Origin: Natrarchaeobaculum aegyptiacum
Lineage (GTDB): Archaea > Halobacteriota > Halobacteria > Halobacteriales > Natrialbaceae
Assembly (NCBI RefSeq): GCF_002156705.1
Contig: NZ_CP019893.1
Coordinates: forward strand, 372,001-436,000
Length of the DNA: 64,000 nucleotides
Reading direction: 5' to 3'
The position numbers were made by a program, and so were the translations under genes. The first letter of the stretch is position 1. Every line of letters begins with the position of its first letter. Shown here piece by piece: positions 1 through 64,000 of the stretch. The notes below the pieces were generated by a model, which worked only from the letters and a program-made list of their open reading frames with translations, made no database searches and was not told the origin of the DNA.

Positions 1-1422
1 GACTCGGACCCGATGGTCGCCCTGACGGGACAGGTCCCGACGGCGTTCGTCGGGAACGACGCGTTCCAGGAGACAGACACCACGGGTGTCACTGCCCCGG
101 TCACGAAGGACAACACCTTCTCGACCGACCCCGACCGGGTGGGAACGGACGTCAGCGAGGCCTTCGCGCTCGCTCGCGAGGGCCGACCCGGTCCGACGCT
201 GGTCGACCTGCCCAAAGACGTCACCAAGTCCGAGACCGAGCGCGAACCCGACGGCCCCGCGGTCCCGGAGACCTACCACGTCCAGGAGCGGGCCGATCCC
301 GAGATCGTCGCGGCCGCAGCCGAACGGATCGAGAACGCCTCGAGACCCGTGATGTTGCTCGGCGGCGGCGTCATCAAGGGTGAGGCCAGCGACGTCTGTC
401 GGGAGTTCGCGATCGATCACGAGATCCCGGTCATCACGACGATGCCCGGCCTCGGCGCGTTCCCCGAGGACCACGAACTCTCACTCGAGATGGCGGGCAT
501 GCACGGTACCGGCTACGCCAACATGGCGATCAGCCTCACCGATACGTTGATCGCCGTCGGCACGCGGTTCGACGACCGCCTGACCGGCGGCATCGAGACC
601 TTCGCGCCCGACGCGGAGGTCATCCACGTCGACATCGATCCCGCCGAGATCAGCAAGAACATCCACGCGGACTACCCGCTGGTCGGCGACGCCGGCACCG
701 TCGTCTCCCAGCTGGCCGAGGCCGTCACCGAGTCGCCCCGGGCAACCAAGTGGCGCGCCCAGTGCCAGCAGTGGAAGTCCGACTACTCGATGGCCTACCA
801 GACGCCCGACGACGCGCCGGTCCAGCCGGAGTTCGTCGTCGAGGCGCTCGACGAAGCCACGAGCGACCAGGCGATCGTGACCACCGGCGTCGGCCAGCAC
901 CAGATGTGGGCCTGCCAGTACTGGACCTTCACCGAGCCACGCACGTGGGTCTCGAGTCACGGGCTCGGGACGATGGGCTACGGCCTGCCCGCCGCGATCG
1001 GTGCCCGACTCGCCGCCGACGACGACCAGGAGGTCGTCTGCATCGACGGCGACGGCTCGTTCCTGATGACCTTACAGGAACTCTCCGTGGCCGTCCGGGA
1101 GAACCTGGATATCACCGTCGCGGTGCTCAACAACGAGTACATCGGGATGGTTCGACAGTGGCAGGACGCCTTCTTCGAGGGCCGTCACGCCGCCTCCGAC
1201 TACCACTGGATGCCGGAGTTCGACAAGCTCGCCGAAGCCTTCGGCGCGCAGGGCTTCCGCATCGACGAGTACGACGAGGTCCCAGACACCATCGAAGAAG
1301 CACTCGCCTACGACGGCCCGTCGGTGATCGACGTCCACATCGATCCCGCGGCGAACGTCTACCCGATGGTGCCAAGCGGCGGCGACAACAACCTGTTCGC
1401 ACTGACGGAGGATCAGCTATGA
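1..1422 (+). CDS. ilvB: Acetolactate synthase large subunit (5' truncated by window)
   Basis: Thiamine-diphosphate enzyme joining two pyruvates (or pyruvate plus 2-oxobutyrate), the first common step of valine, leucine and isoleucine synthesis. The reading frame is open from base 1, and DSDPMVALTGQVPT at the left edge belongs to the N-terminal PYR domain, so roughly the first 100 residues lie outside. The central FAD-type domain (LLGGGVIKGE) and the C-terminal ThDP motif beginning GDGSF and ending LNN are intact. It ends in ATGA, its stop overlapping the ilvN start at 1419, which indicates translational coupling. The next genes are ilvN and ilvC, so identity is firm. Confidence 0.97.
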   Translation, partial: DSDPMVALTGQVPTAFVGNDAFQETDTTGVTAPVTKDNTFSTDPDRVGTDVSEAFALAREGRPGPTLVDLPKDVTKSETEREPDGPAVPETYHVQERADPEIVAAAAERIENASRPVMLLGGGVIKGEASDVCREFAIDHEIPVITTMPGLGAFPEDHELSLEMAGMHGTGYANMAISLTDTLIAVGTRFDDRLTGGIETFAPDAEVIHVDIDPAEISKNIHADYPLVGDAGTVVSQLAEAVTESPRATKWRAQCQQWKSDYSMAYQTPDDAPVQPEFVVEALDEATSDQAIVTTGVGQHQMWACQYWTFTEPRTWVSSHGLGTMGYGLPAAIGARLAADDDQEVVCIDGDGSFLMTLQELSVAVRENLDITVAVLNNEYIGMVRQWQDAFFEGRHAASDYHWMPEFDKLAEAFGAQGFRIDEYDEVPDTIEEALAYDGPSVIDVHIDPAANVYPMVPSGGDNNLFALTEDQL

Positions 1423-2093
1423 CACGCGAACGCGGACTCGAGGGGCCACCACCGGAAGAACGCGAGACGCCAGCGGGACGGCGAAACACCCAGGGGATCC
1501 GCATCGATCCCGAAGTCGAGGCGACCCACGAGCCACGGCGGACGGTCATCTCGGCGCTGGTCGAACACGAACCCGGCGTCCTCTCGGACGTCTCGGGACT
1601 GTTCTCCCGGCGGCAGTTCAACATCGAGAGCCTCACCGTCGGTCCGACCGAAGACGAGTCCCGCGCCCGGATCACCCTCGTGGTCGAGGAACCGGACCCG
1701 GGAATCGAACAGATCAAGAAACAGCTCCGCAAGCTGATCCCGGTCGTCTCGGTGCGCGAACTCGAACCCGACGCGATGCGTCGGGAACTGGCACTCATCA
1801 AGGTCGAGTCAGACCGGCCCGACCAGGTCGCCGCCGTCGCGTCCATGTACGACGCGAAGACGGTCGACTCCTGTCCGGCAACGGCGACGTTCGAGATCAC
1901 GGGCGCCCGTCAGAAGATCGACGCCGCGATCGAGACCTTCGAGCAGTTCGGCATCCGGGAGATCTCCCGGACCGGCACGACGGCGCTCGCTCGCGGCACC
2001 GACGAGACGACCGGCCCGTCGCCCGCGGAAGCGACCGAATCGACCGCCGACGAGGCGAACCACGAACCCTACCAACCAGCAGACGATGACTGA
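1419..2093 (+). CDS. ilvN: Acetolactate synthase small (regulatory) subunit
   Basis: Regulatory partner of IlvB giving valine feedback control. The 224-residue protein has an N-terminal polar extension of about 40 residues, then an ACT domain ([27 protein letters not shown]) and the C-terminal small-subunit domain ([22 protein letters not shown]). It ends in an acidic tail of some 35 residues that looks like halophilic decoration. The start is the ATG overlapping the ilvB stop; a longer open frame upstream lies inside ilvB and is a shadow. It overlaps ilvC by 8 bases. The N-terminal extension is longer than in many bacterial IlvN/IlvH proteins. Confidence 0.96.
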
Positions 2094-3144
2094 CGAATTC
2101 ACGACTCCGATCTATTACGACGACGACGCAGACGTATCGACGCTCGACGACGAGACGGTAGCCGTCCTCGGCTACGGCAGCCAGGGCCACGCCCACGCGC
2201 TCAACCTCCACGAGAGCGACGTGGACGTGGTCGTCGGGCTCCGCGAGGACTCCTCGTCGCGCTCTGCCGCCGAAGCCGACGGCCTCACCGTCGAGACGCC
2301 CGCCGAGGCCGTCTCACAGGCGAGTTACATCTCCGTACTCGTCCCCGACACCGTCCAGGCGTCGGTCTACGAGAACGCGATCGAACCGAACCTCGAGGCC
2401 GGTGACACCCTCCAGTTCGCCCACGGGCTGAACATTCACTACAACCAGATCACCCCGCCCGAGGACGTTGACGTGACGATGGTCGCCCCGAAGAGTCCGG
2501 GTCACCTCGTTCGCCGCAACTACGAGAACGACGAGGGAACGCCCGGCCTGCTGGCGATCTATCAGGACACCACGGGCGACGCCGAAGAACGCGCCCTCGC
2601 GTACGCGAAGGCAATCGGCTGCACCCGCGCTGGCGTCATCGAGACGACCTTCCAGGAGGAAGTCGAATCGGACCTCTTCGGCGAACAGGCCGTCCTCTGT
2701 GGCGGCGTCACCGCACTGGTCAAACACGGCTACGAAGCGCTCGTCGACGCCGGCTACTCCCCCGAGATCGCCTACTTCGAGTGTCTGAACGAACTCAAAC
2801 TCATCGTCGACCTGATGTACGAGGGTGGGAACATGGAGATGTGGAACTCCGTCTCCGACACCGCCGAGTACGGCGGTCTCACCCGCGGCGACCGCATCGT
2901 CGACGACTCAGTCCGTGAGAACATGGACGAGGTCCTCGAGGAGGTCCAGAACGGCGAGTTCGCTCGCGAGTGGATCCTCGAGAACCAGGCCGGACGACCG
3001 ACCTACAGCCAGCTCCGACAGGCCGAACAGAACCACGAGATCGAAGACGTCGGCGCACGCCTGCGCGAACTGTTCGCGTGGGCCGACGAAGACGAGGACG
3101 AGGAGACCGAAGACGAGTCCGTCGCCGTGCAGGCCGACGACTGA
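2086..3144 (+). CDS. ilvC: Ketol-acid reductoisomerase
   Basis: Catalyses Mg-dependent alkyl migration and NAD(P)H reduction of acetolactate or acetohydroxybutyrate, the second branched-chain step. The 352-residue class I (short) enzyme shows the nucleotide-binding fingerprint [13 protein letters not shown] near residue 28, the loop GLREDSSSR expected to touch the cofactor phosphate, and the C-terminal knotted domain ([19 protein letters not shown]). The last 20 or so residues ([11 protein letters not shown]) are an acidic extension beyond the usual end. The start overlaps ilvN, so translation is probably coupled. Confidence 0.98.
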
Positions 3145-3173
3145 ACGGCTCGAGTACCTATCCGATCGAAACG

Positions 3174-3449
3174 ATGACAGACGACACGACCGATACGATG
3201 GCCGACGTCAGCCACACGAATCCGTACACTGGAGAGACGGCTGGTCGGCTGTTCACTCGCGGCCCGACGGTCGCCGCCGACGGCGGCCAGACGGACGGGA
3301 GTGGGGAGACACCCACGGGAGGCACAGGCGAGAAACCACCAGCGCGGATGGCGGACGTCGATCACACGCCGCCACACGACGCCACGGACGTAACCCGCGT
3401 GTTCGAGCGCGGACGCGACCCGGTAGAGACGAACGAGAACGAAGAATGA
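3174..3449 (+). CDS. Small conserved-position protein with an internal duplication
   Basis: A 91-residue acidic protein of unknown function lying inside the operon between ilvC and leuC. I place the start at the ATG at 3174; an alternative in-frame ATG is at 3198. The stop overlaps the leuC ATG (AATGA), which argues that it is translated. The sequence is an imperfect two-unit repeat: [12 protein letters not shown]...LFTRGPTV and [12 protein letters not shown]...VFERGRDPV, joined by a Gly/Thr-rich linker. No catalytic motif or membrane segment is visible. From memory, small ORFs occupy this slot in other haloarchaeal ilv-leu operons; I cannot verify that here. It could be a small accessory protein for the Leu/Ilv enzymes. 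Confidence 0.75.
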
Positions 3450-4867
3450 GCGAAGGCACACTGTACGACAAGGTCTGGGATCGACACACGGTCACGACAC
3501 TGCCGACCGGACAGGATCAACTGTTCGTCGGACTCCACCTCATCCACGAGGTGACGAGTCCGCAGGCGTTCGGGATGCTCAGAGAGCGCGACCTCGAGGT
3601 CGCCTACCCCGAACTCACCCACGCGACCGTCGACCACATCGTCCCGACGGCCGACCAGTCTCGTCCCTACGAGGAGGATGCGGCCGAAGAGATGATGAGC
3701 GAACTCGAGCAGAACGTCCGCGACGCGGGCATCGAGTTTTCGGACCCCGACAGCGGCGACCAGGGGATCGTCCACGTCATCGGCCCGGAGCAGGGGCTGA
3801 CCCAGCCCGGCAAGACGATCGTCTGTGGCGACTCCCACACCAGCACGCACGGCGCGTTCGGCGCGCTCGCGTTCGGCATCGGCACCAGCCAGATCCGCGA
3901 CGTGCTCGCGACGGGCACCGTCGCCATGGAGAAGCAAAAAGTCCGGAAGATCGAAGTCGAGGGTAAACTCGCTGAGGGCGTCGAAGCGAAAGACGTCATC
4001 CTCGAGATCATCCGCCGACTCGGCACCGAAGGCGGCGTCGGCTACGTCTACGAGTACGCCGGCTCCGCCATCGAGGACCTCGGGATGGAAGGCCGGATGT
4101 CCATCTGTAACATGTCCATCGAGGGCGGCGCTCGCGCAGGCTACGTCAACCCCGACGAAACCACCTACGAGTGGCTCGAGGGGACCGACTACTTCCAGGA
4201 GAACCCCGAGAAGTTCGACGAACTGAAACCCTACTGGGAGTCGATCAAATCGGACGACGACGCCGAGTACGACGACGTGGTTACGATCGACGCCGACGAA
4301 CTCGAGCCGGTCGTCACCTGGGGGACGACCCCCGGTCAGGGCGTCGGGATCACGAACCCGATCCCGGCACCGGAGGACCTGCCGGCGGACAAAGCCGACA
4401 CGGCCCGACGTGCTCAAGAGCACATGCGCGTCGAACCCGGTGAGACGATGGAGGGCTACCAGATCGACGTCGCCTTCCTCGGCTCGTGTACGAACGCCCG
4501 TCTCCCCGACCTGCGTCGTGCCGCGGCGATCGTCGAGGGCCGACAGGTCCACGACGACGTTCGCGCGCTGGTCGTCCCCGGTAGCCAGCGCGTCCAGCGG
4601 ACTGCCGAAGCGGAGGGCCTGAAAGATACCTTCGAGGAAGCCGGCTTCGAGTGGCGCAACGCCGGCTGTTCGATGTGTCTGGGCATGAACGACGACCAGC
4701 TGGAAGGCGACGAGGCCTCCGCCTCGTCGTCGAACCGGAACTTCGTCGGTCGCCAGGGCAGCAAGGACGGTCGCACCGTGTTGATGAACCCCCAGATGGT
4801 CGCCGCGGCGGCGATCGAAGGTGAAGTGACCGACGTTCGCGAGATGAAGGAGGTGCAAACGGCGTGA
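3446..4867 (+). CDS. leuC: 3-isopropylmalate dehydratase large subunit
   Basis: With LeuD it isomerises 2- to 3-isopropylmalate in leucine synthesis through a 4Fe-4S cluster. The 473-residue protein has the aconitase-family signatures: [14 protein letters not shown] near residue 130, FLGSCTNAR supplying one cluster Cys, and NAGCSMCLG supplying the other two. The start at 3446 overlaps the small upstream ORF; the much longer open frame beginning inside ilvC is a shadow extension. The stop overlaps the GTG start of leuD (GTGA), consistent with coupled expression of the two subunits. Confidence 0.97.
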
Positions 4868-5496
4868 CGACCGAAGACATACCAGAAGTGACCGAAGTAT
4901 CGGGGTCGGGCATTCCGATCCGCGGAAACGACATCGACACCGACCAGATCATCCCTGCCCGCTTTATGAAGGTCGTCACCTTCGACGGGCTGGGCGAATT
5001 CGCGTTCTTCGACGTGCGATTTGACGAGAACGACGATCCCAAAGACCACCCGATGAACGAAGACCGGTTCCAGGATTCGTCGGTCATGGTCGTCAACAAC
5101 AACTTCGGCTGTGGCTCCTCGCGCGAGCACGCTCCACAGGCGCTGATGCGCTGGGGTATCGACGCACTGATCGGTGAAGGCTTCGCCGAAATCTTCGCAG
5201 GCAACTGTCTGGCTCTCGGCATCCCGACCGTCACCGCCGACAGCGAGACGATCGAGGAACTGCAGGCGTGGGTCGACGAGAACCCCGACGGCGAGATCGA
5301 CATCGACGTCGAGGCCGAGACGGTCACCTACGGCGGGCAGACGATCGACGTCACGGTCGACGACGCCCAGCGCAAGGCACTCGTCGAGGGCGTCTGGGAC
5401 ACCACGGCGCTCATGAAGGCCAACGCAGGCGAAGTCGCCAAATTGGCCGAAGAACTGCCCTACGTCGAGGCGGGCCAGATTCCCGACGCAGAGTAA
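4864..5496 (+). CDS. leuD: 3-isopropylmalate dehydratase small subunit
   Basis: Swivelling subunit of the LeuCD dehydratase. The 210-residue protein shows the family hallmarks [14 protein letters not shown] near the N-terminus and [17 protein letters not shown] in the centre, plus [13 protein letters not shown] chose the GTG at 4864, overlapping the leuC stop; a second GTG at 4888 is possible. It is the last gene of the contiguous operon: the next 128 bases carry no gene and the following gene is on the other strand. Confidence 0.96.
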
Positions 5497-5624
5497 CAGA
5501 ACGAATCGACTCTCGAGGGCGATTTTTGACGATCACGACGACAGTTACGTCGTCGAAACGGGCCGAGAATTCGACGCTTCTGGATTCACCAGCGCTGTCT
5601 GAGCTTCGAGGTCGAACCGGGTAG

Positions 5625-6005
5625 TTACGACAGCTGTGCCGTGACGTCCGTCGACGAGATCATCCCGACGTAGTCGTCGTCACCGTTGACGACCGGCAGG
5701 TGTTTGATCTCGAACGTGGTCAACATCGCAGCGACCTCCTCGAGGTAGATGTCCGGCGGGACGGTCTCGACGGAGTCGGTCATCACCTCGGTAACGGGCA
5801 CCTCGCTGGCGCGTCGATCCTCCGCTGCGATCTGGAGCACGTCCGTGCTGGTGACGATCGACGGTGGATGGGTAGTCACCACGAGCGCGTTGATCTCGTC
5901 GTCGCACATCTTCCGGGCGGCGTCCTGGACCGTCGCGTCCGTCGAGATGGTCTCGAGCGGGCTCGACATCACGTCGGCGACCTGGACTCTGGTTTCTGCT
6001 TCCAT
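5625..6005 (-). CDS. CBS-domain pair protein
   Basis: A 126-residue stand-alone Bateman module with two CBS repeats: VADVMSSPLETISTDATVQD and VTEVMTDSVETVPPDI, each followed by the usual beta-alpha elements (INALVVT, IKHLPVV). Such proteins sense adenine nucleotides or S-adenosylmethionine; the ligand cannot be told from sequence. The start is ATG at 6005 (MEAETRVQV); a TTG three codons upstream is less likely. It sits on the minus strand between leuD and leuB and so interrupts the leucine gene cluster. A link to branched-chain metabolism is only positional. Confidence 0.85.
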   Translation of the reverse strand: MEAETRVQVADVMSSPLETISTDATVQDAARKMCDDEINALVVTTHPPSIVTSTDVLQIAAEDRRASEVPVTEVMTDSVETVPPDIYLEEVAAMLTTFEIKHLPVVNGDDDYVGMISSTDVTAQLS

Positions 6006-6154
6006 AATGAACAATATGTCGCCCCGCGCATTGAGGATTCGCTCCGTCGCAATATTCGCGGCCCCACCGGTCCGGTCGTCGGCTCACCGGCTCGTCGAGA
6101 CTGGACCGCTGGCGAATCGAATCACTTTCCCCACCACGGTGTCAGGGTCTCTCT

Positions 6155-7135
6155 ATGACTCACGAGATCGTCGTCATCCCCGGCGATGGCATCGGGCAGG
6201 AAGTCACACCCGCGGCCGTAGACGTCCTCGAGGCCCTCGACCTCGAGTTCGAGTTCGTCGAGGCCGACGCCGGCGACGCCGTCGCCGAGGAGACCGGCGA
6301 GCCACTCCCACAGGAGACCTACGACCTGGCGGCCGGGGCCGACGCGACGCTGTTCGGTGCGGTTGGCGAGACCGCCGCGGACGTGATCCTTCCGCTCCGG
6401 GAGGCTGTCGAGTCGTTCGTCAACATCCGACCCGCCAAAGCGTACCCGGGCGTCGACGCACTTCGCCCCGAGACTGACCTCGTGTTCCTCCGGGAGAACA
6501 CCGAGGGGGTCTACTCGGGCCACGAGGATCGCCTGTCTCAGGACGTCTCGACGCTCACTCGCGTCGTCACGGAGTCGGCCTCCCGCGACCTCGCGGAGTT
6601 CGCCTGTGACTACGTCGCTGGCGACGGCCACGACGGCTTCACCATCGCCCACAAGGCGAACGTGATGCGCGAGACCGACGGCCTCTTCCGGGACACCGTC
6701 GCCGAGGTCGCCGAGGAAAACGGCGTCGAGACCGACGAGGTGCTCATGGACGCCTTCGCGACCCACGTCTGTCTCGACCCCACCCAGTTCGACGTCGTCG
6801 TCTGTCCGAACCTCGCTGGCGACGTCCTCTCGGACCTCGCCGCCGGCCTCGTCGGTGGCCTCGGCTTGCTCCCCAGCGCCAACGTCGGCCCCGAGCGCGC
6901 CCTGTTCGAACCCGTCCACGGCTCCGCGCCCGACATCGCCGGCGAGGGCGTCGCCAACCCCGCCGCGACGATCATCTCGGCCGCGATGATGCTCGAGCAC
7001 CTCGGCTACGACGACGAGGCCGACGCCGTCCACGAGGCCGTCGAGACCACGCTCGAGGAAGGTCCACACACGCCTGACCTCGGCGGTGACGCCTCGACGG
7101 CTGACGTGACCGAGGTCGTCATCGACCGACTCTGA
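6155..7135 (+). CDS. leuB: 3-isopropylmalate dehydrogenase
   Basis: NAD-dependent oxidative decarboxylation of 3-isopropylmalate to 2-oxoisocaproate. The 326-residue beta-decarboxylating dehydrogenase shows [11 protein letters not shown] at the N-terminus, [21 protein letters not shown] and [19 protein letters not shown] with the metal-binding Asp cluster. It is separated from leuD by the opposing CBS gene, so it must have its own promoter. Isocitrate and homoisocitrate dehydrogenases are related, but the neighbourhood (leuC, leuD) favours LeuB. Confidence 0.93.
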
Positions 7136-7319
7136 TCGAGCGACTCCTGTTCTGAGGCACCGTTCGTCGGTTACGATCCGCAACCGACCCCCGAACGTGC
7201 GGAGTTTGATATCGGATCACCCCGAACGTGGACGTGATGTGCGGATCGACAGCGTTCAACGCGACACCGCGGTCGAGGCCGACAGACCGTAACTCACGAG
7301 ACCGGCGGGTGACTCACCC

Positions 7320-7841
7320 GTGAACGGCGCGAACTTCGGCCGCATAGACGCCGGACCGGTGTTCGGTGCGGCCCGGCCGGGTCACTTCGGCGGCGACGTC
7401 GACGAGTGGACAGCCCGACTCGCCGCTCACGACGTCTCGGCGGTCTGCTGTCTCCTCTCTGACCGCGAGGCAGGTCGCTGGCGACTCCCCGCAGCCTACG
7501 ACGATCGGTTCGAGACTGCCCACGTCCCGATCAGAGATCGTCACCTCCCCGACGTAGAGCGGCTGGCCAACGCGCTCGCCTTTCTCGAACGCGCGACGAC
7601 AAACGGAAGTCGGGCGGTGATCCACTGCAACGCCGGCCTCGGACGGACGGGCGTCGTCGCCGCCGCGTGGCTGGTCTACGACCGCGGATACGGACCCGAC
7701 CGCGCGCTCGAGGCCGTCCAGACGCGGCCGTGGCCCCGGACACCAACCGAGGCGATCAGGGACGGCAACGCGACCGAGCGGGAGTTGCACGACCTGCTCG
7801 CGGCCGTTCCCTCGGCGATCGAGACGGGCACCGACAGTTAA
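7320..7841 (+). CDS. Dual-specificity / tyrosine-type protein phosphatase
   Basis: A 173-residue cysteine phosphatase of the DSP/PTP superfamily. The P-loop HCNAGLGRTG (catalytic Cys, invariant Arg) lies near residue 102 and is followed by the conserved helix VVAAAWLVY. An upstream Asp-containing stretch (VPIRDRHLPD) is a plausible general-acid loop. The start is a GTG at 7320 and I see no better in-frame ATG upstream. It could act on phosphoproteins, nucleotides or inositol-type phosphates; sequence does not decide. It lies 25 bases before an alpha/beta hydrolase on the same strand. Confidence 0.88.
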   Translation: MNGANFGRIDAGPVFGAARPGHFGGDVDEWTARLAAHDVSAVCCLLSDREAGRWRLPAAYDDRFETAHVPIRDRHLPDVERLANALAFLERATTNGSRAVIHCNAGLGRTGVVAAAWLVYDRGYGPDRALEAVQTRPWPRTPTEAIRDGNATERELHDLLAAVPSAIETGTDS

Positions 7842-7866
7842 CACAGAGAACGTGGTAGGCGGTGCC

Positions 7867-8946
7867 ATGTCATCCACCAGAGACGACGTGCCAGATGGCG
7901 TCGACTCCCGGACCGTCGAAACCGATCGCCTCGAGACCCACTACCTCGAGTCGGGCGACCCGGACGGCAGCGGCGAGACAGTACTGTTCGTCCACGGGAA
8001 CGTCTCTTCCTCGCGGTTCTACGACCACCTCCTTGCCACACTCGACGACGACCACCACGTCGTCGCGCCGGACCTGCGGGGCTACGGCGACTCGGAAACC
8101 AGAGTCATCGACGCGACGGAGGGGCTCGGCGACTTTACGGCCGACCTCCGCGCGCTGATCGCCGACCTGGGCCTCGAGTCGCCGCTGACGATCGTCGGCT
8201 GGTCACTCGGCGGCGGCGTGGCGATGCAGTACGCACTCGAGGAGCACTCGAGCGTCGACTCGCTCGTGTTGATCAACCCCGTCTCGCCGTACGGCTTCGG
8301 CGGGACGAAAAATCTCGAGGGGACGCCCTGCTTCGACGACTACGCGGGTTCCGGTGGCGGGACTGGAAACGACGAGTTCGTCTCGGCGCTCGCCGACCGC
8401 GACCGGAGCGAGGGCGGGGAGGCTTCCCCGCGGAAGATTCTCCGGACCTACTACGTCGCTCCCTCCCACCGGTTCGAGGAGGGGCGCGAAGAGTCGTACC
8501 TGACGGGGATGCTCGATACAGTAGCCGGTGACGAGAACTACCCGGGCGACTCGAGGCCGAGCGATAACTGGCCCGGAATCGCACCGGGTGAGACCGGTGT
8601 CAATAACGCGCTCTCGCCGAAGTACTTCGACTGCTCGTCGATCACGGAGGTCGATGCGGAAGAGAAACCCGCTATTCACTGGCTCCGGGGCGACGCCGAC
8701 CAGATCGTCTCCAACGAGTCGCTGTTCGACATCGGCGCGCTCGGCCAGATGGGCGAGGTGCCCGGCTGGCCCGGCGAGGACGTCTTCCCGCCCCAGCCGA
8801 TGGTCGACCAGACCCGCGCCGTCTTCGAGGAGTACGAAGAGCGCGGGGGCACCGTCGAGGAAGTCGTCTTCGCGAACGTCGGCCACACACCCCACGTCGA
8901 GGTTCCGGGTGACGTTCGTGAGACGCTCGAGGTGGTGCTCGAGTGA
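7867..8946 (+). CDS. Alpha/beta-fold hydrolase
   Basis: A 359-residue alpha/beta hydrolase. The oxyanion motif HGNVSSSRF, the nucleophile elbow GWSLGGG, a late Asp (LRGDADQIV) and a terminal His (VGHTPHVEV) make a complete Ser-Asp-His triad. An insert of about 130 residues after the elbow forms a large cap domain, which is longer than in minimal esterases. I took the ATG at 7867 (MSSTRDDVPDG) rather than the GTG at 7852. Substrate is unknown; esterase, epoxide hydrolase or C-C hydrolase activities all occur with this fold. Confidence 0.87.
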   Translation: MSSTRDDVPDGVDSRTVETDRLETHYLESGDPDGSGETVLFVHGNVSSSRFYDHLLATLDDDHHVVAPDLRGYGDSETRVIDATEGLGDFTADLRALIADLGLESPLTIVGWSLGGGVAMQYALEEHSSVDSLVLINPVSPYGFGGTKNLEGTPCFDDYAGSGGGTGNDEFVSALADRDRSEGGEASPRKILRTYYVAPSHRFEEGREESYLTGMLDTVAGDENYPGDSRPSDNWPGIAPGETGVNNALSPKYFDCSSITEVDAEEKPAIHWLRGDADQIVSNESLFDIGALGQMGEVPGWPGEDVFPPQPMVDQTRAVFEEYEERGGTVEEVVFANVGHTPHVEVPGDVRETLEVVLE

Positions 8947-8967
8947 CCGTCGCAGGCACCACCGTGG

Positions 8968-9756
8968 TCAGGCGATATCGAGCGCGTCCCGATCCGCGCC
9001 GCCGAGTTCGACGAGCGCGTCGGCCTCGAGCAGGTGGCACTCGCCGGGGATCACGAGCAGGTGCAGCGGGTCGCCGAAGTCTCGCTCGGCGAGTTCGGTC
9101 ATCGTCCCGGCCACGACGAGCGGGTCGGGACTGCCCGCGCGGGCGACGACGACCCCCACGAGGTCGGGGTACGCCTCGGCGAGCAGGGTGGCCCCGACGT
9201 CGGCGGTCATGTACTCGTCTTCCTCGGTTCGTTCGTGGCCGACTTTTATATCGAGGTAGACCACCGTGTGCAGGCCGTCGGCGCGGTTGGCGTCGATGGT
9301 ATCGGTCACACTTGCGGGTAACCCGTCGGCACCGTGGGCGTAGGGGAACGGCACCGTCGTCGCCGTGCCAAAGCGGTAGTTCTGCAATCCGGTGAGCGCG
9401 CTCGTGGCCGTCTGGGCGGTGACGCCGTGGATCACCCGGGTGTCGATCCCCCGCTCGTGGGCGCGCAATCGGAGGTCGACGTGTGTCGTCGAGATCATCG
9501 TATCGCCCGCAGTCAGGAAGGCGACGTCTTCGGTCTCGGCAGCCTCGAGAATGTCATCGGGGTGCTGTTCGACGCCCGCGCGGTCGCGAACCTCGATCTC
9601 GATTCCGTGGTGGGCCTCGAGGTCGGCGACGGTGGTGCCGATGAGCCGACTGGTGTAGAACTCGGCGTAGGCCCGGTCGGCGTTCCGCAGGGCCTCCTGG
9701 CCCGCGACGGTAATCGACCGTTCGTCGTAGAGCCCGAGACCGATGAAGGTGAGCAT
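8968..9756 (-). CDS. dphB: Diphthine synthase
   Basis: SAM-dependent methyltransferase that methylates the modified His of elongation factor 2 on the way to diphthamide. The 262-residue protein begins MLTFIGLGLYDE, the typical first strand of the tetrapyrrole-methylase fold, and has AFLTAGDTMISTTHVDLRL and TTVPFPYAHGADGLP. An in-frame GTG or ATG further upstream would add 24 non-conserved residues, so the ATG at 9756 is preferred. It diverges from the metal regulator gene at 9896. Confidence 0.94.
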   Translation of the reverse strand: MLTFIGLGLYDERSITVAGQEALRNADRAYAEFYTSRLIGTTVADLEAHHGIEIEVRDRAGVEQHPDDILEAAETEDVAFLTAGDTMISTTHVDLRLRAHERGIDTRVIHGVTAQTATSALTGLQNYRFGTATTVPFPYAHGADGLPASVTDTIDANRADGLHTVVYLDIKVGHERTEEDEYMTADVGATLLAEAYPDLVGVVVARAGSPDPLVVAGTMTELAERDFGDPLHLLVIPGECHLLEADALVELGGADRDALDIA

Positions 9757-9827
9757 GGACGGTCGTAGTCGCAGGGGCCGGTAGAAGGTTTCGAGTCGTC
9801 GGTCGCTCGGGGCCTGCAACAGCGACA

Positions 9828-9841
9828 TTAGAATAGGCTAA
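9828..9841 (+). promoter_or_regulatory. DtxR/SirR-type operator-like box before the regulator gene
   Basis: TTAG-N6-CTAA (TTAGAATAGGCTAA). Extended to 9846 it matches 14 of 19 positions of the classical DtxR/IdeR box TTAGGTTAGCCTAACCTAA by my hand alignment. Its right edge is 55 nt before the ATG of the DtxR-family gene, just upstream of a TATA-like AAATTTAT (9861-9868). It suggests autoregulation; dphB diverges 72 bp away and could also be affected. Confidence 0.65.
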
Positions 9842-9895
9842 TCTAGTTATTGTGTAGGGCAAATTTATTGTGGCGGCGACGAAAACGACCGTCCG

Positions 9896-10567
9896 ATGGA
9901 ACTCAGCCCGGTTGCAGAGGACTATCTCACGGCGATCTATCACCTCGAAGCCGAGCACGGAGGGTCGGTTCGAACCGTCGATATCAGCGAGGAGATCGGT
10001 GTGACACCCCCGACGGTCTCGAGTATGATCGACACGCTCGACGAACGTGGACTCGTCGATTACACGCCCTACAAGGGTGTCACGCTGACCGAGCGCGGGG
10101 AAACCGTCGTGCTTCGGCTCGTCAGGAACCACCGACTGCTCGAAACGTTCCTGATGGAGCATCTCGATTACACCTGGTCCGAGGTTCACGACGAAGCCGA
10201 CCGACTCGAACACCACGTCAGCGAGGAGTTCGTTTCACGGCTCGAGACCTACCTCGGCGAGCCGCGGATGGATCCACACGGTGATCCGATCCCGGACGCG
10301 GAGTTGACGATGCCCGAGGAGTCGCCACACATTCCCCTCACGGAGTTCGAGGTCGGTGACGTGGTGGTCGTAGAGCAGGTGCCCCACCGCGACCCGGACG
10401 TTCGTGAGTACCTGACTCGACACGAAATCGGTCCAGGGACGAGACTGACCGTCGAGGAGGTGTCTCCGATCAATCTCGTCACAGTCGTGCCCGTCTCGAG
10501 TGGTACACCCGTCTCGTTGCCGACACACGTCGCCCGGCGACTCGGTGTTCGAAAGGCGAAGCAGTAG
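9896..10567 (+). CDS. sirR: DtxR/MntR-family metal-dependent regulator (SirR-like)
   Basis: A 223-residue metal-sensing repressor-type protein: N-terminal winged helix (residues 1-70, VTPPTVSSMIDTLDERG), dimerisation and metal-binding domain (71-135) and a C-terminal FeoA/SH3-like domain (145-220, EVGDVVVVEQV). Metal positions can be aligned with DtxR: H79, E105 and H106 are conserved, while DtxR Met10 and Cys102 correspond here to D9 (AEDYLTAIY) and D102 (HDEADRLEHH). Acidic residues at those two sites are the MntR-like pattern, pointing to manganese rather than iron. It is followed by importer genes whose promoters share a box with its own. SirR is a Mn-responsive repressor in Halobacterium, as I recall. 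Confidence 0.92.
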   Translation: MELSPVAEDYLTAIYHLEAEHGGSVRTVDISEEIGVTPPTVSSMIDTLDERGLVDYTPYKGVTLTERGETVVLRLVRNHRLLETFLMEHLDYTWSEVHDEADRLEHHVSEEFVSRLETYLGEPRMDPHGDPIPDAELTMPEESPHIPLTEFEVGDVVVVEQVPHRDPDVREYLTRHEIGPGTRLTVEEVSPINLVTVVPVSSGTPVSLPTHVARRLGVRKAKQ

Positions 10568-10582
10568 ATTAGATTGCTCTAA
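10564..10582 (+). promoter_or_regulatory. DtxR/SirR-type operator-like box before the binding-protein gene
   Basis: The stretch contains TTAG-N6-CTAA (TTAGATTGCTCTAA, 10569-10582) and matches 12 of 19 positions of the DtxR/IdeR box. It overlaps the 3' end of the regulator gene. Its right edge is 55 nt before the ATG at 10637 and about 20 nt before a TATA-like AAGAATAAAT (10603-10612), the same geometry as the boxes before the regulator and the P-type ATPase. Confidence 0.65.
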
Positions 10583-10636
10583 GACTATAGGTAGTAGTCA
10601 CAAAGAATAAATGAGAGTTCTGGTTACGAAGAGACG

Positions 10637-11644
10637 ATGACCGCTGATCAGTCTACTGGGAAGCGATCCCACGTTGTATCGCGACGAAGCTTCACCGCGC
10701 TCACGGGAGGAGCGCTCGTTGCAGGGTTGGCTGGCTGTCTCGGTGAGGATCCACAGGACGATACCGGCGGACCTAACGGTGGTTCGGGGGGCGACGGTGA
10801 CGCAGAATTCACCGTCTTCGCGTCGATGCCTGCCGTCTGGGACTTCGTCCGTCAAGTTGCCGGCGATCACATGGAGGCGATCGACCTGGTCCCGGTCGGC
10901 GAACACGGCCACGACTGGACGCCCGAACCCGGGATGGTCGAGGAACTCGACGGGGCCGCCGGCTTCGTCTACCTCCGGGACTTCGCGAGCTGGCAGGACG
11001 ACGCTGCCGACCAGCTCGCAGAACGCGAGGACGTCGTGGTGATCGAGGCCACGGAAGGGATCGAGTTCTTCGACAGCCCTGCGGAGGACAACGACGAACA
11101 CTTCTGGATGGACCCAGTCGAGTGCCAGGAAGGCGTTCTGAATATCGCCGACGGCCTCGCCGAAATCGACCCGGACAACGCCGACGATTACGAGGCGAAC
11201 GCCGCGGCGTTCAACGACGAACTCGCGGCGCTCAACGACGATATCCACGACATCGTCGACCGGGCGGACCTCGAGGATATCGTCGTTGCGACCCACGACT
11301 CCTTCCAGTGGTGGCATCGCCGCTACGGCATCAACATCCACTCCCCGGTCGGCACTTCGCCCGACGACGCCGCCTCTGCGGCCGACGTCGAGGAAGTCGA
11401 AACCCTGATCGAGGATCTGGGAATCGAACACGTCTGTTACGACGTTGGCGAACCCGCCCAGCTCGCGGAGTCGCTCGCCAACGAAGTCGACGCGGAGATC
11501 CTGCCCCTCTCGCCGGTCGAGACCCAGATCGACGGCAGCCCGGCGGTCGACCCCTCCGTCGAGATGGAGCCCGACTGGGGGTACGTCGACCACTTCCGGG
11601 AGATCAATCTACCGACGCTCGAGACGGCACTCTGGGCAGAGTAG
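10637..11644 (+). CDS. znuA: Metal ABC transporter substrate-binding lipoprotein (Mn/Zn type)
   Basis: A 335-residue cluster A-I (ZnuA/PsaA/MntC) binding protein that delivers a divalent metal to the permease at 12463. The N-terminus has a twin-arginine motif (SRRSFTAL) and a lipobox-like LAGC near residue 33, then a Gly/Asp-rich linker: a Tat-exported lipoprotein. Metal-ligand candidates are His in EHGHDWTP, His in DEHFWMDP and His in THDSFQWW. The fourth ligand region reads LPLSPVETQ instead of the common Asp-containing form, so metal preference is uncertain. The Mn-like regulator next door makes manganese as likely as zinc, so the symbol is a family label. Confidence 0.88.
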   Translation: MTADQSTGKRSHVVSRRSFTALTGGALVAGLAGCLGEDPQDDTGGPNGGSGGDGDAEFTVFASMPAVWDFVRQVAGDHMEAIDLVPVGEHGHDWTPEPGMVEELDGAAGFVYLRDFASWQDDAADQLAEREDVVVIEATEGIEFFDSPAEDNDEHFWMDPVECQEGVLNIADGLAEIDPDNADDYEANAAAFNDELAALNDDIHDIVDRADLEDIVVATHDSFQWWHRRYGINIHSPVGTSPDDAASAADVEEVETLIEDLGIEHVCYDVGEPAQLAESLANEVDAEILPLSPVETQIDGSPAVDPSVEMEPDWGYVDHFREINLPTLETALWAE

Positions 11645-11659
11645 GTTAGCCAAATCAAA
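11641..11659 (+). promoter_or_regulatory. DtxR/SirR-type operator-like box before the transporter ATPase gene
   Basis: Position by position it matches 15 of 19 bases of the DtxR/IdeR box, the best match in the window; the core is TTAG-N6-CAAA (11646-11659). It starts at the binding-protein stop codon and its right edge is 50 nt before the ATG at 11709. It implies separate control of the ATPase/permease pair. A clear TATA element at the expected distance is not obvious here. Confidence 0.6.
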
Positions 11660-11708
11660 ACATTTGGGTAGATAGAGCGAACACACCGTTTTACATAATC
11701 AGCATATC

Positions 11709-12461
11709 ATGACTCACGCAATCACCGTCGAAGACGTCACCTTCGCGTACGACGACCGGCCGGTACTGAAAGACGTCACCATGTCGGTCGACGAGGGTGA
11801 ATTCGTTGGACTGATCGGTCCGAACGGCTCGGGCAAGACGACGCTGCTCAAGATCATGCTCGGGCTGCAAACCCCCGACTCCGGTCGCGTCGAACTGTTC
11901 GGAACGCCCGCGAGGACCTTCTCGGAAGGAACACGACTCGGGTACGTCTCACAGCAGTCGACGGAAGCCGAGGCGATGATGCCCGTCACCGTCCGCGAAG
12001 TCGTGACGATGGGCCGGTATCCACACGCTGGAATCCATCGGCTGAGCGACGACGACCGCGCGGCCGTCGACGACGCACTCGAGCAGGTCGGCATCTCGGA
12101 CCTCGCCGATCGGCGGATCAACCGACTCTCGGGCGGCCAGCGACAGCGAGCGTACATCGCCCGGGCGCTCGCCTCCGAAGCCGACCTGCTGGCACTGGAC
12201 GAGCCGACCGTCGGCGTCGACGCCGAATCGGTCGACCAGTTCTACGATCTGCTCAACGAACTCAACGACGACGGCATCACGATCGTTCTCATCGAACACG
12301 ACATCGGCGTCGTCACCGACCACGCCGATACGATCGCGTGTCTCGACTGTGAACTGTACGAACACTGCGAGACGGCACGGTTCCTCGAGACGGATGCGTT
12401 AGATCGAGCCTTCAGTTCGACTCGAGCGGTCGGAACGGTGGCAAGCGCCGGTGGAGATTGA
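11709..12461 (+). CDS. znuC: Metal ABC transporter ATP-binding protein
   Basis: The 250-residue nucleotide-binding subunit of the Mn/Zn importer. Walker A is GPNGSGKTT near residue 38, the ABC signature LSGGQRQR follows TADRRINR-like sequence near residue 140, Walker B is LLALDEP, and the switch His lies in VLIEHDIG. A C-terminal Cys pair with His (CLDCELYEHC) is a possible metal-contact site and is common in this ATPase subfamily. The permease ATG follows the stop after one base, so the two are coupled. It has its own box-bearing promoter region. Confidence 0.95.
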   Translation: MTHAITVEDVTFAYDDRPVLKDVTMSVDEGEFVGLIGPNGSGKTTLLKIMLGLQTPDSGRVELFGTPARTFSEGTRLGYVSQQSTEAEAMMPVTVREVVTMGRYPHAGIHRLSDDDRAAVDDALEQVGISDLADRRINRLSGGQRQRAYIARALASEADLLALDEPTVGVDAESVDQFYDLLNELNDDGITIVLIEHDIGVVTDHADTIACLDCELYEHCETARFLETDALDRAFSSTRAVGTVASAGGD

Positions 12462-12462
12462 G

Positions 12463-13428
12463 ATGGCTGTTGGAACGAACACCTCGAGACGACAGCTCTC
12501 TGCGCTCGCGGTTGGCATCCCGCTCGTCCTGCTCGCGTTTGCCGGCTTCATCATCTGGGTGTTCCCACCGTTGTTCGATCGATTCTGGGGAACGGCGTGT
12601 TCGGTGACCGATACGTGGCTCGTCTGTAGTGGCTTCCTCCAGCGGGGATTCACTGCTGGAATCCTCATCGGGATCACCGCGCCGATCGTCGGAACCTATC
12701 TCGTCAACCGGCAGATGGCGTTGATTGGCGAGGCACTCGCACACACGGCATTCGGTGGCGTCGCGATCGGGCTGTTCATCGGCGCAGCCGTGCCCCGGTT
12801 CGACTATCCGTTGTTGTTCGCGCTCGTCGCTGCGGCCGTCGCCGCGCTGGGCATGCAGTACGTCGCCGTCAAGACCGACGGCTACGCCGACATCCCGATC
12901 GCGATCATGCTCACCGGCGGCTTCGCGGTCGGGATCGCCGTCATCTCCTACGGCGTCGTCTTCAGTGCGACCGTCGAGAGCTACCTGTTCGGGGATATCC
13001 TGTTCGTTCCCTTCGAGAACGTCCAGCTCATGGTCGCGCTCACGATGCTCGTGCTCGTGACCGTCGCGCTCACCCACAAACAGCTCCTGCTCATCACCTT
13101 CGACCGCGAGGCCGCACGGCTCGCACGGATCAACGTCTGGTTCTACGACACGCTACTGATCGTGCTGACGGCGCTGGTCGTCGTCGCGGCGATGCAGATC
13201 CTCGGGGCCATTCTGGTCGCTGGTATGCTCGTGATCCCCGTCGCCGCAGCAATGCAACTGACCACCGGCTTCAACCGCGGGCTAATCATGTCAGTATTGC
13301 TGGGACAGGTCGCCGTCTTCGGCGGGATCTTCCTCTCGTACTACTGGAACGTCGCGACCGGCGCGATGATCATCATCGTCGCAATCGTCCTCTACATCTG
13401 GTCCGTGCTCGGCGAGCCGATCTGGTAG
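12463..13428 (+). CDS. znuB: Metal ABC transporter permease
   Basis: The 321-residue ABC-3-family membrane subunit of the importer, with about eight or nine hydrophobic segments. The conserved start of the permease core (GILIGITAPIVGTYLVNRQMA) and the cytoplasmic coupling region (FDREAARLARIN) are visible. The ATG at 12463 is preferred to a GTG at 12451 lying inside the ATPase gene. Together with the binding protein and ATPase it forms a complete importer for a divalent metal, regulated with the DtxR-family gene upstream. Confidence 0.94.
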   Translation: MAVGTNTSRRQLSALAVGIPLVLLAFAGFIIWVFPPLFDRFWGTACSVTDTWLVCSGFLQRGFTAGILIGITAPIVGTYLVNRQMALIGEALAHTAFGGVAIGLFIGAAVPRFDYPLLFALVAAAVAALGMQYVAVKTDGYADIPIAIMLTGGFAVGIAVISYGVVFSATVESYLFGDILFVPFENVQLMVALTMLVLVTVALTHKQLLLITFDREAARLARINVWFYDTLLIVLTALVVVAAMQILGAILVAGMLVIPVAAAMQLTTGFNRGLIMSVLLGQVAVFGGIFLSYYWNVATGAMIIIVAIVLYIWSVLGEPIW

Positions 13429-13539
13429 CCGTCGGACCGTCGAACCATCCATGACACACGCACGATCACCGACCACTCACTGCCGTTCCGAACGACCGCC
13501 GGTGGCGACGCGCCGCCGGTTCGAGCGTACTGAGACAGG

Positions 13540-14361
13540 ATGACACCGACGACGTGGGACGTGTCGCCCCCGGGAGGGTCGACCGTGACCGTGGAGTCGT
13601 GGCTCCCAGAAGCTATCGAGTGTGTCGAGGCGGAACAGGATCACGTCGAAGGCAAACTGGCCGCGATAGCGCGGTTCGAAGACGGCATCGAGGAGATCGA
13701 GCTCGTCCGGGGGTCGACCGCGAGAGCGCACGCGACAGACGGCGGCGTGACAGCGATCTCGCATCAACGGTCGGGGCGAGAGGACCGCTGTCGCCAGGTC
13801 CGAGAGCTCTTTGCCGACACGGTTCGTCCCTACAGCATCGAGGACGTCGACGGCTCCGAGCCACTGCTTGAGTCGATCCGCGCAGAACTCGGTGGCGATG
13901 TCGCGGCTGTACTCGCCCCGTCGACCGACGGCCAGTTCACCGCCCCAGTAATGCAGGCGATTCACTCGGCGACGCGACAGCGGCGCGAGGAACTCGAGAC
14001 CATGGACCGGGCACTAACCCGGGAGCGAGACTCTCTCGAGTCGGCGGCGACCGAACTCGAGAGCGTAGCGGAGACGGTGTCGTCGATGAACCGGGCGTCG
14101 CTGCTCGAGCTGGGATTCGACGAACTCGCCGACCGACACGAGACGCTGGAAACACAGCGTGATCGGTGTCGCCGGATCTGTCAGGAACGGCAGACGGAAC
14201 TCCGCCGACGGACCGGTCGACTGCCCACCGACGAACTCGTCGAGTTTCTCTACAGCGACCTTTCGGTCTCCTATCCAGTGTTGGCGACGGCCACCACTCT
14301 CTACCGGAGCTGCTTCGACGGCCAGCGCGTCGTTCGCGATCATCTGGTCCGCTGCGCCTGA
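13540..14361 (+). CDS. Haloarchaeal coiled-coil protein (DUF7260-like)
   Basis: A 273-residue soluble protein of unknown function. After a short N-terminus come long Glu/Arg-rich helices (EAEQDHVEGKLAAIARFEDG, RERDSLESAATELESVAE, DRHETLETQRDRCRR). The middle has the pattern VRELFADTVRPYSIEDVDG then ESIRAELGGDVAAVLAPS, which I recall from the haloarchaeal family DUF7260; that assignment is from memory. The C-terminus (FLYSDLSVSYPVLATATTLY) may pack against the coils. It lies between the importer and the metal-exporting ATPase, but no shared box precedes it, so a metal role is unsupported. Confidence 0.7.
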   Translation: MTPTTWDVSPPGGSTVTVESWLPEAIECVEAEQDHVEGKLAAIARFEDGIEEIELVRGSTARAHATDGGVTAISHQRSGREDRCRQVRELFADTVRPYSIEDVDGSEPLLESIRAELGGDVAAVLAPSTDGQFTAPVMQAIHSATRQRREELETMDRALTRERDSLESAATELESVAETVSSMNRASLLELGFDELADRHETLETQRDRCRRICQERQTELRRRTGRLPTDELVEFLYSDLSVSYPVLATATTLYRSCFDGQRVVRDHLVRCA

Positions 14362-14451
14362 GACCGACCGAGGGGCCCGGACCGTCGAAGTCGGCAAAGC
14401 ACTTCGGTAACCCGGAACCATCGTCGCTGTTTCGGCAAACCTAAGAATTAT

Positions 14452-14465
14452 TTAGGTACTCCTAA
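14452..14465 (+). promoter_or_regulatory. DtxR/SirR-type operator-like box before the P-type ATPase gene
   Basis: TTAG-N6-CTAA (TTAGGTACTCCTAA), with arms extendable to TTAGG/CCTAA; 13 of 19 matches to the DtxR/IdeR box. A second, overlapping inverted repeat CCTAA-N7-TTAGG occupies 14440-14456. The right edge is 54 nt before the ATG at 14519 and about 20 nt before a TATA-like CAATACTTA (14484-14492). Its presence ties the exporter to the importer circuit. Confidence 0.65.
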
Positions 14466-14518
14466 AATATTTATTCCAATAGACAATACTTATTCCGGGT
14501 GAGAACACAGATACGTAC

Positions 14519-16537
14519 ATGGAACAGTCCTCGAGCCCCGAGCAAGTCGGGAACTCAGTCGGGACGACCACAGACCAACCGGGACTTCGCGAGGAACCGT
14601 CCGAGACTGGCGAGACGGCTCCGGACCGGTCGACGCTCCGTCGGGAGGGGGCGTTCGTCGTCCTCACGTTCGTCGGGATGGTCGGCGGGCTCCTCGCTGG
14701 CTGGTTCGGCGGCCCCTCCTGGCTCGTCTGGACGTGTTACGCCGGGGCCTACGTCTTCGGTGGCTGGTACGGGCTCAAAGAGAGCATCGAGGCCCTCCAG
14801 GAGCCAGCCGTCGAGATCGACCTGCTGATGATCATCGCGGCACTCGGCGCACTCACCATCGGCGCACCCTTCGAGGGAGCGATGTTGCTCTTTCTGTTCT
14901 CGCTGTCGAACGTGTTACAGCACTACGCCATCGGTCGCTCGAGAGACGCGATCCGCTCGCTGATGCAGATGCGCCCGGAGTCCGCACAGGTGCTCCGTGA
15001 CGGGGCGGAGGTGACGGTCCCTGTCGAGGACGTCGAGATCGGCGAGGTGTTCGTCGTCCGACCCGGCGATCGAATCCCGCTGGACGGCGTCGTCGAATCC
15101 GGCGAGACCACGGTCGACCAGTCCTCGCTGACCGGCGAGTCCGTCCCCGTCCCGAAAGAACCGGGCGACGAGGTCTTCGGCGGGACGATCAACGAGACCG
15201 GGAGCCTCGAGGTCCGGGTGACCCGCGAGGCCGATGAGTCTGCCATTTCGAAGCTCATCCACATGGTCGAGGAGGCCCGAAGCGAGAAGGCCCCGACTCA
15301 GCGGCTCATCGACCGCTTGGAGCAACCGTACGTCCTGAGCGTCTTCGTCTTTACAGCGGTCGCGATCGCGATTCCGCTGGGACTCGGTCACGGGTTCGAC
15401 TCCACGTTCTACCGTGCGATGACGCTGATGGTCGCCGCCTCACCATGCGCCGTGATCCTTTCGACCCCGGCGGCGGTGTTATCGGCGATCACCGCAGGTG
15501 CGCGTCAGGGCGTCCTGTTCAAAGGCGGCGAGCACGTCGAGCGGACGGCGACCGTCGACGCCATCGCCTTCGACAAGACCGGTACGCTCACCGAGGGAAA
15601 CACCCAACTGACCGACGCGACCGTTCGTGCGGGGGCGAGCCTCGAGAGTGATAGCGACCGCCTGCTCGCACTCGCTGCTGCAGTCCAGTCCCGGTCGGAA
15701 CACCACCTCGCGGAGGCGACCGTCGAGGCCGCCGAGGAACGCGACCTCGAGACGCCCGCCGCGAGCGGCTTCGAGGCCGTCGTCGGCAAAGGGGTCCACG
15801 CGACGGTCGACGATCGGACGATCCACATCGGCAACACCCGCTACTTCGAGACGGTGACCGAGGGGGCAACGATCGCGGGGATCGGCGAGGGCCTCGAGGC
15901 CGTGCGATCCCTCGAGAACGACGGGAAGACGAGCGTGCTTGTCGCCCGCGAGGACGGAGACGCTCTCGAGGTCCTGGGCTGGCTCGCGTTCACCGACACG
16001 ATCCGGGCGACCGCCGCCGAGACGATCGAACGCCTGCGCGAACTCGGCGTCGAACGGATCGTCATGCTGACCGGCGACAACGAGCGCGTGGCCCGATCGA
16101 TCGCAGCGGAACTCGAGATCGACGAGGTGTACGCGGAGTTGCTGCCCGAACAGAAAGTCGACCGGATCGAACGGCTCCAGGAGCGCCACGAGGCGGTGGC
16201 GATGGTCGGCGACGGCGTCAACGACGCCCCGGCGCTCGCGACGGCGGACGTAAGCGTCGGAATGGGCGGCGCGGGGACCGACGTCGCTCTCGAGACCTCC
16301 GAGGTCGTGCTCATGTCCGACGATCTCGAGAAACTGCCGTACGCACTCGCACTCGGTCGTGAGACGCGCAAGACACTGTTCGTGAACCTCGCCATCGCCT
16401 TCGGCGCGATCGCGATCATGATCGGGGCGATCCTCACGGCGGGGATTCCACTTCCGCTTGCAGTGATCGGCCACGAGGGATCGACCGTGCTCGTCTGCCT
16501 GATCGGCCTGCGGCTAATCGGCTTCCAGAGCGCATAG
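14519..16537 (+). CDS. P1B-4-type heavy-metal-exporting ATPase
   Basis: A 672-residue P1B ATPase pumping a transition metal out of the cell. Motifs: actuator TGES, the SPC metal site in AASPCAVILSTP, phosphorylation DKTGTLTEG, hinge GDGVNDAPAL, and the C-terminal membrane motif HEGSTVLV. SPC plus HEG(S)T defines subgroup P1B-4 (CoaT, CtpD, FrvA/PfeT), linked in bacteria to Co, Fe or Zn efflux. There is no N-terminal Cys metal-binding domain; the first 40 residues are polar. The usual SEHP of the nucleotide domain reads SEHH here. A box shared with the importer precedes it, so it is probably part of the same metal circuit. Confidence 0.92.
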   Translation: MEQSSSPEQVGNSVGTTTDQPGLREEPSETGETAPDRSTLRREGAFVVLTFVGMVGGLLAGWFGGPSWLVWTCYAGAYVFGGWYGLKESIEALQEPAVEIDLLMIIAALGALTIGAPFEGAMLLFLFSLSNVLQHYAIGRSRDAIRSLMQMRPESAQVLRDGAEVTVPVEDVEIGEVFVVRPGDRIPLDGVVESGETTVDQSSLTGESVPVPKEPGDEVFGGTINETGSLEVRVTREADESAISKLIHMVEEARSEKAPTQRLIDRLEQPYVLSVFVFTAVAIAIPLGLGHGFDSTFYRAMTLMVAASPCAVILSTPAAVLSAITAGARQGVLFKGGEHVERTATVDAIAFDKTGTLTEGNTQLTDATVRAGASLESDSDRLLALAAAVQSRSEHHLAEATVEAAEERDLETPAASGFEAVVGKGVHATVDDRTIHIGNTRYFETVTEGATIAGIGEGLEAVRSLENDGKTSVLVAREDGDALEVLGWLAFTDTIRATAAETIERLRELGVERIVMLTGDNERVARSIAAELEIDEVYAELLPEQKVDRIERLQERHEAVAMVGDGVNDAPALATADVSVGMGGAGTDVALETSEVVLMSDDLEKLPYALALGRETRKTLFVNLAIAFGAIAIMIGAILTAGIPLPLAVIGHEGSTVLVCLIGLRLIGFQSA

Positions 16538-16918
16538 TCAAAGCGAGTTCACTCGCTGAAAGAGTGGTCGTGGAAGTCTTCGTGATCCCTCGATTTGCCC
16601 CGTGGCACTCGTTCTACAGATCACGGACGCATTCATCATCGTTGAAAGCAGACGAGTTACTAGGCGACTCTAACTTTTATTCTATGGGGATCAAACCTTA
16701 ATAGGCTCGACCGAATCGAACCGAGTACACTCCGGGTCCCCGGAGTGTCGAATCGCCCGCCGTCCACATCGGAACGGCGAACTACCAGGTGAGTTCCTGT
16801 TCGAGAGTTCGTGGTCAGACTCTCGCCACCATCCGATCGATCGTCCTCCCGACGGCGGCCACGTGACGGACATCCATTCTCTCGTCGCTGTCGGGGCCAT
16901 TTTCGATCGTCCCACCGA
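16538..16918 (+). other. Intergenic region, no gene seen
   Basis: About 380 bases between the P-type ATPase and the Yip1-like gene on the opposite strand, so both transcripts converge here. There is an AT-rich stretch around 16665-16705 and a strong hairpin at 16727-16748. Open frames crossing it have no recognisable protein features. Confidence 0.5.
16727..16748. repeat. Perfect 10-bp inverted repeat (hairpin)
   Basis: Arms ACACTCCGGG and CCCGGAGTGT separated by only two bases. It sits between two convergent genes. It could be a shared terminator or processing hairpin, although no T-run follows on either side. Confidence 0.7.
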
Positions 16919-17653
16919 TCACACGAGCCCCAGCAACCCGAAGATCGCCAGTGGAACGCCGACGGCGATCGCAGCAGCCTCGAGTGAGATGTCGGCGTCC
17001 TCGCTGAGTCCACCGCTGAGGAGGTACCACTGCCAGGCGAGGACGAGCAATGAAGAGACGAGCAGGATTGGCTCGATGGGAGCCAGTGCGGCCTCGACGG
17101 CCTCGACGCCTCGCTCCGGATCCGTGATCGTCACGTCTCTAAAGGCGACCCAGAACGCCGGGACGACGACCACGAGTCGGGCGAATTCGGGGACGACTGC
17201 CCAACCGGCGAGGGCGAACGAACCACCGAGTGACGGGGATCCGGCGGCGAGTCGACCGCCGGCGAAGAGGACGAGCCCGCCGATTCCCCACAGCAGGAAC
17301 GGCCCGATCAGGACGAAGGGGACGAACTCGTGGACCGCCTCCTGGAGGAGCGCACCAGCGTCACGTTCGATCTCTTCGGGTTCGCCACAGCGCTCGGCGA
17401 TTATCGAGTCGGATTGTTCACCCATCGTGTCACAGATCTGGGCAGGCGGTCGATCGGGATTGTCCATCGTGACCGTGGCGTCGACCGAGCCGGCCATGAT
17501 CGAGCCGACGAGAAAGAGCACCGCCACGAGCGTGAGCGTGTAGGCGACGACGAGTCCCGCGGCGATCGGCAGCGTTTCGCCCGGTGGACGCTCCTCGAAG
17601 AACGCCGCCGGTGAGTGGAGAACCTGGAGGACTGACTCGAGTGGGGAGGGCAT
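16919..17653 (-). CDS. Yip1-family membrane protein
   Basis: A 244-residue membrane protein with about five hydrophobic segments: LPIAAGLVVAYTLTLVAVLF, FVLIGPFLLWGIGGLVLF, a segment around WAVVPEFARLVVVVPAFWV, LLVSSLLVLAWQWYLL and the C-terminal AVGVPLAIFGLLGLV. The N-terminal VLHSPAAFFEERPPGETLP resembles the start of haloarchaeal YIP1-domain proteins. A 50-residue extracytoplasmic-type loop contains two Cys (ICDTMG, AERCGEPE). I took the ATG at 17653 over a GTG at 17683. Role unknown. Confidence 0.75.
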   Translation of the reverse strand: MPSPLESVLQVLHSPAAFFEERPPGETLPIAAGLVVAYTLTLVAVLFLVGSIMAGSVDATVTMDNPDRPPAQICDTMGEQSDSIIAERCGEPEEIERDAGALLQEAVHEFVPFVLIGPFLLWGIGGLVLFAGGRLAAGSPSLGGSFALAGWAVVPEFARLVVVVPAFWVAFRDVTITDPERGVEAVEAALAPIEPILLVSSLLVLAWQWYLLSGGLSEDADISLEAAAIAVGVPLAIFGLLGLV

Positions 17654-17752
17654 CGCTCGCCGTGGAGTCACTCGAGCGACCACTTCGTTCCTTCGATTGC
17701 GTGTCGGAACGGTAATAGGTGTCAGTGATCGCCGTGGTCGTGAATACCGGCC

Positions 17753-18217
17753 TCAAAAGGAGATGTGAGACGTCGATGAGGGGCCGCCATCGTCATCGCT
17801 CTCACTGTCGCCGTCGTCGTCATCACCGTCATCACCATCGTTCCCCGCCGAGAGCCCACCGTCGGAGAGGTACTGGACATCGTCGTCTGTCAGGTAGACG
17901 ACGCCGTCGTCGACTGTCACCTCTATCGGCCGAAGCCGGGTGCCGGCGGCCTCACCGTGATCACACGCGCCTGAACAGGCGTCGAACGTCGAACCGTGAC
18001 GTGGGCAGACGATTTCCCCGTCGCGGATCGTCGCCCCACGCCCGGTATCTAGACGCTGGGGCTGGTGGGTACAGCGATTGACCCAGGCTCCGACTCCCGC
18101 GTCACACGGGACGAGGATTGCCTCCTCTCGAGCGTCGTACCTGTCGCGGATCGTGAACAGCCACGAGCCCGCCTCCCGGACCCGCTCGACCGTCGTGAGC
18201 CGGTAGCGATCGCTCAT
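17753..18217 (-). CDS. Rieske 2Fe-2S ferredoxin-type protein
   Basis: A 154-residue soluble Rieske protein. The cluster ligands are in RCTHQPQ (Cys-x-His) and CPRHGSTFD (Cys-x2-His), followed by a second Cys pair CSGAC that could be a disulfide or an extra site. The N-terminus (YRLTTVERVREAGSWLF) matches the first strands of NirD/ferredoxin-component Rieske proteins. The C-terminal 35 residues are Asp/Ser/Gly-rich and disordered. No oxygenase partner is adjacent, so its electron acceptor is unknown. It diverges from trm5. Confidence 0.9.
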   Translation of the reverse strand: MSDRYRLTTVERVREAGSWLFTIRDRYDAREEAILVPCDAGVGAWVNRCTHQPQRLDTGRGATIRDGEIVCPRHGSTFDACSGACDHGEAAGTRLRPIEVTVDDGVVYLTDDDVQYLSDGGLSAGNDGDDGDDDDGDSESDDDGGPSSTSHISF

Positions 18218-18344
18218 CGAACTCGAGTGGTCCGGCCAGCGTGAAAATCGTTGTTCTCCTGTCGGGAGACGAGCGGCGAGAGATTCGGTGCGACCCCGGT
18301 GCCAGAAACGTCAGCGTTACGGCACCCCACCGGCGAGTACGGGT

Positions 18345-19328
18345 ATGGACGTGCCGTGTGTCCGGGTCGACCGTGAGGACGGAGAAGCGACGCGTCGGCG
18401 ACTCGCGGACGCGGACCTGATCGACGACGACCACGAGATCGCAGTCGAGGACGGGTCGCTCTACATCCCCGTCTCCGATCCGGACGCAGTCCCGGGAGAC
18501 CTCGACGTGGTGACCCGGGACGTGCCGGCACGCGAGACCCAGACGACGCCGGCGGACCTGCTCGGGTACGACCCCTCCTACGAACGGCTCGGGGAGGCGG
18601 CGCTGCTCGACGAGGACGACCCGGATCGGGCACGGAAGATCGCCGACGCGATCGTCGACTCCGATCTGCCGCTCGAGACCGTCCTCAACAAGGCCTCGAA
18701 GATCAAAGGGGAGACCCGCGTGCGCGACTGGGACGTGCTCGTCGGCGACGATACGGAGGTCGTCCACCGCGAGTACGGCTGTGAGTTCGTCCTCGACCTG
18801 GCGGAGGTGTACTTCTCGCCGCGGCTGGCGACCGAACGCCATCGCGTCGCCGAACAGCTCACGGCCAGCGAACGCGCGTTCGACATGTTCGCCGGCGTCG
18901 GACCGTTCGTCGTCCCGTTCGCCAGCCGCGGCGCCGAGTGCGTCGGCGTCGACGTCAACGACACGGCGATCGAGTACCTGCGGGAGAACGCCCGCCGAAA
19001 CGGCGTCGCGGATCGGATCACCGCCATCGCCGACGACGTTCGCTCGGTCGCCCCCGAGTACGAGGGCTGGGCCGACCGCATCGTGATGAACCTCCCCCAC
19101 AGCGCCGACGAGTTCCTCGAGTCTGCGGTGACCGTTGCCGGCGACGACTGCGTGATCCACTACTACGACATCCAGCACGAGGACGATCCGTTCGGTCCCG
19201 GCGAGCGAGCGATTCGCGCGGCCGCCGAGCCCGCTTACGACGTGACAGTCGAGACCGAACGCGTCGTCCGCTCGTACGCCCCCCACGAACTCAACGTCTG
19301 TCTGGACGTGCGACTCGAGCGACGCTGA
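18345..19328 (+). CDS. trm5: tRNA (guanine37-N1)-methyltransferase Trm5-like
   Basis: A 327-residue class I SAM methyltransferase of the archaeal/eukaryotic Trm5 family, which makes m1G37 in tRNA. The N-terminal half has the Trm5 elements EVVHREYGCEFVLDLAEVYF. The SAM site is DMFAGVGPFVVPFASRG and VGVDVND, and the catalytic motif is MNLPHSADEFL, the NPP-type region. Start is the ATG at 18345 (MDVPCVRVDRED); the open frame extends upstream without conserved sequence. A tRNA-Thr gene follows 120 bases later, probably coincidentally. Distinction from other Trm5 paralogues (Taw22 type) is not certain. Confidence 0.9.
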   Translation: MDVPCVRVDREDGEATRRRLADADLIDDDHEIAVEDGSLYIPVSDPDAVPGDLDVVTRDVPARETQTTPADLLGYDPSYERLGEAALLDEDDPDRARKIADAIVDSDLPLETVLNKASKIKGETRVRDWDVLVGDDTEVVHREYGCEFVLDLAEVYFSPRLATERHRVAEQLTASERAFDMFAGVGPFVVPFASRGAECVGVDVNDTAIEYLRENARRNGVADRITAIADDVRSVAPEYEGWADRIVMNLPHSADEFLESAVTVAGDDCVIHYYDIQHEDDPFGPGERAIRAAAEPAYDVTVETERVVRSYAPHELNVCLDVRLERR

Positions 19329-19447
19329 GGGGCTCGAGTGAGTTGCTCCGGTCGGTCCGAGTGCATGGTGGTCGATCGCACGACCGCGCCGATTCGCAAC
19401 GCTTATGCACGGCATCGGCCCTACCTGTAGTTGCACACGAGTGGTGT

Positions 19448-19521
19448 GCCGGTGTAGCTCAGACTGGCAGAGCGAATCCTTCGTAAGGATTAGGTCGAGG
19501 GTTCAAATCCCTCCACCGGCT
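19448..19521 (+). tRNA. tRNA-Thr (anticodon CGT)
   Basis: Cloverleaf by eye: acceptor GCCGGTG/CACCGGC, D-stem GCTC/GAGC, anticodon stem AATCC/GGATT with loop TTCGTAA, T-arm GAGGG-TTCAAAT-CCCTC and discriminator T. Anticodon CGT reads ACG. CCA is not encoded and there is no intron. A pyrimidine tract (TTCCTTTTCCCC) directly follows and may terminate transcription. Confidence 0.95.
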
Positions 19522-19967
19522 TCCTTTTCCCCGGAGTTCATCCGTTGAACCAGGAGACGGCGGTCTCCGTCAGACGCCCGTCACCAAAAGGGTTAATACC
19601 AATCACCATTAATTATAGCTTGCCCATCCAGACGGGTTTCGTCTGGAGGCAACCCCCACCCGCTTGTCATTCCATCCCCCCACCCCAAGGAAATTCCGCG
19701 GCTGGGATCCACGATGCGAGGGTCCCCCACCCCTCGCATTCAGCTCCCCCTCGAGACACTCGTTGGTACTGGCTGTTCCCTCGTCGCCTCGAGCGCCGAG
19801 TCGGCTGATGGCCGCGCTCGAGCGCTGGTTCTCACAGACGCTGTCACCGGGCGCGGGGCACCACGACGTTGTAATCAGTCCCACAACGCGGTAGTCTCGC
19901 CTTTCAACGCGTCAGAGAGCGAGATTATTCACCGACCAGTCACAGGGATATTTACCGGTCGCACCCG
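19522..19967 (+). other. Intergenic region with C-rich tracts and a hairpin
   Basis: Some 445 bases downstream of tRNA-Thr without a convincing gene; several short open frames overlap in all frames and none has a recognisable feature. It begins AT-rich (TTAATACCAATCACCATTAA) and turns into C-rich blocks around 19648-19690. A hairpin lies at 19714-19739. I looked for a copy of the tRNA 3' end and did not find one. Confidence 0.5.
19714..19739. repeat. 9-bp inverted repeat
   Basis: Perfect arms ATGCGAGGG and CCCTCGCAT with an 8-base C-rich loop. Function unknown. Confidence 0.6.
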
Positions 19968-20741
19968 GTGACCATCACCGTGACGCTCGAGACCGTAGTG
20001 GACCGGTCGCTGTCGCTGCTGGGCTATCCGGCGGCTGCGTGTACTCTCGCCGATCGACTCCTGCCGTCCGAGCACCTCGAGTTAGACGTCGCGCCGTCGG
20101 CCCGGATCGCCACGGGTTGTCTGTGCCGCGGATCGATCGACCTCGCCCCCCGGACGCGGCTGAGTCGAGGCTGTATCCTGAACGGCGACGTCAGCGTCGG
20201 CCGCAGGACGAACCTCGAGCCGAAGTGTGAGTTGATCGGCGACGTCAGCATCGGTCGGTACTGTGCGATCGCTCGTGAGTGTACGTTCCAGGAACCGAAC
20301 CACGAGACCCAGCGGCCGTCGTTACAGAACAAGCTCTACGCCGACGTGCTCGACAGCGAACTCGAGTCGACCACCAAGGGACCGATTACGGTGGGCAACG
20401 ACGTCTGGATCGGCGCGCGCGCGACGGTGCTCTCGGGCGTGACGATCGGCGACGGGGCGATCGTGGGTGCCGGGGCGATCGTAACCGACGACGTCGAACC
20501 GTACGCCGTCGTCGCCGGGGTCCCCGCCGAGCGCGTCTCCTGGCGGTTCCCCGAACCCGTCCGGGAGAAGCTCCTCGAACTCGAGTGGTGGAACTGGGAC
20601 GAACGGACGATACGGGCTAACCGCGACTTCTTCGAACGCGACCTCACAGGTCCCGAGGACGTCCCGACGGTCGACGAGGGCCGCGTGACCGAACCGCCGA
20701 CTCGAGATCTCGAGGGACGGTCGCCGCCGCTTCAGGAGTGA
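19968..20741 (+). CDS. Hexapeptide-repeat acyltransferase (left-handed beta-helix)
   Basis: A 257-residue LbetaH-fold transferase, probably acetylating a sugar or similar acceptor from acetyl-CoA. Rows of hexapeptides run from residue 40 to 90 (ARIATGCLCRGSIDL, GRRTNLEPKCELIGDVSIG) and again from 135 to 185 (TVGNDVWIGARATVLSGV, TIGDGAIVGAGAIVTDD). The closing YAVVAGVPAERV is typical of CatB/Maa-type acetyltransferases, and the intervening loop FQEPNHE supplies the catalytic-type His. Start is a GTG at 19968; a GTG at 19980 is an alternative. It ends 28 bases from the convergent ecfT. Confidence 0.88.
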   Translation: MTITVTLETVVDRSLSLLGYPAAACTLADRLLPSEHLELDVAPSARIATGCLCRGSIDLAPRTRLSRGCILNGDVSVGRRTNLEPKCELIGDVSIGRYCAIARECTFQEPNHETQRPSLQNKLYADVLDSELESTTKGPITVGNDVWIGARATVLSGVTIGDGAIVGAGAIVTDDVEPYAVVAGVPAERVSWRFPEPVREKLLELEWWNWDERTIRANRDFFERDLTGPEDVPTVDEGRVTEPPTRDLEGRSPPLQE

Positions 20742-20768
20742 CAGGCCAGAGTCACGAGGTCGCCTCCG

Positions 20769-21473
20769 TCAGAGAACCGCCGACAGCGCCAGCCCCACCG
20801 CGAGCACGAGCGCGGGCACGTCGAGTCGAGCGAACGAGAGGGCCGGCAACGTCGGGTTCCAGGCGAAACAGCGTGCTCGCAACGCGAGTGCGAGGTGATC
20901 GGCCCGGTCGAACGCCCTCGTTAGCCCCAGAACGCCGAGTGTTGTCGTCCGCTCGAGTGGCCCCCGTTCCGTACCCAGGCGGGCGGCCTCGGCGTCGCGG
21001 ATCGTCCGGAGGTCGGCTTTGAGTACCGGGAGAAAGCGGAAGACGAGCGCGACGCCAGCACCGAGCAGTTGCCCTGGTTTACCGGGGATCGTCCGCTGGA
21101 TCGCCGCGCGGGAGTCCCTGACGGGCGTCGAACGCACGTAGGCAGCGCTGACGAGCAGGATCAACAGGACGCGGTAACTCGCCTGCGCCGAGGTCACCCC
21201 TCGCTCGAGGTCGATCCACGGTGGGCCGACCGTGAGCGCGGCGACGACCGGTGCGACGACGAGGAGCACGAGTGCGAAACGGTACGCCGCGAGCGCTCGT
21301 CCGAGCGGGACGCGTGCAGCCGCGAGCAGCAGTCCCGCGACGACAGTGAGGGCGAGGAGCGCCCGTGGGCTCGTGTGAGCGAGCGCGGTCGCTGCGAAGC
21401 CGATCTGGACGGCTAGCTTCGAGCGCGGGTCGAGCCGATGGGCGAGCGTGTCGTCGGGTTCGTAGGTAAGCAT
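20769..21473 (-). CDS. ECF transporter transmembrane component (EcfT/BioN)
   Basis: A 234-residue CbiQ-family membrane subunit linking the ATPase to the substrate-binding S component. Five or six hydrophobic helices are present, with the conserved N-terminal DPRSKLAVQI and the cytoplasmic Arg-containing motif AEAARLGTERG, the EcfT coupling helix region. It is third in the minus-strand operon bioY-ATPase-EcfT, with a gap of 21 bases to the ATPase. The order and BioY partner make biotin the substrate. Confidence 0.9.
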   Translation of the reverse strand: MLTYEPDDTLAHRLDPRSKLAVQIGFAATALAHTSPRALLALTVVAGLLLAAARVPLGRALAAYRFALVLLVVAPVVAALTVGPPWIDLERGVTSAQASYRVLLILLVSAAYVRSTPVRDSRAAIQRTIPGKPGQLLGAGVALVFRFLPVLKADLRTIRDAEAARLGTERGPLERTTTLGVLGLTRAFDRADHLALALRARCFAWNPTLPALSFARLDVPALVLAVGLALSAVL

Positions 21474-21494
21474 GCGACGTGATCGAGAGGGGGA

Positions 21495-22247
21495 TCAGCC
21501 GGGTCGGTCGGCCGGCGAATCGCTCGCTGTCGGTTCGGTCTGCTTTCGATCAGGGACGCGAACGGCGAGGTCCGCAAGCTCGGATCGCGCACGCTCCGAC
21601 GTCCCGTCGACGACGATTCGACCGTCGGCCATCGCGATCACCCGGTCGGCGAGTTCGAGGACGTCCCTGAGGTCGTGAGTCGCGAGGACGACGCCGGTGC
21701 CGTCGTCGCCCAGCGCGGCGAGGTGCTCGAGCACGGATCGACGGGCGGGCTCGTCTAATCCGGTGAACGGTTCGTCGAGCACGAGGTGTGAGGGGTCCAT
21801 CGCGAGCGCGCCAGCGATGGCCACCCGGGCCTGTTCACCGCCCGAAAGCTGGTCGATGCGGTCGTCCTCCCGGCCAGCCATATTGACTGCACTGAGGGCG
21901 GTTTCGACCCGGCGGTCGATGGTCTCGTGGTCGAGACCGAGGTTCTCCGGGCCGAAGGCGACGTCGGCACCGACGGTCGCGGCGACGAACTGGTCGCGCG
22001 GGTGCTGGAACACCATGCCGACGGCGGAACGCGCGTTCACGAGATCGTCGACGACTGGCGTGCCGTCGACGAGGACGGCCCCTTCGTCGGGCGTGAGCAG
22101 GCCGTTGCAGTGGCGCAGGAGGGTCGTCTTCCCGCTACCGTTTGCCCCCGCGAGCAGGACGAACGCGCCGTCGTCGATCGTCACGGAGACGTCGTCGAGG
22201 ACGGGAACGTCGTCGAAGGCGAACGAGACGTTTCGAAACTCGATCAT
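21495..22247 (-). CDS. ECF transporter ATPase (BioM-like)
   Basis: A 250-residue CbiO/BioM-type ABC ATPase. Walker A is AGANGSGKTT, the Q-loop region GMVFQHPRDQF, signature LSGGEQARVAIAG and Walker B HLVLDEPFTGLD. The start is the ATG at 22247 (MIEFRNVSFAF); a TTG two codons upstream is less likely. Only one ATPase gene is present, as in dedicated BioMNY systems in contrast to group II ECF systems with two ATPases. Confidence 0.93.
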   Translation of the reverse strand: MIEFRNVSFAFDDVPVLDDVSVTIDDGAFVLLAGANGSGKTTLLRHCNGLLTPDEGAVLVDGTPVVDDLVNARSAVGMVFQHPRDQFVAATVGADVAFGPENLGLDHETIDRRVETALSAVNMAGREDDRIDQLSGGEQARVAIAGALAMDPSHLVLDEPFTGLDEPARRSVLEHLAALGDDGTGVVLATHDLRDVLELADRVIAMADGRIVVDGTSERARSELADLAVRVPDRKQTEPTASDSPADRPG

Positions 22248-22290
22248 GGGCAATGTACCACGGGGCTGGGGGAGCGCTCTGCGGACACGG

Positions 22291-22872
22291 TTACACCGAG
22301 ACGATCCGTCGACTTTTGACGATGGCGATTGCGGCGACGAGTTTGAGCAGGTCGCCCGGCAGGAACGGGACAGCGCCGGCGAGCAGGGCCTCGGTGGCCG
22401 TCAGTTGCTGGAGCCACGCCATGTAGCCGGTTCCCAGCCCGTAGATGACGATCAGGCCGATCAGCAGTGCGCCCACCACCAGCGGGAGGGAGGCATCTGC
22501 CGGGTCGCGCAAGTCGGTTCCGCGGTGGACGAACAGGCCGATCACTCCCGCTCCGAGCGCGTATCCCCACAGGTAGCCGCCGGTCGGACCGAAGAGGGGC
22601 CCGAGCCCGCCGCTCATCCCCGAGAAGATCGGAATGCCGATCGCACCCGCGGTCAGGTAGAGGAGGATCGAGACGGTCCCCCAGACCGGTCCGAGCAGCA
22701 GCCCCGCGAGGAAGACGAACAGGACCTGCAGGGTGATCGGTACGGGCGAGAACGGCAACGGAATCGTGACGACGACCGATGCCCCCATCAGCGCCGCGAG
22801 TAACGCCGCACGCGCGAAGCGCCCCACGGCAGCGTCCTCGACGAGTTCCGGCGCGGTTCGTTCGGTTTCCAT
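22291..22872 (-). CDS. bioY: Biotin transporter substrate-binding component
   Basis: A 193-residue S component of the biotin ECF importer, with six hydrophobic helices. Family motifs include FSPVPITLQVLFVFLAGLLL, YLTAGAIGIPIF, FGPTGGYLWGY and FLPGDLLKLVAA. I use the ATG at 22872 (METERTAPEL), which gives the family's usual length. The frame stays open upstream to another ATG at 23076, adding 68 residues that contain a Cys-x2-Cys (SACQTCRRNQ). That extension could be a separate leader or a real N-terminal domain. First gene of the operon with the ATPase and EcfT. Confidence 0.92.
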   Translation of the reverse strand: METERTAPELVEDAAVGRFARAALLAALMGASVVVTIPLPFSPVPITLQVLFVFLAGLLLGPVWGTVSILLYLTAGAIGIPIFSGMSGGLGPLFGPTGGYLWGYALGAGVIGLFVHRGTDLRDPADASLPLVVGALLIGLIVIYGLGTGYMAWLQQLTATEALLAGAVPFLPGDLLKLVAAIAIVKSRRIVSV

Positions 22873-23366
22873 GTCCCCACCACTCTCGTAAACCGGGATC
22901 AAGACTTCGGTTTCCGAGTCGCCGTTAGCCGCGTTTTCGTCCCGCGAGAGCAGCGTCTCCGACGGATCCGCGACACCTCGAGACGACCAGCCTCCGGCTT
23001 CCACGTCGGGTTCCTGATTCCGGCGACACGTCTGACACGCCGAGTGGCTCGTGGAAGACGCGGCTGGTGCCGCCATCCCCTCGATCGTAAGGCCCGGCTT
23101 CCAGTCGGATCGGCGATCACTCACGACTCGTGATCGATTCGCTCGCGCAGACGATCGCACGCTCGTGATCCACCGCTCGAGCCGCCCAGCGAACTGTTCC
23201 CGGCCGGTAATCCGTGATTGTGTCAGGTAGGCCGACGAAACGACCGCCGCGTTTATGCGCCGATTCGATCCCGTGACAGGAGAACGATGCGACAGGGGAG
23301 TCTGCGGCTGGAGGCGGGAGATCAGGCAGTGAGACAACGGTATCGACGCAGCTGCGAGGGCGGGCG
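22873..23366 (-). other. Intergenic region between divergent bioY and the giant protein gene
   Basis: About 490 bases holding the promoters of two divergent genes. The part adjacent to bioY (22873-23076) is open in the bioY frame and may be translated. I saw no clear biotin operator or long inverted repeat. Confidence 0.4.
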
Positions 23367-26300
23367 ATGAACCGACGGACGCTCGTCGTCGCCTCGATTG
23401 CCCTCGTGATGGCAACGAGTATGATCGCCCTTCCGCTGCTCGGCGGCGGGTTCGGTGGGCTCGGAGGTGAGGAAACCGACTCCGGCGAGGACGACGACTC
23501 GAGTGCGTTCGAGGCGGTCGACGACGGAGCCGAGGAGGGTGTCGAAGAAACTGAAGATGGCGACTCGAGCCCGCTCGACCTCGTGTCGATGTCGACGGCA
23601 GCAGCGGAGAGCGGGGACGGGGACGGTGGGAGTGACGACGACGCAGCCAGCGACGACGTTCTCGCGTCACTCGACGGTGGTGACGCGGTCGCACAGCTCG
23701 AGGACGACGAGGCGACCGTCGTCGAAGACGGCGTCGACGACGGGATCGAGCTGGCCCAGTCACAGGGCGTCGAGGTCACCCAGGAACAGCGCGCGGCGGC
23801 ACTCGAGGGTGCGTCGGTCGCAGCCGAGCAGCACCAGGAGGCCTCGAGCGAGCAGATTCAGCAGGCGACCGCGGGTGCGGTCTACGGCGCCGTGATGCAA
23901 GAACAGCGCGTCGAGGTCGAACAGATCCAGTCCGTCGTCGTCGGGGCGACCGACGGCGCGCTCGCCCAGCACCAGACTGCAGAGGCGAGTCAGATCCAGC
24001 ACGCTGCGTGGGGCGCCACCCACGGCGCGATCGCCCAGGAACAGCACGTGACCGTCGAACAGCTCCAGTTCGCGAGCTTCGGCGGCGCAGCGGGGGCCGC
24101 GAGTGCAGCCGGCGAATACGACGTCGATCACAAGCCGACGATCCAGGAGGCCGCACAGGGGGCATCCTACGGTGTCCTCGAGCAGTACCAGCGAATCACG
24201 GCAGAGCAGCGCCAGCAGGTCACCGTCGAACACGTTCAGTACGCCGCGGCGGGCGCGTCCGCGGGTGCCGTCGAAGGGACGACGGAAGCGGCGCTCGAGC
24301 AGGACCAGCGAATCGAGGTCGAGCAGTATCAGGAAGTCGACCTCAAGCAGGTCCAGAAAGCGGCGAAGGGTGCGGGCGCGGGTGCGCTCGTTCAGCGACA
24401 GGACGTGACAGTCGAGCAGACCCAGTCGGCGGCGTGGGGTGCCAGTAGCGGCGCGCTGAAGCAGGTTCAGTCGATCGATATCGAGCAAATCCAGCGTGTG
24501 ACGACGGGCCAGATTCAGGAGGCTGCCAGGGGAGCGGCGACGGGTTCGATCACGCAGAGTCAGGAGGCGAGCGTCGAGCAGATTCAGGCTGCCGCAGACG
24601 GCGCTGCCCACGGCACGCTGATCCAGCGCCAGGAGGTGTCGATCTCGCAGGTCCAGTACGCGGCGATCGGTGCCGCAGAGGGCGCCGTCGAGACGGCGAT
24701 TCAGGAGCAAGTCGTCGAGATCGAGCAGATTCAGGCTGCCGCCTGGGGCGCTGGCGAAGGGGCGGTGACCCAGACGCAGGTCGTCGAAGTCACGCAGGTT
24801 CAGTCACTGGCACACGGTGGGGCGGCTGGCGCGCTCACCCAGCATCAGGAGGCGACGGTCGAACAGACCCAGATCGCCGCCCTGAGCGCCTGCGAGGAGA
24901 CTGCCCGCGTGATCCAGGAGCAGCGAGTGAGTATCACCCAGATCCAGACGATCTCGAGCGAGATCGCCGGTGACGCAGCGGCCTACGCGGTCGCCGAGGA
25001 GACCACCGATCGCATCGAGATCAGCCAGTACGTCGAAATCGAGGTCGTCCAGATCGTCGAGCAGGTCGACGAACTCGAGGGGACGGCCTCGATCACGTTC
25101 TCGGACCAGGAGAGCGACGGTGACAGCGTCGTCGTCGATTCGGTCGACCTCTCGGAAGGCGGCTTCGTCGCGGTCTACGGCGGTGTCGCGGCGGACGTCG
25201 ATCCGGCCGACCTCCGCGGGGCCTCGGGCTACCTCGAGCCCGGAGAACACGAAGACGTCGAGATCGATCTGGACGAGCCGCTCGCAGAGAGCGGGCCGAT
25301 GGTCGCCGCGGTCCACCACGACACGACCGACGACGAGACGTTCCAGTACGCCGAGACCGACGGCACGGAGGACGAACCCTACGTGACCGCAGCCGGTGCA
25401 CCCGTCGTCGACGGTGCGTTTATCACAGTAGCGGACCCCGAACCGGAACCAGAAACGACCCTCGAGGTCGCCGATCAGGAGGGTGACGGCGAGACGCTCC
25501 TGATCGACGAGGCGAACGCGAGCGTCGATTACGTCGTCAGCACCGAGTACGACGGCGACCGCGTCGACAGCGAGACGATGGCGGCCGACGACGCCCTCGA
25601 GGCGTTCGAACTCGAACTCGACCCGCCACTCGAGGACGACGCCACGGTCGACGTCTCGGTCCGGGACGCAGAAACCGACGACGAACTGGCGAGTGAGACG
25701 ATCGAGTACACGCTCGAGGAGGAACCGGAGCCGCCCGAACCCGAGGCGACCCTCGAGGTCGCTGACCAGGAGGGGGAGGGGGACCTTCTCTTCTTCGACG
25801 AGGCGAGCGCGACGGTCGACTACTTCGTCACCGTCACCGACGAGGGCGGGGACGGCGAGCGCATCGGCGAGAACGGACCGTACACCGGCGACGAGACGAT
25901 CGGCGGCGTCGCGGTCCCGCTCGACCCACCGCTCGAGGACGACGCAACGCTCGAGGTCGCCGTGGTCGACGCGGCCGACGACGAGGTGCTCGCGAGTGAG
26001 ACCATCGAGTACACGCTCGAGGAGGATCCGGAGCCGCCCGAACCCGAGGCGACCCTCGAGGTGAGCGACCAGGACGGTGACGGCGAATCGGTCGTCGTCG
26101 ACGAGGCGAGCGCGACGGAGCCGTACGCACTCTCCGTCACCGACGAGGACGGCGAGCAACTGGGTCTGAGCATCCCGTTCAGCGCCGACGAAACCGTCGA
26201 GAACGAGTCGATCGGCCTCGATCCCGCCCTCGAGGACGATTCGACGCTCGAGGTCTCGGTCGTCTCGATCGACGGGCTGGACGACCCCGACGAGACCGAC

Positions 26301-27791
26301 GACCTCGACGGCGACGAACCGGTCCTCGCGAGCGAGACCATCGAGTACACGATCGATCCGACGCCGCCCGCCTACGACGTCGAGTTCGTCACCTGCCAGC
26401 AGGCGACGATTACCGGGGAGTTCGAGGATGGTGACTGGGTAATCGTCGCCACGGGCTTCTACGAGTCCGGCGGCTTCGGCAACACGATGGGCGAGTACGG
26501 CGTGAACGTCGGCGAGGACGTCGAGGCCCCGTTCGAGGGGACGATCACCTTCGAGGTCGGCGAGGAGTTCACGGTCACCGAGACCGGCGAAGGCGCGACC
26601 GTCGAGGTCCCACCGGGTGACTTCGGCGCGGCGATCACCGGGATCGTCTCACCCGAGTCGACGCCGGGTGAGATCGACCACCCGAACCCCGATGCGAGCG
26701 ACTGCATCGCCGAGGTTCGACCCGAACTGCCCGATATCGGCGTCGAAGAGATCGAGTCGACCGACGACGGGTTCGACGTGACCTTCGAGTACGACAACCC
26801 CAACGACGCTGCGTTGCTCGTCGACAGCACGCTCGTCGAGGGAACCACCGACGACGAACCGATCGACGAACTCGAACCCGGCCAGGACGAGTTCACCGTC
26901 GCGTGGACGCCCGAGACCGACGACGAGCAACTCGTCTGGGCGGTCGACATGAGCCTCTACGACTACGACGAAATCCTCTACGCGGCGACCCCGCCCGCGG
27001 GCGAGATCGACCCCGAAGATCCCGCCGAGTTCGCAGTCGAAATCGTCGACGCCCCGACCGAACTCGAGCAGGGCGAGGACCTCGAGGTCGAGGCCGAAAT
27101 CGAGAACGTCGGCGGCGAGGAGGGTACCCAGGAGATCGTTCTCGGAGTCGCCGACGAGGATCGCGACGTCCTCGAGGTCACCCTCGAGCCCGAGGCGACT
27201 GAGACGGTCACGCTCTCCACGGAGACCGACGACCTCGAGCCCGGCGAGTACCCCGTCACGGTCGCGAGCGAGGACGACGAGGACGAGACGACGGTGACGA
27301 TCCTCCCCGTCGAGGCGGAGGGCGAGTTCACGATCTTCGACCTCTCCGGGCCGTCGACCGGCGTCGCCGGCGAGGGCGTGACGATCGCCGCGACGATCAC
27401 CAACGAGGGCGACGGCACCGACGAGCAGGCGGTGACCTACAGCGTCGACGACGAGCCCGTCGACGAGGAGACGATCGAACTCGAGCCCGGCGAGTTCGAG
27501 GTCCTGACGTTCTCGACGACGCTGCCCGAAGGCGTGTCGACGCACACGGTCGCCACGGACGACGACGAGGCGTCGCTGACGATCGAGGCGACTACCGTCC
27601 CCGGCGTGGACGACGCACTCGAGGACGATGAGGACCCGGAGGTACCTGAACCAGAGCCAGAGGAACCGGAGCCGGAGGTACCTGAACCAGAGCCAGAGGA
27701 ACCGGAGCCGGAGCCCGACGATGACGATCAGATCGAAGACGACGCTGACGACGGCGAACCAGAGGAGATAGAGCCGCCCGCGGCCGATTGA
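23367..27791 (+). CDS. Giant exported Gln-repeat / beta-sandwich protein
   Basis: A 1474-residue acidic protein. Residues 1-33 form a signal or signal-anchor (RRTLVVASIALVMATSMIAL). Residues 34-127 are a disordered acidic linker. Residues 128-566 are about fifteen 23-residue repeats of the form VxVEQIQxAAxGAxxGAxxQ. Residues 573-695 look like a DUF7282-type beta domain (ITFSDQESDGDSVVVDSVDL). Three Ig-like repeats follow, each starting ATLEVADQEGDGE-like and ending ASETIEYTLEE. Next come a domain with CQQATITGEF and CARDB-like adhesion domains, then a Glu/Pro tail. No C-terminal anchor is visible. Probably a surface or matrix protein; function unknown. Confidence 0.85.
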   Translation: MNRRTLVVASIALVMATSMIALPLLGGGFGGLGGEETDSGEDDDSSAFEAVDDGAEEGVEETEDGDSSPLDLVSMSTAAAESGDGDGGSDDDAASDDVLASLDGGDAVAQLEDDEATVVEDGVDDGIELAQSQGVEVTQEQRAAALEGASVAAEQHQEASSEQIQQATAGAVYGAVMQEQRVEVEQIQSVVVGATDGALAQHQTAEASQIQHAAWGATHGAIAQEQHVTVEQLQFASFGGAAGAASAAGEYDVDHKPTIQEAAQGASYGVLEQYQRITAEQRQQVTVEHVQYAAAGASAGAVEGTTEAALEQDQRIEVEQYQEVDLKQVQKAAKGAGAGALVQRQDVTVEQTQSAAWGASSGALKQVQSIDIEQIQRVTTGQIQEAARGAATGSITQSQEASVEQIQAAADGAAHGTLIQRQEVSISQVQYAAIGAAEGAVETAIQEQVVEIEQIQAAAWGAGEGAVTQTQVVEVTQVQSLAHGGAAGALTQHQEATVEQTQIAALSACEETARVIQEQRVSITQIQTISSEIAGDAAAYAVAEETTDRIEISQYVEIEVVQIVEQVDELEGTASITFSDQESDGDSVVVDSVDLSEGGFVAVYGGVAADVDPADLRGASGYLEPGEHEDVEIDLDEPLAESGPMVAAVHHDTTDDETFQYAETDGTEDEPYVTAAGAPVVDGAFITVADPEPEPETTLEVADQEGDGETLLIDEANASVDYVVSTEYDGDRVDSETMAADDALEAFELELDPPLEDDATVDVSVRDAETDDELASETIEYTLEEEPEPPEPEATLEVADQEGEGDLLFFDEASATVDYFVTVTDEGGDGERIGENGPYTGDETIGGVAVPLDPPLEDDATLEVAVVDAADDEVLASETIEYTLEEDPEPPEPEATLEVSDQDGDGESVVVDEASATEPYALSVTDEDGEQLGLSIPFSADETVENESIGLDPALEDDSTLEVSVVSIDGLDDPDETDDLDGDEPVLASETIEYTIDPTPPAYDVEFVTCQQATITGEFEDGDWVIVATGFYESGGFGNTMGEYGVNVGEDVEAPFEGTITFEVGEEFTVTETGEGATVEVPPGDFGAAITGIVSPESTPGEIDHPNPDASDCIAEVRPELPDIGVEEIESTDDGFDVTFEYDNPNDAALLVDSTLVEGTTDDEPIDELEPGQDEFTVAWTPETDDEQLVWAVDMSLYDYDEILYAATPPAGEIDPEDPAEFAVEIVDAPTELEQGEDLEVEAEIENVGGEEGTQEIVLGVADEDRDVLEVTLEPEATETVTLSTETDDLEPGEYPVTVASEDDEDETTVTILPVEAEGEFTIFDLSGPSTGVAGEGVTIAATITNEGDGTDEQAVTYSVDDEPVDEETIELEPGEFEVLTFSTTLPEGVSTHTVATDDDEASLTIEATTVPGVDDALEDDEDPEVPEPEPEEPEPEVPEPEPEEPEPEPDDDDQIEDDADDGEPEEIEPPAAD
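23748..25064 (+). repeat. 23-residue Gln-rich protein repeat array
   Basis: Residues 128-566 of the giant protein. Several units are exactly 23 residues, for example those beginning RVEVEQIQS, TAEASQIQH, DVTVEQTQS, EASVEQIQA and VVEIEQIQA. Each has an alternating hydrophobic/Gln strand-like half (VxVEQIQ), then a small-residue stretch (AAxGAxxGA) and QxQ. Units at 276, 315 and 369 carry insertions of about 8-16 residues. Codon choice varies between units, so the array is old, not a recent DNA expansion. Confidence 0.85.
27639..27710 (+). repeat. Perfect 36-bp tandem duplication in the 3' end of the gene
   Basis: Two identical 36-bp units (27639-27674 and 27675-27710) encode EVPEPEPEEPEP twice within the Glu/Pro-rich C-terminal tail. 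Identity at every base implies a recent in-frame expansion. Confidence 0.9.
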
Positions 27792-27933
27792 CCGGATCGG
27801 TTTCGCTCGAGCGAATCAGGTACGTTCAGTCGCAGGTCCGTATCGAACGGTTTCCCGAGTACGTGCTTTCCCCATGGCGTGCTATCGGCTCGAGTAGTTC
27901 TGTACTGAACGAGTAACGAGTGGAAGAAACGGC

Positions 27934-28230
27934 TCAGTGCTGGTGACCGGTCGCCTCACCGAACGTGACGCCGAATCGCTCCTCGAAGAGGTCCATCATC
28001 GTCTGTTCCTGTGCCTCGAGGTCGCCGTCGTCGCCGTGGCCGTGTCCGTGGTGGACCACGTGGTGGGCGCGGCTGGCGAACGAGAGTGCGACCACGTCGC
28101 CGACGATTTCGGCCGTCTCCTGATCGCCCTCGGCGACGAGCTCGAGCAGGCCTGCGGGAACTTCGACTTCGTCGGTCGTGTCGTCGTCGGCGTCGATCGT
28201 GAGCGTAACAGTTGCTACGTCGTCGGACAT
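27934..28230 (-). CDS. Small haloarchaeal His-rich protein (DUF7545-like)
   Basis: A 98-residue acidic cytosolic protein: an N-terminal beta-strand region (VATVTLTIDADD), a helix (VPAGLLELVAEG, AEIVGDVVALSF), a His cluster HHVVHHGHGHGDD and a C-terminal helix (EEQ-type, MMDLFEERFGVTFGE) ending GHQH. The pattern matches a haloarchaeal family I recall as DUF7545. The His clusters could bind a metal, but nothing else shows function. The ATG is at 28230. Confidence 0.8.
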   Translation of the reverse strand: MSDDVATVTLTIDADDDTTDEVEVPAGLLELVAEGDQETAEIVGDVVALSFASRAHHVVHHGHGHGDDGDLEAQEQTMMDLFEERFGVTFGEATGHQH

Positions 28231-28712
28231 ACCCTACCCTCGGGAGGCGTGCCTAAAGGTGCTGTGTCTTGGGCCGGCAGGGGGCGTCTCGCCACGGCCA
28301 TCGAATCGGACACCGCGGCTCGGCTGCTTGGCGTCCGGTCGGCGGACGACGCGACCGAGCCTCAGGATCACGAGGGGAAATCCTATGGATACAAAGTGTG
28401 TCTGGTGATTGATGCGCGAGGAGCGGAGGGGAACACGTCACACTCGCTGAGAAAGGCTAACTCGAGGTACTCGAAGAGCGGAAGCGTCTCGACCGCCACG
28501 AGGGTCACGAACTCCGCTGTCCAAGTTCATCTTGCAGGGTCTGGGTGCTGCTGGACACGGCTTCTCAACCCTGCCCTTTCGTGTGTGACGTATTCTATGC
28601 CACCCTCCAACAGATTGAACAGTGGGAGATGATCTCTGGTGACATCTGTGCAGATCTCGTAATCAAGAGAAAACGGGCAAAACGACCTTTTAGATCATTT
28701 GCCCGTGAATCT
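28231..28712 (+). other. Scar-like intergenic region next to tRNA-Glu
   Basis: Nearly 500 bases with lower GC than the neighbours, especially 28600-28712. No intact gene is seen. One short stretch resembles transposase sequence (28378-28416), and the region ends at a copy of the tRNA-Glu 3' end. Together these suggest a decayed integration site. Confidence 0.5.
28378..28416 (+). pseudogene. Possible transposase fragment
   Basis: The reading KSYGYKVCLVIDA resembles the strand carrying the first catalytic Asp of IS4/IS5-type DDE transposases (typically YGYKLHLVVDA). Downstream the frame loses similarity, so at most a short relic remains. The assignment rests on a 13-residue match and is weak. 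Confidence 0.3.
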
Positions 28713-28736
28713 AGTGCTCCGTCTGGGATTTGAACC
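28713..28736. repeat. 24-bp direct repeat of the tRNA-Glu 3' end (att-like)
   Basis: These 24 bases are identical to 28814-28837, the 3' end of tRNA-Glu, 101 bases away. The copy continues into a 13-bp inverted arm: TCTGGGATTTGAA is followed at about 28761 by TTCAAATCCCAGA, with a smaller hairpin GGAGC-GAA-GCTCC in the loop. Duplicated tRNA 3' ends are the usual mark of integrase-mediated insertion. Confidence 0.75.
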
Positions 28737-28815
28737 ACGGTCGGAGCGAAGCTCCTCCCTGATTCAAATCCCAGAGCGTGCGCTTCCTTCTTCGTCACTT
28801 CGTTCCTCAGAAGAG

Positions 28816-28890
28816 TGCTCCGTCTGGGATTTGAACCCAGGTCATCGGCTCGAAAGGCCGAAATGATTGGCCGGACTACACCAACGGAGC
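28816..28890 (-). tRNA. tRNA-Glu (anticodon TTC)
   Basis: Read on the minus strand: acceptor GCTCCGT/ACGGAGC, anticodon stem TCGGC/GCCGA with loop CTTTCGA, T-arm CTGGG-TTCAAAT-CCCAG and discriminator A. Anticodon TTC reads GAA/GAG. No intron; CCA not encoded. Its 3' end is duplicated downstream at 28713-28736. Confidence 0.94.
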
Positions 28891-29055
28891 GTACTATCTC
28901 CGTACCTCGAGACGGCGACCGTCTCGCGTTCGGAGCGTACTCACCAGTTGCCGAGGCCTAGTAAAAAGCGTTCCGTTCCGCGTCGAGAGTGTGACCGACT
29001 GTCGTACCGGGTTTGGGGGCGCAATGGGTTTTTGGCTGGCTCGAGAAGCACGGCC

Positions 29056-29595
29056 ATGGATCAGGTATTCGCGCCGTGGCGTATCGAGTGGATCAGACGG
29101 GAGGAGAAGAACCCGGAGGTCGACTCCTGTGTCTTCTGTGAACTGCCGGAACGCGACGCCGATCGCGAGAACCTGATCGTCGCCCGGAGCGACCACGCGT
29201 TCGTCATGTTGAACAACTACCCGTACAACCCGGGCCACGCGATGGTGATCCCCCGGACACACACCGGCGAGTACGGTGACCTCGAGGACGAAACGCTGCT
29301 CGACCACGCCCGGTTGAAACAGCGGACCTTCGACGCCCTCACGGTCGCCCTCGAACCGGACGGCTTCAACGCGGGGCTGAACCTCGGTGACGGCGCAGGT
29401 GGGTCGATCGGTGACCACCTCCACACCCACGTCGTGCCCCGCTGGCAGGGCGATACGAACTTCATGCCGGTGCTGAGCGACACCACGGTCATCGTCGAGG
29501 CGCTCGAGGAGACCTACGACCGGGTCCACGACGCGTTCGCCGCACAGGACGGTGCGACCGTGGCGGAATCAGACGCCGCCGTCTCGTTCGAGTGA
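29056..29595 (+). CDS. HIT-family nucleotide hydrolase
   Basis: A 179-residue histidine-triad protein. The active site HLHTHVVPRW carries the His-x-His-x-His signature, and an N-terminal zinc-type Cys pair is present in SCVFCELP. The middle has the usual LNNYPYNPGHAMVIPRTH. Related archaeal proteins hydrolyse dinucleoside polyphosphates or AMP-linked substrates; the exact substrate cannot be read. Start is the ATG at 29056 (MDQVFAPWRIEWI); a longer open frame runs back through the tRNA gene and is not real. A MoeA-like or synthetase link is not seen. Confidence 0.92.
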   Translation: MDQVFAPWRIEWIRREEKNPEVDSCVFCELPERDADRENLIVARSDHAFVMLNNYPYNPGHAMVIPRTHTGEYGDLEDETLLDHARLKQRTFDALTVALEPDGFNAGLNLGDGAGGSIGDHLHTHVVPRWQGDTNFMPVLSDTTVIVEALEETYDRVHDAFAAQDGATVAESDAAVSFE

Positions 29596-29658
29596 GCCGT
29601 TCGGTGAGTGAGACGTGGGCACAATCTACACGTCCTTCGAGAACGTAGCACGTGACCG

Positions 29659-31632
<1,974 letters not shown>

Positions 31633-31649
31633 CCCGCCGGCACCGGGCC

Positions 31650-32390
31650 CTACCCCTGGTAATATATCGCTCCGGCCCCGGCCCTGCTCGCGACGGTGTG
31701 TCCCTCTGAGATGCCCGTCTCGAGGTAATAGGTTGCTCCTTCGTTCACGCCAGTGAAGGCAGCCCAGTATGTCGTTTCTGGTGTCTGATCCGGGACAAGG
31801 AACGGTCGCTGGAGTGCACCCGTCGCCGCTCCAGACGTGGGGATTCGCATGAACGGGCCCGTGTCGGTGATCATCCCCTGGCCCTCCGGCAGGAGTTCGA
31901 TTCGTCGTCCATCGACGTCGATGTATCCCGGTCGTGCGTACGTCCCGTCGAATGAAAAGTAATCGTCCTCGTACTGTGCGACCGTCGCGATCCCACCCGC
32001 CGCAGCACCCTGTGCGGCCGCCTGAACGTGATCCGGGTCCTGAACGCCGGTGATCGCCACTCCCGAGGTCGTCCCGATCACCGACCCGTAGGCCGTCCCC
32101 GAACAGACGGATTCCGTCAGCAGCGCCTCCGGGGCGTCCGGTGCCTGCTGGGCGATGCCCTCGAGTGCGGCCTCGCTTGCAGTCTGGGCGAGTTGCTCGG
32201 ACTCCGGGCCGAACAACTGCAGGGTGATCTGGGTCGCGTACGCCGTCCCGTTCCGGCCCCACTCCATCGGCTCCGCAGCGGCCGTCGGAATCGCGGCGAG
32301 TGCCCCGGCTGCTGTGAGCGTCCCGCCGACGGTTGCGAGAAGCGACCGTCTCGTCACCGCCCGCTCATGAGTATTGGTATCGGTGCTCAT
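31650..32390 (-). CDS. Tat-exported protein with a Gln-repeat-like segment
   Basis: A 246-residue protein with a twin-arginine signal (VTRRSLLATVGGTLTAAG, cleavage near AAAEP at 37-40) and no lipobox, so it is probably released or surface-bound. The mature part has AYATQITLQLFGPE, then at 121-140 HVQAAAQGAAAGGIATVAQY, which resembles one unit of the repeat array in the giant protein at 23.4 kb. The C-terminal half (residues 140-246) is beta-rich and ends ASRAGAGAIYYQG. I took the ATG at 32390 over a start nine residues earlier. Function unknown. Confidence 0.78.
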   Translation of the reverse strand: MSTDTNTHERAVTRRSLLATVGGTLTAAGALAAIPTAAAEPMEWGRNGTAYATQITLQLFGPESEQLAQTASEAALEGIAQQAPDAPEALLTESVCSGTAYGSVIGTTSGVAITGVQDPDHVQAAAQGAAAGGIATVAQYEDDYFSFDGTYARPGYIDVDGRRIELLPEGQGMITDTGPFMRIPTSGAATGALQRPFLVPDQTPETTYWAAFTGVNEGATYYLETGISEGHTVASRAGAGAIYYQG

Positions 32391-32504
32391 GCGTTCGCTC
32401 GCACGCGAAGAAGCCACAAAAACACCGTTCTGAGCCCGCCGTGACTGTCAATCGTGGCGACGAGTGGTCGACGGGAACCGGGATCCTGCAGGGCGTCGAC
32501 CGGC

Positions 32505-32891
32505 CTAGACCGGCCAGAACCCGACGACGCGTTCGCCGGTCGTTTCCGAGACCGTCACCTCGAGTTCGACCTCGAGGCCGACCTCGACGTTTTCGGGAGT
32601 GATGCCGACGACCTGTCCCGTGATTCGAAGCGGCCCGAAGTCGGCGACCGCGGTCGCGTACGGGGCGTCCTGTTCGAACGCTGGCGTCGGGACGTGCGTG
32701 ACGGTGTAGGTTTCGATCTCACCGGTCTCCGGGAACGGCTGTTCCTCGAGATCGGTCGAGCCACACGTCGGACAGACCCGTCGCGGCGGGAGCGACCCGT
32801 GTTCTGCGGGACACTCGAGGTAGTACGCCTCGCCCTCCTCGGCGGCGTCGAGCCACTCGTCGAAGCCACCGTCGCGGACGTCGTCGCTCAT
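32505..32891 (-). CDS. DUF35 OB-fold acyl-CoA-associated protein
   Basis: A 128-residue protein with an N-terminal helix (FDEWLDAAEEGEAYY), a rubredoxin-like zinc ribbon (LECPAEHG and RVCPTCGSTD) and an OB fold (EIETYTVTHVPTPAF, YATAVADFGPLRITGQV). DUF35 proteins form complexes with thiolases and channel acyl-CoA in archaeal acetoacetyl-CoA/HMG-CoA metabolism. Its start overlaps the stop of the thiolase by four bases, so the two are co-translated. The first Cys group reads C-x4-H, with the second C-x2-C complete. Confidence 0.92.
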   Translation of the reverse strand: MSDDVRDGGFDEWLDAAEEGEAYYLECPAEHGSLPPRRVCPTCGSTDLEEQPFPETGEIETYTVTHVPTPAFEQDAPYATAVADFGPLRITGQVVGITPENVEVGLEVELEVTVSETTGERVVGFWPV

Positions 32892-34054
32892 CGGGTCACC
32901 TCCAGAACGTGGACGGTCGCACTGGCGACCGTGCCACCCGCGTTGTGGGCGAGCCCGATCCGTGCGTCCTCGACGTGTTCGCTGTTGGGGTGGTCTCGCG
33001 AGAGGAGTTTCGCCACCTCGGCGATCTGGGACGCGCCCGTCGCGCCGACGGGGTGGCCCTTCGCTTTCAGCCCACCGGAGAGGTTGACCGGCGTCTCGCC
33101 GTTGGCGGTCGTCCGCCCGTCTCGAGCAGCCGAAATCCCTTCGCCGATCGGCTCGAGGTCGAGTGCCTCGAGTGCGAGCACCTCGGCGATCGTAAAGCAG
33201 TCGTGGACCTCCGCGAGGTCGACGTCGCTCGGCTCGATGCCGGCGTCGACGTAGGCTTCGGCGCCGGCCTCGCGTGCGGCGGGCGTCCGTGCGAGGTGCG
33301 CCCGGCCGTGGAGTGCCATGCGGTCGCCGCCCTGCCCGCTTCCGGTGATCGCGACCGGCGCATCGAGGTCGTGTTCGTCGGCGTATTCCTGGCTGGTGAG
33401 GACCAGCGCGGCCGCGCCATCGGAGAGCGGACAGGAGTCGTAGAGGCCGAGCGGTTCAGAGACCAGCGGCGCCTCGAGGACGTCGTCGACGCTGATCTCG
33501 CTCTGGTACTGGGCTTTCTCGTTCGTAAGGGCGTTCTCGTGGTTTTTGACCGCGACGTGGGCGAGGTCGGTTCGATCGCCGCCGTACTCCTCGAAGTACG
33601 CCCGCGCCATCAGCGCGTAGGCGCCGGGGAAGGTCGCGCCGGCGCGAACCTCCCAGAGGTCGTCGGCGGCGATCGCGAGCGCCTCGGTCGCACCGGCGGT
33701 GCCGAGGTTGGTCATTCGTTCTGCGCCACCGACGAGGGCGACGTCGATCTCGCCGTTGCGAAGCTGAAGTACCGCGTCACGGACGGCGGTCCCGGCCGAG
33801 GCGCAGGCGGACTCGTACCGGGTCGCCGGCGCCCTGACGCCCGCGGCTTCGGCCATCAGCGGTCCCTGATGACCCTGGTGTTCGGCGAGCTCACCCATGA
33901 AGTTGCCGTAGAAGACGGCGTCGACGTCCTCTCGAGGGACGCCGCTGTCCTCGAAGGCGGCAATTGTCGCTTCGGCGAAGAGGTCTCGTCCCGTCCGGTC
34001 CGGGGTGTTTCCGAACGGCGTCAACCCCGTTCCTGCGACGCGTACGTCACTCAT
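32888..34054 (-). CDS. Thiolase-family acetyl-CoA acetyltransferase
   Basis: A 388-residue SCP-x/archaeal-type thiolase. The nucleophilic Cys lies in YESACASAGTAV near residue 89, the conserved His in GHPVGATGAS, and a further His in EVHDCFTIAE. The C-terminal catalytic Cys region reads AHNAGGTV, lacking the CxG of bacterial thiolases, as is usual for this archaeal subgroup. Start is ATG at 34054; a GTG two codons earlier is possible. Paired with the DUF35 gene it probably makes acetoacetyl-CoA for the mevalonate pathway or acts in beta-oxidation. HMG-CoA synthase is not in this window. Confidence 0.92.
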   Translation of the reverse strand: MSDVRVAGTGLTPFGNTPDRTGRDLFAEATIAAFEDSGVPREDVDAVFYGNFMGELAEHQGHQGPLMAEAAGVRAPATRYESACASAGTAVRDAVLQLRNGEIDVALVGGAERMTNLGTAGATEALAIAADDLWEVRAGATFPGAYALMARAYFEEYGGDRTDLAHVAVKNHENALTNEKAQYQSEISVDDVLEAPLVSEPLGLYDSCPLSDGAAALVLTSQEYADEHDLDAPVAITGSGQGGDRMALHGRAHLARTPAAREAGAEAYVDAGIEPSDVDLAEVHDCFTIAEVLALEALDLEPIGEGISAARDGRTTANGETPVNLSGGLKAKGHPVGATGASQIAEVAKLLSRDHPNSEHVEDARIGLAHNAGGTVASATVHVLEVTR

Positions 34055-34183
34055 AGGCACCCATAGCTTGTCGATCGGTTAATACCTCGCGGTTACCATC
34101 GACACCGTTTGAACCCCCCTCGGACGTGCAGGGCCGCGGCCGGGACCCCCGTGCTTATGACGATGACCGCTACACGTGACACC

Positions 34184-35251
34184 ATGACATCCACACCGTT
34201 CGACCTCGAGTTGCTGACGACGCTCACCGAGACCAGCGGCGTGCCCGGCTACGAGGACCGCATCCGCGAGCAGGTACTCGACGAACTGGACGGGGCCGTC
34301 GACCGCGTCCGAACCGACGCCATGGGGAACGTCGTCGGGACGCTCGAAGGCGAGTCTGACTTCTCGGTTGCCGTCGCAGCGCACATGGACGAGATCGGTT
34401 TCATGGTCCGTCACGTCGCAGGCGAGGAAGACGGGTTCGGGTTCGTCGAACTCGACGCCCTCGGCGGCTGGGACGCCCGCGTGCTCAAAGCCCAGCGGGT
34501 GACGATCCACACCGAAGACGGCGACGTTCCCGGCGTGATCGGTTCGCCACCACCGCACACGCTGGACGAGGAAGACCGCGAGAAGACCCCCAAGGTCGAC
34601 GACGTCGCCGTCGACGTCGGCCTCCCCCACGAGGAAGCCACCGAGACGATCTCGCCGGGCGACCTCGTGACGATGGACCAGACTACCGAACGCGTCGGTG
34701 AAACGATCACCGGCAAAGCCCTCGACGATCGGGTCTGCCTGTTCGCCATGCTCGAGGCCGCGCGCCGGCTCGACGAGCCGGACGTGACGATCCACTTCTG
34801 TGCGACCGTCCAGGAGGAAGTCGGCCTGCGTGGCGCGCGGGCTCTCGGCGTCGACGTCGATCCCGACCTCGCCATCGCACTCGACGTCACCGTCGCCAAC
34901 GACGTCCCCGGATTCGACGGCGGCGAGCAGGTCACGAAACTGGGCGACGGCGCAGCGATCAAACTCAAAGACTCGAGCGTCATCACCAACCCGAAGGTCC
35001 ACCGCCGGATGAAAGCCGTCGCCGAGGACCGCGAGATCGACTACCAGCTCGAGATCCTGCCCGCCGGCGGCACCGATACGGCTGGTTTCCAGCACACCGC
35101 GGGCGCGAAACCCGTCGGTGCAATTTCGGTCCCGACGCGGTACCTCCACACCGTTACCGAGACCGCCCACGTCGACGACGTCGCGGCGACGATCGATCTG
35201 TTGACCGCGTTCCTCGAGACCGAAGACGGCGAGTACGACTACACGCTCTGA
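34184..35251 (+). CDS. M42-family aminopeptidase
   Basis: A 355-residue dizinc peptidase of the TET/FrvX (glutamyl aminopeptidase, endoglucanase M-like) family, which cuts N-terminal residues from peptides in the cytosol. Metal and catalytic motifs: AAHMDEIGFMV (His), ALDDRVCLF (bridging Asp), QEEVGLRGA (catalytic Glu pair), ALDVTVANDVP (Asp) and PTRYLHT (His). Start: ATG at 34184 is preferred because a TATA-like CTTATGA lies about 30 bases upstream; ATGs at 34157 and 34163 are alternatives. Confidence 0.92.
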   Translation: MTSTPFDLELLTTLTETSGVPGYEDRIREQVLDELDGAVDRVRTDAMGNVVGTLEGESDFSVAVAAHMDEIGFMVRHVAGEEDGFGFVELDALGGWDARVLKAQRVTIHTEDGDVPGVIGSPPPHTLDEEDREKTPKVDDVAVDVGLPHEEATETISPGDLVTMDQTTERVGETITGKALDDRVCLFAMLEAARRLDEPDVTIHFCATVQEEVGLRGARALGVDVDPDLAIALDVTVANDVPGFDGGEQVTKLGDGAAIKLKDSSVITNPKVHRRMKAVAEDREIDYQLEILPAGGTDTAGFQHTAGAKPVGAISVPTRYLHTVTETAHVDDVAATIDLLTAFLETEDGEYDYTL

Positions 35252-35301
35252 TCGTTCTGAGCCTCCGAACACTTATCAACTGCTGTGAACGATCTGGGAA
35301 C

Positions 35302-36531
35302 ATGTCCCCGAACCGACGAACTGTCCTCCGGAGTGGGCTGATCGGCCTCCCAATTGGTGCTGCAGGGTGTCTCGACGACCCTGATCCCGGAACTGGCCCG
35401 AATCCGGAATCCGACTCGACGGACGATTTGGCCGACGATCCAGCGCCATCCTCGGACACGGCTGACGTCGACGTCGATACCGAGGACGGTGCGTCCGTCG
35501 AAGACGACGGCGACGACGAATCCGACGACGGGATAGACGACGAGGACGAACTCCAAGAGGCGGCCCGTGAGGTCGCTCGAGCCCTCCTCGAGGCCGTCGT
35601 TGACGGCGACACCGAAACTGCGGTGAGCTACGCACCCGTCAGGGACGCCGCCGGATTCCACCGCGAGGAGTGGACCCAGCAGTACGAGGAGAGTTTCTCC
35701 CCCGACGAGGTCCACGCGATCGACTACCGCTCGTGGGGGCCGGAAGACGCACTCGTCGGGATGCTTCCCGATGGCGACCCCGGGGACGGCCGAGGCTTTG
35801 CCCTCCAGTACGACCTCGACCTCGAGTCCGACGGCGTTCGGTTCGATCACCGCCTCTCGGTCTCCGTCGTATACCTCGAGGGAGAGTGGTACGCCTGGCT
35901 ATACCAGCCCTTCCAGCCGACCGTGGACGCGACCGTCGACCTCGAGCGCGAGGGCCTCGAGCGCGTCGACCTGACGTTGGCCGACCGCGACGGTCCGGCG
36001 ACGGTCTTCGTCACCGGCGACGGGATCGACGATCCGTCGGACTACGAACTCGAGAGCACCGGCGAGTCGATCACCGTGACGGTCGACGACGTCGGAACCG
36101 GGGGCTACGCGGTCGTGGTCGTCCCCGTCGGCGAAGACCCGGAAACTGGCGACACGATCGAGGCGTTCGACTTCGTCGATCTTGCTGACTGGGCCGACGT
36201 CTCGACGATCGAACTCGAGGCCCTGACCGCTGGCTGGGAGGGTATCTCCCCATCGATCGTCGAAGGTGTCGAGAATCCGACTCTCGTCCTCGAGGCCGGT
36301 CGGGAGTACACCATCGATGTCAAAAACGGCGACGGCGCGATCCACCAGTTACAGCTCCGGGACGCAGCTGACGATCCGGTCGACGAGTACGAGACGCCGT
36401 TCCTCGAGGGAGCCGACGCGACCGAGGAACTGACGGTGACGGCCACCGACGAACTCGCGGCCTACGTCTGTGCACCCCACGAGATGACGATGCAGGGATC
36501 GATCCTCGTCGTCGACTCACTCGCCGACTGA
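35302..36531 (+). CDS. Tat lipoprotein with C-terminal cupredoxin domain
   Basis: A 409-residue exported protein. A twin-arginine motif (NRRTVLRSG) precedes a lipobox GAAGC at residue 23; then an Asp/Glu-rich linker runs to about residue 80. Residues 85-210 form an alpha+beta domain (VARALLEAVVDGDTETAV, FALQYDLDLESDGVRF) of the kind seen in DUF-type stress lipoproteins. The last 90 residues are a halocyanin-like cupredoxin: His in GAIHQLQL and the loop YVCAPHEMTM with Cys, His and Met give a full type 1 copper set. It is likely a membrane-tethered electron carrier or copper protein. Confidence 0.85.
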   Translation: MSPNRRTVLRSGLIGLPIGAAGCLDDPDPGTGPNPESDSTDDLADDPAPSSDTADVDVDTEDGASVEDDGDDESDDGIDDEDELQEAAREVARALLEAVVDGDTETAVSYAPVRDAAGFHREEWTQQYEESFSPDEVHAIDYRSWGPEDALVGMLPDGDPGDGRGFALQYDLDLESDGVRFDHRLSVSVVYLEGEWYAWLYQPFQPTVDATVDLEREGLERVDLTLADRDGPATVFVTGDGIDDPSDYELESTGESITVTVDDVGTGGYAVVVVPVGEDPETGDTIEAFDFVDLADWADVSTIELEALTAGWEGISPSIVEGVENPTLVLEAGREYTIDVKNGDGAIHQLQLRDAADDPVDEYETPFLEGADATEELTVTATDELAAYVCAPHEMTMQGSILVVDSLAD

Positions 36532-36636
36532 GTTCACCGAAGAACGCGACCGCACGAGCGGCTGGAACGTAGCGGCGGGAGACCGTCGGTCAGGGTCAGG
36601 ACCGGAACTGGGTCAGGGGTCGGGTCCGTATCTGGC

Positions 36637-37173
36637 TCAGGGCATCTCGTGAATCGTCAACTCGACGTCCCGGCGCTGGCCTTCGATGTCCGCGACGAGC
36701 CGTTCGACCACGGTCTGGGCCTCGTCGAGCAATCGCGGCCGAACCTTCGAGATCACCCAGTCGATCGAGACGAATCGCGGGAGCGAGAGTACACTCTTGT
36801 CGGCCGAATGCGGATCGTACAGTGCCTCGAAGTAAATCCGACTCGCCGTCTCCGCCTCCGGTGGCGCTGCCTCCGGTTCGGGTTCGACTCGCCACTCCCC
36901 GCGAGCGTCGAGGTGGTCGACCAGCCGCCACTCGAGTGACTCGGATTCGGTCACTTCGACCACCTTCGAGCGTGCGGTGTAGCTCAGCTTCCACCAGGCG
37001 AGTCGAAGATCGTACACCGAGCCCACGCCGCCGTCGCCGTGTACCCGGACCTCCTTCAGGTGGTCCGTGTACCGCGGATAGTCGGTAAACGAACAGACGT
37101 ACGGGAAGACCTCCTCTGGCGAGCGGTAGGCGACCGTACTGAGGAGAATTCTGTCCACACCAGTCAGGTACAC
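36637..37173 (-). CDS. SRPBCC (START-like) family protein
   Basis: A 178-residue protein of the Bet v1-like polyketide-cyclase/START fold. The N-terminal strand and helices (LSTVAYRSPEEVFPYVCSF, YPRYTDHLKEV) and the middle strands (YDLRLAWWKLSYTARSKVV) define the hydrophobic cavity scaffold. A long C-terminal helix (LLDEAQTVVERLVADIEG) closes it. An insert rich in Pro/Glu (EPEPEAAPPEAE) occurs in the central loop. Ligand unknown; the family binds lipids, polyketides or quinone precursors. Confidence 0.8.
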   Translation of the reverse strand: MYLTGVDRILLSTVAYRSPEEVFPYVCSFTDYPRYTDHLKEVRVHGDGGVGSVYDLRLAWWKLSYTARSKVVEVTESESLEWRLVDHLDARGEWRVEPEPEAAPPEAETASRIYFEALYDPHSADKSVLSLPRFVSIDWVISKVRPRLLDEAQTVVERLVADIEGQRRDVELTIHEMP

Positions 37174-37331
37174 CGTTCGCGAAAGTAAGGATTTCCATCA
37201 GCGGTGTCCGACTCGACCGTGAGCGAAGGCGATCGACTGCGAGCAGGGTCGATTGGGCTCGAACACCGTCGATCGCACTGGAATCGGCGCGAGTCGAACA
37301 CCTTCTATACTCACAGGAAGAACCGCCAGTC

Positions 37332-38069
37332 ATGCGAGACGTCTGTATCGTCGGCGGCGGCGTCGCCGGCATGGCAACCGCGATCTTCACCGCTCGAGCG
37401 GGCCTCGACACGCTCGTCATCGATGGCGGCGAGTCGATCCTCGCGCGAAATGCCAGCCTCGAGAACTATCCGGGGTTCCCGGACGGCATCGACGCCCGGC
37501 GCTATTTGCAACTGGTTCGCGAGCAAGCCAGCACCGCCGGTGCGACGTTCGAACTCGGCCACGTGACTCACGTCGAACCGATCGACGAGACGGACCTCGA
37601 GGCCGGATTCGTCGTCGAGACCGACGGTGGCGAGCCACTCGAGGCGCGTCGACTGGTCGCGGCGTCGTGGCCCGACAGCGAGTACATCGTCCCGCTCGAC
37701 GTCGGCCGCATCCAGCGCGGGAGTAAACACCTCGTGGACGTCGACGAAGCGGGACGGACGGCCGTCGACGGCGTCTACGCCGCGGGTCGCATCGCGGGCG
37801 AGCCCCACCAGGCCATCGTCGCGGCCGGTCACGGCGCGAAAGTCGGCCTCGCGGTCATCCACGACGCCGACGTCAACTTCTATCACGACTGGGTCGCTCC
37901 CGAGGACTACTTCACCGGTCGCGACCGCGAGGTCCCACCGGGGTGCGAGGAGATCGACGACGACGAGCGACGACGGCGGGACGAACGAGCGCGGGAAACG
38001 ATCCTCGAGGCGTTCGCAGACCCGCTCGAGGACGAACCGACGATGCACCCGAGCGTCGAGTCGGACTGA
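37332..38069 (+). CDS. Short FAD-dependent oxidoreductase (thioredoxin-reductase-like)
   Basis: A 245-residue flavoprotein of the TrxR/NDH2 class. The FAD fingerprint VGGGVAGMATAIFTARAG is at the N-terminus, NASLENYPGFPDGI follows as in thioredoxin reductases, and the second FAD motif is TAVDGVYAAGRIAG. It lacks the NAD(P)H domain and the redox Cys-x2-Cys, so it is about 70-100 residues short of a complete reductase. Similar stand-alone FAD domains occur in haloarchaea. It may use a partner protein as electron donor or accept a different substrate. Confidence 0.85.
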   Translation: MRDVCIVGGGVAGMATAIFTARAGLDTLVIDGGESILARNASLENYPGFPDGIDARRYLQLVREQASTAGATFELGHVTHVEPIDETDLEAGFVVETDGGEPLEARRLVAASWPDSEYIVPLDVGRIQRGSKHLVDVDEAGRTAVDGVYAAGRIAGEPHQAIVAAGHGAKVGLAVIHDADVNFYHDWVAPEDYFTGRDREVPPGCEEIDDDERRRRDERARETILEAFADPLEDEPTMHPSVESD

Positions 38070-38244
38070 ACGGCGGGCGGCCGCGCGCTGGATCGCTGGG
38101 GTGATCTCCGCAATCACTCACCTGAGTGGCCCCTGCGCACACTTTCGATCCACCGTTCAATCTCCGCGGTCACCACTTCGTCCGTGCCCGCGCGAAGAAT
38201 AGAAAATAAACACTTGTATACCGGACCACTCCTAGCCCAGATAG

Positions 38245-39201
38245 ATGACGCGTACAGCCGAGAAGGTAACCGCCCTCGTCCGCGAGGACGCCTCGATGGT
38301 CGACGCCCTCGAGACCATCCGCGAGACGGCCGACGAGAACGGCGGCGAGGTCCAGTGGGGCGACGTCAACGACGACCTCACGAGCGGGCAGTGGGGCCGA
38401 CTGATCGAGAAAGGTGTGCTCGTCGACGGCGACGAGGGCTTCGTGATCGCCGATCGCGAGGCCTTCGACGAGGCCCTCGACGGTGATACCGACTCGATCG
38501 CCGCCGACGTCGACCTCGACGCCGAGGAGACCAAGTGGTCACGCTGGGACAAACTCGCCGCGGTCGGTTCCGTCCTCCTGATGATCGGCTACTGGCTCGA
38601 GGACGTCCGCAACACCGTCGGTGGCACCATCGACACGGTCCTTGCCCCGCTCGATGCCGCGTTGCCGTTTTACGCCGTGATTCTGGCCGTCGCGTTGCTC
38701 ACGGGTCTGTACTCGACGCTCCTGCAGGCGAACCTGATGAACCCGGAGGTGATGGCAAAGTACCAGGAGCGGATGAAGTCGATGCAGGAGAAACAGAAAG
38801 ACGTCCGCCAGCGCAAGCAGGAAGCCGAAGAACGCGACGCTCCGGAAGCCGAGATCGAACGCCTCGAGAACGAGATGGAGGAGGTTCGCGAAGAACAGAT
38901 GGAGGCGATGGCCGAGAACATGGGGATGTTCAAAGAGCAGTTCCGCCCGATGGTCTGGATCATGCTCTTTACCATCCCACTGTTTCTCTGGATGTACTGG
39001 AAGATCCTCGGGAACCACGGCGCAGCCGTCTCTGGCACGGAGCTAGAGATGATCATGCCGATCGCCGGCCACGTCCAGCTCAATCAGGGACTGCTCGGAC
39101 CGATGTGGGCATGGATCATCTGGTACTTCGTCTGCTCGATGGGCTTCACCCAGCTGCTCCGGAAGGCGCTCAACATCGACATGACGCCCTCGGGAACCTG
39201 A
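38245..39201 (+). CDS. DUF106 / EMC3-like membrane insertase
   Basis: A 318-residue archaeal member of the Oxa1/YidC/EMC3 superfamily. The N-terminal 110 residues form a soluble, wHTH-like domain. Then come a membrane helix (LPFYAVILAVALLTGLY), a charged coiled coil typical of the family (MKSMQEKQKDVRQRKQEAEE) and three further helices (MVWIMLFTIPLFLWMYW, WAWIIWYFVCSMGF). A TATA-like GTATACC at about 38215 lies 28 bases before the ATG, consistent with leaderless initiation. It precedes cmk and truB as in many archaeal genomes, where it often follows secY. Confidence 0.88.
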   Translation: MTRTAEKVTALVREDASMVDALETIRETADENGGEVQWGDVNDDLTSGQWGRLIEKGVLVDGDEGFVIADREAFDEALDGDTDSIAADVDLDAEETKWSRWDKLAAVGSVLLMIGYWLEDVRNTVGGTIDTVLAPLDAALPFYAVILAVALLTGLYSTLLQANLMNPEVMAKYQERMKSMQEKQKDVRQRKQEAEERDAPEAEIERLENEMEEVREEQMEAMAENMGMFKEQFRPMVWIMLFTIPLFLWMYWKILGNHGAAVSGTELEMIMPIAGHVQLNQGLLGPMWAWIIWYFVCSMGFTQLLRKALNIDMTPSGT

Positions 39202-39383
39202 GCGGCGCGCTCTCGTCCCCGTCGAACGATTCTCACCCGCATCTTCGATCCCCGCCAGTCGGTCCGCTGTCCCTGACCGTCGGGCACGGCCAACCGCAGC
39301 CGCTGGAGTCCGCCTCACCACTCTCCTGAGTCCGGCCGAGACCGATTCAAAACCCATTTTACCGGCCACCGCTCACTCCGAAT

Positions 39384-39959
39384 ATGTTACTCACCGTCTC
39401 CGGCCCACCGGGAAGCGGAAAGAGCACGACCGCTGGCTTGCTCGCCGACGCCTTCGACCTCGACCACGTCAGTGGCGGTGACATCTTCAGGGAACTGGCC
39501 GACGAACGCGGCTACACCCCACTCGAGTTCAACAAGCTCGCCGAAGAGAACGAACAGATCGACCGCGACCTCGATCGGCGGCTCCGCGAAATCGCCGTCG
39601 ACCGGGACGACCTCGTCCTCGAGTCACGGCTCGCAGGGTGGCTCGCCGGCGAACAGGCCGACTTCCGGTTCTGGCTCGACGCGCCGCCGTCGGTCCGTGG
39701 CAAGCGAATCGCCGAACGCGAGGACAAAGATCCGACGCGGGCGACCGAGGAGACCCAGGCCCGCGAGGCGAGCGAAGCCCAGCGCTACGAAGAGTACTAC
39801 AGCATCGACATCCGCGATCTGACCATCTACGACCTCTCGGTCAACACCGCCCGGTGGGAGCCCGACGCCGTCCTCGACATGCTCGTCACCGCCGTCGACG
39901 AGTACGACGACGCAGGTGACGAGGGGCAGCCTCCCGTGGACGTCGACTACGAGTTCTGA
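39384..39959 (+). CDS. cmk: Cytidylate kinase
   Basis: A 191-residue P-loop kinase phosphorylating CMP/dCMP. Walker A is [11 protein letters not shown] at the N-terminus, followed by [13 protein letters not shown], which places the archaeal Cmk substrate region. A conserved Arg-rich lid segment is [13 protein letters not shown], with [12 protein letters not shown]. The length agrees with archaeal Cmk, shorter than bacterial forms. The truB start is three bases after its stop, so they form an operon. Confidence 0.92.
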
Positions 39960-39962
39960 CAG

Positions 39963-40892
39963 ATGACTCTCCGTGGCCCACCCGACGACCGTTCGCCCGC
40001 CGAGTTGCTCGCCTTCGGCGTCGTCAACCTCGACAAACCACCCGGCCCCTCCTCTCATCAGGTCAGCGGCTGGCTCCGCGACGCCGTCGCAGACGCTCTC
40101 GAGACGCGCGCGGACGACGACCACGAGGGCGTGATCCAGAGCGGATTCGACCGCGCCGCCCACGCCGGCACCCTCGATCCGAAGGTCACCGGCTGCCTCC
40201 CGGTCATGCTCGGCGACGCGACCCGGCTCGCACCGGTGTTCCTCGAGGGCTCGAAAGAGTACGTCGCCGTGCTCGAGTGCCACGGCACCGTCCCGGCCGA
40301 TGCCGACTCGGTCGTCGCCGAGTTCGAGGGGCCCATCTACCAGAAGCCCCCGCGCAAGAGCGCCGTCTCCCGCCGTCTCCGGGTCCGAGAGATCTACGAC
40401 CTCGAGGTGCTCGACCGCGGCGAGCGACAACTGCTCCTGCGAATCCGCTGTGAGAGCGGCACCTACGTCCGAAAGCTCTGTCACGACCTCGGGCTGGCAC
40501 TCGGCACCGGCGGGCACATGGGCCACCTCCGGCGTACCGAGACCGCGCCGTTCGACGACACCGACCTCTACAGCGCCTACGACTTTCTGGACGCCCTCGC
40601 CTACTGGGTCGAAGACGACGATTCCGACCTCCTGTACGACGTCGTCGATCCCGCAGAGCGCATTCTCGAGGACCTGCCACAGCTCGTGATCGCCGAATCG
40701 GCCGCCCGAGAGGTCGCAAACGGCGCCCCGGTGTACGCGCCGGGCGTGCTCGAGGCCGACGACGGACTCGAGCAGGGCGCGCTCGTCACCTGTCTCACAC
40801 CTGCGGGAGCCGCGGTCTGTCTCGGCCGACTCGTCGGTGATCCCGCAACCGACGAAGGAACTGTCGTCGACCTCGAGCGCGTCCTCGTGTGA
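39963..40892 (+). CDS. truB: tRNA pseudouridine synthase TruB/Cbf5 family
   Basis: A 309-residue pseudouridine synthase. The catalytic Asp is in HAGTLDPKVTGCLPV, with the family motifs LDKPPGPSSHQV at the N-terminus, YQKPPRKSAVSRRLRVR in the middle and ALGTGGHMGHLRRT. The C-terminal 80 residues form a PUA domain (AREVANGAPVYAPGVLE). In archaea this is the Cbf5 protein of H/ACA guide RNPs and also makes tRNA pseudouridine 55 on its own. It is co-transcribed with cmk; tRNA-Pro follows 64 bases later. Confidence 0.94.
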   Translation: MTLRGPPDDRSPAELLAFGVVNLDKPPGPSSHQVSGWLRDAVADALETRADDDHEGVIQSGFDRAAHAGTLDPKVTGCLPVMLGDATRLAPVFLEGSKEYVAVLECHGTVPADADSVVAEFEGPIYQKPPRKSAVSRRLRVREIYDLEVLDRGERQLLLRIRCESGTYVRKLCHDLGLALGTGGHMGHLRRTETAPFDDTDLYSAYDFLDALAYWVEDDDSDLLYDVVDPAERILEDLPQLVIAESAAREVANGAPVYAPGVLEADDGLEQGALVTCLTPAGAAVCLGRLVGDPATDEGTVVDLERVLV

Positions 40893-40956
40893 CCGAGTCA
40901 CGGGGCCACCACCGAAACGACACTCTTAAACGGCAGACGACCCTCCACTCGAGTGC

Positions 40957-41027
40957 GGGACCGTGGGGTAGTGGTATCCTCTGCGGATGGGGTCCGTAGG
41001 ACCCGAGTTCGACTCTCGGCGGTCCCA
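40957..41027 (+). tRNA. tRNA-Pro (anticodon GGG)
   Basis: Acceptor GGGACCG/CGGTCCC, anticodon stem TGCGG/CCGTA with loop ATGGGGT, T-arm CCGAG-TTCGACT-CTCGG and discriminator A. Anticodon GGG reads CCC/CCT. The D-stem is short, with G-T pairs. CCA is not encoded; no intron. Confidence 0.92.
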
Positions 41028-41426
41028 CTTCATATTCTCTAGGTGTCCAACTGTAGCCGTTCGCATCTCTGAGAACGTCGAAATTCCCTTCACTATTTAC
41101 CGATAGTTTTGCCCTGCGAACAAGTTCTGAGGGGTGAACTACGTGAGTTCTACCCCGGCCGAGCTCGGTGGGTTGATAGGTCAAAATACCGATACGGTGG
41201 TGAGAACATCGAGGATTTTGTAACGGATGAGTACTGAAAGAAAAATATTCCCATCGTTTATTTTGGTACTTTGTCGGAAATTATCGTCAATCGTGGTTGA
41301 CAGACGATGATTAGAACTTCAATAAAGATGGGCTACGATCATCACTGCCCTCAAAATCAGACAGATGTGTGGCTTATCACAGTAGAATATGGCTCACATT
41401 ATAAAAGGATATGTTAGACTAGACTG
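41028..41426 (+). other. AT-rich region downstream of tRNA-Pro
   Basis: About 400 bases with visibly lower GC than flanking genes and no convincing gene. It includes T-rich stretches on the minus strand (around 41237-41251 and 41402-41412) that could terminate the pilin transcript. No second copy of the tRNA-Pro 3' end was found. Confidence 0.5.
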
Positions 41427-41879
41427 TTAGTTGATGCTAGCGATCGTAGCATCTGCCTCCGCTTCGTCAAGACTGTCTGGGTTGTCAGCTTCAACGTCTT
41501 CGCCGATGTAGGCGACAACATTCACAGCTTCGGTTTCATCTACAATCGTGCTTGCACCTGTCCGGTTCAACATAGCTGGCTCAGGGCTGGAGGTATTGTC
41601 GTTAATGACGGATCCGTTGCTAGCAACAACAGCGACGCCATCTGAGTTCCCCATTGACGTCAGGGACACGCTGACGTTACCGTCACCGATGGATTCAACG
41701 CTTACGCCTGCCTGCGGTTCTTCACCAACGCTCCCGCCGAGGTCGAGTACGAAAGCCGCAATCACAGCCGCGAGAATGACCGTGATTGCAACCATCAGGA
41801 TTACGCCAATAACTGGACTGACAGCTCGTTCGTCCTCCGATCCGACTAACTTCTTTGAGATTTGCTTTCCATCGAGCAT
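41427..41879 (-). CDS. Archaeal type IV pilin (PilA family), copy 1
   Basis: A 150-residue pilin. The charged leader [18 protein letters not shown] is cut by the prepilin peptidase before AVSPVIGVI, and the H-domain ([20 protein letters not shown]) is the conserved haloarchaeal PilA hydrophobic stretch. The remaining 90 residues are a variable head domain with several Asn-x-Ser/Thr sites (GNVS, NGS, NRT). A paralogue lies directly upstream at 42344-42835 with near-identical first 55 residues but different heads. It has its own promoter and long leader, so the two may be expressed separately. Confidence 0.92.
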
Positions 41880-42057
41880 GTGTATGCCAGCACCCGTGAA
41901 CGATCAGAAAGGATACACCATCGCCAACCCGAATGGTTGGGTGCGAAGGGATTGGGGGTTGCGACACCACGTCCCTCGCGCGCCACCTTCCTGCCGTCCG
42001 ATTTCGGTGCTGAATAACCGTTGGCAAACACCCTATATATAATTAGTTGTTAGTGTA
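41880..42057 (-). promoter_or_regulatory. Promoter and long conserved 5' leader of pilin copy 1
   Basis: On the minus strand a TATA element (complement of CTATATATAATT, 42033-42044) lies about 155 bases before the ATG, implying a leader of roughly 120-130 nt, unlike the leaderless genes elsewhere. Two blocks, 41939-41989 (51 nt) and 42005-42057 (53 nt), are identical to the leader of copy 2. Small indels between the copies change reading frames, which argues for RNA or DNA function over coding. Confidence 0.7.
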
Positions 42058-42343
42058 TCGTTCTGGTTAAAATAGGGTTCTAAGAGGTTTTCATAATTGA
42101 GAATCAGTAGAGGGTAGAACTGCCACAGTGACTGCTTGAACCACCTCACTAGGCTGTTTCCGTGAATAGACAATCGACATCCTCCAGAACCTTCTCTAAG
42201 CTGACGAAATATAGGTGACTTTCAGTCAGTATTACCATAGTGTACGTCTGGATAAACTGTACACAAATCTAGTCCTGCAGGATAACAACATCACGTATTG
42301 TCAGGAAACGTTGACAAAGAGTGGAAATCTACGCTAAGTTGGA

Positions 42344-42835
42344 TTACCCGATACTGCGAATCGTCGCGGTGGACTCCGCTGCGTCTAGATTGTCGTCACC
42401 GTCCTCAACATCAGTACCGATGTATGCAACGACGTTAGTCGCATCACCATCACCAGTGTTGACAATCACTTGTCCGCCGGTATTCTGAATGTGGGCAAAT
42501 TCTTCAGAGCCACCAGCAGTTGCATTATTTAGCTCGCCTTGTTCCAAGTTATACGTGTGTTCAACTCCGCCAGAGGAATTGACGATAGCGACACCGTCGG
42601 AGTTCCCCATCGACGTTACAGAGACACTGTAGTTATCTCCTTCAAGCGATTCAACGTTCACACCTGCCTGTGCCTCTTCACCGACGCTCCCACCGAGGTC
42701 GAGCACGAAGGCCGCGATCACAGCCGCGAGAATGACTGTGATTGCGACCATCAGGATGACACCAATGACTGGGCTGACTGCCCGTTCGTCCTCTGATCCG
42801 ATTAACTTCTTTGAAATTTGTTTTCCATCGAGCAT
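42344..42835 (-). CDS. Archaeal type IV pilin (PilA family), copy 2
   Basis: A 163-residue paralogue of the downstream pilin. Leader and H-domain ([18 protein letters not shown], then AVSPVIGVI and [15 protein letters not shown]) are almost identical to copy 1. The head domain differs after SMGNSDGVA and is some 13 residues longer, carrying the insert [16 protein letters not shown]. Start is the ATG at 42835; the frame is open further upstream through the leader, but copy 1 is not, so I reject that extension. The duplication unit is about 957 bases. Confidence 0.92.
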
Positions 42836-43013
42836 GGGTATGTAGCAGCACCCGTGAACGGTCAGAAAGGTTATCCCGGCTCCAACGCAATGACCGGGTG
42901 CGAAGGGATTGGGGGTTGCGACACCACGTCCCTCGCGCGCCACCTTTCTGCCGCCCGATTCGGTGCTGAATAACCGTTGGCAAACACCCTATATATAATT
43001 AGTTGTTAGTGTA
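42836..43013 (-). promoter_or_regulatory. Promoter and long conserved 5' leader of pilin copy 2
   Basis: The counterpart of 41880-42057. The identical blocks are at 42896-42946 and 42961-43013, including the TATA element (complement of CTATATATAATT near 42989-43000). Weaker similarity continues upstream of the TATA element (GCTTGAACC near 43091 and 42136), so the duplication included the upstream promoter region. Confidence 0.7.
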
Positions 43014-43257
43014 CAGTTCAGATTAAAATTGTGTCACGAACGCGTTCTACTATCGCTATCCAAAACGAGATAGAACTATTACAGCACCCGCTTGAACCGC
43101 TTCAGTCTGCCGATTCTCCTGTAATCATCTACCACTTCCTCGAGCAACGGTTTCAGATGTGATAATTAGCCTGAACCGTTTCCCGACCGGCCCCGCTCGA
43201 GGCCTCGAGCCGGCCACCTCGCTATCCTTAACACACCGCCGTGAGAAGTTGGGGCAC

Positions 43258-44433
43258 ATGCTCGAGGGAGTCAACGTCGCGCTCGGGGTGAGTGGTTCGA
43301 TCGCGGCCGTGAAGACGGTCGAACTGGCCCACGAGTTGCGTCGGCAGGGGGCGTCGGTTCGTGGCGTGATGACGGCGAGCGCACGGGGGATCATCCACCC
43401 GTGGGCACTCGAGTTCGCCACCGAACACGACGTCGTCACAGAGATTACGGGTCGCGTCGAGCACGTCGAGCTGTGCGGGTACGACGGCTGGGCCGACGTC
43501 TTCCTGATCGCGCCGGCGACGGCGAACACGGTCGGGAAGATCGCGGGTGCGGTCGACGACACGCCGGTGACGACCTGCGCGACGACCGCACTCGGGGCCG
43601 GTACGCCGGTGGTGATCGCCCCCGCGATGCACGAACCGATGTACGACCACCCGGGCGTACTCGAGGCCATCGGGACCGTCGAGGGGTGGGGCGTCGAGTT
43701 CGTCGATCCCCGAATCGAAGAGGGGAAAGCCAAGATCGCGAGCGAGGAGGCGATCGTCTGTGACGTCGCTCGCGCGGCTGGTGACCGGCCGCTCGAGGGC
43801 GACCACGTCGTGGTTACGAGCGGGGCGACGAGCGAGTCGATCGACCCCGTGCGCGTGTTGACGAACCGGTCGTCGGGGCGGATGGGACGGGCCGTGGCTC
43901 GCGCCTGCTACGCTCGTGGAGCGGACGTCACGCTCGTCCACGACGGTCCCGAGGTTCCATACGCGGCGGTCGAACCGGTCGAGAGCGCGGCGGAGATGCT
44001 CGAGGCGACGCGGGACGCCTGCGCCGACGGCGGGGACCACGGCTCTGCGGACGTGCTCGTCTCGGCCGCTGCGATCGGCGACTACACGGTCGAGGGGAGT
44101 CCGGAGAAGATTCGATCCGGGCAGCAGTTGACCCTCGAGCTCGAGCCGACGCCGAAGCTCATCGACGAGATTCGCGAGGATCACCCCGGCCTGCCGATCG
44201 TCGGGTTCAAAGCCGAGACCTCGGGAGACGACGCGGCGATGATCGAGGAGGCAAGAGCGACGCTCGAGCGGGCGGATCTCTCGTTCGTGGTGGCCAACGA
44301 CGCGAGTGTGATGGGCGACGAACGAACGCGCGCACTGCTGGTCCACGCGGCCGACGCAGCCCAGTACGAGGGGACGAAGGCAGGGCTGGCGGCGGAGATC
44401 GCCGAGTCGATCGTGGCGGTCCGCGGGGCCTAA
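43258..44433 (+). CDS. coaBC: Bifunctional phosphopantothenoylcysteine decarboxylase / phosphopantothenate-cysteine ligase
   Basis: A 391-residue two-domain enzyme of coenzyme A synthesis. The N-terminal flavin-dependent CoaC half has GVSGSIAAVKTVEL, IAPATANTVGKIAGAVDD and PAMHEPMY (active-site His region). The C-terminal CoaB half has VTSGATSESIDPVRVLTNRS, SSGRMG and the late VVANDASVMGDERT. The start is ATG at 43258 (MLEGVNVALGVSGS); the open frame before it is unconserved. The order is the same as in bacterial Dfp. Confidence 0.95.
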   Translation: MLEGVNVALGVSGSIAAVKTVELAHELRRQGASVRGVMTASARGIIHPWALEFATEHDVVTEITGRVEHVELCGYDGWADVFLIAPATANTVGKIAGAVDDTPVTTCATTALGAGTPVVIAPAMHEPMYDHPGVLEAIGTVEGWGVEFVDPRIEEGKAKIASEEAIVCDVARAAGDRPLEGDHVVVTSGATSESIDPVRVLTNRSSGRMGRAVARACYARGADVTLVHDGPEVPYAAVEPVESAAEMLEATRDACADGGDHGSADVLVSAAAIGDYTVEGSPEKIRSGQQLTLELEPTPKLIDEIREDHPGLPIVGFKAETSGDDAAMIEEARATLERADLSFVVANDASVMGDERTRALLVHAADAAQYEGTKAGLAAEIAESIVAVRGA

Positions 44434-44660
44434 TCGCTGGACGTCGGGTCACGTAAATCGCACTCCGCTGCCAATATCTGTTCTCGGGCTGGATCGATTC
44501 GATCGCCCGCCGTCGCGCCGTCGGGTTTGGCCCGGTGTCAGATCGAGTGTAACTTTCCGACGAGGTCAAGAGAATTATATAGGTGGCGTCCCTCCCGGCA
44601 TCTAATGGGTGTACGATCGGGTCTGGACGGTTCGGCCGTCGCCGAACGGTGGTGATCGAC

Positions 44661-45263
44661 ATGGCGACCCAACAACACGCCGACCCCGTCGACAGCGCTC
44701 CGAGCGAGGAACCGCCGGAGCTAACGAAAGGGGAAACGTTCGAGGTGCTCCGGAATCAGCGACGGCGGTACGTCCTTCACTACCTGAAACGGGACGATCG
44801 CCCGGTCGAACTCGGTGATCTGGCACAGCAGGTCGCCGCCTGGGAGTACGAGACGACTCTCGACGGCGTGACCTCGGCCCAGCGCAAGCGCGTCTACACG
44901 ACGCTCCAGCAGACACACCTGCCGAAGATGGACGAGGCGGGAATCCTCCGGTTCGACTCCGATCGGGGGATCGTCGAGGCGACCGACCGGACCAAGGACC
45001 TGAGTATTTACCTCGAGATCGTTCCGGGTCACGAGTTCGCCTGGCGGGAGCTGTACCTCTCGCTGGGTGCGGTCAGTTGCGCGTTGATCGCAGCGATCTG
45101 GCTGGAGATCTACCCGCTGACGATGCTGTCGGAGTTGACGTGGGCCGCGATCATCGCGGTGACGTTCACGGTGACGGCGACAGCCCACATCTACCACGAG
45201 CGTCACATGCGACTCGGCCACAGCGAGTTGCCGCCGGAGCTGAATTACGGCTCGGACGACTGA
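44661..45263 (+). CDS. DUF7344 winged-helix membrane protein
   Basis: A 200-residue haloarchaeal protein. Residues 30-110 form the DUF7344 winged helix (EVLRNQRRRYVLHYLKRDD, QRKRVYTTLQQTHLPKMDEAG), resembling a DNA-binding domain. Two membrane helices follow (LSLGAVSCALIAAIWLEI and LTWAAIIAVTFTVTATAHI), then a short tail. A membrane-anchored regulator is the natural reading, but no target is apparent. Start is the ATG at 44661 (MATQQHADPVDS); an in-frame ATG at 44583 is possible. Confidence 0.82.
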   Translation: MATQQHADPVDSAPSEEPPELTKGETFEVLRNQRRRYVLHYLKRDDRPVELGDLAQQVAAWEYETTLDGVTSAQRKRVYTTLQQTHLPKMDEAGILRFDSDRGIVEATDRTKDLSIYLEIVPGHEFAWRELYLSLGAVSCALIAAIWLEIYPLTMLSELTWAAIIAVTFTVTATAHIYHERHMRLGHSELPPELNYGSDD

Positions 45264-45427
45264 GCCGGCCGACGACCACGGCGGATTCGACCTCGCCAGA
45301 CCGCTCCCCACCGCCCCGGCCTCGAGCGGCGTCGTCCGTCGTCTCCCTGAGGCCAATATTCAAGGTGGTTTGCTCGGAACGGTACTGGTAGTATGATCGA
45401 ACCGTTCGCAGACGGGGTGGGGACGCG

Positions 45428-47164
45428 GTGAGTGAGGACCGTCAACGGGAGATCCTCGTCGGCGAGACGGACGACGGGTCGGACCTTCACCTCCCGGTGG
45501 TCGAACTTCTGACTGGTCGTGGTTTCGTCACTGGCAAGTCCGGATCGGGCAAGTCGAACACGGCCTCGGTGATCGCAGAAGAACTGCTCGAGGCCGGCTT
45601 TCCCCTGTTGATCGTCGACACAGACGGCGAGTACTACGGCCTCAAAGAGGAATACGAGATGCTCCACGCGGGTGCCGACGAGGAGTGTGACATCCAGATC
45701 GGCCCCGAGCACGCAGAACAGATGGCGACGCTCGCACTCGAGGAGAACGTTCCGATCATCCTCGACGTCTCGGGCTATCTGGACGAGGAGGTCGCCGACG
45801 AATTGCTTCGGGAGACGGCCAGACAGCTGTTCGTCAAGGAGAAGAAGCTCAAGAAGCCGTTCTTGCTGGTCGTCGAGGAGGTACACGAGTACATTCCCGA
45901 GGGCGGCGGTGGCGGCGAGACCGGCAAACTGCTGATCAAGATCGGCAAGCGCGGCCGCAAGCACGGCCTCGGAATTCTGGGGATCAGCCAGCGCCCTGCC
46001 GACGTCAAGAAGGACTTCATCACGCAGGCGAACTGGCTCGTCTGGCACCGGCTGACCTGGGACAACGACACCAAGGTCGTCGGCCGGATCATCGACACCG
46101 AGTACTCCGAACTCGTCTCCGAACTGAACGACGGGCAGGCGTTCGTCCAGACCGACTGGAACGAAGTCGACGTCCGCAAGATCCAGTTTCGCCGCAAGCG
46201 CACCTTCGACGCCGGTGCGACCCCTGGACTGGACGATTTCGAGCGTCCCGAACTGAAGTCGGTCTCCGACGCCCTCGTCGGTGATCTTCAGGACATCTCC
46301 GAGCGGAAAGAACGCGAGGAAAACCGGATCATCGAACTCGAGAACGAACTCGAGAAGAAAGAAAAACGGATCGAGACCCTCGAGGACGAACTCGAGAACG
46401 CGCGAGACATCTCGAATGCGGCCAAGCAGATGGCCGACGCACTCTCGAACCCGTCGATGGTCCAGACGCAGTTGCCCGAGGGAGGCGGCGAGGAGACCCG
46501 GCGGCTCCACGAGGAGATCGTCGAACTCGAGCGGGAGTGTGAGGTGCTCGAAGACGATCTCGAGGCTCGTGAACAGGAACTCGCGGAGGCCGAAGAGGAC
46601 GTCGAGACGCTCGAGGCGCTGCTGGAGTCCCGTGCGGAGACGATCGACCAGTTGCGTACGGAGAACGAGCGGCTTCGACGGCGGGTGAGCGAACTCGAGC
46701 GGGAGCAGTCCCCGACCGACGAGGCGACCGAGACCGGATCGGAGTCACCCGAGCCAGCAGAGGGGGGGCCAGAGCCGATCGTGCAGGCAGATGGCGACGA
46801 GATCGAGTTCGGCTACGTCTCGATCGACGACGGTGCCGGTCCGGCGGAGATCATCGTCGCCAACGAGCGCCGGGAGTTCGTCGAGTTGCTGGAGACGGTC
46901 GGCATCGCCGGAGACGTTCGGGCGGCGAGCGAACGGTCACGGTGTTCGTTCGAGACGGCGAGTCAGATCGTCGCGGAACTCACCCGCGAGGGGCCACTCG
47001 GGACCGCGACGCTCGCACCGCGGGTCGAGCGCTCGCCGGTGGCAGTCCAGAGTCTCCTCTCGGAGCTGTGCAGCGAGTCGGTACTCGAGCGCGAGGAGGG
47101 CCGTCGGTACGTCCTCGCAGAGACCGTCCGGTCGAAGCTGACGCTGGTCGAGGGGCGGCGCTGA
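45428..47164 (+). CDS. HerA-like ATPase with long coiled coil and C-terminal winged helix
   Basis: A 578-residue ATP-binding protein of the HerA/FtsK superfamily. An N-terminal beta-barrel-like segment is followed by Walker A GKSGSGKSN near residue 36 and Walker B LLVVEEVHEY near 145; the arginine and sensor region includes GISQRPADVKKDF. Residues 290-435 are a continuous coiled coil (ELENELEKKEKRIETLEDEL). The C-terminus (residues 505-575) is a winged-helix-like region (FETASQIVAELTREG, VQSLLSELCSESVL). The GTG at 45428 is the start. No NurA or nuclease is adjacent, so it may be a DNA or chromosome-handling motor or regulator on its own. Confidence 0.85.
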   Translation: MSEDRQREILVGETDDGSDLHLPVVELLTGRGFVTGKSGSGKSNTASVIAEELLEAGFPLLIVDTDGEYYGLKEEYEMLHAGADEECDIQIGPEHAEQMATLALEENVPIILDVSGYLDEEVADELLRETARQLFVKEKKLKKPFLLVVEEVHEYIPEGGGGGETGKLLIKIGKRGRKHGLGILGISQRPADVKKDFITQANWLVWHRLTWDNDTKVVGRIIDTEYSELVSELNDGQAFVQTDWNEVDVRKIQFRRKRTFDAGATPGLDDFERPELKSVSDALVGDLQDISERKEREENRIIELENELEKKEKRIETLEDELENARDISNAAKQMADALSNPSMVQTQLPEGGGEETRRLHEEIVELERECEVLEDDLEAREQELAEAEEDVETLEALLESRAETIDQLRTENERLRRRVSELEREQSPTDEATETGSESPEPAEGGPEPIVQADGDEIEFGYVSIDDGAGPAEIIVANERREFVELLETVGIAGDVRAASERSRCSFETASQIVAELTREGPLGTATLAPRVERSPVAVQSLLSELCSESVLEREEGRRYVLAETVRSKLTLVEGRR

Positions 47165-47300
47165 CCGGATCGACAACGGTTGCTTACAGGTTGATACACG
47201 CTACTGTGCCGTTTTTCGGGCACTCCGCTCCGCGTGAAGCGCGACCCTACAGGCCCAAAGCGTTCCAATAACAAAGCCCGGTCGCGCGGACGGCGTCCGT

Positions 47301-48938
47301 ATGGTAGCTTCGTCCGACGAAGACGGTATGCGCGTACTCGTCGTCGGGCTCGACGCGGGGTGTCGTCCCGTCCTCGAGCCACTGTTCGAGTCGGGAGTGA
47401 CGCCCACGCTCCGCCGGGTCTTCGAGATGGGGACGAGTGGCCCTCTCGACTCTCAGATTCCGCCGTGGACGGCGAGTGCGTGGCCGTCGCTGTACACGGG
47501 GAAGAACCCCGGCAAGCACGGGGTGTACGACTTTCTCAGCTTCGACGGCTACGACTGGGACGTGGTGAACGCGAGCCACGTCAGGGCCCGCCCAGTCTGG
47601 GAACTTCTCGACGAGCACGGCTACTCGAGTGTGGTCGTGAACGTCCCAGTTACCCATCCGCCGGGGGAGTTCGACGGGGCGTTGATCCCGGGAATGACCG
47701 CACCCGAGGACCCGCCGTGTCACCCGCCGGGGATCCTCGAGGACGTCAAACTCGCGTGTAACGGCTACCGGCTCTATCCTCAGAGCGGCGACGAGCCAGC
47801 CCGTTCGATCGAGGCCTACGAGCGGACGATCGAGTGTCGCGGCCGGGCCTTTCGCTATCTCTGCCGTCGGATGGATCCCGACTTCGGCTTCTTGCAGTTC
47901 CAGCAGACAGACAGTGTCTTTCACGAGCGGCCCGGTGACCGCGAGGCCATCGAGGCAGTCTACGGCGCGGTCGACGACGAACTCGAGCGGACGCTCGAGG
48001 CGGTCGATCCGGAGACGATCCTCGTCGTCAGCGATCACGGTATCGGTCCCGTTTCGGGGCCCGAGTTCCGGGTCAACCAGTTCCTCCGCGAGCGGGGTGA
48101 CGTCGCCGTCCGGAGCGGCGGTGAGGGGATGCCAAACTGGACGGCCTCGTGGGAGTCGGACTTGCTCGACGGGGAGGACGCCGGTTCCTCGGACGGGTCG
48201 CCGGTCCAGACGGCGATGCAACTCGCGGCACGGGTCGGAATCACGACCCAGCGCGTTGCCGGTGTGCTCGACCGCGTCGGATTGAAAGAGCCTATCGGTC
48301 GTCGGGTTCCGAACGCGTTGGTCAGGGCGGCGAGCGAACAGGTCGACTTCCCCGATTCGCGGGCGTACGTCCGGTCGAAGAGCGAACTCGGCGTCCGGAT
48401 CAATCTCGAGGGTCGCGAACCCGACGGGGTCGTCCCGCCCGAGGAGTACGATTCCGTCCGCGAAGAGGTGATCGAGGCCCTCTCGGGGGTGACAACGACC
48501 GACGGCGAGCCGATGTTCGAGGCCGTCGAACCGCGGGAGACCTGCTTCGAGGGCCCACACCTCGAGGCGGCACCGGACGTGGTGACGGTTCCGCGGGAGT
48601 TCGACACGGCGATCTCCGCGTCGCTGGGCGAGGAGCTGTTCGTCGAGCCGATGGAGTCGTGGAACCACAAGCCGGTCGGGGTCGTCGCGGCTGCCGGGGC
48701 TGGAATCGACGAGGGCGAGTCCGTCTCGTCACCGGAGCGGCGGGCCTCGATCTTCGACGTCGCCCCGACGATCTGTTCGCTCTTCGACGTCCCGATCGAT
48801 GCGGCGATGGACGGTGAGCCACTGTCGGTCGTCGAGGGGACGTCAGCCGTGGAGTACCCCTCCTACGAGGTCGAGCCCGTCACGGCGACAGACGACGGCG
48901 TCGTCGAAGACCGACTCTCCGATCTTGGCTACCTATGA
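47301..48938 (+). CDS. Alkaline-phosphatase-superfamily phosphodiesterase
   Basis: A 545-residue type I phosphodiesterase/nucleotide pyrophosphatase-like enzyme. Metal ligands and nucleophile can be located: Asp in VVGLDAG, the nucleophilic Thr in PPWTASAWPS with TGKNPGKHGVYDF, Asp and His in QQTDSVFHERPGD, Asp-His in VVSDHGIGP and a final His in WNHKPVG. The mobile region around residues 280-330 is variable. Start is ATG at 47301; MRVLVVGLD at 47328 is an alternative. Its stop overlaps the next gene by four bases. Homologues often occur beside glycan or lipid genes. Confidence 0.87.
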   Translation: MVASSDEDGMRVLVVGLDAGCRPVLEPLFESGVTPTLRRVFEMGTSGPLDSQIPPWTASAWPSLYTGKNPGKHGVYDFLSFDGYDWDVVNASHVRARPVWELLDEHGYSSVVVNVPVTHPPGEFDGALIPGMTAPEDPPCHPPGILEDVKLACNGYRLYPQSGDEPARSIEAYERTIECRGRAFRYLCRRMDPDFGFLQFQQTDSVFHERPGDREAIEAVYGAVDDELERTLEAVDPETILVVSDHGIGPVSGPEFRVNQFLRERGDVAVRSGGEGMPNWTASWESDLLDGEDAGSSDGSPVQTAMQLAARVGITTQRVAGVLDRVGLKEPIGRRVPNALVRAASEQVDFPDSRAYVRSKSELGVRINLEGREPDGVVPPEEYDSVREEVIEALSGVTTTDGEPMFEAVEPRETCFEGPHLEAAPDVVTVPREFDTAISASLGEELFVEPMESWNHKPVGVVAAAGAGIDEGESVSSPERRASIFDVAPTICSLFDVPIDAAMDGEPLSVVEGTSAVEYPSYEVEPVTATDDGVVEDRLSDLGYL

Positions 48939-49954
48939 GTCTCGAACTGAGGCGGTTCAACCCACGGACCGACGCCGAGGAGTGGAATCGATACGTCGAG
49001 CGGTCTCCGGGGACCAACCCGTTTTTCAGGACCGAGGCGCTCCGACTGCAGGCCGAAGAGACCGAGACCAGACCCCACCTGCTCGCCAGTTTCAAAGGGC
49101 AGGAGGCCGTCGGCCTCTTTCCGGTCTTCGAGTACACGAAGGGGCCCGTAACGGGTGCGTTCTCGCCAGCGCCGAGGTCGTGGACGCCCTACCTCGGCCC
49201 GGCAGTGCTCAACGTGGACAAGCTCAAGCAGCGGAAAGCGGATCGGCGGGTCAAGCAGTTCCTCGAGGACTGCATCGAGTGGATCGACGAGGAACTCGAG
49301 CCGGTGTACGCGAAGTTCGTCGCGGCGGAGTTCGACGACGTTCGTCCGTTCGTCTGGAACGAGTACGAGGTCCGTCCCGGCTACACGTACGTCGTCGACC
49401 TGGACTGTGGCGAAGAAGAACTATTGAATCGGTTCAGCAGTGACGCCCGGAGTAACGTCCGAAACGCAGACGAGGATGCGTACACGATCGAGGAGGGGTC
49501 TGGGGCGGACGTCGAACGGATCGTCGAGCAGGTCTCACAGCGGTACGAGGCCCAGAACCGGTCGTTCCACATGAGCGGTCGGTTCGCGAGGCGGGCCTAC
49601 GACCTGCTTCCCGACGGTGCGATCCGGCCGTACGTCTGCCGGATCGACGGCTCGTTCGTCGGCGGCATCCTCGTCGTCGAGTCCGACAGCACCCGCTACC
49701 GGTGGCAAGGCGGTGTCAGGCCCGACGACGCGGGGATCGACGTCGACCTGCCGATCAACGACCTGCTGGACTGGCACGTCATGCGCGACGGCATCGACGC
49801 CGGCATCGACCGCTACGACATGGTCGGTGCCGGCGTGCCGAGCATCAATCGCTACAAGGCGAAGTTCAACCCGCGACTCGAGACCCACTACGAGATCACC
49901 GACGGGGCGTTCGGTCTCGACATCGTGGTCGATCAGTACCGGAAGCGACGGTAG
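48935..49954 (+). CDS. FemAB/GNAT-like N-acyltransferase
   Basis: A 339-residue protein with two GNAT-like halves as in FemAB-type enzymes (Acetyltransf_6). The substrate half contains FFRTEALRLQAEE and LLASFKGQEAVGLFPVFEY; the second half contains FSSDARSNVRNADED and the acyl-CoA or aminoacyl-tRNA site region GGILVVESDSTRYRWQGGV. The end GAGVPSINRYKAKFNP matches the family signature of a C-terminal G-x2-x-x-K-F. It is coupled by ATGA overlap to the phosphodiesterase gene. Archaea lack peptidoglycan, so a glycolipid or exopolysaccharide acceptor is likely. Confidence 0.85.
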   Translation: MSLELRRFNPRTDAEEWNRYVERSPGTNPFFRTEALRLQAEETETRPHLLASFKGQEAVGLFPVFEYTKGPVTGAFSPAPRSWTPYLGPAVLNVDKLKQRKADRRVKQFLEDCIEWIDEELEPVYAKFVAAEFDDVRPFVWNEYEVRPGYTYVVDLDCGEEELLNRFSSDARSNVRNADEDAYTIEEGSGADVERIVEQVSQRYEAQNRSFHMSGRFARRAYDLLPDGAIRPYVCRIDGSFVGGILVVESDSTRYRWQGGVRPDDAGIDVDLPINDLLDWHVMRDGIDAGIDRYDMVGAGVPSINRYKAKFNPRLETHYEITDGAFGLDIVVDQYRKRR

Positions 49955-50009
49955 TTCGAGCAGATACCTGAGCAGGCGGTCTTCGAGCGGGCGTCGAGCC
50001 GCTCGAGCG

Positions 50010-50336
50010 TTACGTCGACTCGGCTGCTGGACCGGGACCCGGCGTGGTTCCCTCTGGGATCCAGTACTGTGACTGTCTCGCGTCTTCGAGACTGACGCGG
50101 CTGGCGACGAGACTGCTCTCCTCGAGGGTGCCGAGGGCGTACCGGACGGTTCTCGGGCAGAGTCGGGATTCGGCGGCGATCCCCTCCTGTGTCAGTGGAG
50201 CCTCGTACTCGAGGACCTTGTAGACGAGTTTCGCGCTCGGCGGGCAGTCCTCGATCGTCGGCTCCTGATCGTCAGTTCGGTCGGGGTTCGACTGGGCGGT
50301 ACGATCTGTGTCGACGTCGTGATCTGATGAACTCAT
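50010..50336 (-). CDS. Small winged-helix regulator (MarR/TrmB-type)
   Basis: A 108-residue DNA-binding protein. After a 35-residue polar N-terminus comes a winged helix: SAKLVYKVLEYEAPLTQEG, then IAAESRLCPRTVRYALGTLEESSLVASRV, whose second helix is the probable recognition helix. The last 20 residues are Pro/Gly-rich. No ligand domain is present. It resembles haloarchaeal HTH proteins that act as general transcriptional regulators. Confidence 0.8.
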   Translation of the reverse strand: MSSSDHDVDTDRTAQSNPDRTDDQEPTIEDCPPSAKLVYKVLEYEAPLTQEGIAAESRLCPRTVRYALGTLEESSLVASRVSLEDARQSQYWIPEGTTPGPGPAAEST

Positions 50337-50731
50337 ACGTTCACGGGGGTTGAGTGTACTGGAGAACGACTGTTAGTGGGCGATCCTCGAGAGGCGACTG
50401 GCGGGAGGCGTTTCCGTCTCCACGTTCGGCGTTCGTCGCGTCGTCGCTGGAGAGGGTCGTCCATCCGTGCCGGTTCTGCTCGGAGTCGGTATATAGACGG
50501 CCGTGACGGTTCAGAACGCTAGGGTGGGACTACCGTTCGTGAACGGATGCGTGACCGTCTTCGCGATGGGGTCGTCAGGCCGCGAGACTGGTCACACCGT
50601 CGAAGGGGACAGGAGGAGCGTCGGTGGGAGGGTGGTGGAGGACGAGCGGGCCGGTGAAGGGCAGACCGGAGCCGAGTTCCCTGGCGCCGATGACCTCCGG
50701 GGAGACGGCTGGTCGGGCCAGTACGGAGCGG
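50337..50731 (+). other. Intergenic region, no gene seen
   Basis: About 395 bases between two minus-strand genes. A TATA-like GGTATATAGAC sits around 50490, but no convincing frame starts 25-30 bases from it on either strand. A GTG-started frame on the plus strand (50503-50754) has no family features and overlaps the DUF7563 gene. Confidence 0.4.
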
Positions 50732-50941
50732 CTAGCGGGCGTCTTTCGGGATGAAATCGGACGTCTTCATCTCGCGATAGGTCGCACACTCGGGACAGGC
50801 GTGAACCACGTCACGGTTGTCGCCGAAGACGCGAGCGAATTGGCGGGTTACCTGCGTTCCACAGTTGACACATCGGGGCGCACTGGTGTGCTCACGGGAC
50901 GTCATCGGCGTCCACTTCGTATCGGATTGGTCCGTCGACAT
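50732..50941 (-). CDS. Small zinc-ribbon protein (DUF7563-like)
   Basis: A 69-residue protein with two Cys pairs, RCVNCGTQV and HACPECATY, spaced as in the haloarchaeal DUF7563 zinc finger, and the family core QFARVFGDNRDVVHACP. A TATA-like element (complement of GGTATTTACTATA, 50964-50976) lies about 29 bases before the ATG at 50941, so that start fits a leaderless transcript. An internal ATG at 50905 would remove 12 unconserved residues. Likely a nucleic-acid or protein-binding zinc protein. Confidence 0.82.
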   Translation of the reverse strand: MSTDQSDTKWTPMTSREHTSAPRCVNCGTQVTRQFARVFGDNRDVVHACPECATYREMKTSDFIPKDAR

Positions 50942-51751
50942 CGTCAGGTCGTTTCGACAGAACGGTATTTACTATAGACAGCATAACTCGCGTCTCGAGG
51001 GGAAGTCTCGGGTTTCTTCGGCCCAGATCGCGCGATCGAGTTTCCCGGGATAACTACCGTGAGACGTGTTAGTACACCAGAAATCGAGTATTTCTGGCTG
51101 GAAACGAGGGGTTTTTCGATGGGGTTGCCCGTCAATTCCACCTGATCTGGTCGTCACGTCCGGCCCGAAGTCACGACGGATGATATGTGACCACCGAGCT
51201 GCTCGCAGGCTGCACGAGTGACGGTCACCTCGAGTCGGTGGTACGGACACGTCCTGCTCGGGACCTCGGGGCCGACGGGTTCGGACTGTGACCATTGCCT
51301 GACCGACGTTCCGGATGAACAGTCGTTTCCGGAGACGGGTATGCCCGGGCCAGTACCGCCTGCTCGGAGCGCCTCCCGTAGTCATCAAGTACGGGGTTTA
51401 TATGGTGGTGGGAAGCTAGTTCAGGTGGAGGGTGTCGATCGGTAGCACGATAGATTTCGATCACCGCACTCCCTCCAGATCCGATTCCGACGTCACCGAG
51501 TGCGGGTCGCACTCGACGGAGTCGGTCGGACGTGAGGCTACGGGGGTGGTCGCACGTCCTCCGACTCCCGGGACGCGCACTCGATTCGGAACCAGCCGCT
51601 CGGGATTTCACAGCGGGGCTCTTGCTATCGCCGGATTCGACCGTGAGCGATCGCTTCGGTCGTCGACGACCCGGACAGGGTACTGTACCGACGACCGGTG
51701 CAACCGCGAGCCGTCGTGTGGTTGTGCTGTCAGCAGCGGACAGCAGTCCTC
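50942..51751 (+). other. Large region with no convincing gene
   Basis: Around 810 bases between DUF7563 and glmS. Open frames of 130-176 residues cross it on both strands but share no motif with known families, have Arg-rich composition typical of off-frame GC-rich DNA, and mutually overlap. A TATA-like GTTTATATGG occurs at about 51398, which may drive an unrecognised small gene or RNA. Confidence 0.4.
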
Positions 51752-53563
51752 TCACTCGACCGTGACGCTCTTGGCGAGGTTTCGCGGCTTGTCGATCGGC
51801 CTGTCGAGCTGGGCGGCCGCGTGGTAGGAGACCAGCTGCAGCTGCACGTTCGCGAGCAGCCCGGCGACGTCCGGATCGGTGTCCGGAATCTCGAGGTGGG
51901 CGTCGGCCACCTCGGTCGCCCGGTGGCCTTCCGGACAGACGGCGACCACGGGTGCGCCACGCGTCTGGGCCTCGGCGGCGTTTTTCAGCGTTTTCTCGTC
52001 TTCGTCGCCGACGAAGACGGCGAACACCGGCGTGTCGGCGGTGACGAGCGCCAGTGGGCCGTGTTTGAGTTCGCCCGAGGCGAACCCCTCGGCGTGTTCG
52101 TAGGTGATCTCCTTGAACTTCAGTGCGCCCTCGAGGGCGACCGGGTAGCCCAGACCGCGGCCGATGAAGAAGTACGACTGGCTGTCCTCGAACCGGTCGG
52201 CGATCGCCGCCGCCCGCGAGGACTCGAGGAGGTCGTCGATCGCTCCCGGCGTCTGTGAGAGGGCCGGGAGGAGGGTATCGGGATCGGCGGCGGGGTCGCC
52301 CAGTCGATCCTCGGTGATTCGCTGGGCGAGGAGGACGAGCATGACGACCTGCGAGGAGAACGTCTTGGTGGCGGCGACGCCGATCTCCGGGCCGGCACGG
52401 ATGAACAGCGCGTCGTCGGCCTGACGGGCGGCGGTCGAGCCGACGACGTTCGTGAGTGCGAGCGTGCGGGCACCGCCGGCCGTGGCTCGCCGGAGCGCGT
52501 TCAGGGTGTCTGCGGTCTCGCCACTCTGGGTGACGGCGATCACGAGCGTGTCCTCGTCGATCGGTGGGGCGGCGACGCTGTACTCGTTCGCGAGCACCGT
52601 CGTCGCGTGGATGCCCGCCTGCCTGAGAGCGAACGCGCCGTACATCGCCGCGTGGTAGGAGGTTCCACAGGCGACGAGCTGGACGTGGTCGACGTCCGCG
52701 AACGTCCCGGGTTCGAACCCCTCGAGGGCGATTTCCCCTGCACCGGGGTCGACCCGGCCCTCGAGCGCCTGGGCGATCGAGGTGGGCTGTTCGTGGATCT
52801 CCTTCAGCATGAAGTGGTCGTAGCCACCTTTGCCGGCCTGTTCGGGATCCCAGTCGACGGTCTTCCGTTCTCTCGAGACTGGATTGCCGTCGAGGTCGGT
52901 GAACTCGACGCCGTCGTCGTCGACGATCACGACGTCGCCGTCCTCGAGGAAGACCACGTCGTCGGTGTACTCGAGGAACGCGGGGACGTCGCTGGCGAGG
53001 AAGAACGCCTCGTCCTCGAATCCGACCACGAGCGGGGACCCTTTCCGTGCGGCGTAGAGGACGTGTTCGTCGGAGATCATCGCGGTGACGGCGTAACTCC
53101 CCTCGAGGTTCTCGATGGCCTTCCGGAAGGCCGCCTCGCCGTCGAGGCCCTCGTCGAGGAAGTACTGGATGAGGTGGGGGATGACCTCGGTGTCGGTGTC
53201 GCTCGTGAACTCACAGCCGTTGGCTTTGAGCCACTCGCGAAGTTCGGCGTAGTTCTCGATGATGCCGTTGTGGACGACGGCGACGTCGGCCGTTTCGTCG
53301 GTGTGTGGGTGGGCGTTCTCGTCGGTCGGTGGGCCGTGCGTGCTCCAGCGGGTGTGACCGATCCCGACGCTGCCCTCGAGCGAGCCGTCGATCGACGACT
53401 TCAGTTCGGAGACCTCGCCGGAGCGTTTCTCGACGGCGATTCCGGAGCCGTTCTGGACGGCGACGCCGGCGGAGTCGTAGCCCCGGTACTCGAGGTTCTC
53501 GAGACCGGTTAGCAGCGTTTCGAGGGCGTCGTCGGTACCGACGTGTCCGATGATTCCACACAT
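51752..53563 (-). CDS. glmS: Glutamine-fructose-6-phosphate aminotransferase (isomerizing)
   Basis: A 603-residue enzyme making glucosamine-6-phosphate for amino-sugar nucleotides. The N-terminal glutaminase domain starts with the nucleophilic Cys in MCGIIGHVG, followed by LEYRGYDSAGVAV and HTRWSTHGPPTDENAHPH. Two SIS sugar-isomerase domains (VACGTSYHAA, VTQSGETADTLNALRRA, FIGRGLGYPVALEGALK) and the C-terminal DKPRNLAKSVTVE are complete. It stands alone on the minus strand between two large gene-free stretches. It feeds UDP-GlcNAc for glycans such as surface glycoproteins. Confidence 0.97.
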   Translation of the reverse strand: MCGIIGHVGTDDALETLLTGLENLEYRGYDSAGVAVQNGSGIAVEKRSGEVSELKSSIDGSLEGSVGIGHTRWSTHGPPTDENAHPHTDETADVAVVHNGIIENYAELREWLKANGCEFTSDTDTEVIPHLIQYFLDEGLDGEAAFRKAIENLEGSYAVTAMISDEHVLYAARKGSPLVVGFEDEAFFLASDVPAFLEYTDDVVFLEDGDVVIVDDDGVEFTDLDGNPVSRERKTVDWDPEQAGKGGYDHFMLKEIHEQPTSIAQALEGRVDPGAGEIALEGFEPGTFADVDHVQLVACGTSYHAAMYGAFALRQAGIHATTVLANEYSVAAPPIDEDTLVIAVTQSGETADTLNALRRATAGGARTLALTNVVGSTAARQADDALFIRAGPEIGVAATKTFSSQVVMLVLLAQRITEDRLGDPAADPDTLLPALSQTPGAIDDLLESSRAAAIADRFEDSQSYFFIGRGLGYPVALEGALKFKEITYEHAEGFASGELKHGPLALVTADTPVFAVFVGDEDEKTLKNAAEAQTRGAPVVAVCPEGHRATEVADAHLEIPDTDPDVAGLLANVQLQLVSYHAAAQLDRPIDKPRNLAKSVTVE

Positions 53564-54398
53564 CAGTGGCTCACCGACCCGGCGGTCGTCGTGGAGGCGG
53601 TCGATTCGGTGGGCGTCGCGAGGGGCCGGGACTGGAACCGGGACGGGCCAGTGGAGGACCGGGTGCGACCGCGATCAGCGCCAGACCCGCTGGTTCCGGT
53701 CCGGTGCCGTGGGGAGCGCGTTCGAGACAACCAGTACGTGGGCATGAATAGCCCTGTTCTGGCCCGAATCATTACTATAGACGGGCTACTCGTGGGTGTA
53801 GCGTCGGGGTAATTTCGTGCTGCCGAGGTGAAACGACGGAACGGAAGAGGAGATCGTCGTCGACCAGTCGGACGGGGCAAACGAGACGAACGCCCACTCG
53901 AGTGGCTCTCGACCACTTCGTTTCGACCGAACGGTCACGAATCGTCCGAGTATGTCGAGCGAACAGCAGCGAACGGGTCGAATACGAAATCGCCCTCGAG
54001 CGATACGGACCGAAAAACGTCGGGTAGGAGACGCTCACTCGGCGACCTGCGTGCCGCGTCTGCGTTGCCTGTCGGATCGGCTGACGGTACGAATCGGTGT
54101 CACGTACGCTCCCGGCGGGAGCGTTGAAGTGAACGGACGGTTCGTCCTCTGGCCAACATCTGGACAGATGGATTCTTCTGGACGACTACCGGTGAATGTA
54201 GCCGGCATCTATCGGATTGTTCCGGTCAAAATCCAACGTTTTATTACACTCTCTCCACTTCGAGTGGCACACCAACACGACGCCAAACTGACCGGATTCC
54301 ACTGCATCGCTCGTCGTTCACTGCTCGCCGCGAGACGCCGCGCGTGAACTCTGGTGACCGGCTCGAGGGAGCGGTATCGCGTCCGATCGTCTGACTCA
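53564..54398 (+). other. Large region with no convincing gene
   Basis: About 835 bases between divergent glmS and the antiporter. It must hold both promoters. Short open frames on both strands are Arg/Ser-rich shadows. The last 150 bases before the antiporter are AT-richer (TTTTATTACACTC near 54238), a possible promoter. Confidence 0.4.
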
Positions 54399-56459
54399 AT
54401 GAACATCACACCGTCGCCCGCTTTCGTCGGAATCGCCCTCGAAGAGCCGGTACTCGTCTTTGCGATCGCGATGATCGTCTTCCTCGTCGGGCCGTTGCTG
54501 GTCAAGCGGCTGGGCCAGCCCGGCATCGTCGGCATCGTGATCTTCGGGGCCGTAGTCGGCCCCGGTGCACTCGAGATCGTCGAACTCACCGATGCGATCG
54601 AGCTGCTCGGGCAGGTCGGGCTCATCTACCTGTTGTTCACCGTCGGTCTCGAACTCGACATCCGGGGGTTCGCGGCTGCACCGCAGGATGCGGCGCTGTT
54701 CGGGCTGACGAGTTTCTTCGTGCCGTTTTTCGTCGGGACGTTCGCGACCCACACCGTCCTTGGACTCGAACTCGAGGCGGCGCTGTTGCTCTCTGCGGTG
54801 TTCGCCTCCCACACGTTGCTCGCGTATCCGATCGTCAACCGCCTCGGCGTGACGAAGAATCGGGCGGTGACGGCGGTCTTCGGCGGCATCCTCTTCACCG
54901 ATACGATCGCGCTGGTCGTCCTCGCGATCGTCCTCGGTGCCGCCGACGGCGATCTGACCGTCTGGATGATCTCCGAGGTCGGCCTCGCGCTGGTCGTGCT
55001 CTTTGCCAGTGCGTGGTTCGTCCTGCCGCCGGCCGCCCGCTGGTTCTTCCAGAACTTCAGCGAGGAGAGTTACTTCGAGTTCCTCTTCGTGATGGTGGCC
55101 ATCTTCGTCACCGCCAGCCTCGCCGAGGTGCTCGCACTCGAGCCGATCCTCGGTGCGTTCGTCGCCGGAATTGCCGTCAATCGGCTTATCCCGGAAGGCG
55201 GCACGCTCATGAACCGGATCGAGTTCGTCGGGAACGCCTTCTTCGTCCCCTTCTTCCTGTTCTACGTCGGCATGCTCGTCGATCCGGGCGTCATCCTCGA
55301 CGGACCGGCGACGCTCGTAACGGCCGCGGTGATCGTCGGCGTGATGATCGTGAGCAAGTACGCCGCTGCCTGGGTCGTCTCGGTCGTCCAGGGCTTCACG
55401 CCGAACGAACGGGGCGTCATCTTCGGCCTCTCGATCGGACAGGCCGCCGCCGCCCTCGCGATCACGCTCGTCGGCTACGAGGAAGGGCTCTTCGGCGACA
55501 CCGTCCTCAACGCCGTCGTACTCATGTTGCTCGTGACCGCCATCGCCAGTCCGTGGATGACAGAACGTGCGGCGACCCGGCTCGCCCTCGAGCGCGAGGT
55601 CGAGGCCGGAGCGGCCGACGAGCGCGATCCCAATATCCTGTTGCCGCTCTCTCACAGCGCAGAACTCCAGCAGCGACTCCTCGAGCTCGCGTTCGTCATC
55701 AAGGGCGATCGCGGAAGCGAGCCGGTCACCGTCATGCGCGTGATCCAGCCGGATCAGGGCAGCTCGGCCGAACGGCAGGTCGCCGCGGCACAGGCCGACC
55801 TCGAAGAGCTGGCGGCGGAAGGCAGCGCCGCAGAGGTACCGATCGAGACCGAGACGCGGGTCAACCACAACGTCGCCTCCGGGATCGTTCAGGGGGCCGT
55901 CGAGGTGCAGGCGAACCAGATCGTCATGGGCTGGGACGCCACCGAGAGTTTCCGCCACCGGATCTTCGGGAGCATCATCGATCAGGTCCTAGAGCGGACG
56001 ACGCTCCCGGTGCTCATCTCGCGGCTCGGTCACCCGATCAACACGACCCGCCGGCTCCACGTCGTCGTCCCGATCGGTGCCGATCACCACGAGGGGTTCT
56101 ACGAGGCCGTCCACCTCGTCAAACGCATCGCGAACGCGACGGGCGCCGAGCTACGCGTCGTCGTGGTCGAGGGAACGACCCATCAGTTCGAGCAACTGTT
56201 CGACCTCGTCGAGGAGGACGTCACCGCCGAGTTCGAGGCCGTCGACCGCTGGGATCGGCTCCTCCCCACGCTCGAGTCCCGGGCAGAAGAAGACGACCTC
56301 GTCGTCGCGATTTCGCCCCGCCGCGGCGACGTCGGCTGGCACCGCGAACTCGAGGACCTGCCACGGGAACTCGTCTCCCTGCCGCCGGAGTCGTTCCTCA
56401 CGGTCCATCCGCGACAGGGCGAACCGGAGTACGATCGTCAGTATCTCCGGATCGAGTGA
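54399..56459 (+). CDS. CPA2-type cation/proton antiporter with C-terminal stress-protein-like domains
   Basis: A 686-residue membrane protein. Residues 1-395 form a twelve- to thirteen-helix Na+/H+ exchanger domain of the KefB/CPA2 type, with LFTVGLELDI near residue 73 and the pair GILFTDTIAL giving the conserved Asp. The C-terminal 280 residues are soluble and look like two UspA-like units (PLSHSAELQQRLLELAFVIK and VVPIGADHHEGFYEAV) as in other haloarchaeal antiporters. The start at 54399 (MNITPSPAFVG) avoids a 15-residue non-hydrophobic extension. Likely sodium or potassium export linked to pH or osmotic balance. Confidence 0.9.
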   Translation: MNITPSPAFVGIALEEPVLVFAIAMIVFLVGPLLVKRLGQPGIVGIVIFGAVVGPGALEIVELTDAIELLGQVGLIYLLFTVGLELDIRGFAAAPQDAALFGLTSFFVPFFVGTFATHTVLGLELEAALLLSAVFASHTLLAYPIVNRLGVTKNRAVTAVFGGILFTDTIALVVLAIVLGAADGDLTVWMISEVGLALVVLFASAWFVLPPAARWFFQNFSEESYFEFLFVMVAIFVTASLAEVLALEPILGAFVAGIAVNRLIPEGGTLMNRIEFVGNAFFVPFFLFYVGMLVDPGVILDGPATLVTAAVIVGVMIVSKYAAAWVVSVVQGFTPNERGVIFGLSIGQAAAALAITLVGYEEGLFGDTVLNAVVLMLLVTAIASPWMTERAATRLALEREVEAGAADERDPNILLPLSHSAELQQRLLELAFVIKGDRGSEPVTVMRVIQPDQGSSAERQVAAAQADLEELAAEGSAAEVPIETETRVNHNVASGIVQGAVEVQANQIVMGWDATESFRHRIFGSIIDQVLERTTLPVLISRLGHPINTTRRLHVVVPIGADHHEGFYEAVHLVKRIANATGAELRVVVVEGTTHQFEQLFDLVEEDVTAEFEAVDRWDRLLPTLESRAEEDDLVVAISPRRGDVGWHRELEDLPRELVSLPPESFLTVHPRQGEPEYDRQYLRIE

Positions 56460-56489
56460 GTGCAGCGAGGGCCACTCCGCCGCGATCGA

Positions 56490-57215
56490 TCACTCGCGGT
56501 CGTCCGGACAGCCATCCGGCGTGAGCGTCGCTGCACAGAGGCTACCGATCGCCCGGCGGAGCCGCTGGGAGACGGCGGACTTCGAGACGCCGAGCCTGTC
56601 GGCGAGTTCGTTCTGGGAAATTCCTCTCGGGACGTGGAAGTACCCTTCCTGGTAGGCGACCGTGAGCAACTCCTGTTGTTTCTCCGTCAGCGCCGGGACA
56701 CCGTCGGGGCCGTCGTCTGCGACCCGGAGGTACTCGACGGCCACCGAGAGACCCCGGTCCCGACTGTGGTCGTTGAACGAGACGAGCGCCTCCCGGTCCG
56801 GAAAGCGAACCTGGAGCTTCCAGCCGTCCCGGGAGCTCGAGACCTCGAGAAGCCGTCCGCCGGCGTCGACGATTCCGCGGTCGAACCGGCGGGCGCGCTC
56901 CGTGACAGTGACTCGATAGACGCGACGGTCCGGATACCGATCGACCAGGACGGGGTCCGTGACCGTCGGGTCGATCTCGAGGGCCGTCTCGAAGGCGTCG
57001 TAGGCGTCGGCGTAAACCAGGAGAAACGCGACGGTCTGGCCGGTCTCGAGCGTGGTGATGGTGTCGGGTTCGATCGACACGTCGGGAACGCGCCTGAGCG
57101 TTCGACGGAGCAGCAGTTTCGGGTGGTCGAGTCGGACCTGTGCGACGATTCCGCCGTCGGCCACCGAGGTGAGCGTGCTCCGTTCGCCCTCGAGGTCGGC
57201 GGCGTCGGTGCTCAC
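56490..57215 (-). CDS. Bacterio-opsin-activator-type HTH_10 regulator
   Basis: A 241-residue archaeal transcription factor. The N-terminal 150 residues are a beta-rich Bat-like sensor domain (VRLDHPKLLLRRTLRRVP). The C-terminus is the HTH_10 domain: LTEKQQELLTVAYQEGYF, then ISQNELADRLGVSKSAVSQRL as helix-turn-helix. It ends about 30 bases beyond the antiporter stop, on the opposite strand, so the two genes converge. The multi-sensor HTH_10 protein at 57437-60916 is the next gene on the same strand. Confidence 0.9.
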   Translation of the reverse strand: MSTDAADLEGERSTLTSVADGGIVAQVRLDHPKLLLRRTLRRVPDVSIEPDTITTLETGQTVAFLLVYADAYDAFETALEIDPTVTDPVLVDRYPDRRVYRVTVTERARRFDRGIVDAGGRLLEVSSSRDGWKLQVRFPDREALVSFNDHSRDRGLSVAVEYLRVADDGPDGVPALTEKQQELLTVAYQEGYFHVPRGISQNELADRLGVSKSAVSQRLRRAIGSLCAATLTPDGCPDDRE

Positions 57216-57436
57216 TGCTGGATCCCCCGTCCGCCGAACGGACGGCCGTAAGCTCGCGTTACCGGGAGCGTCTGCATAAATCTCAGATTCGACCGGACCG
57301 AGTTGGTCGTGGGCGCTATATACGGAACTCCCTGCCGGTCAGTGGTCGAATATTGATTCACCCGTCGTTCGTCGTGACGGTTCTGACGTCGAAGAAACGC
57401 CGGCTTACTCGCGAGATCGATCGGCCGCCCGACCGA

Positions 57437-60400
57437 TCACGTCCGACCGTCGTCGAAGCGGTCCTCGAAGAGCAACGACAGCAAGTTGCGCTGGGCGCTC
57501 CGCAGGTGACGGCTAAAGGTCGGCTGGGAAACGCCGAGAGCCGCTGCGACGTCCTCACCAGTTTGCTCGCGCGGCCACTCGAAGAACCCGCCGTAGTAGG
57601 CCGCCTCGAGCGTTCGACGCTGGCGATCTGACAGTTGCGCCTGTACTCGCGTCTCGAGCGGCTGCCAGGACTGTCGCGGTCGATCGCGCTCACGCCTGGC
57701 GAGCAGTTCCACACCCGAGTACTCGCGCTCGAGGCGCTCGACGACCGACCGGACCGAGACGGTGGTCGGCACCTCGAGGAGGAGTCGCGCCCGGTCACCG
57801 TCGGGGACGACGGCCCGGAGCCGTCCACCGTGGGCCGCGACCGCGTCCGTGACCGGCCGGGTCGACAGCCGAAGCTCGACGCCGACTCGATTCGCTTCGT
57901 CGTCCCGCCCGCTTCCGTCGTCGTGGCCTCCCTCACCCGCCGCACCGGCGGGTCCACCGGTCGCCGTCTCGCCCACGTCCCCGGCGTCGCCGAGCCCAGG
58001 GCCGCGAGCCGCCGTCACGCCGTCGACGCGATCGACGATTCGCTCGAGGGCGTCGGCGTCGACGTCGGAGAGGACGCCGTAGACCGTCGCACTGCCGTTC
58101 GGCCGGGGGACGACTGCGCTGAGGTCGAGTCGCCTGTCGAGTTCGCTCGTGACGGCAGTCAACGGACCGCCGTCCGTGACGGCGACCTCGAGTTCGGTCA
58201 CGTCGTCCCGGGGGATCGCCCGCCTGAGCGACCCGACCGCGTAGCCGGCGACCGTCGCGAGGTGCCGAAGTCGACGCCGAACCTCGTCGTCGACCGCCGC
58301 TGGATCGGCCGCGTAGGCCGTGAGCGTCCCGTACCGGACGCCGTCGTGCTCGACCGGAACGCCGACGGCCCACCGGAGACCGCGCTCGCGGAGCGACCGG
58401 TGCCAGCGTGCGACGTCGGCTTCCTCCCGCGCAGGGTCGAACTCGGCGTCTGTATCCTCGGCTGCCGGGGACGCCCCGTCCTCGTCGGAGACGACGCGCT
58501 CGAGGTCGACGACGACGGGACCGCCGCCGACCGCTGCCACTCGACTTGCGGGGTCCGACGCATCGGCGTCGACCGGGAACGACTCGACGTCGAGTTCGTC
58601 GGTCGCCGTCCCCGCCGAGGCGACGGGGTCGACCGTCCCGGTTCGGTCGTCGAGTCGTCCGACCCAGGCCGCCTCGAGCGAGCGGCTGTCGCCCCTTCCC
58701 GCGTCCTCGCTGTCGGTCGCTCCCGCATCACCGCCCTCGATCGCGAGCAGCCCCTCACAGAGACGGTCGTCGAGCGTCTCGAGCGTGTTCGCCGAGAGGA
58801 GCGCGCGCTCGACGGCCCGTACTCGGCGTTCGCGGTCGGCAGCCGTTTCGGCCCGCGTCCGCGCCCGGAGACACGTCTGGAGGTCGCGATTCGACTCGAG
58901 TCGTTCGCTCGCGAGGGTTGCCCCGCTGGCGAGCGCAGAGAGCGCGGTTCGTTCGACCCGCTCGACGCCGAGCGGATCGGGGCCAGCGACGACGACGAGA
59001 CCGGCCTCGCCGAGGGAGACGGTCAGGACCCGTTCGGCACGGATCCCGGTCCGCGTCAGCGCCGGCACGAGCGCCGGTTCCTCCGTGACGTCGCCGATCG
59101 CGCGGTCGGCGAGGGAAGACCGTAACTCCTCGTCGGGCTCGATGGCTCGGCGGTCTGCGTCACCGTGCTCGCCGGCGGTCTCCAGGGCCAGCGGCTCGAG
59201 TCGATCGCCCTCGAGGGCGTACCAGCCGGCCGCGTCGGCGGCTGTCCAGTCGAGAACGGCACGGAGAACGCTCTCCCTGATCGCGGGGTGAGACGGTGCT
59301 GCCCAGACCTCGGCGATTGTCCCGTCGAGCATCCGGAGGGCCGATTCCGGCGACCGTCGGCGATCCCGAACGACGCAGAGCGTTCGCTCGGCGGCAGGAA
59401 GCGGCGCCACGAACACCTCGACGGCCGGTCGTCGGTCGCCGACAGTGAGCGTCCCGGAGAGCGGATCCATCCACCGGACGACCGTCGAGGCAGCGCGTTC
59501 GATGACAGCGGCCGCGAGTTCGGCGTCGAAGAGGTCGTCGATCGACTGACCGACGATCTGGTCACCGTCCGCGAGTCGCGCGACAGTGGCGTTCGCGAAC
59601 CGCACTCGATCCTCTTCGAGCACGAGGATGCCGTCCTCGAGCGCGTCGACGATCGACTCGAGGAGGTCGCGTTCCTCGCGGTCGCGCTTGAGGACGTCTG
59701 CCCCGACGGTACCCTTATCCGATGGCACCACGGGGTCTGCGAAGACGGTGATCGCCTCGTCGGTCGGCACGACGGTTACCTCGAGGTGGCCCTCAGTGGA
59801 CGGATTGTCCACGCGAACCGCGACCGGTTCGTCGGCCGCTCGCGCTTCGCCTGCGCGCACTTCGAGTTCGTTCCGGATCGCCTCGTGAAGCATCGCCCAG
59901 ACGACCACTCCGTGCTCCGGTGCCGCCGCGAACAGCGACGTCGCCGCGTCGTTCCAGTTCCGCAGGTCGTCGTCGGGACCGACGGAGAAGACGGCACGCT
60001 CGAGACGGTCGAGCGCCGCCGCGACGTCGCCCTCGGCCGTCGCTTTCGTGGACGACACTCGATCGCGGGTGATCGTGAGCACGAGCGCGTCCACGGCCGG
60101 GTCACCGAGCCGGTTGACGACTGTCAGGCGGGCGTGGACCCACGCACCGTCGGTCTGGCGCAGTCGAACCGGGATCTCGGACGTCGTCCCCACCGGTCCC
60201 GAGGACACGTCGGCGATCGCCGCCGTGAGCCGCGACCGATCCTCCGAGTGAACGAACCGCGAAAGGGGGCGTCCCTCGAGTTCGTCCGGGGTGTGCCCGA
60301 ACCGCCGTTCGACAGCCGGCGAGATCTCGTCGATCGTCCCGTCGGGCGCGAGGGAACCGACGACGGCAGTCGTGTGCGCGAGGAGCGATTCCGTTCGGTT

Positions 60401-60916
60401 GGCCTCCGCCGCCGGCTCACTTCGGGACCGATCCCCCCGTCCGGAACCGGCGGCGTTCCGAACGCGGGCGGCCACGACCGCGGGTGACTCGTCGCCGCGG
60501 AGGACGTCCGTCGCTCCGACCTCGAGCACCCGGGCAGCATCGTCTCGCCGGTCGCGACGGTTCGACTGGCCTCGACCCCGGTCGTCGGTGTCTCCGAGGA
60601 CCGCGAGAATGGGCGTCTCTGGGAGCGCAGTCGAGAGTCGAGTGAGCCTCTCGAGGCCCACCTCAGAACCAGTATCGCTGGTCTCCGTTTCCGTCTCTGC
60701 ACCTGTTTCCGTACCCACGTCACAGACGAGGCAGTCGACGCCCGGCTGAATCGTCTCGAGGCGCGCGAGGGCGTCGTCGGCCGATCGTTCCCGGATCAGC
60801 GTCGCCGCGTCGAGCGCCCGGGTCAGGCTGACGGCGACGTCCTCGAGGCGGTCGGTGTCGCCGACGACGAGCACGCGGTCGACGTCGCCGATCGGTCGGG
60901 TGGCGCGGTCGCTCAT
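57437..60916 (-). CDS. Multi-sensor bacterio-opsin-activator-like regulator (PAS/GAF/HTH_10)
   Basis: A 1159-residue regulator. A receiver-like N-terminal domain (VLVVGDTDRLEDVAVSLTRA, CLVCDVGTETG) has no confident phosphoacceptor. PAS domains follow around 176-300 (VVGSLAPDGTIDEISPAVE), 305-410 and 420-520 (IVDALEDGILVLEEDRVRF), then GAF-like regions to about 860 (WAVGVPVEHDGVRYGTL). The bacterio-opsin-activator domain and C-terminal HTH_10 (LSDRQRRTLEAAYYGGFF, GEDVAAALGVSQPTFSRHL) end it. Multiple sensor inputs with a DNA-binding output suggest redox, light or small-molecule control. The frame has no break. Confidence 0.9.
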   Translation of the reverse strand: MSDRATRPIGDVDRVLVVGDTDRLEDVAVSLTRALDAATLIRERSADDALARLETIQPGVDCLVCDVGTETGAETETETSDTGSEVGLERLTRLSTALPETPILAVLGDTDDRGRGQSNRRDRRDDAARVLEVGATDVLRGDESPAVVAARVRNAAGSGRGDRSRSEPAAEANRTESLLAHTTAVVGSLAPDGTIDEISPAVERRFGHTPDELEGRPLSRFVHSEDRSRLTAAIADVSSGPVGTTSEIPVRLRQTDGAWVHARLTVVNRLGDPAVDALVLTITRDRVSSTKATAEGDVAAALDRLERAVFSVGPDDDLRNWNDAATSLFAAAPEHGVVVWAMLHEAIRNELEVRAGEARAADEPVAVRVDNPSTEGHLEVTVVPTDEAITVFADPVVPSDKGTVGADVLKRDREERDLLESIVDALEDGILVLEEDRVRFANATVARLADGDQIVGQSIDDLFDAELAAAVIERAASTVVRWMDPLSGTLTVGDRRPAVEVFVAPLPAAERTLCVVRDRRRSPESALRMLDGTIAEVWAAPSHPAIRESVLRAVLDWTAADAAGWYALEGDRLEPLALETAGEHGDADRRAIEPDEELRSSLADRAIGDVTEEPALVPALTRTGIRAERVLTVSLGEAGLVVVAGPDPLGVERVERTALSALASGATLASERLESNRDLQTCLRARTRAETAADRERRVRAVERALLSANTLETLDDRLCEGLLAIEGGDAGATDSEDAGRGDSRSLEAAWVGRLDDRTGTVDPVASAGTATDELDVESFPVDADASDPASRVAAVGGGPVVVDLERVVSDEDGASPAAEDTDAEFDPAREEADVARWHRSLRERGLRWAVGVPVEHDGVRYGTLTAYAADPAAVDDEVRRRLRHLATVAGYAVGSLRRAIPRDDVTELEVAVTDGGPLTAVTSELDRRLDLSAVVPRPNGSATVYGVLSDVDADALERIVDRVDGVTAARGPGLGDAGDVGETATGGPAGAAGEGGHDDGSGRDDEANRVGVELRLSTRPVTDAVAAHGGRLRAVVPDGDRARLLLEVPTTVSVRSVVERLEREYSGVELLARRERDRPRQSWQPLETRVQAQLSDRQRRTLEAAYYGGFFEWPREQTGEDVAAALGVSQPTFSRHLRSAQRNLLSLLFEDRFDDGRT

Positions 60917-61033
60917 CCGTGGATCACCCCAGAACGGTGCCAGCGGAAGACCTGGTTTCGGACAGCTGAAACGACTGCCGTCGCCCGCGTCGCTGGGCGG
61001 TGCTGGTGCTGGTCGTGCACCCGCGATCGCGGA

Positions 61034-61456
61034 TTACTCTCGCTCCCGGACTGTGACGACGGGTGCGGGTGCATTCCGGACGACCTCCTCTGCGACGCTG
61101 CCGACGACCAGGTTGTCGAGCCCGGACCGTCCAACCGTCCCGAGGACGAGCAGGTCGATCGGATTCTGCTCGGCGAACGCGACGATCTTCTCCTGGGGGA
61201 CCCCCTCGAGCACCGTCGTCGTCACCTCGAGGTTGCGCTCCCGGGCGGGTGCTGCGGCCGCTTCGACGGCCTCGGCAGCCTCCGACTCGGGGTCAGAACG
61301 CATGCGGTCTCGTTTCTCCGAACTGTGGGGGCCTTCCTCGGCGACCGAGACCACGTGCAGGGTCGCCTCGAGTCGATCGGCGAGTTCGATCGCGTGTTCG
61401 GTCGCCCGCCGTGCCCCGTCGCTGCCGTCCGTCGCGAGCAGGCAGTCGTCGTACAT
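61034..61456 (-). CDS. Universal stress protein
   Basis: A 140-residue UspA-family protein. The N-terminal CLLATDGSDGARRATEHAIEL and the C-terminal nucleotide-binding loop DLLVLGTVGRSGLDNLVVGS (G-x2-G-x9-G-S/T type) indicate the ATP-binding subgroup. ATG at 61456 (MYDDCLLATDGS) is preferred to a GTG at 61477. It follows the multi-sensor regulator on the same strand's upstream side and is one more stress protein near the antiporter's UspA-like domains. Confidence 0.92.
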   Translation of the reverse strand: MYDDCLLATDGSDGARRATEHAIELADRLEATLHVVSVAEEGPHSSEKRDRMRSDPESEAAEAVEAAAAPARERNLEVTTTVLEGVPQEKIVAFAEQNPIDLLVLGTVGRSGLDNLVVGSVAEEVVRNAPAPVVTVRERE

Positions 61457-61477
61457 GTCGCCCGTGACTTCGGTCAC

Positions 61478-62189
61478 CCGGGGAATACGTCCCGACCTTG
61501 CTGTTGCTGGGCGGTCGGGGTGGGCCTCGCTGCCAGATCACCACCGTGGGTTCCCGTCTAGCGGTTGCGAGTACCGACGTAAACGAGTGCCAGCGAGACG
61601 GAACACACCCCATTACTCGAGGTAAACAGCCACTTGACATCCTCCTCCGCGTGAACGCGGGAGGAATCCCACGGCACCGAACCGTTGAGTTGGGAATTTC
61701 AGGTTCGCAGATCACCAAGCCAACGCACCGTCAGAATCGGTGAGTGGCCGGTCTGTGGGCAGTCTCCTGGGAGTGCCAAGCCCCCGGTACTCCTATCCTC
61801 GGTTGGGTTCGACCCTCGTGGTTGTTTGTGCCCGGCGGGGGTCGAATCAACGTTAACGGACTCGGAGTTACTTCTTCGGTCGGGTCGCCCGGTGCTTGTT
61901 ATTTGATTCCCGCGTGGGCACACCCTGTTTCCAGCGTGGGCGGACACTCGAACCGCCAGTTTCGGGCGCTCGGCTACATTGGGGTCATAGCCAATGTGCC
62001 GACACGTATACATACGTCAGTGTGAAACAAAAACGTACGGGAATTCCCGCTGTGACGGCGCGTATCCACGCCGTGAACGACGTGGTATTGCGCCTGCTCC
62101 GGGTATAAGAACGTCGAACGGTCGAAATTTACCGAAACCGTCGGATACGACTTCCATAACTATCGGGGAGAATCGATAACGCGACGAGT
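61478..62189 (-). other. Gene-free region holding a probable insertion-sequence remnant
   Basis: About 710 bases without an intact gene. On the minus strand an open frame (62013 to 61699) precedes the right-end-like hairpin at 61640-61665, the order expected for a decayed TnpB element. No complete zinc-finger or RuvC motif is left. Close to 62110-62165 the sequence is AT-rich (GAAATTTACC, CCATAACT) and likely holds the promoter of the zinc-ribbon gene. Confidence 0.5.
61631..61670 (-). mobile_element. IS200/IS605 (IS1341/TnpB-type) right-end-like remnant
   Basis: Plus-strand CACTTGACATCCTCC followed by a bulged hairpin TCCTC-ct-CCGCG / CGCGG-GAGGA (61640-61665) and ATCCC. On the minus strand this reads GGATTCCTCCCGCG...GGAGGATGTCAAGTGG, the form I recall at the 3' end of haloarchaeal TnpB elements, where the hairpin is part of the omega RNA. 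No functional tnpB remains nearby. Confidence 0.55.
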
Positions 62190-62396
62190 ATGTCTCGATC
62201 GAATCGAGGGACGATGACCATCGGCTGTCCCTCCTGCGGTGGCACCGTCTCGACGTCCCTCCCCTCCGGTCCCGGGATCGTCGATCCCGAGTCCGTCGGG
62301 CCCGGGGGTGTGGAAGACCAGGAGATGAATCGCCTGCGCGGAACCGAAACGACCTGCCGAAACTGCGGCCACGAACTCGAGTGGTACTACTACTGA
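62190..62396 (+). CDS. Small zinc-ribbon protein
   Basis: A 68-residue protein with two Cys-x2-Cys pairs, GCPSCGGTV near residue 13 and TCRNCGHEL near residue 56, enough for one structural zinc. The rest is Gly/Pro-rich linker and an aromatic end (EWYYY). A TATA-like CCATAACT lies about 28-35 bases before the ATG at 62190, compatible with leaderless initiation. An alternative start is ATG 62214. Not recognised as a named family. Confidence 0.7.
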   Translation: MSRSNRGTMTIGCPSCGGTVSTSLPSGPGIVDPESVGPGGVEDQEMNRLRGTETTCRNCGHELEWYYY

Positions 62397-62423
62397 TCGT
62401 CGATACTGGTTCCCGATCCTCGG

Positions 62424-63584
62424 TTATTCGCTTCCCGTCTCCCACCCGTGCGGTGAGTCGTTCAACCGCTCGACGCCGTCGGCGTCGTCTGTGACCACGA
62501 CCAGATCCTCGATCCGGATGCCGAACTCCCCCTCGAGGTAGATCCCTGGTTCGACGCTGAAGACCATTCCGGGCTCGAGTTCCCGGTCGTTCCCGGCAAC
62601 GATGTACGGCGGTTCGTGGACCTCGAGACCGACGCCGTGACCCGTCCGGTGGACGAACGCGTCGCCGTAGCTAGCCGCCTCGATCACCTCGCGGGCGGCC
62701 TCGTCGATCGACCCTGCGGTTACACCGGGTTCGACGGCGTCGACCGCAGCGGCCTGGGCCTCCCGGACGACCTCGTGGACGCGCTCGTAGCCGGACGGCG
62801 GGTCTCCGGCGACGATCGTACGCGTCTGGTCGCCCGGGTAGCGTCCGGTTCCGGCCGGGAGGTCCGCCTCGACGAACGCGCCGAAGTCGAGCACGATCGG
62901 GTCGCCCGCCTCGATCACTCGGTCACCGCTGTGGTGGTGGGGTCTGGCCCCGTTCGGGCCGGACGCGACGATCGTCTCGAATGCCGGTTCGTCGCCGCCT
63001 TCGGCCGCGAGCAGCCGTTCGATCTCGCGTGCGAGGTCCGCCTCCGTCCAGCCGACGAGGTCCGTTCCACGGGACCGGATCTCCTGGCTCACCCGGTCTG
63101 CAACCCCGGCGGCCCGGCGAAGCGCCTCGAGTTCGACCGGGTCCTTCCGGAGGCGAATCGGCTCGAGTACCGTGCTGGCGAGGCCGAAGTCGGCGTCGGG
63201 GAGACAGCCGCGGAGATCCTGCGAGAACGTCTCCCAGAGACGATCGTCCAGCAGGACGGTCGCCGACGCGCCGGTAACCCCCGCACGCTCGAGAACGTGA
63301 TCGATCGTCTCTGCCGGATCGTCGCCGTCGTCCCAGCACTCGAGCGCGAGGTCGTCGATCGGGACGGCAGCCAGCTGGTCTTCGTACATCCGCGGGGCGA
63401 CGATCGTCGGTTCGCCCGTCTGCGGGACGAACAGGAGGAGGTGACGCTCCGACGGTAATTCGTCGAATCCGGTACAGTACGTCAGGTTCGGTCCCGGAAA
63501 GCAGACGGTGAGGTCGGCGTCGGCGCGTGCCATGTTGCGACGACAGGCCTCGATCCGTTCCGGGAACGGTGTGTCCGCGCTCAT
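62424..63584 (-). CDS. M24-family metallopeptidase (Xaa-Pro dipeptidase-like)
   Basis: A 386-residue pita-bread peptidase. The creatinase N-domain occupies residues 1-140. Metal ligands follow in order: Asp in VLDFGAFV, Asp in YPGDQTRT, His in HRTGHGVGLEVHEPP, Glu in SVEPGIYLEGEFG and Glu in IRIEDLVVV. The stretch between the first two Asp has an insert (ADLPAGTGRYPG) longer than usual, and the second motif is PGDQTRT where many members read HSDMTRT. Prolidase or related aminopeptidase activity is expected; the substrate is not fixed. Confidence 0.9.
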   Translation of the reverse strand: MSADTPFPERIEACRRNMARADADLTVCFPGPNLTYCTGFDELPSERHLLLFVPQTGEPTIVAPRMYEDQLAAVPIDDLALECWDDGDDPAETIDHVLERAGVTGASATVLLDDRLWETFSQDLRGCLPDADFGLASTVLEPIRLRKDPVELEALRRAAGVADRVSQEIRSRGTDLVGWTEADLAREIERLLAAEGGDEPAFETIVASGPNGARPHHHSGDRVIEAGDPIVLDFGAFVEADLPAGTGRYPGDQTRTIVAGDPPSGYERVHEVVREAQAAAVDAVEPGVTAGSIDEAAREVIEAASYGDAFVHRTGHGVGLEVHEPPYIVAGNDRELEPGMVFSVEPGIYLEGEFGIRIEDLVVVTDDADGVERLNDSPHGWETGSE

Positions 63585-63798
63585 AGATCCGTGGTCGCCG
63601 CCTCGGCCGAAGTAGGTTCTGGTGGCTCGACGTGAGCCTGCCTCACGTCGAACGCGAGACCGCTCACGGTGGCGGAAATACGGTTTAGGCCGGTGTTACA
63701 GCGGACGTCGTCGCCGTCCCGTCTGCCACTCGAGCCAAGACACCCATGCGGTTGCAGGCCGTGAAGCAACCCGTCGGGGGGCTGTGTTCTCGGGGCGA

Positions 63799-64000
63799 AT
63801 GGCACCATCCGAGGAGCGACCGGCGGGACAACACTCGAGTGTGGATTCGAGTGAGCGATCACGCGACCGAACGTCGGGACGGCGACGAAGCACGACCGAC
63901 GCTCGAGACCGAGACGGCGAGGACGGCGGCAGTTCGGCAGACGAGGCCGAAGTCAGCGAGGACGACGAGGACGGTAATCAATCGCCGAACGACAGCTACC
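63799..64000 (+). CDS. Partial acidic disordered N-terminus of an unidentified protein
   Basis: An ATG at 63799 opens a frame that runs off the right edge: MAPSEERPAGQHSSVDSSER, then Arg-rich, then DGEDGGSSADEAEVSEDDED. It is 67 codons long so far. The Asp/Glu/Ser-rich composition is typical of haloarchaeal disordered N-termini, and off-frame GC-rich DNA rarely gives such acid bias. The product cannot be named from this segment. Only the 5' part is present. Confidence 0.5.
   Translation, partial: MAPSEERPAGQHSSVDSSERSRDRTSGRRRSTTDARDRDGEDGGSSADEAEVSEDDEDGNQSPNDSY

Follow-up and report, generated by a model that had tools for sequence, protein, structure and literature searches.

The repeat array and its host protein

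The window (the analyzed stretch of 64,000 nucleotides from Natrarchaeobaculum aegyptiacum) contains a gene for an exported protein of 1474 residues, in which an N-terminal hydrophobic signal or anchor is followed by an acidic linker, an array of 23-residue repeats, DUF7282 and CARDB domains and, at the C-terminus, a Pro-Glu tail. The features are as follows:

23367–27791, + strand: open reading frame of the exported repeat protein, 1474 residues (ORF list and translation)
23379–23441, + strand: hydrophobic segment near the N-terminus, either a signal peptide or a signal anchor, residues 5–25 (sequence reading)
23730–23765, + strand: conserved N-terminal segment GVxxGIxLxQxQ, possibly a cap, residues 122–133 (alignment)
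23766–25001, + strand: repeat array of ~15 units of 23 residues, residues 134–545, consensus QxQxV[STDN]VEQIQxAAxGAAxGALx
24300–24356, + strand: unit with an additional 8-residue QxQxVxVx module, residues 312–330 (autocorrelation and QxQ spacing)
24462–24518, + strand: second additional 8-residue QxQxVxVx module, residues 366–384 (autocorrelation and QxQ spacing)
25086–25427, + strand: DUF7282 domain, best of 3 stretches, residues 574–687 (Pfam PF23951)
27333–27566, + strand: CARDB domain, best of 2 stretches, residues 1323–1400 (Pfam PF07705, E 2.8e-9)
27632–27713, + strand: Pro-Glu tail at the C-terminus, 36-bp tandem repeat

The original prediction had placed about fifteen 23-residue units at 23748–25064 (residues 128–566 of the protein). 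The array is real, but the repeat proper is narrower, covering residues ~134–545. Identity autocorrelation is maximal at lag 23 (0.27, compared to a mean of 0.11 and a maximum of 0.18 in shuffles), QxQ pairs are spaced 8,15,8,15, and approximately 15 units can indeed be counted, 9 of which are exactly 23 residues long and the others carry indels of +1, +2, +3, +8 or longer; the array terminates in degenerate units. Numbered from the valine after QxQx, the unit reads Q20 x Q22 x V1 [STDN]2 V3 E4 Q5 I6 Q7 x8 A9 A10 x11 G12 A13 A14 x15 G16 A17 L18 x19, so that the earlier description of QxQ in one half and Ala/Gly in the other was accurate (QxQxV...AAxGAxxGAL). On the DNA, Tandem Repeats Finder returned only fragments of 2–3 copies and did not report the array as one repeat. 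Since the units are too diverged to be recognized at the DNA level, the array is best viewed as an old protein-level repeat. The 36-bp repeat of the Pro-Glu tail, with copies matching at 97%, is much younger than the array.

The exported, multi-domain setting proposed earlier was confirmed by the N-terminal signal or anchor and by the Pfam matches to DUF7282 and CARDB, the latter as had been named. The hydrophobic segment is directly followed by ALPLLGGG, which is retained in many homologues from Natrialbaceae. What had been described as Ig-like corresponds to DUF7282 (E 1.2e-36, 125.7 bits compared to a curated cut-off of 27), which covers the C-terminal part of the protein and not the array, together with similar ~100-residue repeats (autocorrelation lags 99–101). 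The translation contains no membrane anchor after the Pro-Glu tail and, thus, attachment to the cell surface is only putative. Asp and Glu make up 13% of the array versus 31% of the rest of the protein, and the array is nearly devoid of Pro and Asn (0.2%), a composition consistent with a compact, packed domain.

Distribution, gene neighborhood and conservation of the units

A protein search of the order yielded matches in 88 of 293 genomes (~30%), most with 56–76% identity across the full array; Natrialbaceae, the window's own family, contributed 51 of its 63 listed genomes. All named records are from this family, namely, Natronorubrum, Halopiger, Natronobiforma, Salinadaptatus, Natronococcus and one unclassified Natrialbaceae genome. 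A profile search covering 393 genomes sampled from the phylum recovered homologues confined to the same order. Matches on plasmids came from two haloarchaea and were annotated as hypothetical; no relatives of the array were found among viral contigs. The earlier view that the repeat belongs to no known family was borne out: no family in Pfam, NCBIfam or PHROGs covers the array, and PDB sequence searches with the window array and its family profile gave no match. UipA, matched in PDB by a distant-relative profile at E 0.065, was rejected as a relative, the match being at chance level. No paper on the 23-residue repeats or DUF7282 was found in the literature. The array is a new repeat family confined to haloarchaea.

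In six Natrialbaceae records, the array gene lies divergently beside bioY and genes for an ABC ATPase and a CbiQ-type ECF protein. In the window, these three genes form a biotin-transporter-like cluster on the − strand (20769–22950), with the CbiQ-type ECF protein as the T component. On the other side, convergent to the array gene, lies a gene for a DUF7545 protein (98 residues, E 3.2e-35; 27937–28233, − strand), which is found in all 5 Natrialbaceae records that reach that far, the sixth record ending inside the array gene. Outside Natrialbaceae, the neighbors are other, metabolic-looking ORFs, as assessed by reading translations rather than by a family scan. In 3 relatives, the array is joined to different domains, as identified by eye, namely, thrombospondin-type-3-like DTDGDGLTD repeats (L052 and L058) and a NosD-like beta-helix (L054), and hence looks like a mobile N-terminal module. 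At another locus, L066, an array paralogue and lysine-biosynthesis-like ORFs are flanked in a composite-transposon-like arrangement by two inverted ORFs (243–1238 and 13496–14491) of 332 residues, transposase-like by eye, which share identical first 50 residues.

The array length is near-constant (~438 residues) in about 50 Natrialbaceae genomes, with few insertions in the homologues relative to the window array, mostly of 2 residues; in other haloarchaeal families, the number of units varies. Comparison of six homologues showed that 53 of the 54 units are nearest to their own positional counterpart, with 70% identity between orthologous and 47% between non-orthologous units, and dN/dS of the array is about 0.2–0.5. 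Judged by these sequence comparisons, the array is of old origin, with units that have diverged among themselves and are each kept individually. Variation in repeat number and homogenization of units, which are common in polymer-forming repeats, were not seen in Natrialbaceae arrays. Collectively, the fixed length, unit-by-unit conservation and dN/dS values point to a discrete, closed folded domain.

The suggestion that the repeats form a fiber or amyloid is unsupported, in view of the fixed length in Natrialbaceae and the positional conservation of the units, the lack of a curlin match, and the neighborhood, where no dedicated export, secretion or nucleation partner was seen (neighbors outside Natrialbaceae being read from translations). 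In particular, it is very improbable that the protein builds a biofilm fiber as a functional amyloid subunit of the curli type. The array does resemble curli CsgA/CsgB (Curlin_rpt, PF07012) in being composed of extracellular Gln-containing repeats of 22–23 residues with comparable Gln content, and a curli-repeat model has matched one archaeal protein, the name of which is absent from the text (PMC3521004). Furthermore, both Congo red and ThT stain the biofilms of Haloferax volcanii (PMC4180959), although this staining has no established link to the present repeat family. However, the minimal curli motif, QxGxxN (PMC3521004), is absent, the motif here being QxQxAAxGA, with Asn nearly absent outside position 2. 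Curlin_rpt did not match any of three arrays at E ≤ 10 and had no match in 4 genomes, whereas the E. coli control matched, and hhalign of the array profile to CsgA gave a probability below 1%. No csg-type assembly genes were seen beside the array, either among the Natrialbaceae neighbors described above or, as read from translations without a family scan, elsewhere. Finally, unlike in curli, about 15 fixed units are embedded in a large multi-domain protein. Curli-like beta-arches, our first hypothesis, were dropped based on residue-position statistics and the absent Curlin_rpt match.

Periodicity and candidate folds of the unit

Statistics were collected on 657 units from homologues, many of which are related by descent, so that the counts are not independent. 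Of 707 short intervals between QxQ pairs, 706 measure 8 residues, compared to an A/G interval of 15 (363 cases), 18 (60) or 17 (51) residues and also of 16, 19 or 14; thus, a rigid QxQxV half is joined to an A/G half tolerating small indels of 1–4 residues. Entropy alternates over positions 20 to 8 with beta periodicity (p = 0.0025), and the polar positions 4, 8, 11, 15 and 19 follow a helical periodicity of ~100 degrees over positions 3 to 19 (p = 0.003), each test covering 9–17 positions. Accordingly, the predicted ladder of beta-stacked QxQ fits the QxQxV half but not the A/G half. The accompanying interpretation of Ala/Gly as beta-turns fares worse, given that the polar stripe is helical and that positions 9–18 hold a total of 6 Pro and 4 Asn across the 657 units.

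At position 2, 77% of the 657 units have S/T/D/N, and this position accounts for 79 of their 120 Asn residues; 34 of 40 Pro fall at positions 2–4 with none at 5–16, although most of the Pro come from one orthologous unit and are not independent. Helix N-caps favor S/T/D/N, and Pro is favored at N1, suggesting that position 2 is likely to be the start of a helix. Degenerate units of relatives start with DPKKVQEAA or TTPKIEEAA, typical of helix starts. By autocorrelation only, lag 7 (heptad) is absent from the top lags of the array.

We tentatively favor, at slightly less than even chances, a closed alpha/beta (strand-helix) solenoid domain that makes up the N-terminal third of an exported surface or matrix protein and serves as its scaffold. 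The QxQxV of each 23-residue unit would form a short extended strand stacking on the next one, giving rise to Gln and Val ladders, and would be followed by an N-cap residue (S/T/D/N) and a small-residue helix (about positions 4–18, with AAxGAxxGAL). The helix would pack tightly against its neighbors through Gly and Ala, with the variable polar stripe facing the solvent, and the degenerate end units would cap the stack, producing a closed rigid rod or horseshoe rather than an open-ended polymer. Against this arrangement, neither of the two AlphaFold runs shows it, and a charge-coupling test of helix versus strand revealed no i/i+4 opposite-charge coupling on the putative helix.

The two runs, both of low confidence, disagree with each other. 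With 21 phase-matched rows, AlphaFold produced an all-beta meander of seven antiparallel strands, most of them long (pLDDT 52, pTM 0.37), in line with a less likely reading, in which each unit contributes a single long strand (roughly positions 17 to 9) and a tight Gly/Ala turn; the resulting antiparallel meander or beta-arch solenoid would carry Gln/Val ladders and may self-assemble through its Q/V face. QxQxVxVxQxQ alternates strictly, with beta periodicity and an invariant pitch of 8 residues, its face pattern, QQVVQQ, reads identically in both directions, a requirement of antiparallel stacking, and the extra modules are exactly 8 residues long. However, pLDDT reached 52 in one of five models (30–40 in the others), roughly one in four units would have Asp or Asn mid-strand (position 2), position 6 places a hydrophobic residue on an otherwise polar face, and the supposed turn is nearly devoid of Pro and Asn. 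Foldseek with this low-confidence model gave no match at E ≤ 0.001; the model resembles meander sheets (VIA Z up to 8.6) and barrels of a generic kind, which was not accepted as kinship.

With 7 orthologue rows, the prediction was mostly helix, at roughly positions 4–21 of many units, and together with the N-cap-like position 2 and the polar stripe, this agrees with a stack of ~17-residue helices, one per unit, connected by 6-residue extended linkers and packed in the GxxxG/Alacoil manner. Such an all-helical array is improbable, considering the pLDDT of 34 and that it leaves unexplained both the strict alternation of Q20, Q22 and V1 in the linker and the insertable 8-residue QxQxVxVx modules.

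Comparison with known systems and possible role

The strand-helix solenoid favored here would share with leucine-rich-repeat (LRR) and other alpha/beta solenoids a unit of 20–30 residues built from a short strand, a turn resembling an N-cap and a helix, as well as a ladder of identical side chains and capped ends. Unlike in LRR proteins, the ladder would consist of Gln/Val rather than Leu/Asn, and the helix would be of the Gly/Ala type with GxxxG spacing. No LRR family of Pfam matched the array at E ≤ 10, and LxxLxLxxN is not found, with Leu outnumbering the other residues at position 18 alone. It is possible, albeit well short of an even chance, that the fold of the array is without precedent: a solenoid combining Gln/Val ladders with Gly/Ala helices (or a meander of Gln ladders made of beta-strands alone) that occurs only in haloarchaea, is low in acidic residues and is built for very high salt.

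The C-terminal part of the protein belongs with the DUF7282/CARDB exported proteins of haloarchaea, from which the array differs as a separate N-terminal module assigned to no family and joined, by eye, to other domains in relatives. Two relatives, L059 and L062, carry RRxxL-type twin-arginine signals. Twin-arginine signals are an export route for folded proteins, suggesting that these two proteins fold before export. Our best guess from the sequence is that the array acts on the cell surface as a rigid scaffold or spacer, which would display the variable stripe, together with the DUF7282 and CARDB domains of the C-terminal part, to the cell exterior; binding through the variable polar stripe is possible.

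Large, conserved and as yet without a name, this extracellular domain occurs in most Natrialbaceae, and naming it would allow annotation of many surface proteins currently labeled hypothetical. Given how atypical the composition of the array is for a protein secreted by a halophile, the structure would show another design of a rigid extracellular scaffold for saturated salt, and the array might serve as a designable repeat scaffold.

Follow-up and report, generated by a model that had tools for sequence, protein, structure and literature searches.

The window analysed here, a 64,000-nucleotide stretch of the Natrarchaeobaculum aegyptiacum genome, encodes a compact HerA/FtsK-type ATPase in which the motor is followed by a coil and a C-terminal winged helix. 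The 578-aa protein is a variant within the FtsK-HerA superfamily and belongs to a clade distinct from HerA proper; no report of its architecture was recognised among the open-licence papers listed by literature searches. We tentatively read it as a DNA-anchored double-stranded DNA (dsDNA) translocase that would serve chromosome or replicon upkeep, and give this reading a probability of roughly 0.4. According to the discussion section of one study, archaea lack FtsK and HerA may act in cell division (PMC12977600). The motor bears on how DNA is moved, segregated and cleared in FtsK-less archaea, as an uncharacterised protein of unusual architecture present in most examined genomes of a genetically tractable group.

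The gene (45428..47164, + strand, as are all protein features below) starts with GTG and is intact, with zero internal stops. A methionine lies within two columns of the GTG start in 26 of 35 aligned sequences, the 5' ends of the relatives having been picked by us. The intact reading frame together with the aligned relatives rules out an artefact or a pseudogene. The gene sits on the single contig of its genome and, as the first-pass annotation described, stands alone between a DUF7344 ORF upstream (164 bp gap) and a phosphodiesterase ORF downstream (136 bp gap); a GNAT/FemAB-like gene is also found downstream. Elsewhere in the window, at 41548-42983, two adjacent and similar type IV pilin-like genes (a segment of 19 protein letters) appear by eye to be a tandem duplication.

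The motor has the marks of the FtsK-HerA superfamily of ATPases: a RecA-like core, Walker A and Walker B with the catalytic glutamate are all present. The protein was modelled with AlphaFold (AF2) from 35 sequences, its own and related ones (mean pLDDT 73.1, pTM 0.47); at this whole-protein pTM, the relative placement of the domains is not trustworthy. The ATPase core (aa 20-275; 45485..46252) is predicted to have a RecA/HerA-type fold without the HAS barrel or the helix-bundle insert. Walker A, GKSGSGKS (aa 36-43; 45533..45556), is invariant save S40 among the 35 aligned sequences, and Walker B, LLVVEE (aa 146-151; 45863..45880), aligns with the EE of HerA; K42 and E150/E151 never vary among the 35, which include the window's sequence. 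An SQRP motif (aa 187-190; 45986..45997) is common to HerA as well. Two Pfam families score above their cut-offs, DUF87 (the HerA central domain, E 8.8e-12) and HerA_C (E 2.2e-5), while the remaining Pfam matches listed are under theirs, and the PDB entry closest in sequence is the HerA 9x1l (E 1.1e-14). The initial description as a HerA-type ATPase with both Walker motifs is thus borne out. FtsK_SpoIIIE (PF01580) is absent among the best 25 of 43 Pfam families (down to E 0.053).

The modelled core matches SsoHerA (4d2i; Z 19.9, rmsd 4.1, 236 residues, 21% identity), TkoHerA (9x1m; Z 19.0, 231 residues, 24% identity), the STIV2 packaging NTPase B204 (4kfr; Z 16.8, rmsd 3.4, 202/204 residues, 14% identity) and FtsK motors (Z 14.0-15.1; 6t8b, Z 15.1). 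With both HerA structures it shares the RecA-like core, Walker A and B with the EE, and SQRP, but it lacks the HAS barrel, the helix bundle and a linkage to NurA, and has a stalk and a winged helix instead. B204 is similar as a compact motor that aligns over nearly its whole length, yet it is a motor alone, without stalk or winged helix. CedD of the Sulfolobales DNA import system is likewise a HerA-clade ATPase, but the window protein scores only 51.7 bits where the cut-off is 600 and has 35 residues before Walker A, whereas CedD is described as carrying an N-terminal and a membrane domain besides its C-terminal ATPase (PMC11868833).

Two accounts give HerA three domains, HAS barrel and helix bundle among them, and identify the HAS domain as the NurA-binding part (PMC12977600; PMC9960219). 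The 35 residues upstream of Walker A leave no room for a HAS barrel, and the 102 residues that separate the two Walker motifs imply that the helix-bundle insert is absent. In agreement, the fold match to 4d2i starts at chain residue 113 and that to 9x1m at residue 166, and the aligned model residues stretch over 363 and 393 residues of these chains, respectively. The NCBIfam HerA models score far below their cut-offs on the protein (NF040819, 52.3 against 970 bits; NF040937, 44.8 against 800). Lacking the HAS barrel, the protein would be unable to hold NurA in the known way. An alternative NurA partner of haloarchaea is therefore very improbable: no NurA match at E 1e-8 occurs among the called genes of 135 loci of the family, and, as described below, NurA frequently adjoins another HerA and is kept where the window protein has no strong match. 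The one point in its favour is that NurA does not adjoin this other HerA in the window's genome either.

The window's genome holds two more DUF87 matches above the Pfam cut-off. One is a separate 633-aa HerA (G000:C1:1263034-1264932; L130:5035-6936) with HerA_C and DUF87 above cut-off, on which the NCBIfam HerA models are likewise far under theirs. The other lies within a DptH-like protein of ~1800 aa (L131:28-5379; TIGR03237 E 9.1e-62, below cut-off), which an Orc1/Cdc6-like gene adjoins (L131:5475-6488; 173.7 bits, below cut-off). NurA is encoded at G000:C1:864037-864990 (in L133:6684-8093). Hence, the idea of a HerA stripped of its usual partners does not hold, as the genome has both a HerA and a NurA and the window protein belongs to another clade.

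A survey of 30 chosen haloarchaea, 26 of which lack a strong copy of the window protein, found the 633-aa HerA in 24 and NurA in 29. By our count, NurA and this HerA share a strand and lie no more than 5 kb apart in 16 of the 24 genomes; in six (the window's genome included) they occupy distant places on one contig, and in two they are on different contigs. NurA is retained in 25 of the 26 genomes that lack a strong copy, and the NurA family search was also positive in the H. volcanii control genome. These finds contradict published statements that H. volcanii has neither HerA nor NurA (PMC7776575) and that the two are not apparent in halophilic archaea (PMC12977600). For the haloarchaeal ancestry, replacement herA families and the loss of a nurA family were inferred in the relevant part of PMC7599335, whose families could not be matched to the proteins of our survey. 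Two easily confused things are now set apart, the window's clade on the one hand and true HerA with NurA in haloarchaea on the other.

Downstream of the motor, the 145-residue coil proposed in the first-pass annotation stands as a coil (147 residues; heptad contrast 0.80, matched by none of 300 shuffles) but not as a continuous one. Two helices, aa 281-339 (46268..46444) and aa 354-427 (46487..46708), are delimited by the AF2 model and the heptad test, and ~14 mostly low-confidence residues separate them. Among 21 proteins tested, a coil region was detected in all 11 of the window's kind (contrast > 0.6; 0-2 of 300 shuffles each) and in none of six membrane-tailed proteins. Two distant relatives, L198 and L215, which the tree places on long branches, also have a coil by the heptad test and, by eye, a wHTH-like end.

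A disordered, fast-evolving linker (aa 428-477; 46709..46858; pLDDT 33-38 per block) leads to the predicted MarR/ArsR-like winged-helix domain (aa 478-578; 46859..47161). Modelled alone, the C-terminal 108 residues reach pLDDT 93.5 and pTM 0.84. The predicted helix-turn-helix (aa 526-549; 47003..47074; helices 526-532 and 537-549) is followed by wing strands at 553-556 and 560-563, which is the usual order of HTH and two-stranded wing. All 50 fold matches listed have a winged helix (Z 8.6-9.9 over 60-97 aligned residues), and most of them are regulators of the MarR, ArsR and IclR types, which upholds the initial claim of a C-terminal winged helix; Foldseek gave a best E of 0.0019, with none below 0.001, and Pfam HVO_A0114 remains under its cut-off (E 0.0013). 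In an HHalign comparison that used 22 of 23 proteins, the tips of Natrialbaceae plus L081 matched those of families f7, f12 and f17 with a probability of 99.35 (E 6.3e-21, 93 columns), as opposed to 4.65 (E 0.0087) for the set from f4, f5, f6 and f17. The latter set likely carries a putative winged helix, placed by register only, and Pfam gave nothing useful on three of its C-terminal ends. Within the order, the tip is thus demonstrated to be homologous in only part of the families, which counts against the translocase reading.

A tree of 62 ATPase domains groups 35 haloarchaeal rows, plasmid copies included, in the window's clade (99/95). A hydrophobic C-terminal helix was found in 10 of 137 proteins screened, and all 10 fall outside this clade; three f6 and f10 proteins that have no such helix are outside it too. 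The 10 paralogues with the same motor and a membrane-like C-terminal helix are L200, L201, L202, L203, L084, L153, L157, L158, L159 and L163, with one common motor sequence in L084 and L163. A motor, a tail and an anchor would thus be the shared plan, and the separation of the helix from the window's clade favours a DNA-anchored translocase. The same holds for the rates of evolution: measured against four close relatives, the window's gene has a dN/dS of 0.02-0.05 in the motor, 0.15-0.19 in the coil, 0.23-0.81 in the linker and 0.31-0.49 in the tip, the tip evolving 7- to 17-fold faster than the motor. By these ratios, the motor is under extreme constraint.

The distribution of the protein is not that of a rare, lone gene. 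Of the 392 genomes of the order, 362 have a match at E 1e-10 or better, mostly a single one, as do 327 of the 345 genomes of good quality; by our count, 335 order-wide matches are stronger than 1e-120 and 27 weaker. This rules out a lone exotic and favours a role in general upkeep. When 11 genomes without a match at this cut-off were searched again, nine gave weak matches only (E 9e-10 or weaker) and two none, indicating that the gene is near-core and not universal. Some genomes rated 90-99% complete are without a strong match, which weighs against the upkeep reading. Across the phylum, 83 of 294 genomes match at 1e-18, 49 of them from the same order; in the other 34, the best matches are 30-44% identical over parts of the query.

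A near-core distribution also disfavours the defence role suggested in the first-pass annotation. An anti-invader HerA like those that accompany SIR2, DUF4297 or MADS components would account for the PADLOC HerA models (E 8.7e-24) and for mad8 of MADS, whose compact ATPase matches collinearly (aa 9-241, profile positions 4-287 of 314, E 3.3e-14), but common ATPase ancestry alone may produce such scores. The 314-position mad8 model has no room for a coil-wHTH tail, and the PADLOC scan of two neighbours of the gene in the window matched no model. Given the core-like distribution and the slowly evolving motor, a defence function is improbable.

Matches also occur in 48 plasmid records (40 listed), at least 22 of them haloarchaeal; among the haloarchaeal matches listed, H1-H21 are 62-92% identical and H31 covers 16% of the query. 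In several records the homologue lies near ParA, MCM, Orc or resolvase genes, and on a Haloarcula plasmid orc1/cdc6 is ~5 kb away. One relative was found among 51 candidate IMG/VR stretches, and its contig also carries, by eye, Orc1-like and ParA-like genes. The protein might thus have been a motor of plasmids or mobile elements, for replicon stability or transfer, that was later fixed on haloarchaeal chromosomes and secondary replicons. We regard this as unlikely since most genomes of the order hold one match, the window's copy is on the single contig of its genome and neither ParA nor Orc, MCM or resolvase genes turned up in what was read of three other plasmid stretches. Furthermore, 50,697 phage records yielded a single distant match, which, together with the single IMG/VR relative, speaks against a virus origin. 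On a Halobaculum plasmid (L174:1653-2684), the homologue and a gene with a DpdA domain (deoxypurine in DNA; E 2.9e-13) have 4 bp in common.

Gene neighbourhoods were compared at 135 loci, made up of a first set of 54, 45 genome or record stretches and 36 later ones that include distant relatives, paralogues and some true orthologues. The loci hold 128 distinct motor sequences, some represent the same place twice (L086/L204, L051/L168), and L054, one of an original 136, was dropped; neighbours were clustered from gene calls with a codon-bias filter and named partly by eye, with Pfam run on a few. No neighbour cluster common to all families was found among the 135 loci, and contexts vary by family: a phosphodiesterase is nearby in 53 loci and a convergent DegT aminotransferase in 42. 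The lack of a conserved partner gene counts against replicon upkeep.

An XPB/Rad25-like helicase is nearby in 49 loci, 48 times upstream on the same strand and then always in Natrialbaceae (one copy confirmed by Pfam), and 14 non-Natrialbaceae loci (families f4, f5, f6 and f17) have a PolY-like gene (a translesion polymerase, by eye) upstream in the same orientation. By this synteny, the orthologue in H. volcanii may lie near HVO_1302, which encodes PolY there (PMC7776575). Together with the kinship to HerA, the XPB and PolY neighbours suggest a possible, lesser alternative, namely a motor of DNA repair or recombination: the HerA branch would have specialised in haloarchaea to act on damaged or stalled DNA independently of NurA. 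By our gene calls, however, XPB is immediately upstream in only 15 of the 48 loci and PolY in only two of the 14, which looks like lineage-specific synteny. Moreover, neither gene is beside the window's gene, and the genome already has HerA and NurA.

For the upkeep reading, the pertinent neighbours are those of replicon maintenance. ParA is present in 15 of the 135 loci; in 12 Natrialbaceae loci (L086 and L204 being one place) it is upstream and divergent, 539-2262 bp away. On the tree its state changes at least four times, two of the changes being forced by well-supported branches, so these are not 12 independent events. In L154 and L155, two f10 homologues, an Orc1/Cdc6-like gene is 254-303 bp upstream on the other strand. 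These contexts, with those of the Haloarcula plasmid and the IMG/VR contig, favour the upkeep reading, and the ParA neighbours of some relatives weakly support chromosome or replicon handling. Against this, no ParA is beside the gene in the window, and the nearest Orc1/Cdc6 genes above the family cut-off are 417 kb and ~520 kb away in its genome, which dismisses an origin-proximal gene there.

The motor fold and motifs, the fold matches to FtsK, the stalk and the winged helix are consistent with the following arrangement. The N-terminal core would form an ATPase ring that pumps dsDNA, as its fold and invariant motifs suggest, and without a HAS barrel there would be no nuclease docking of the HerA-NurA type. 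The coiled stalk of each subunit, with its predicted MarR-like winged helix, may keep the ring on DNA, so the tethering proposed at first is possible in that the motor could be tethered through coil and winged helix; alternatively, the tip might read DNA ahead of or behind the ring. The likeliest job would be general replicon upkeep in haloarchaea, that is, the segregation, organisation or clearing of DNA.

FtsK and SpoIIIE follow a logic of motor plus anchor, and their gamma domain is a DNA-reading winged helix. The window protein resembles them in the motor fold but has no N-terminal membrane part, Walker A being so close to its N-terminus. It is rather doubtful, though conceivable, that the protein is the haloarchaeal functional counterpart of FtsK, a near-core dsDNA translocase that would be anchored on DNA by stalk and winged helix (on the membrane in other paralogues) and would segregate or clear chromosomes and megaplasmids. 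Such a role would explain the ParA and Orc neighbours.
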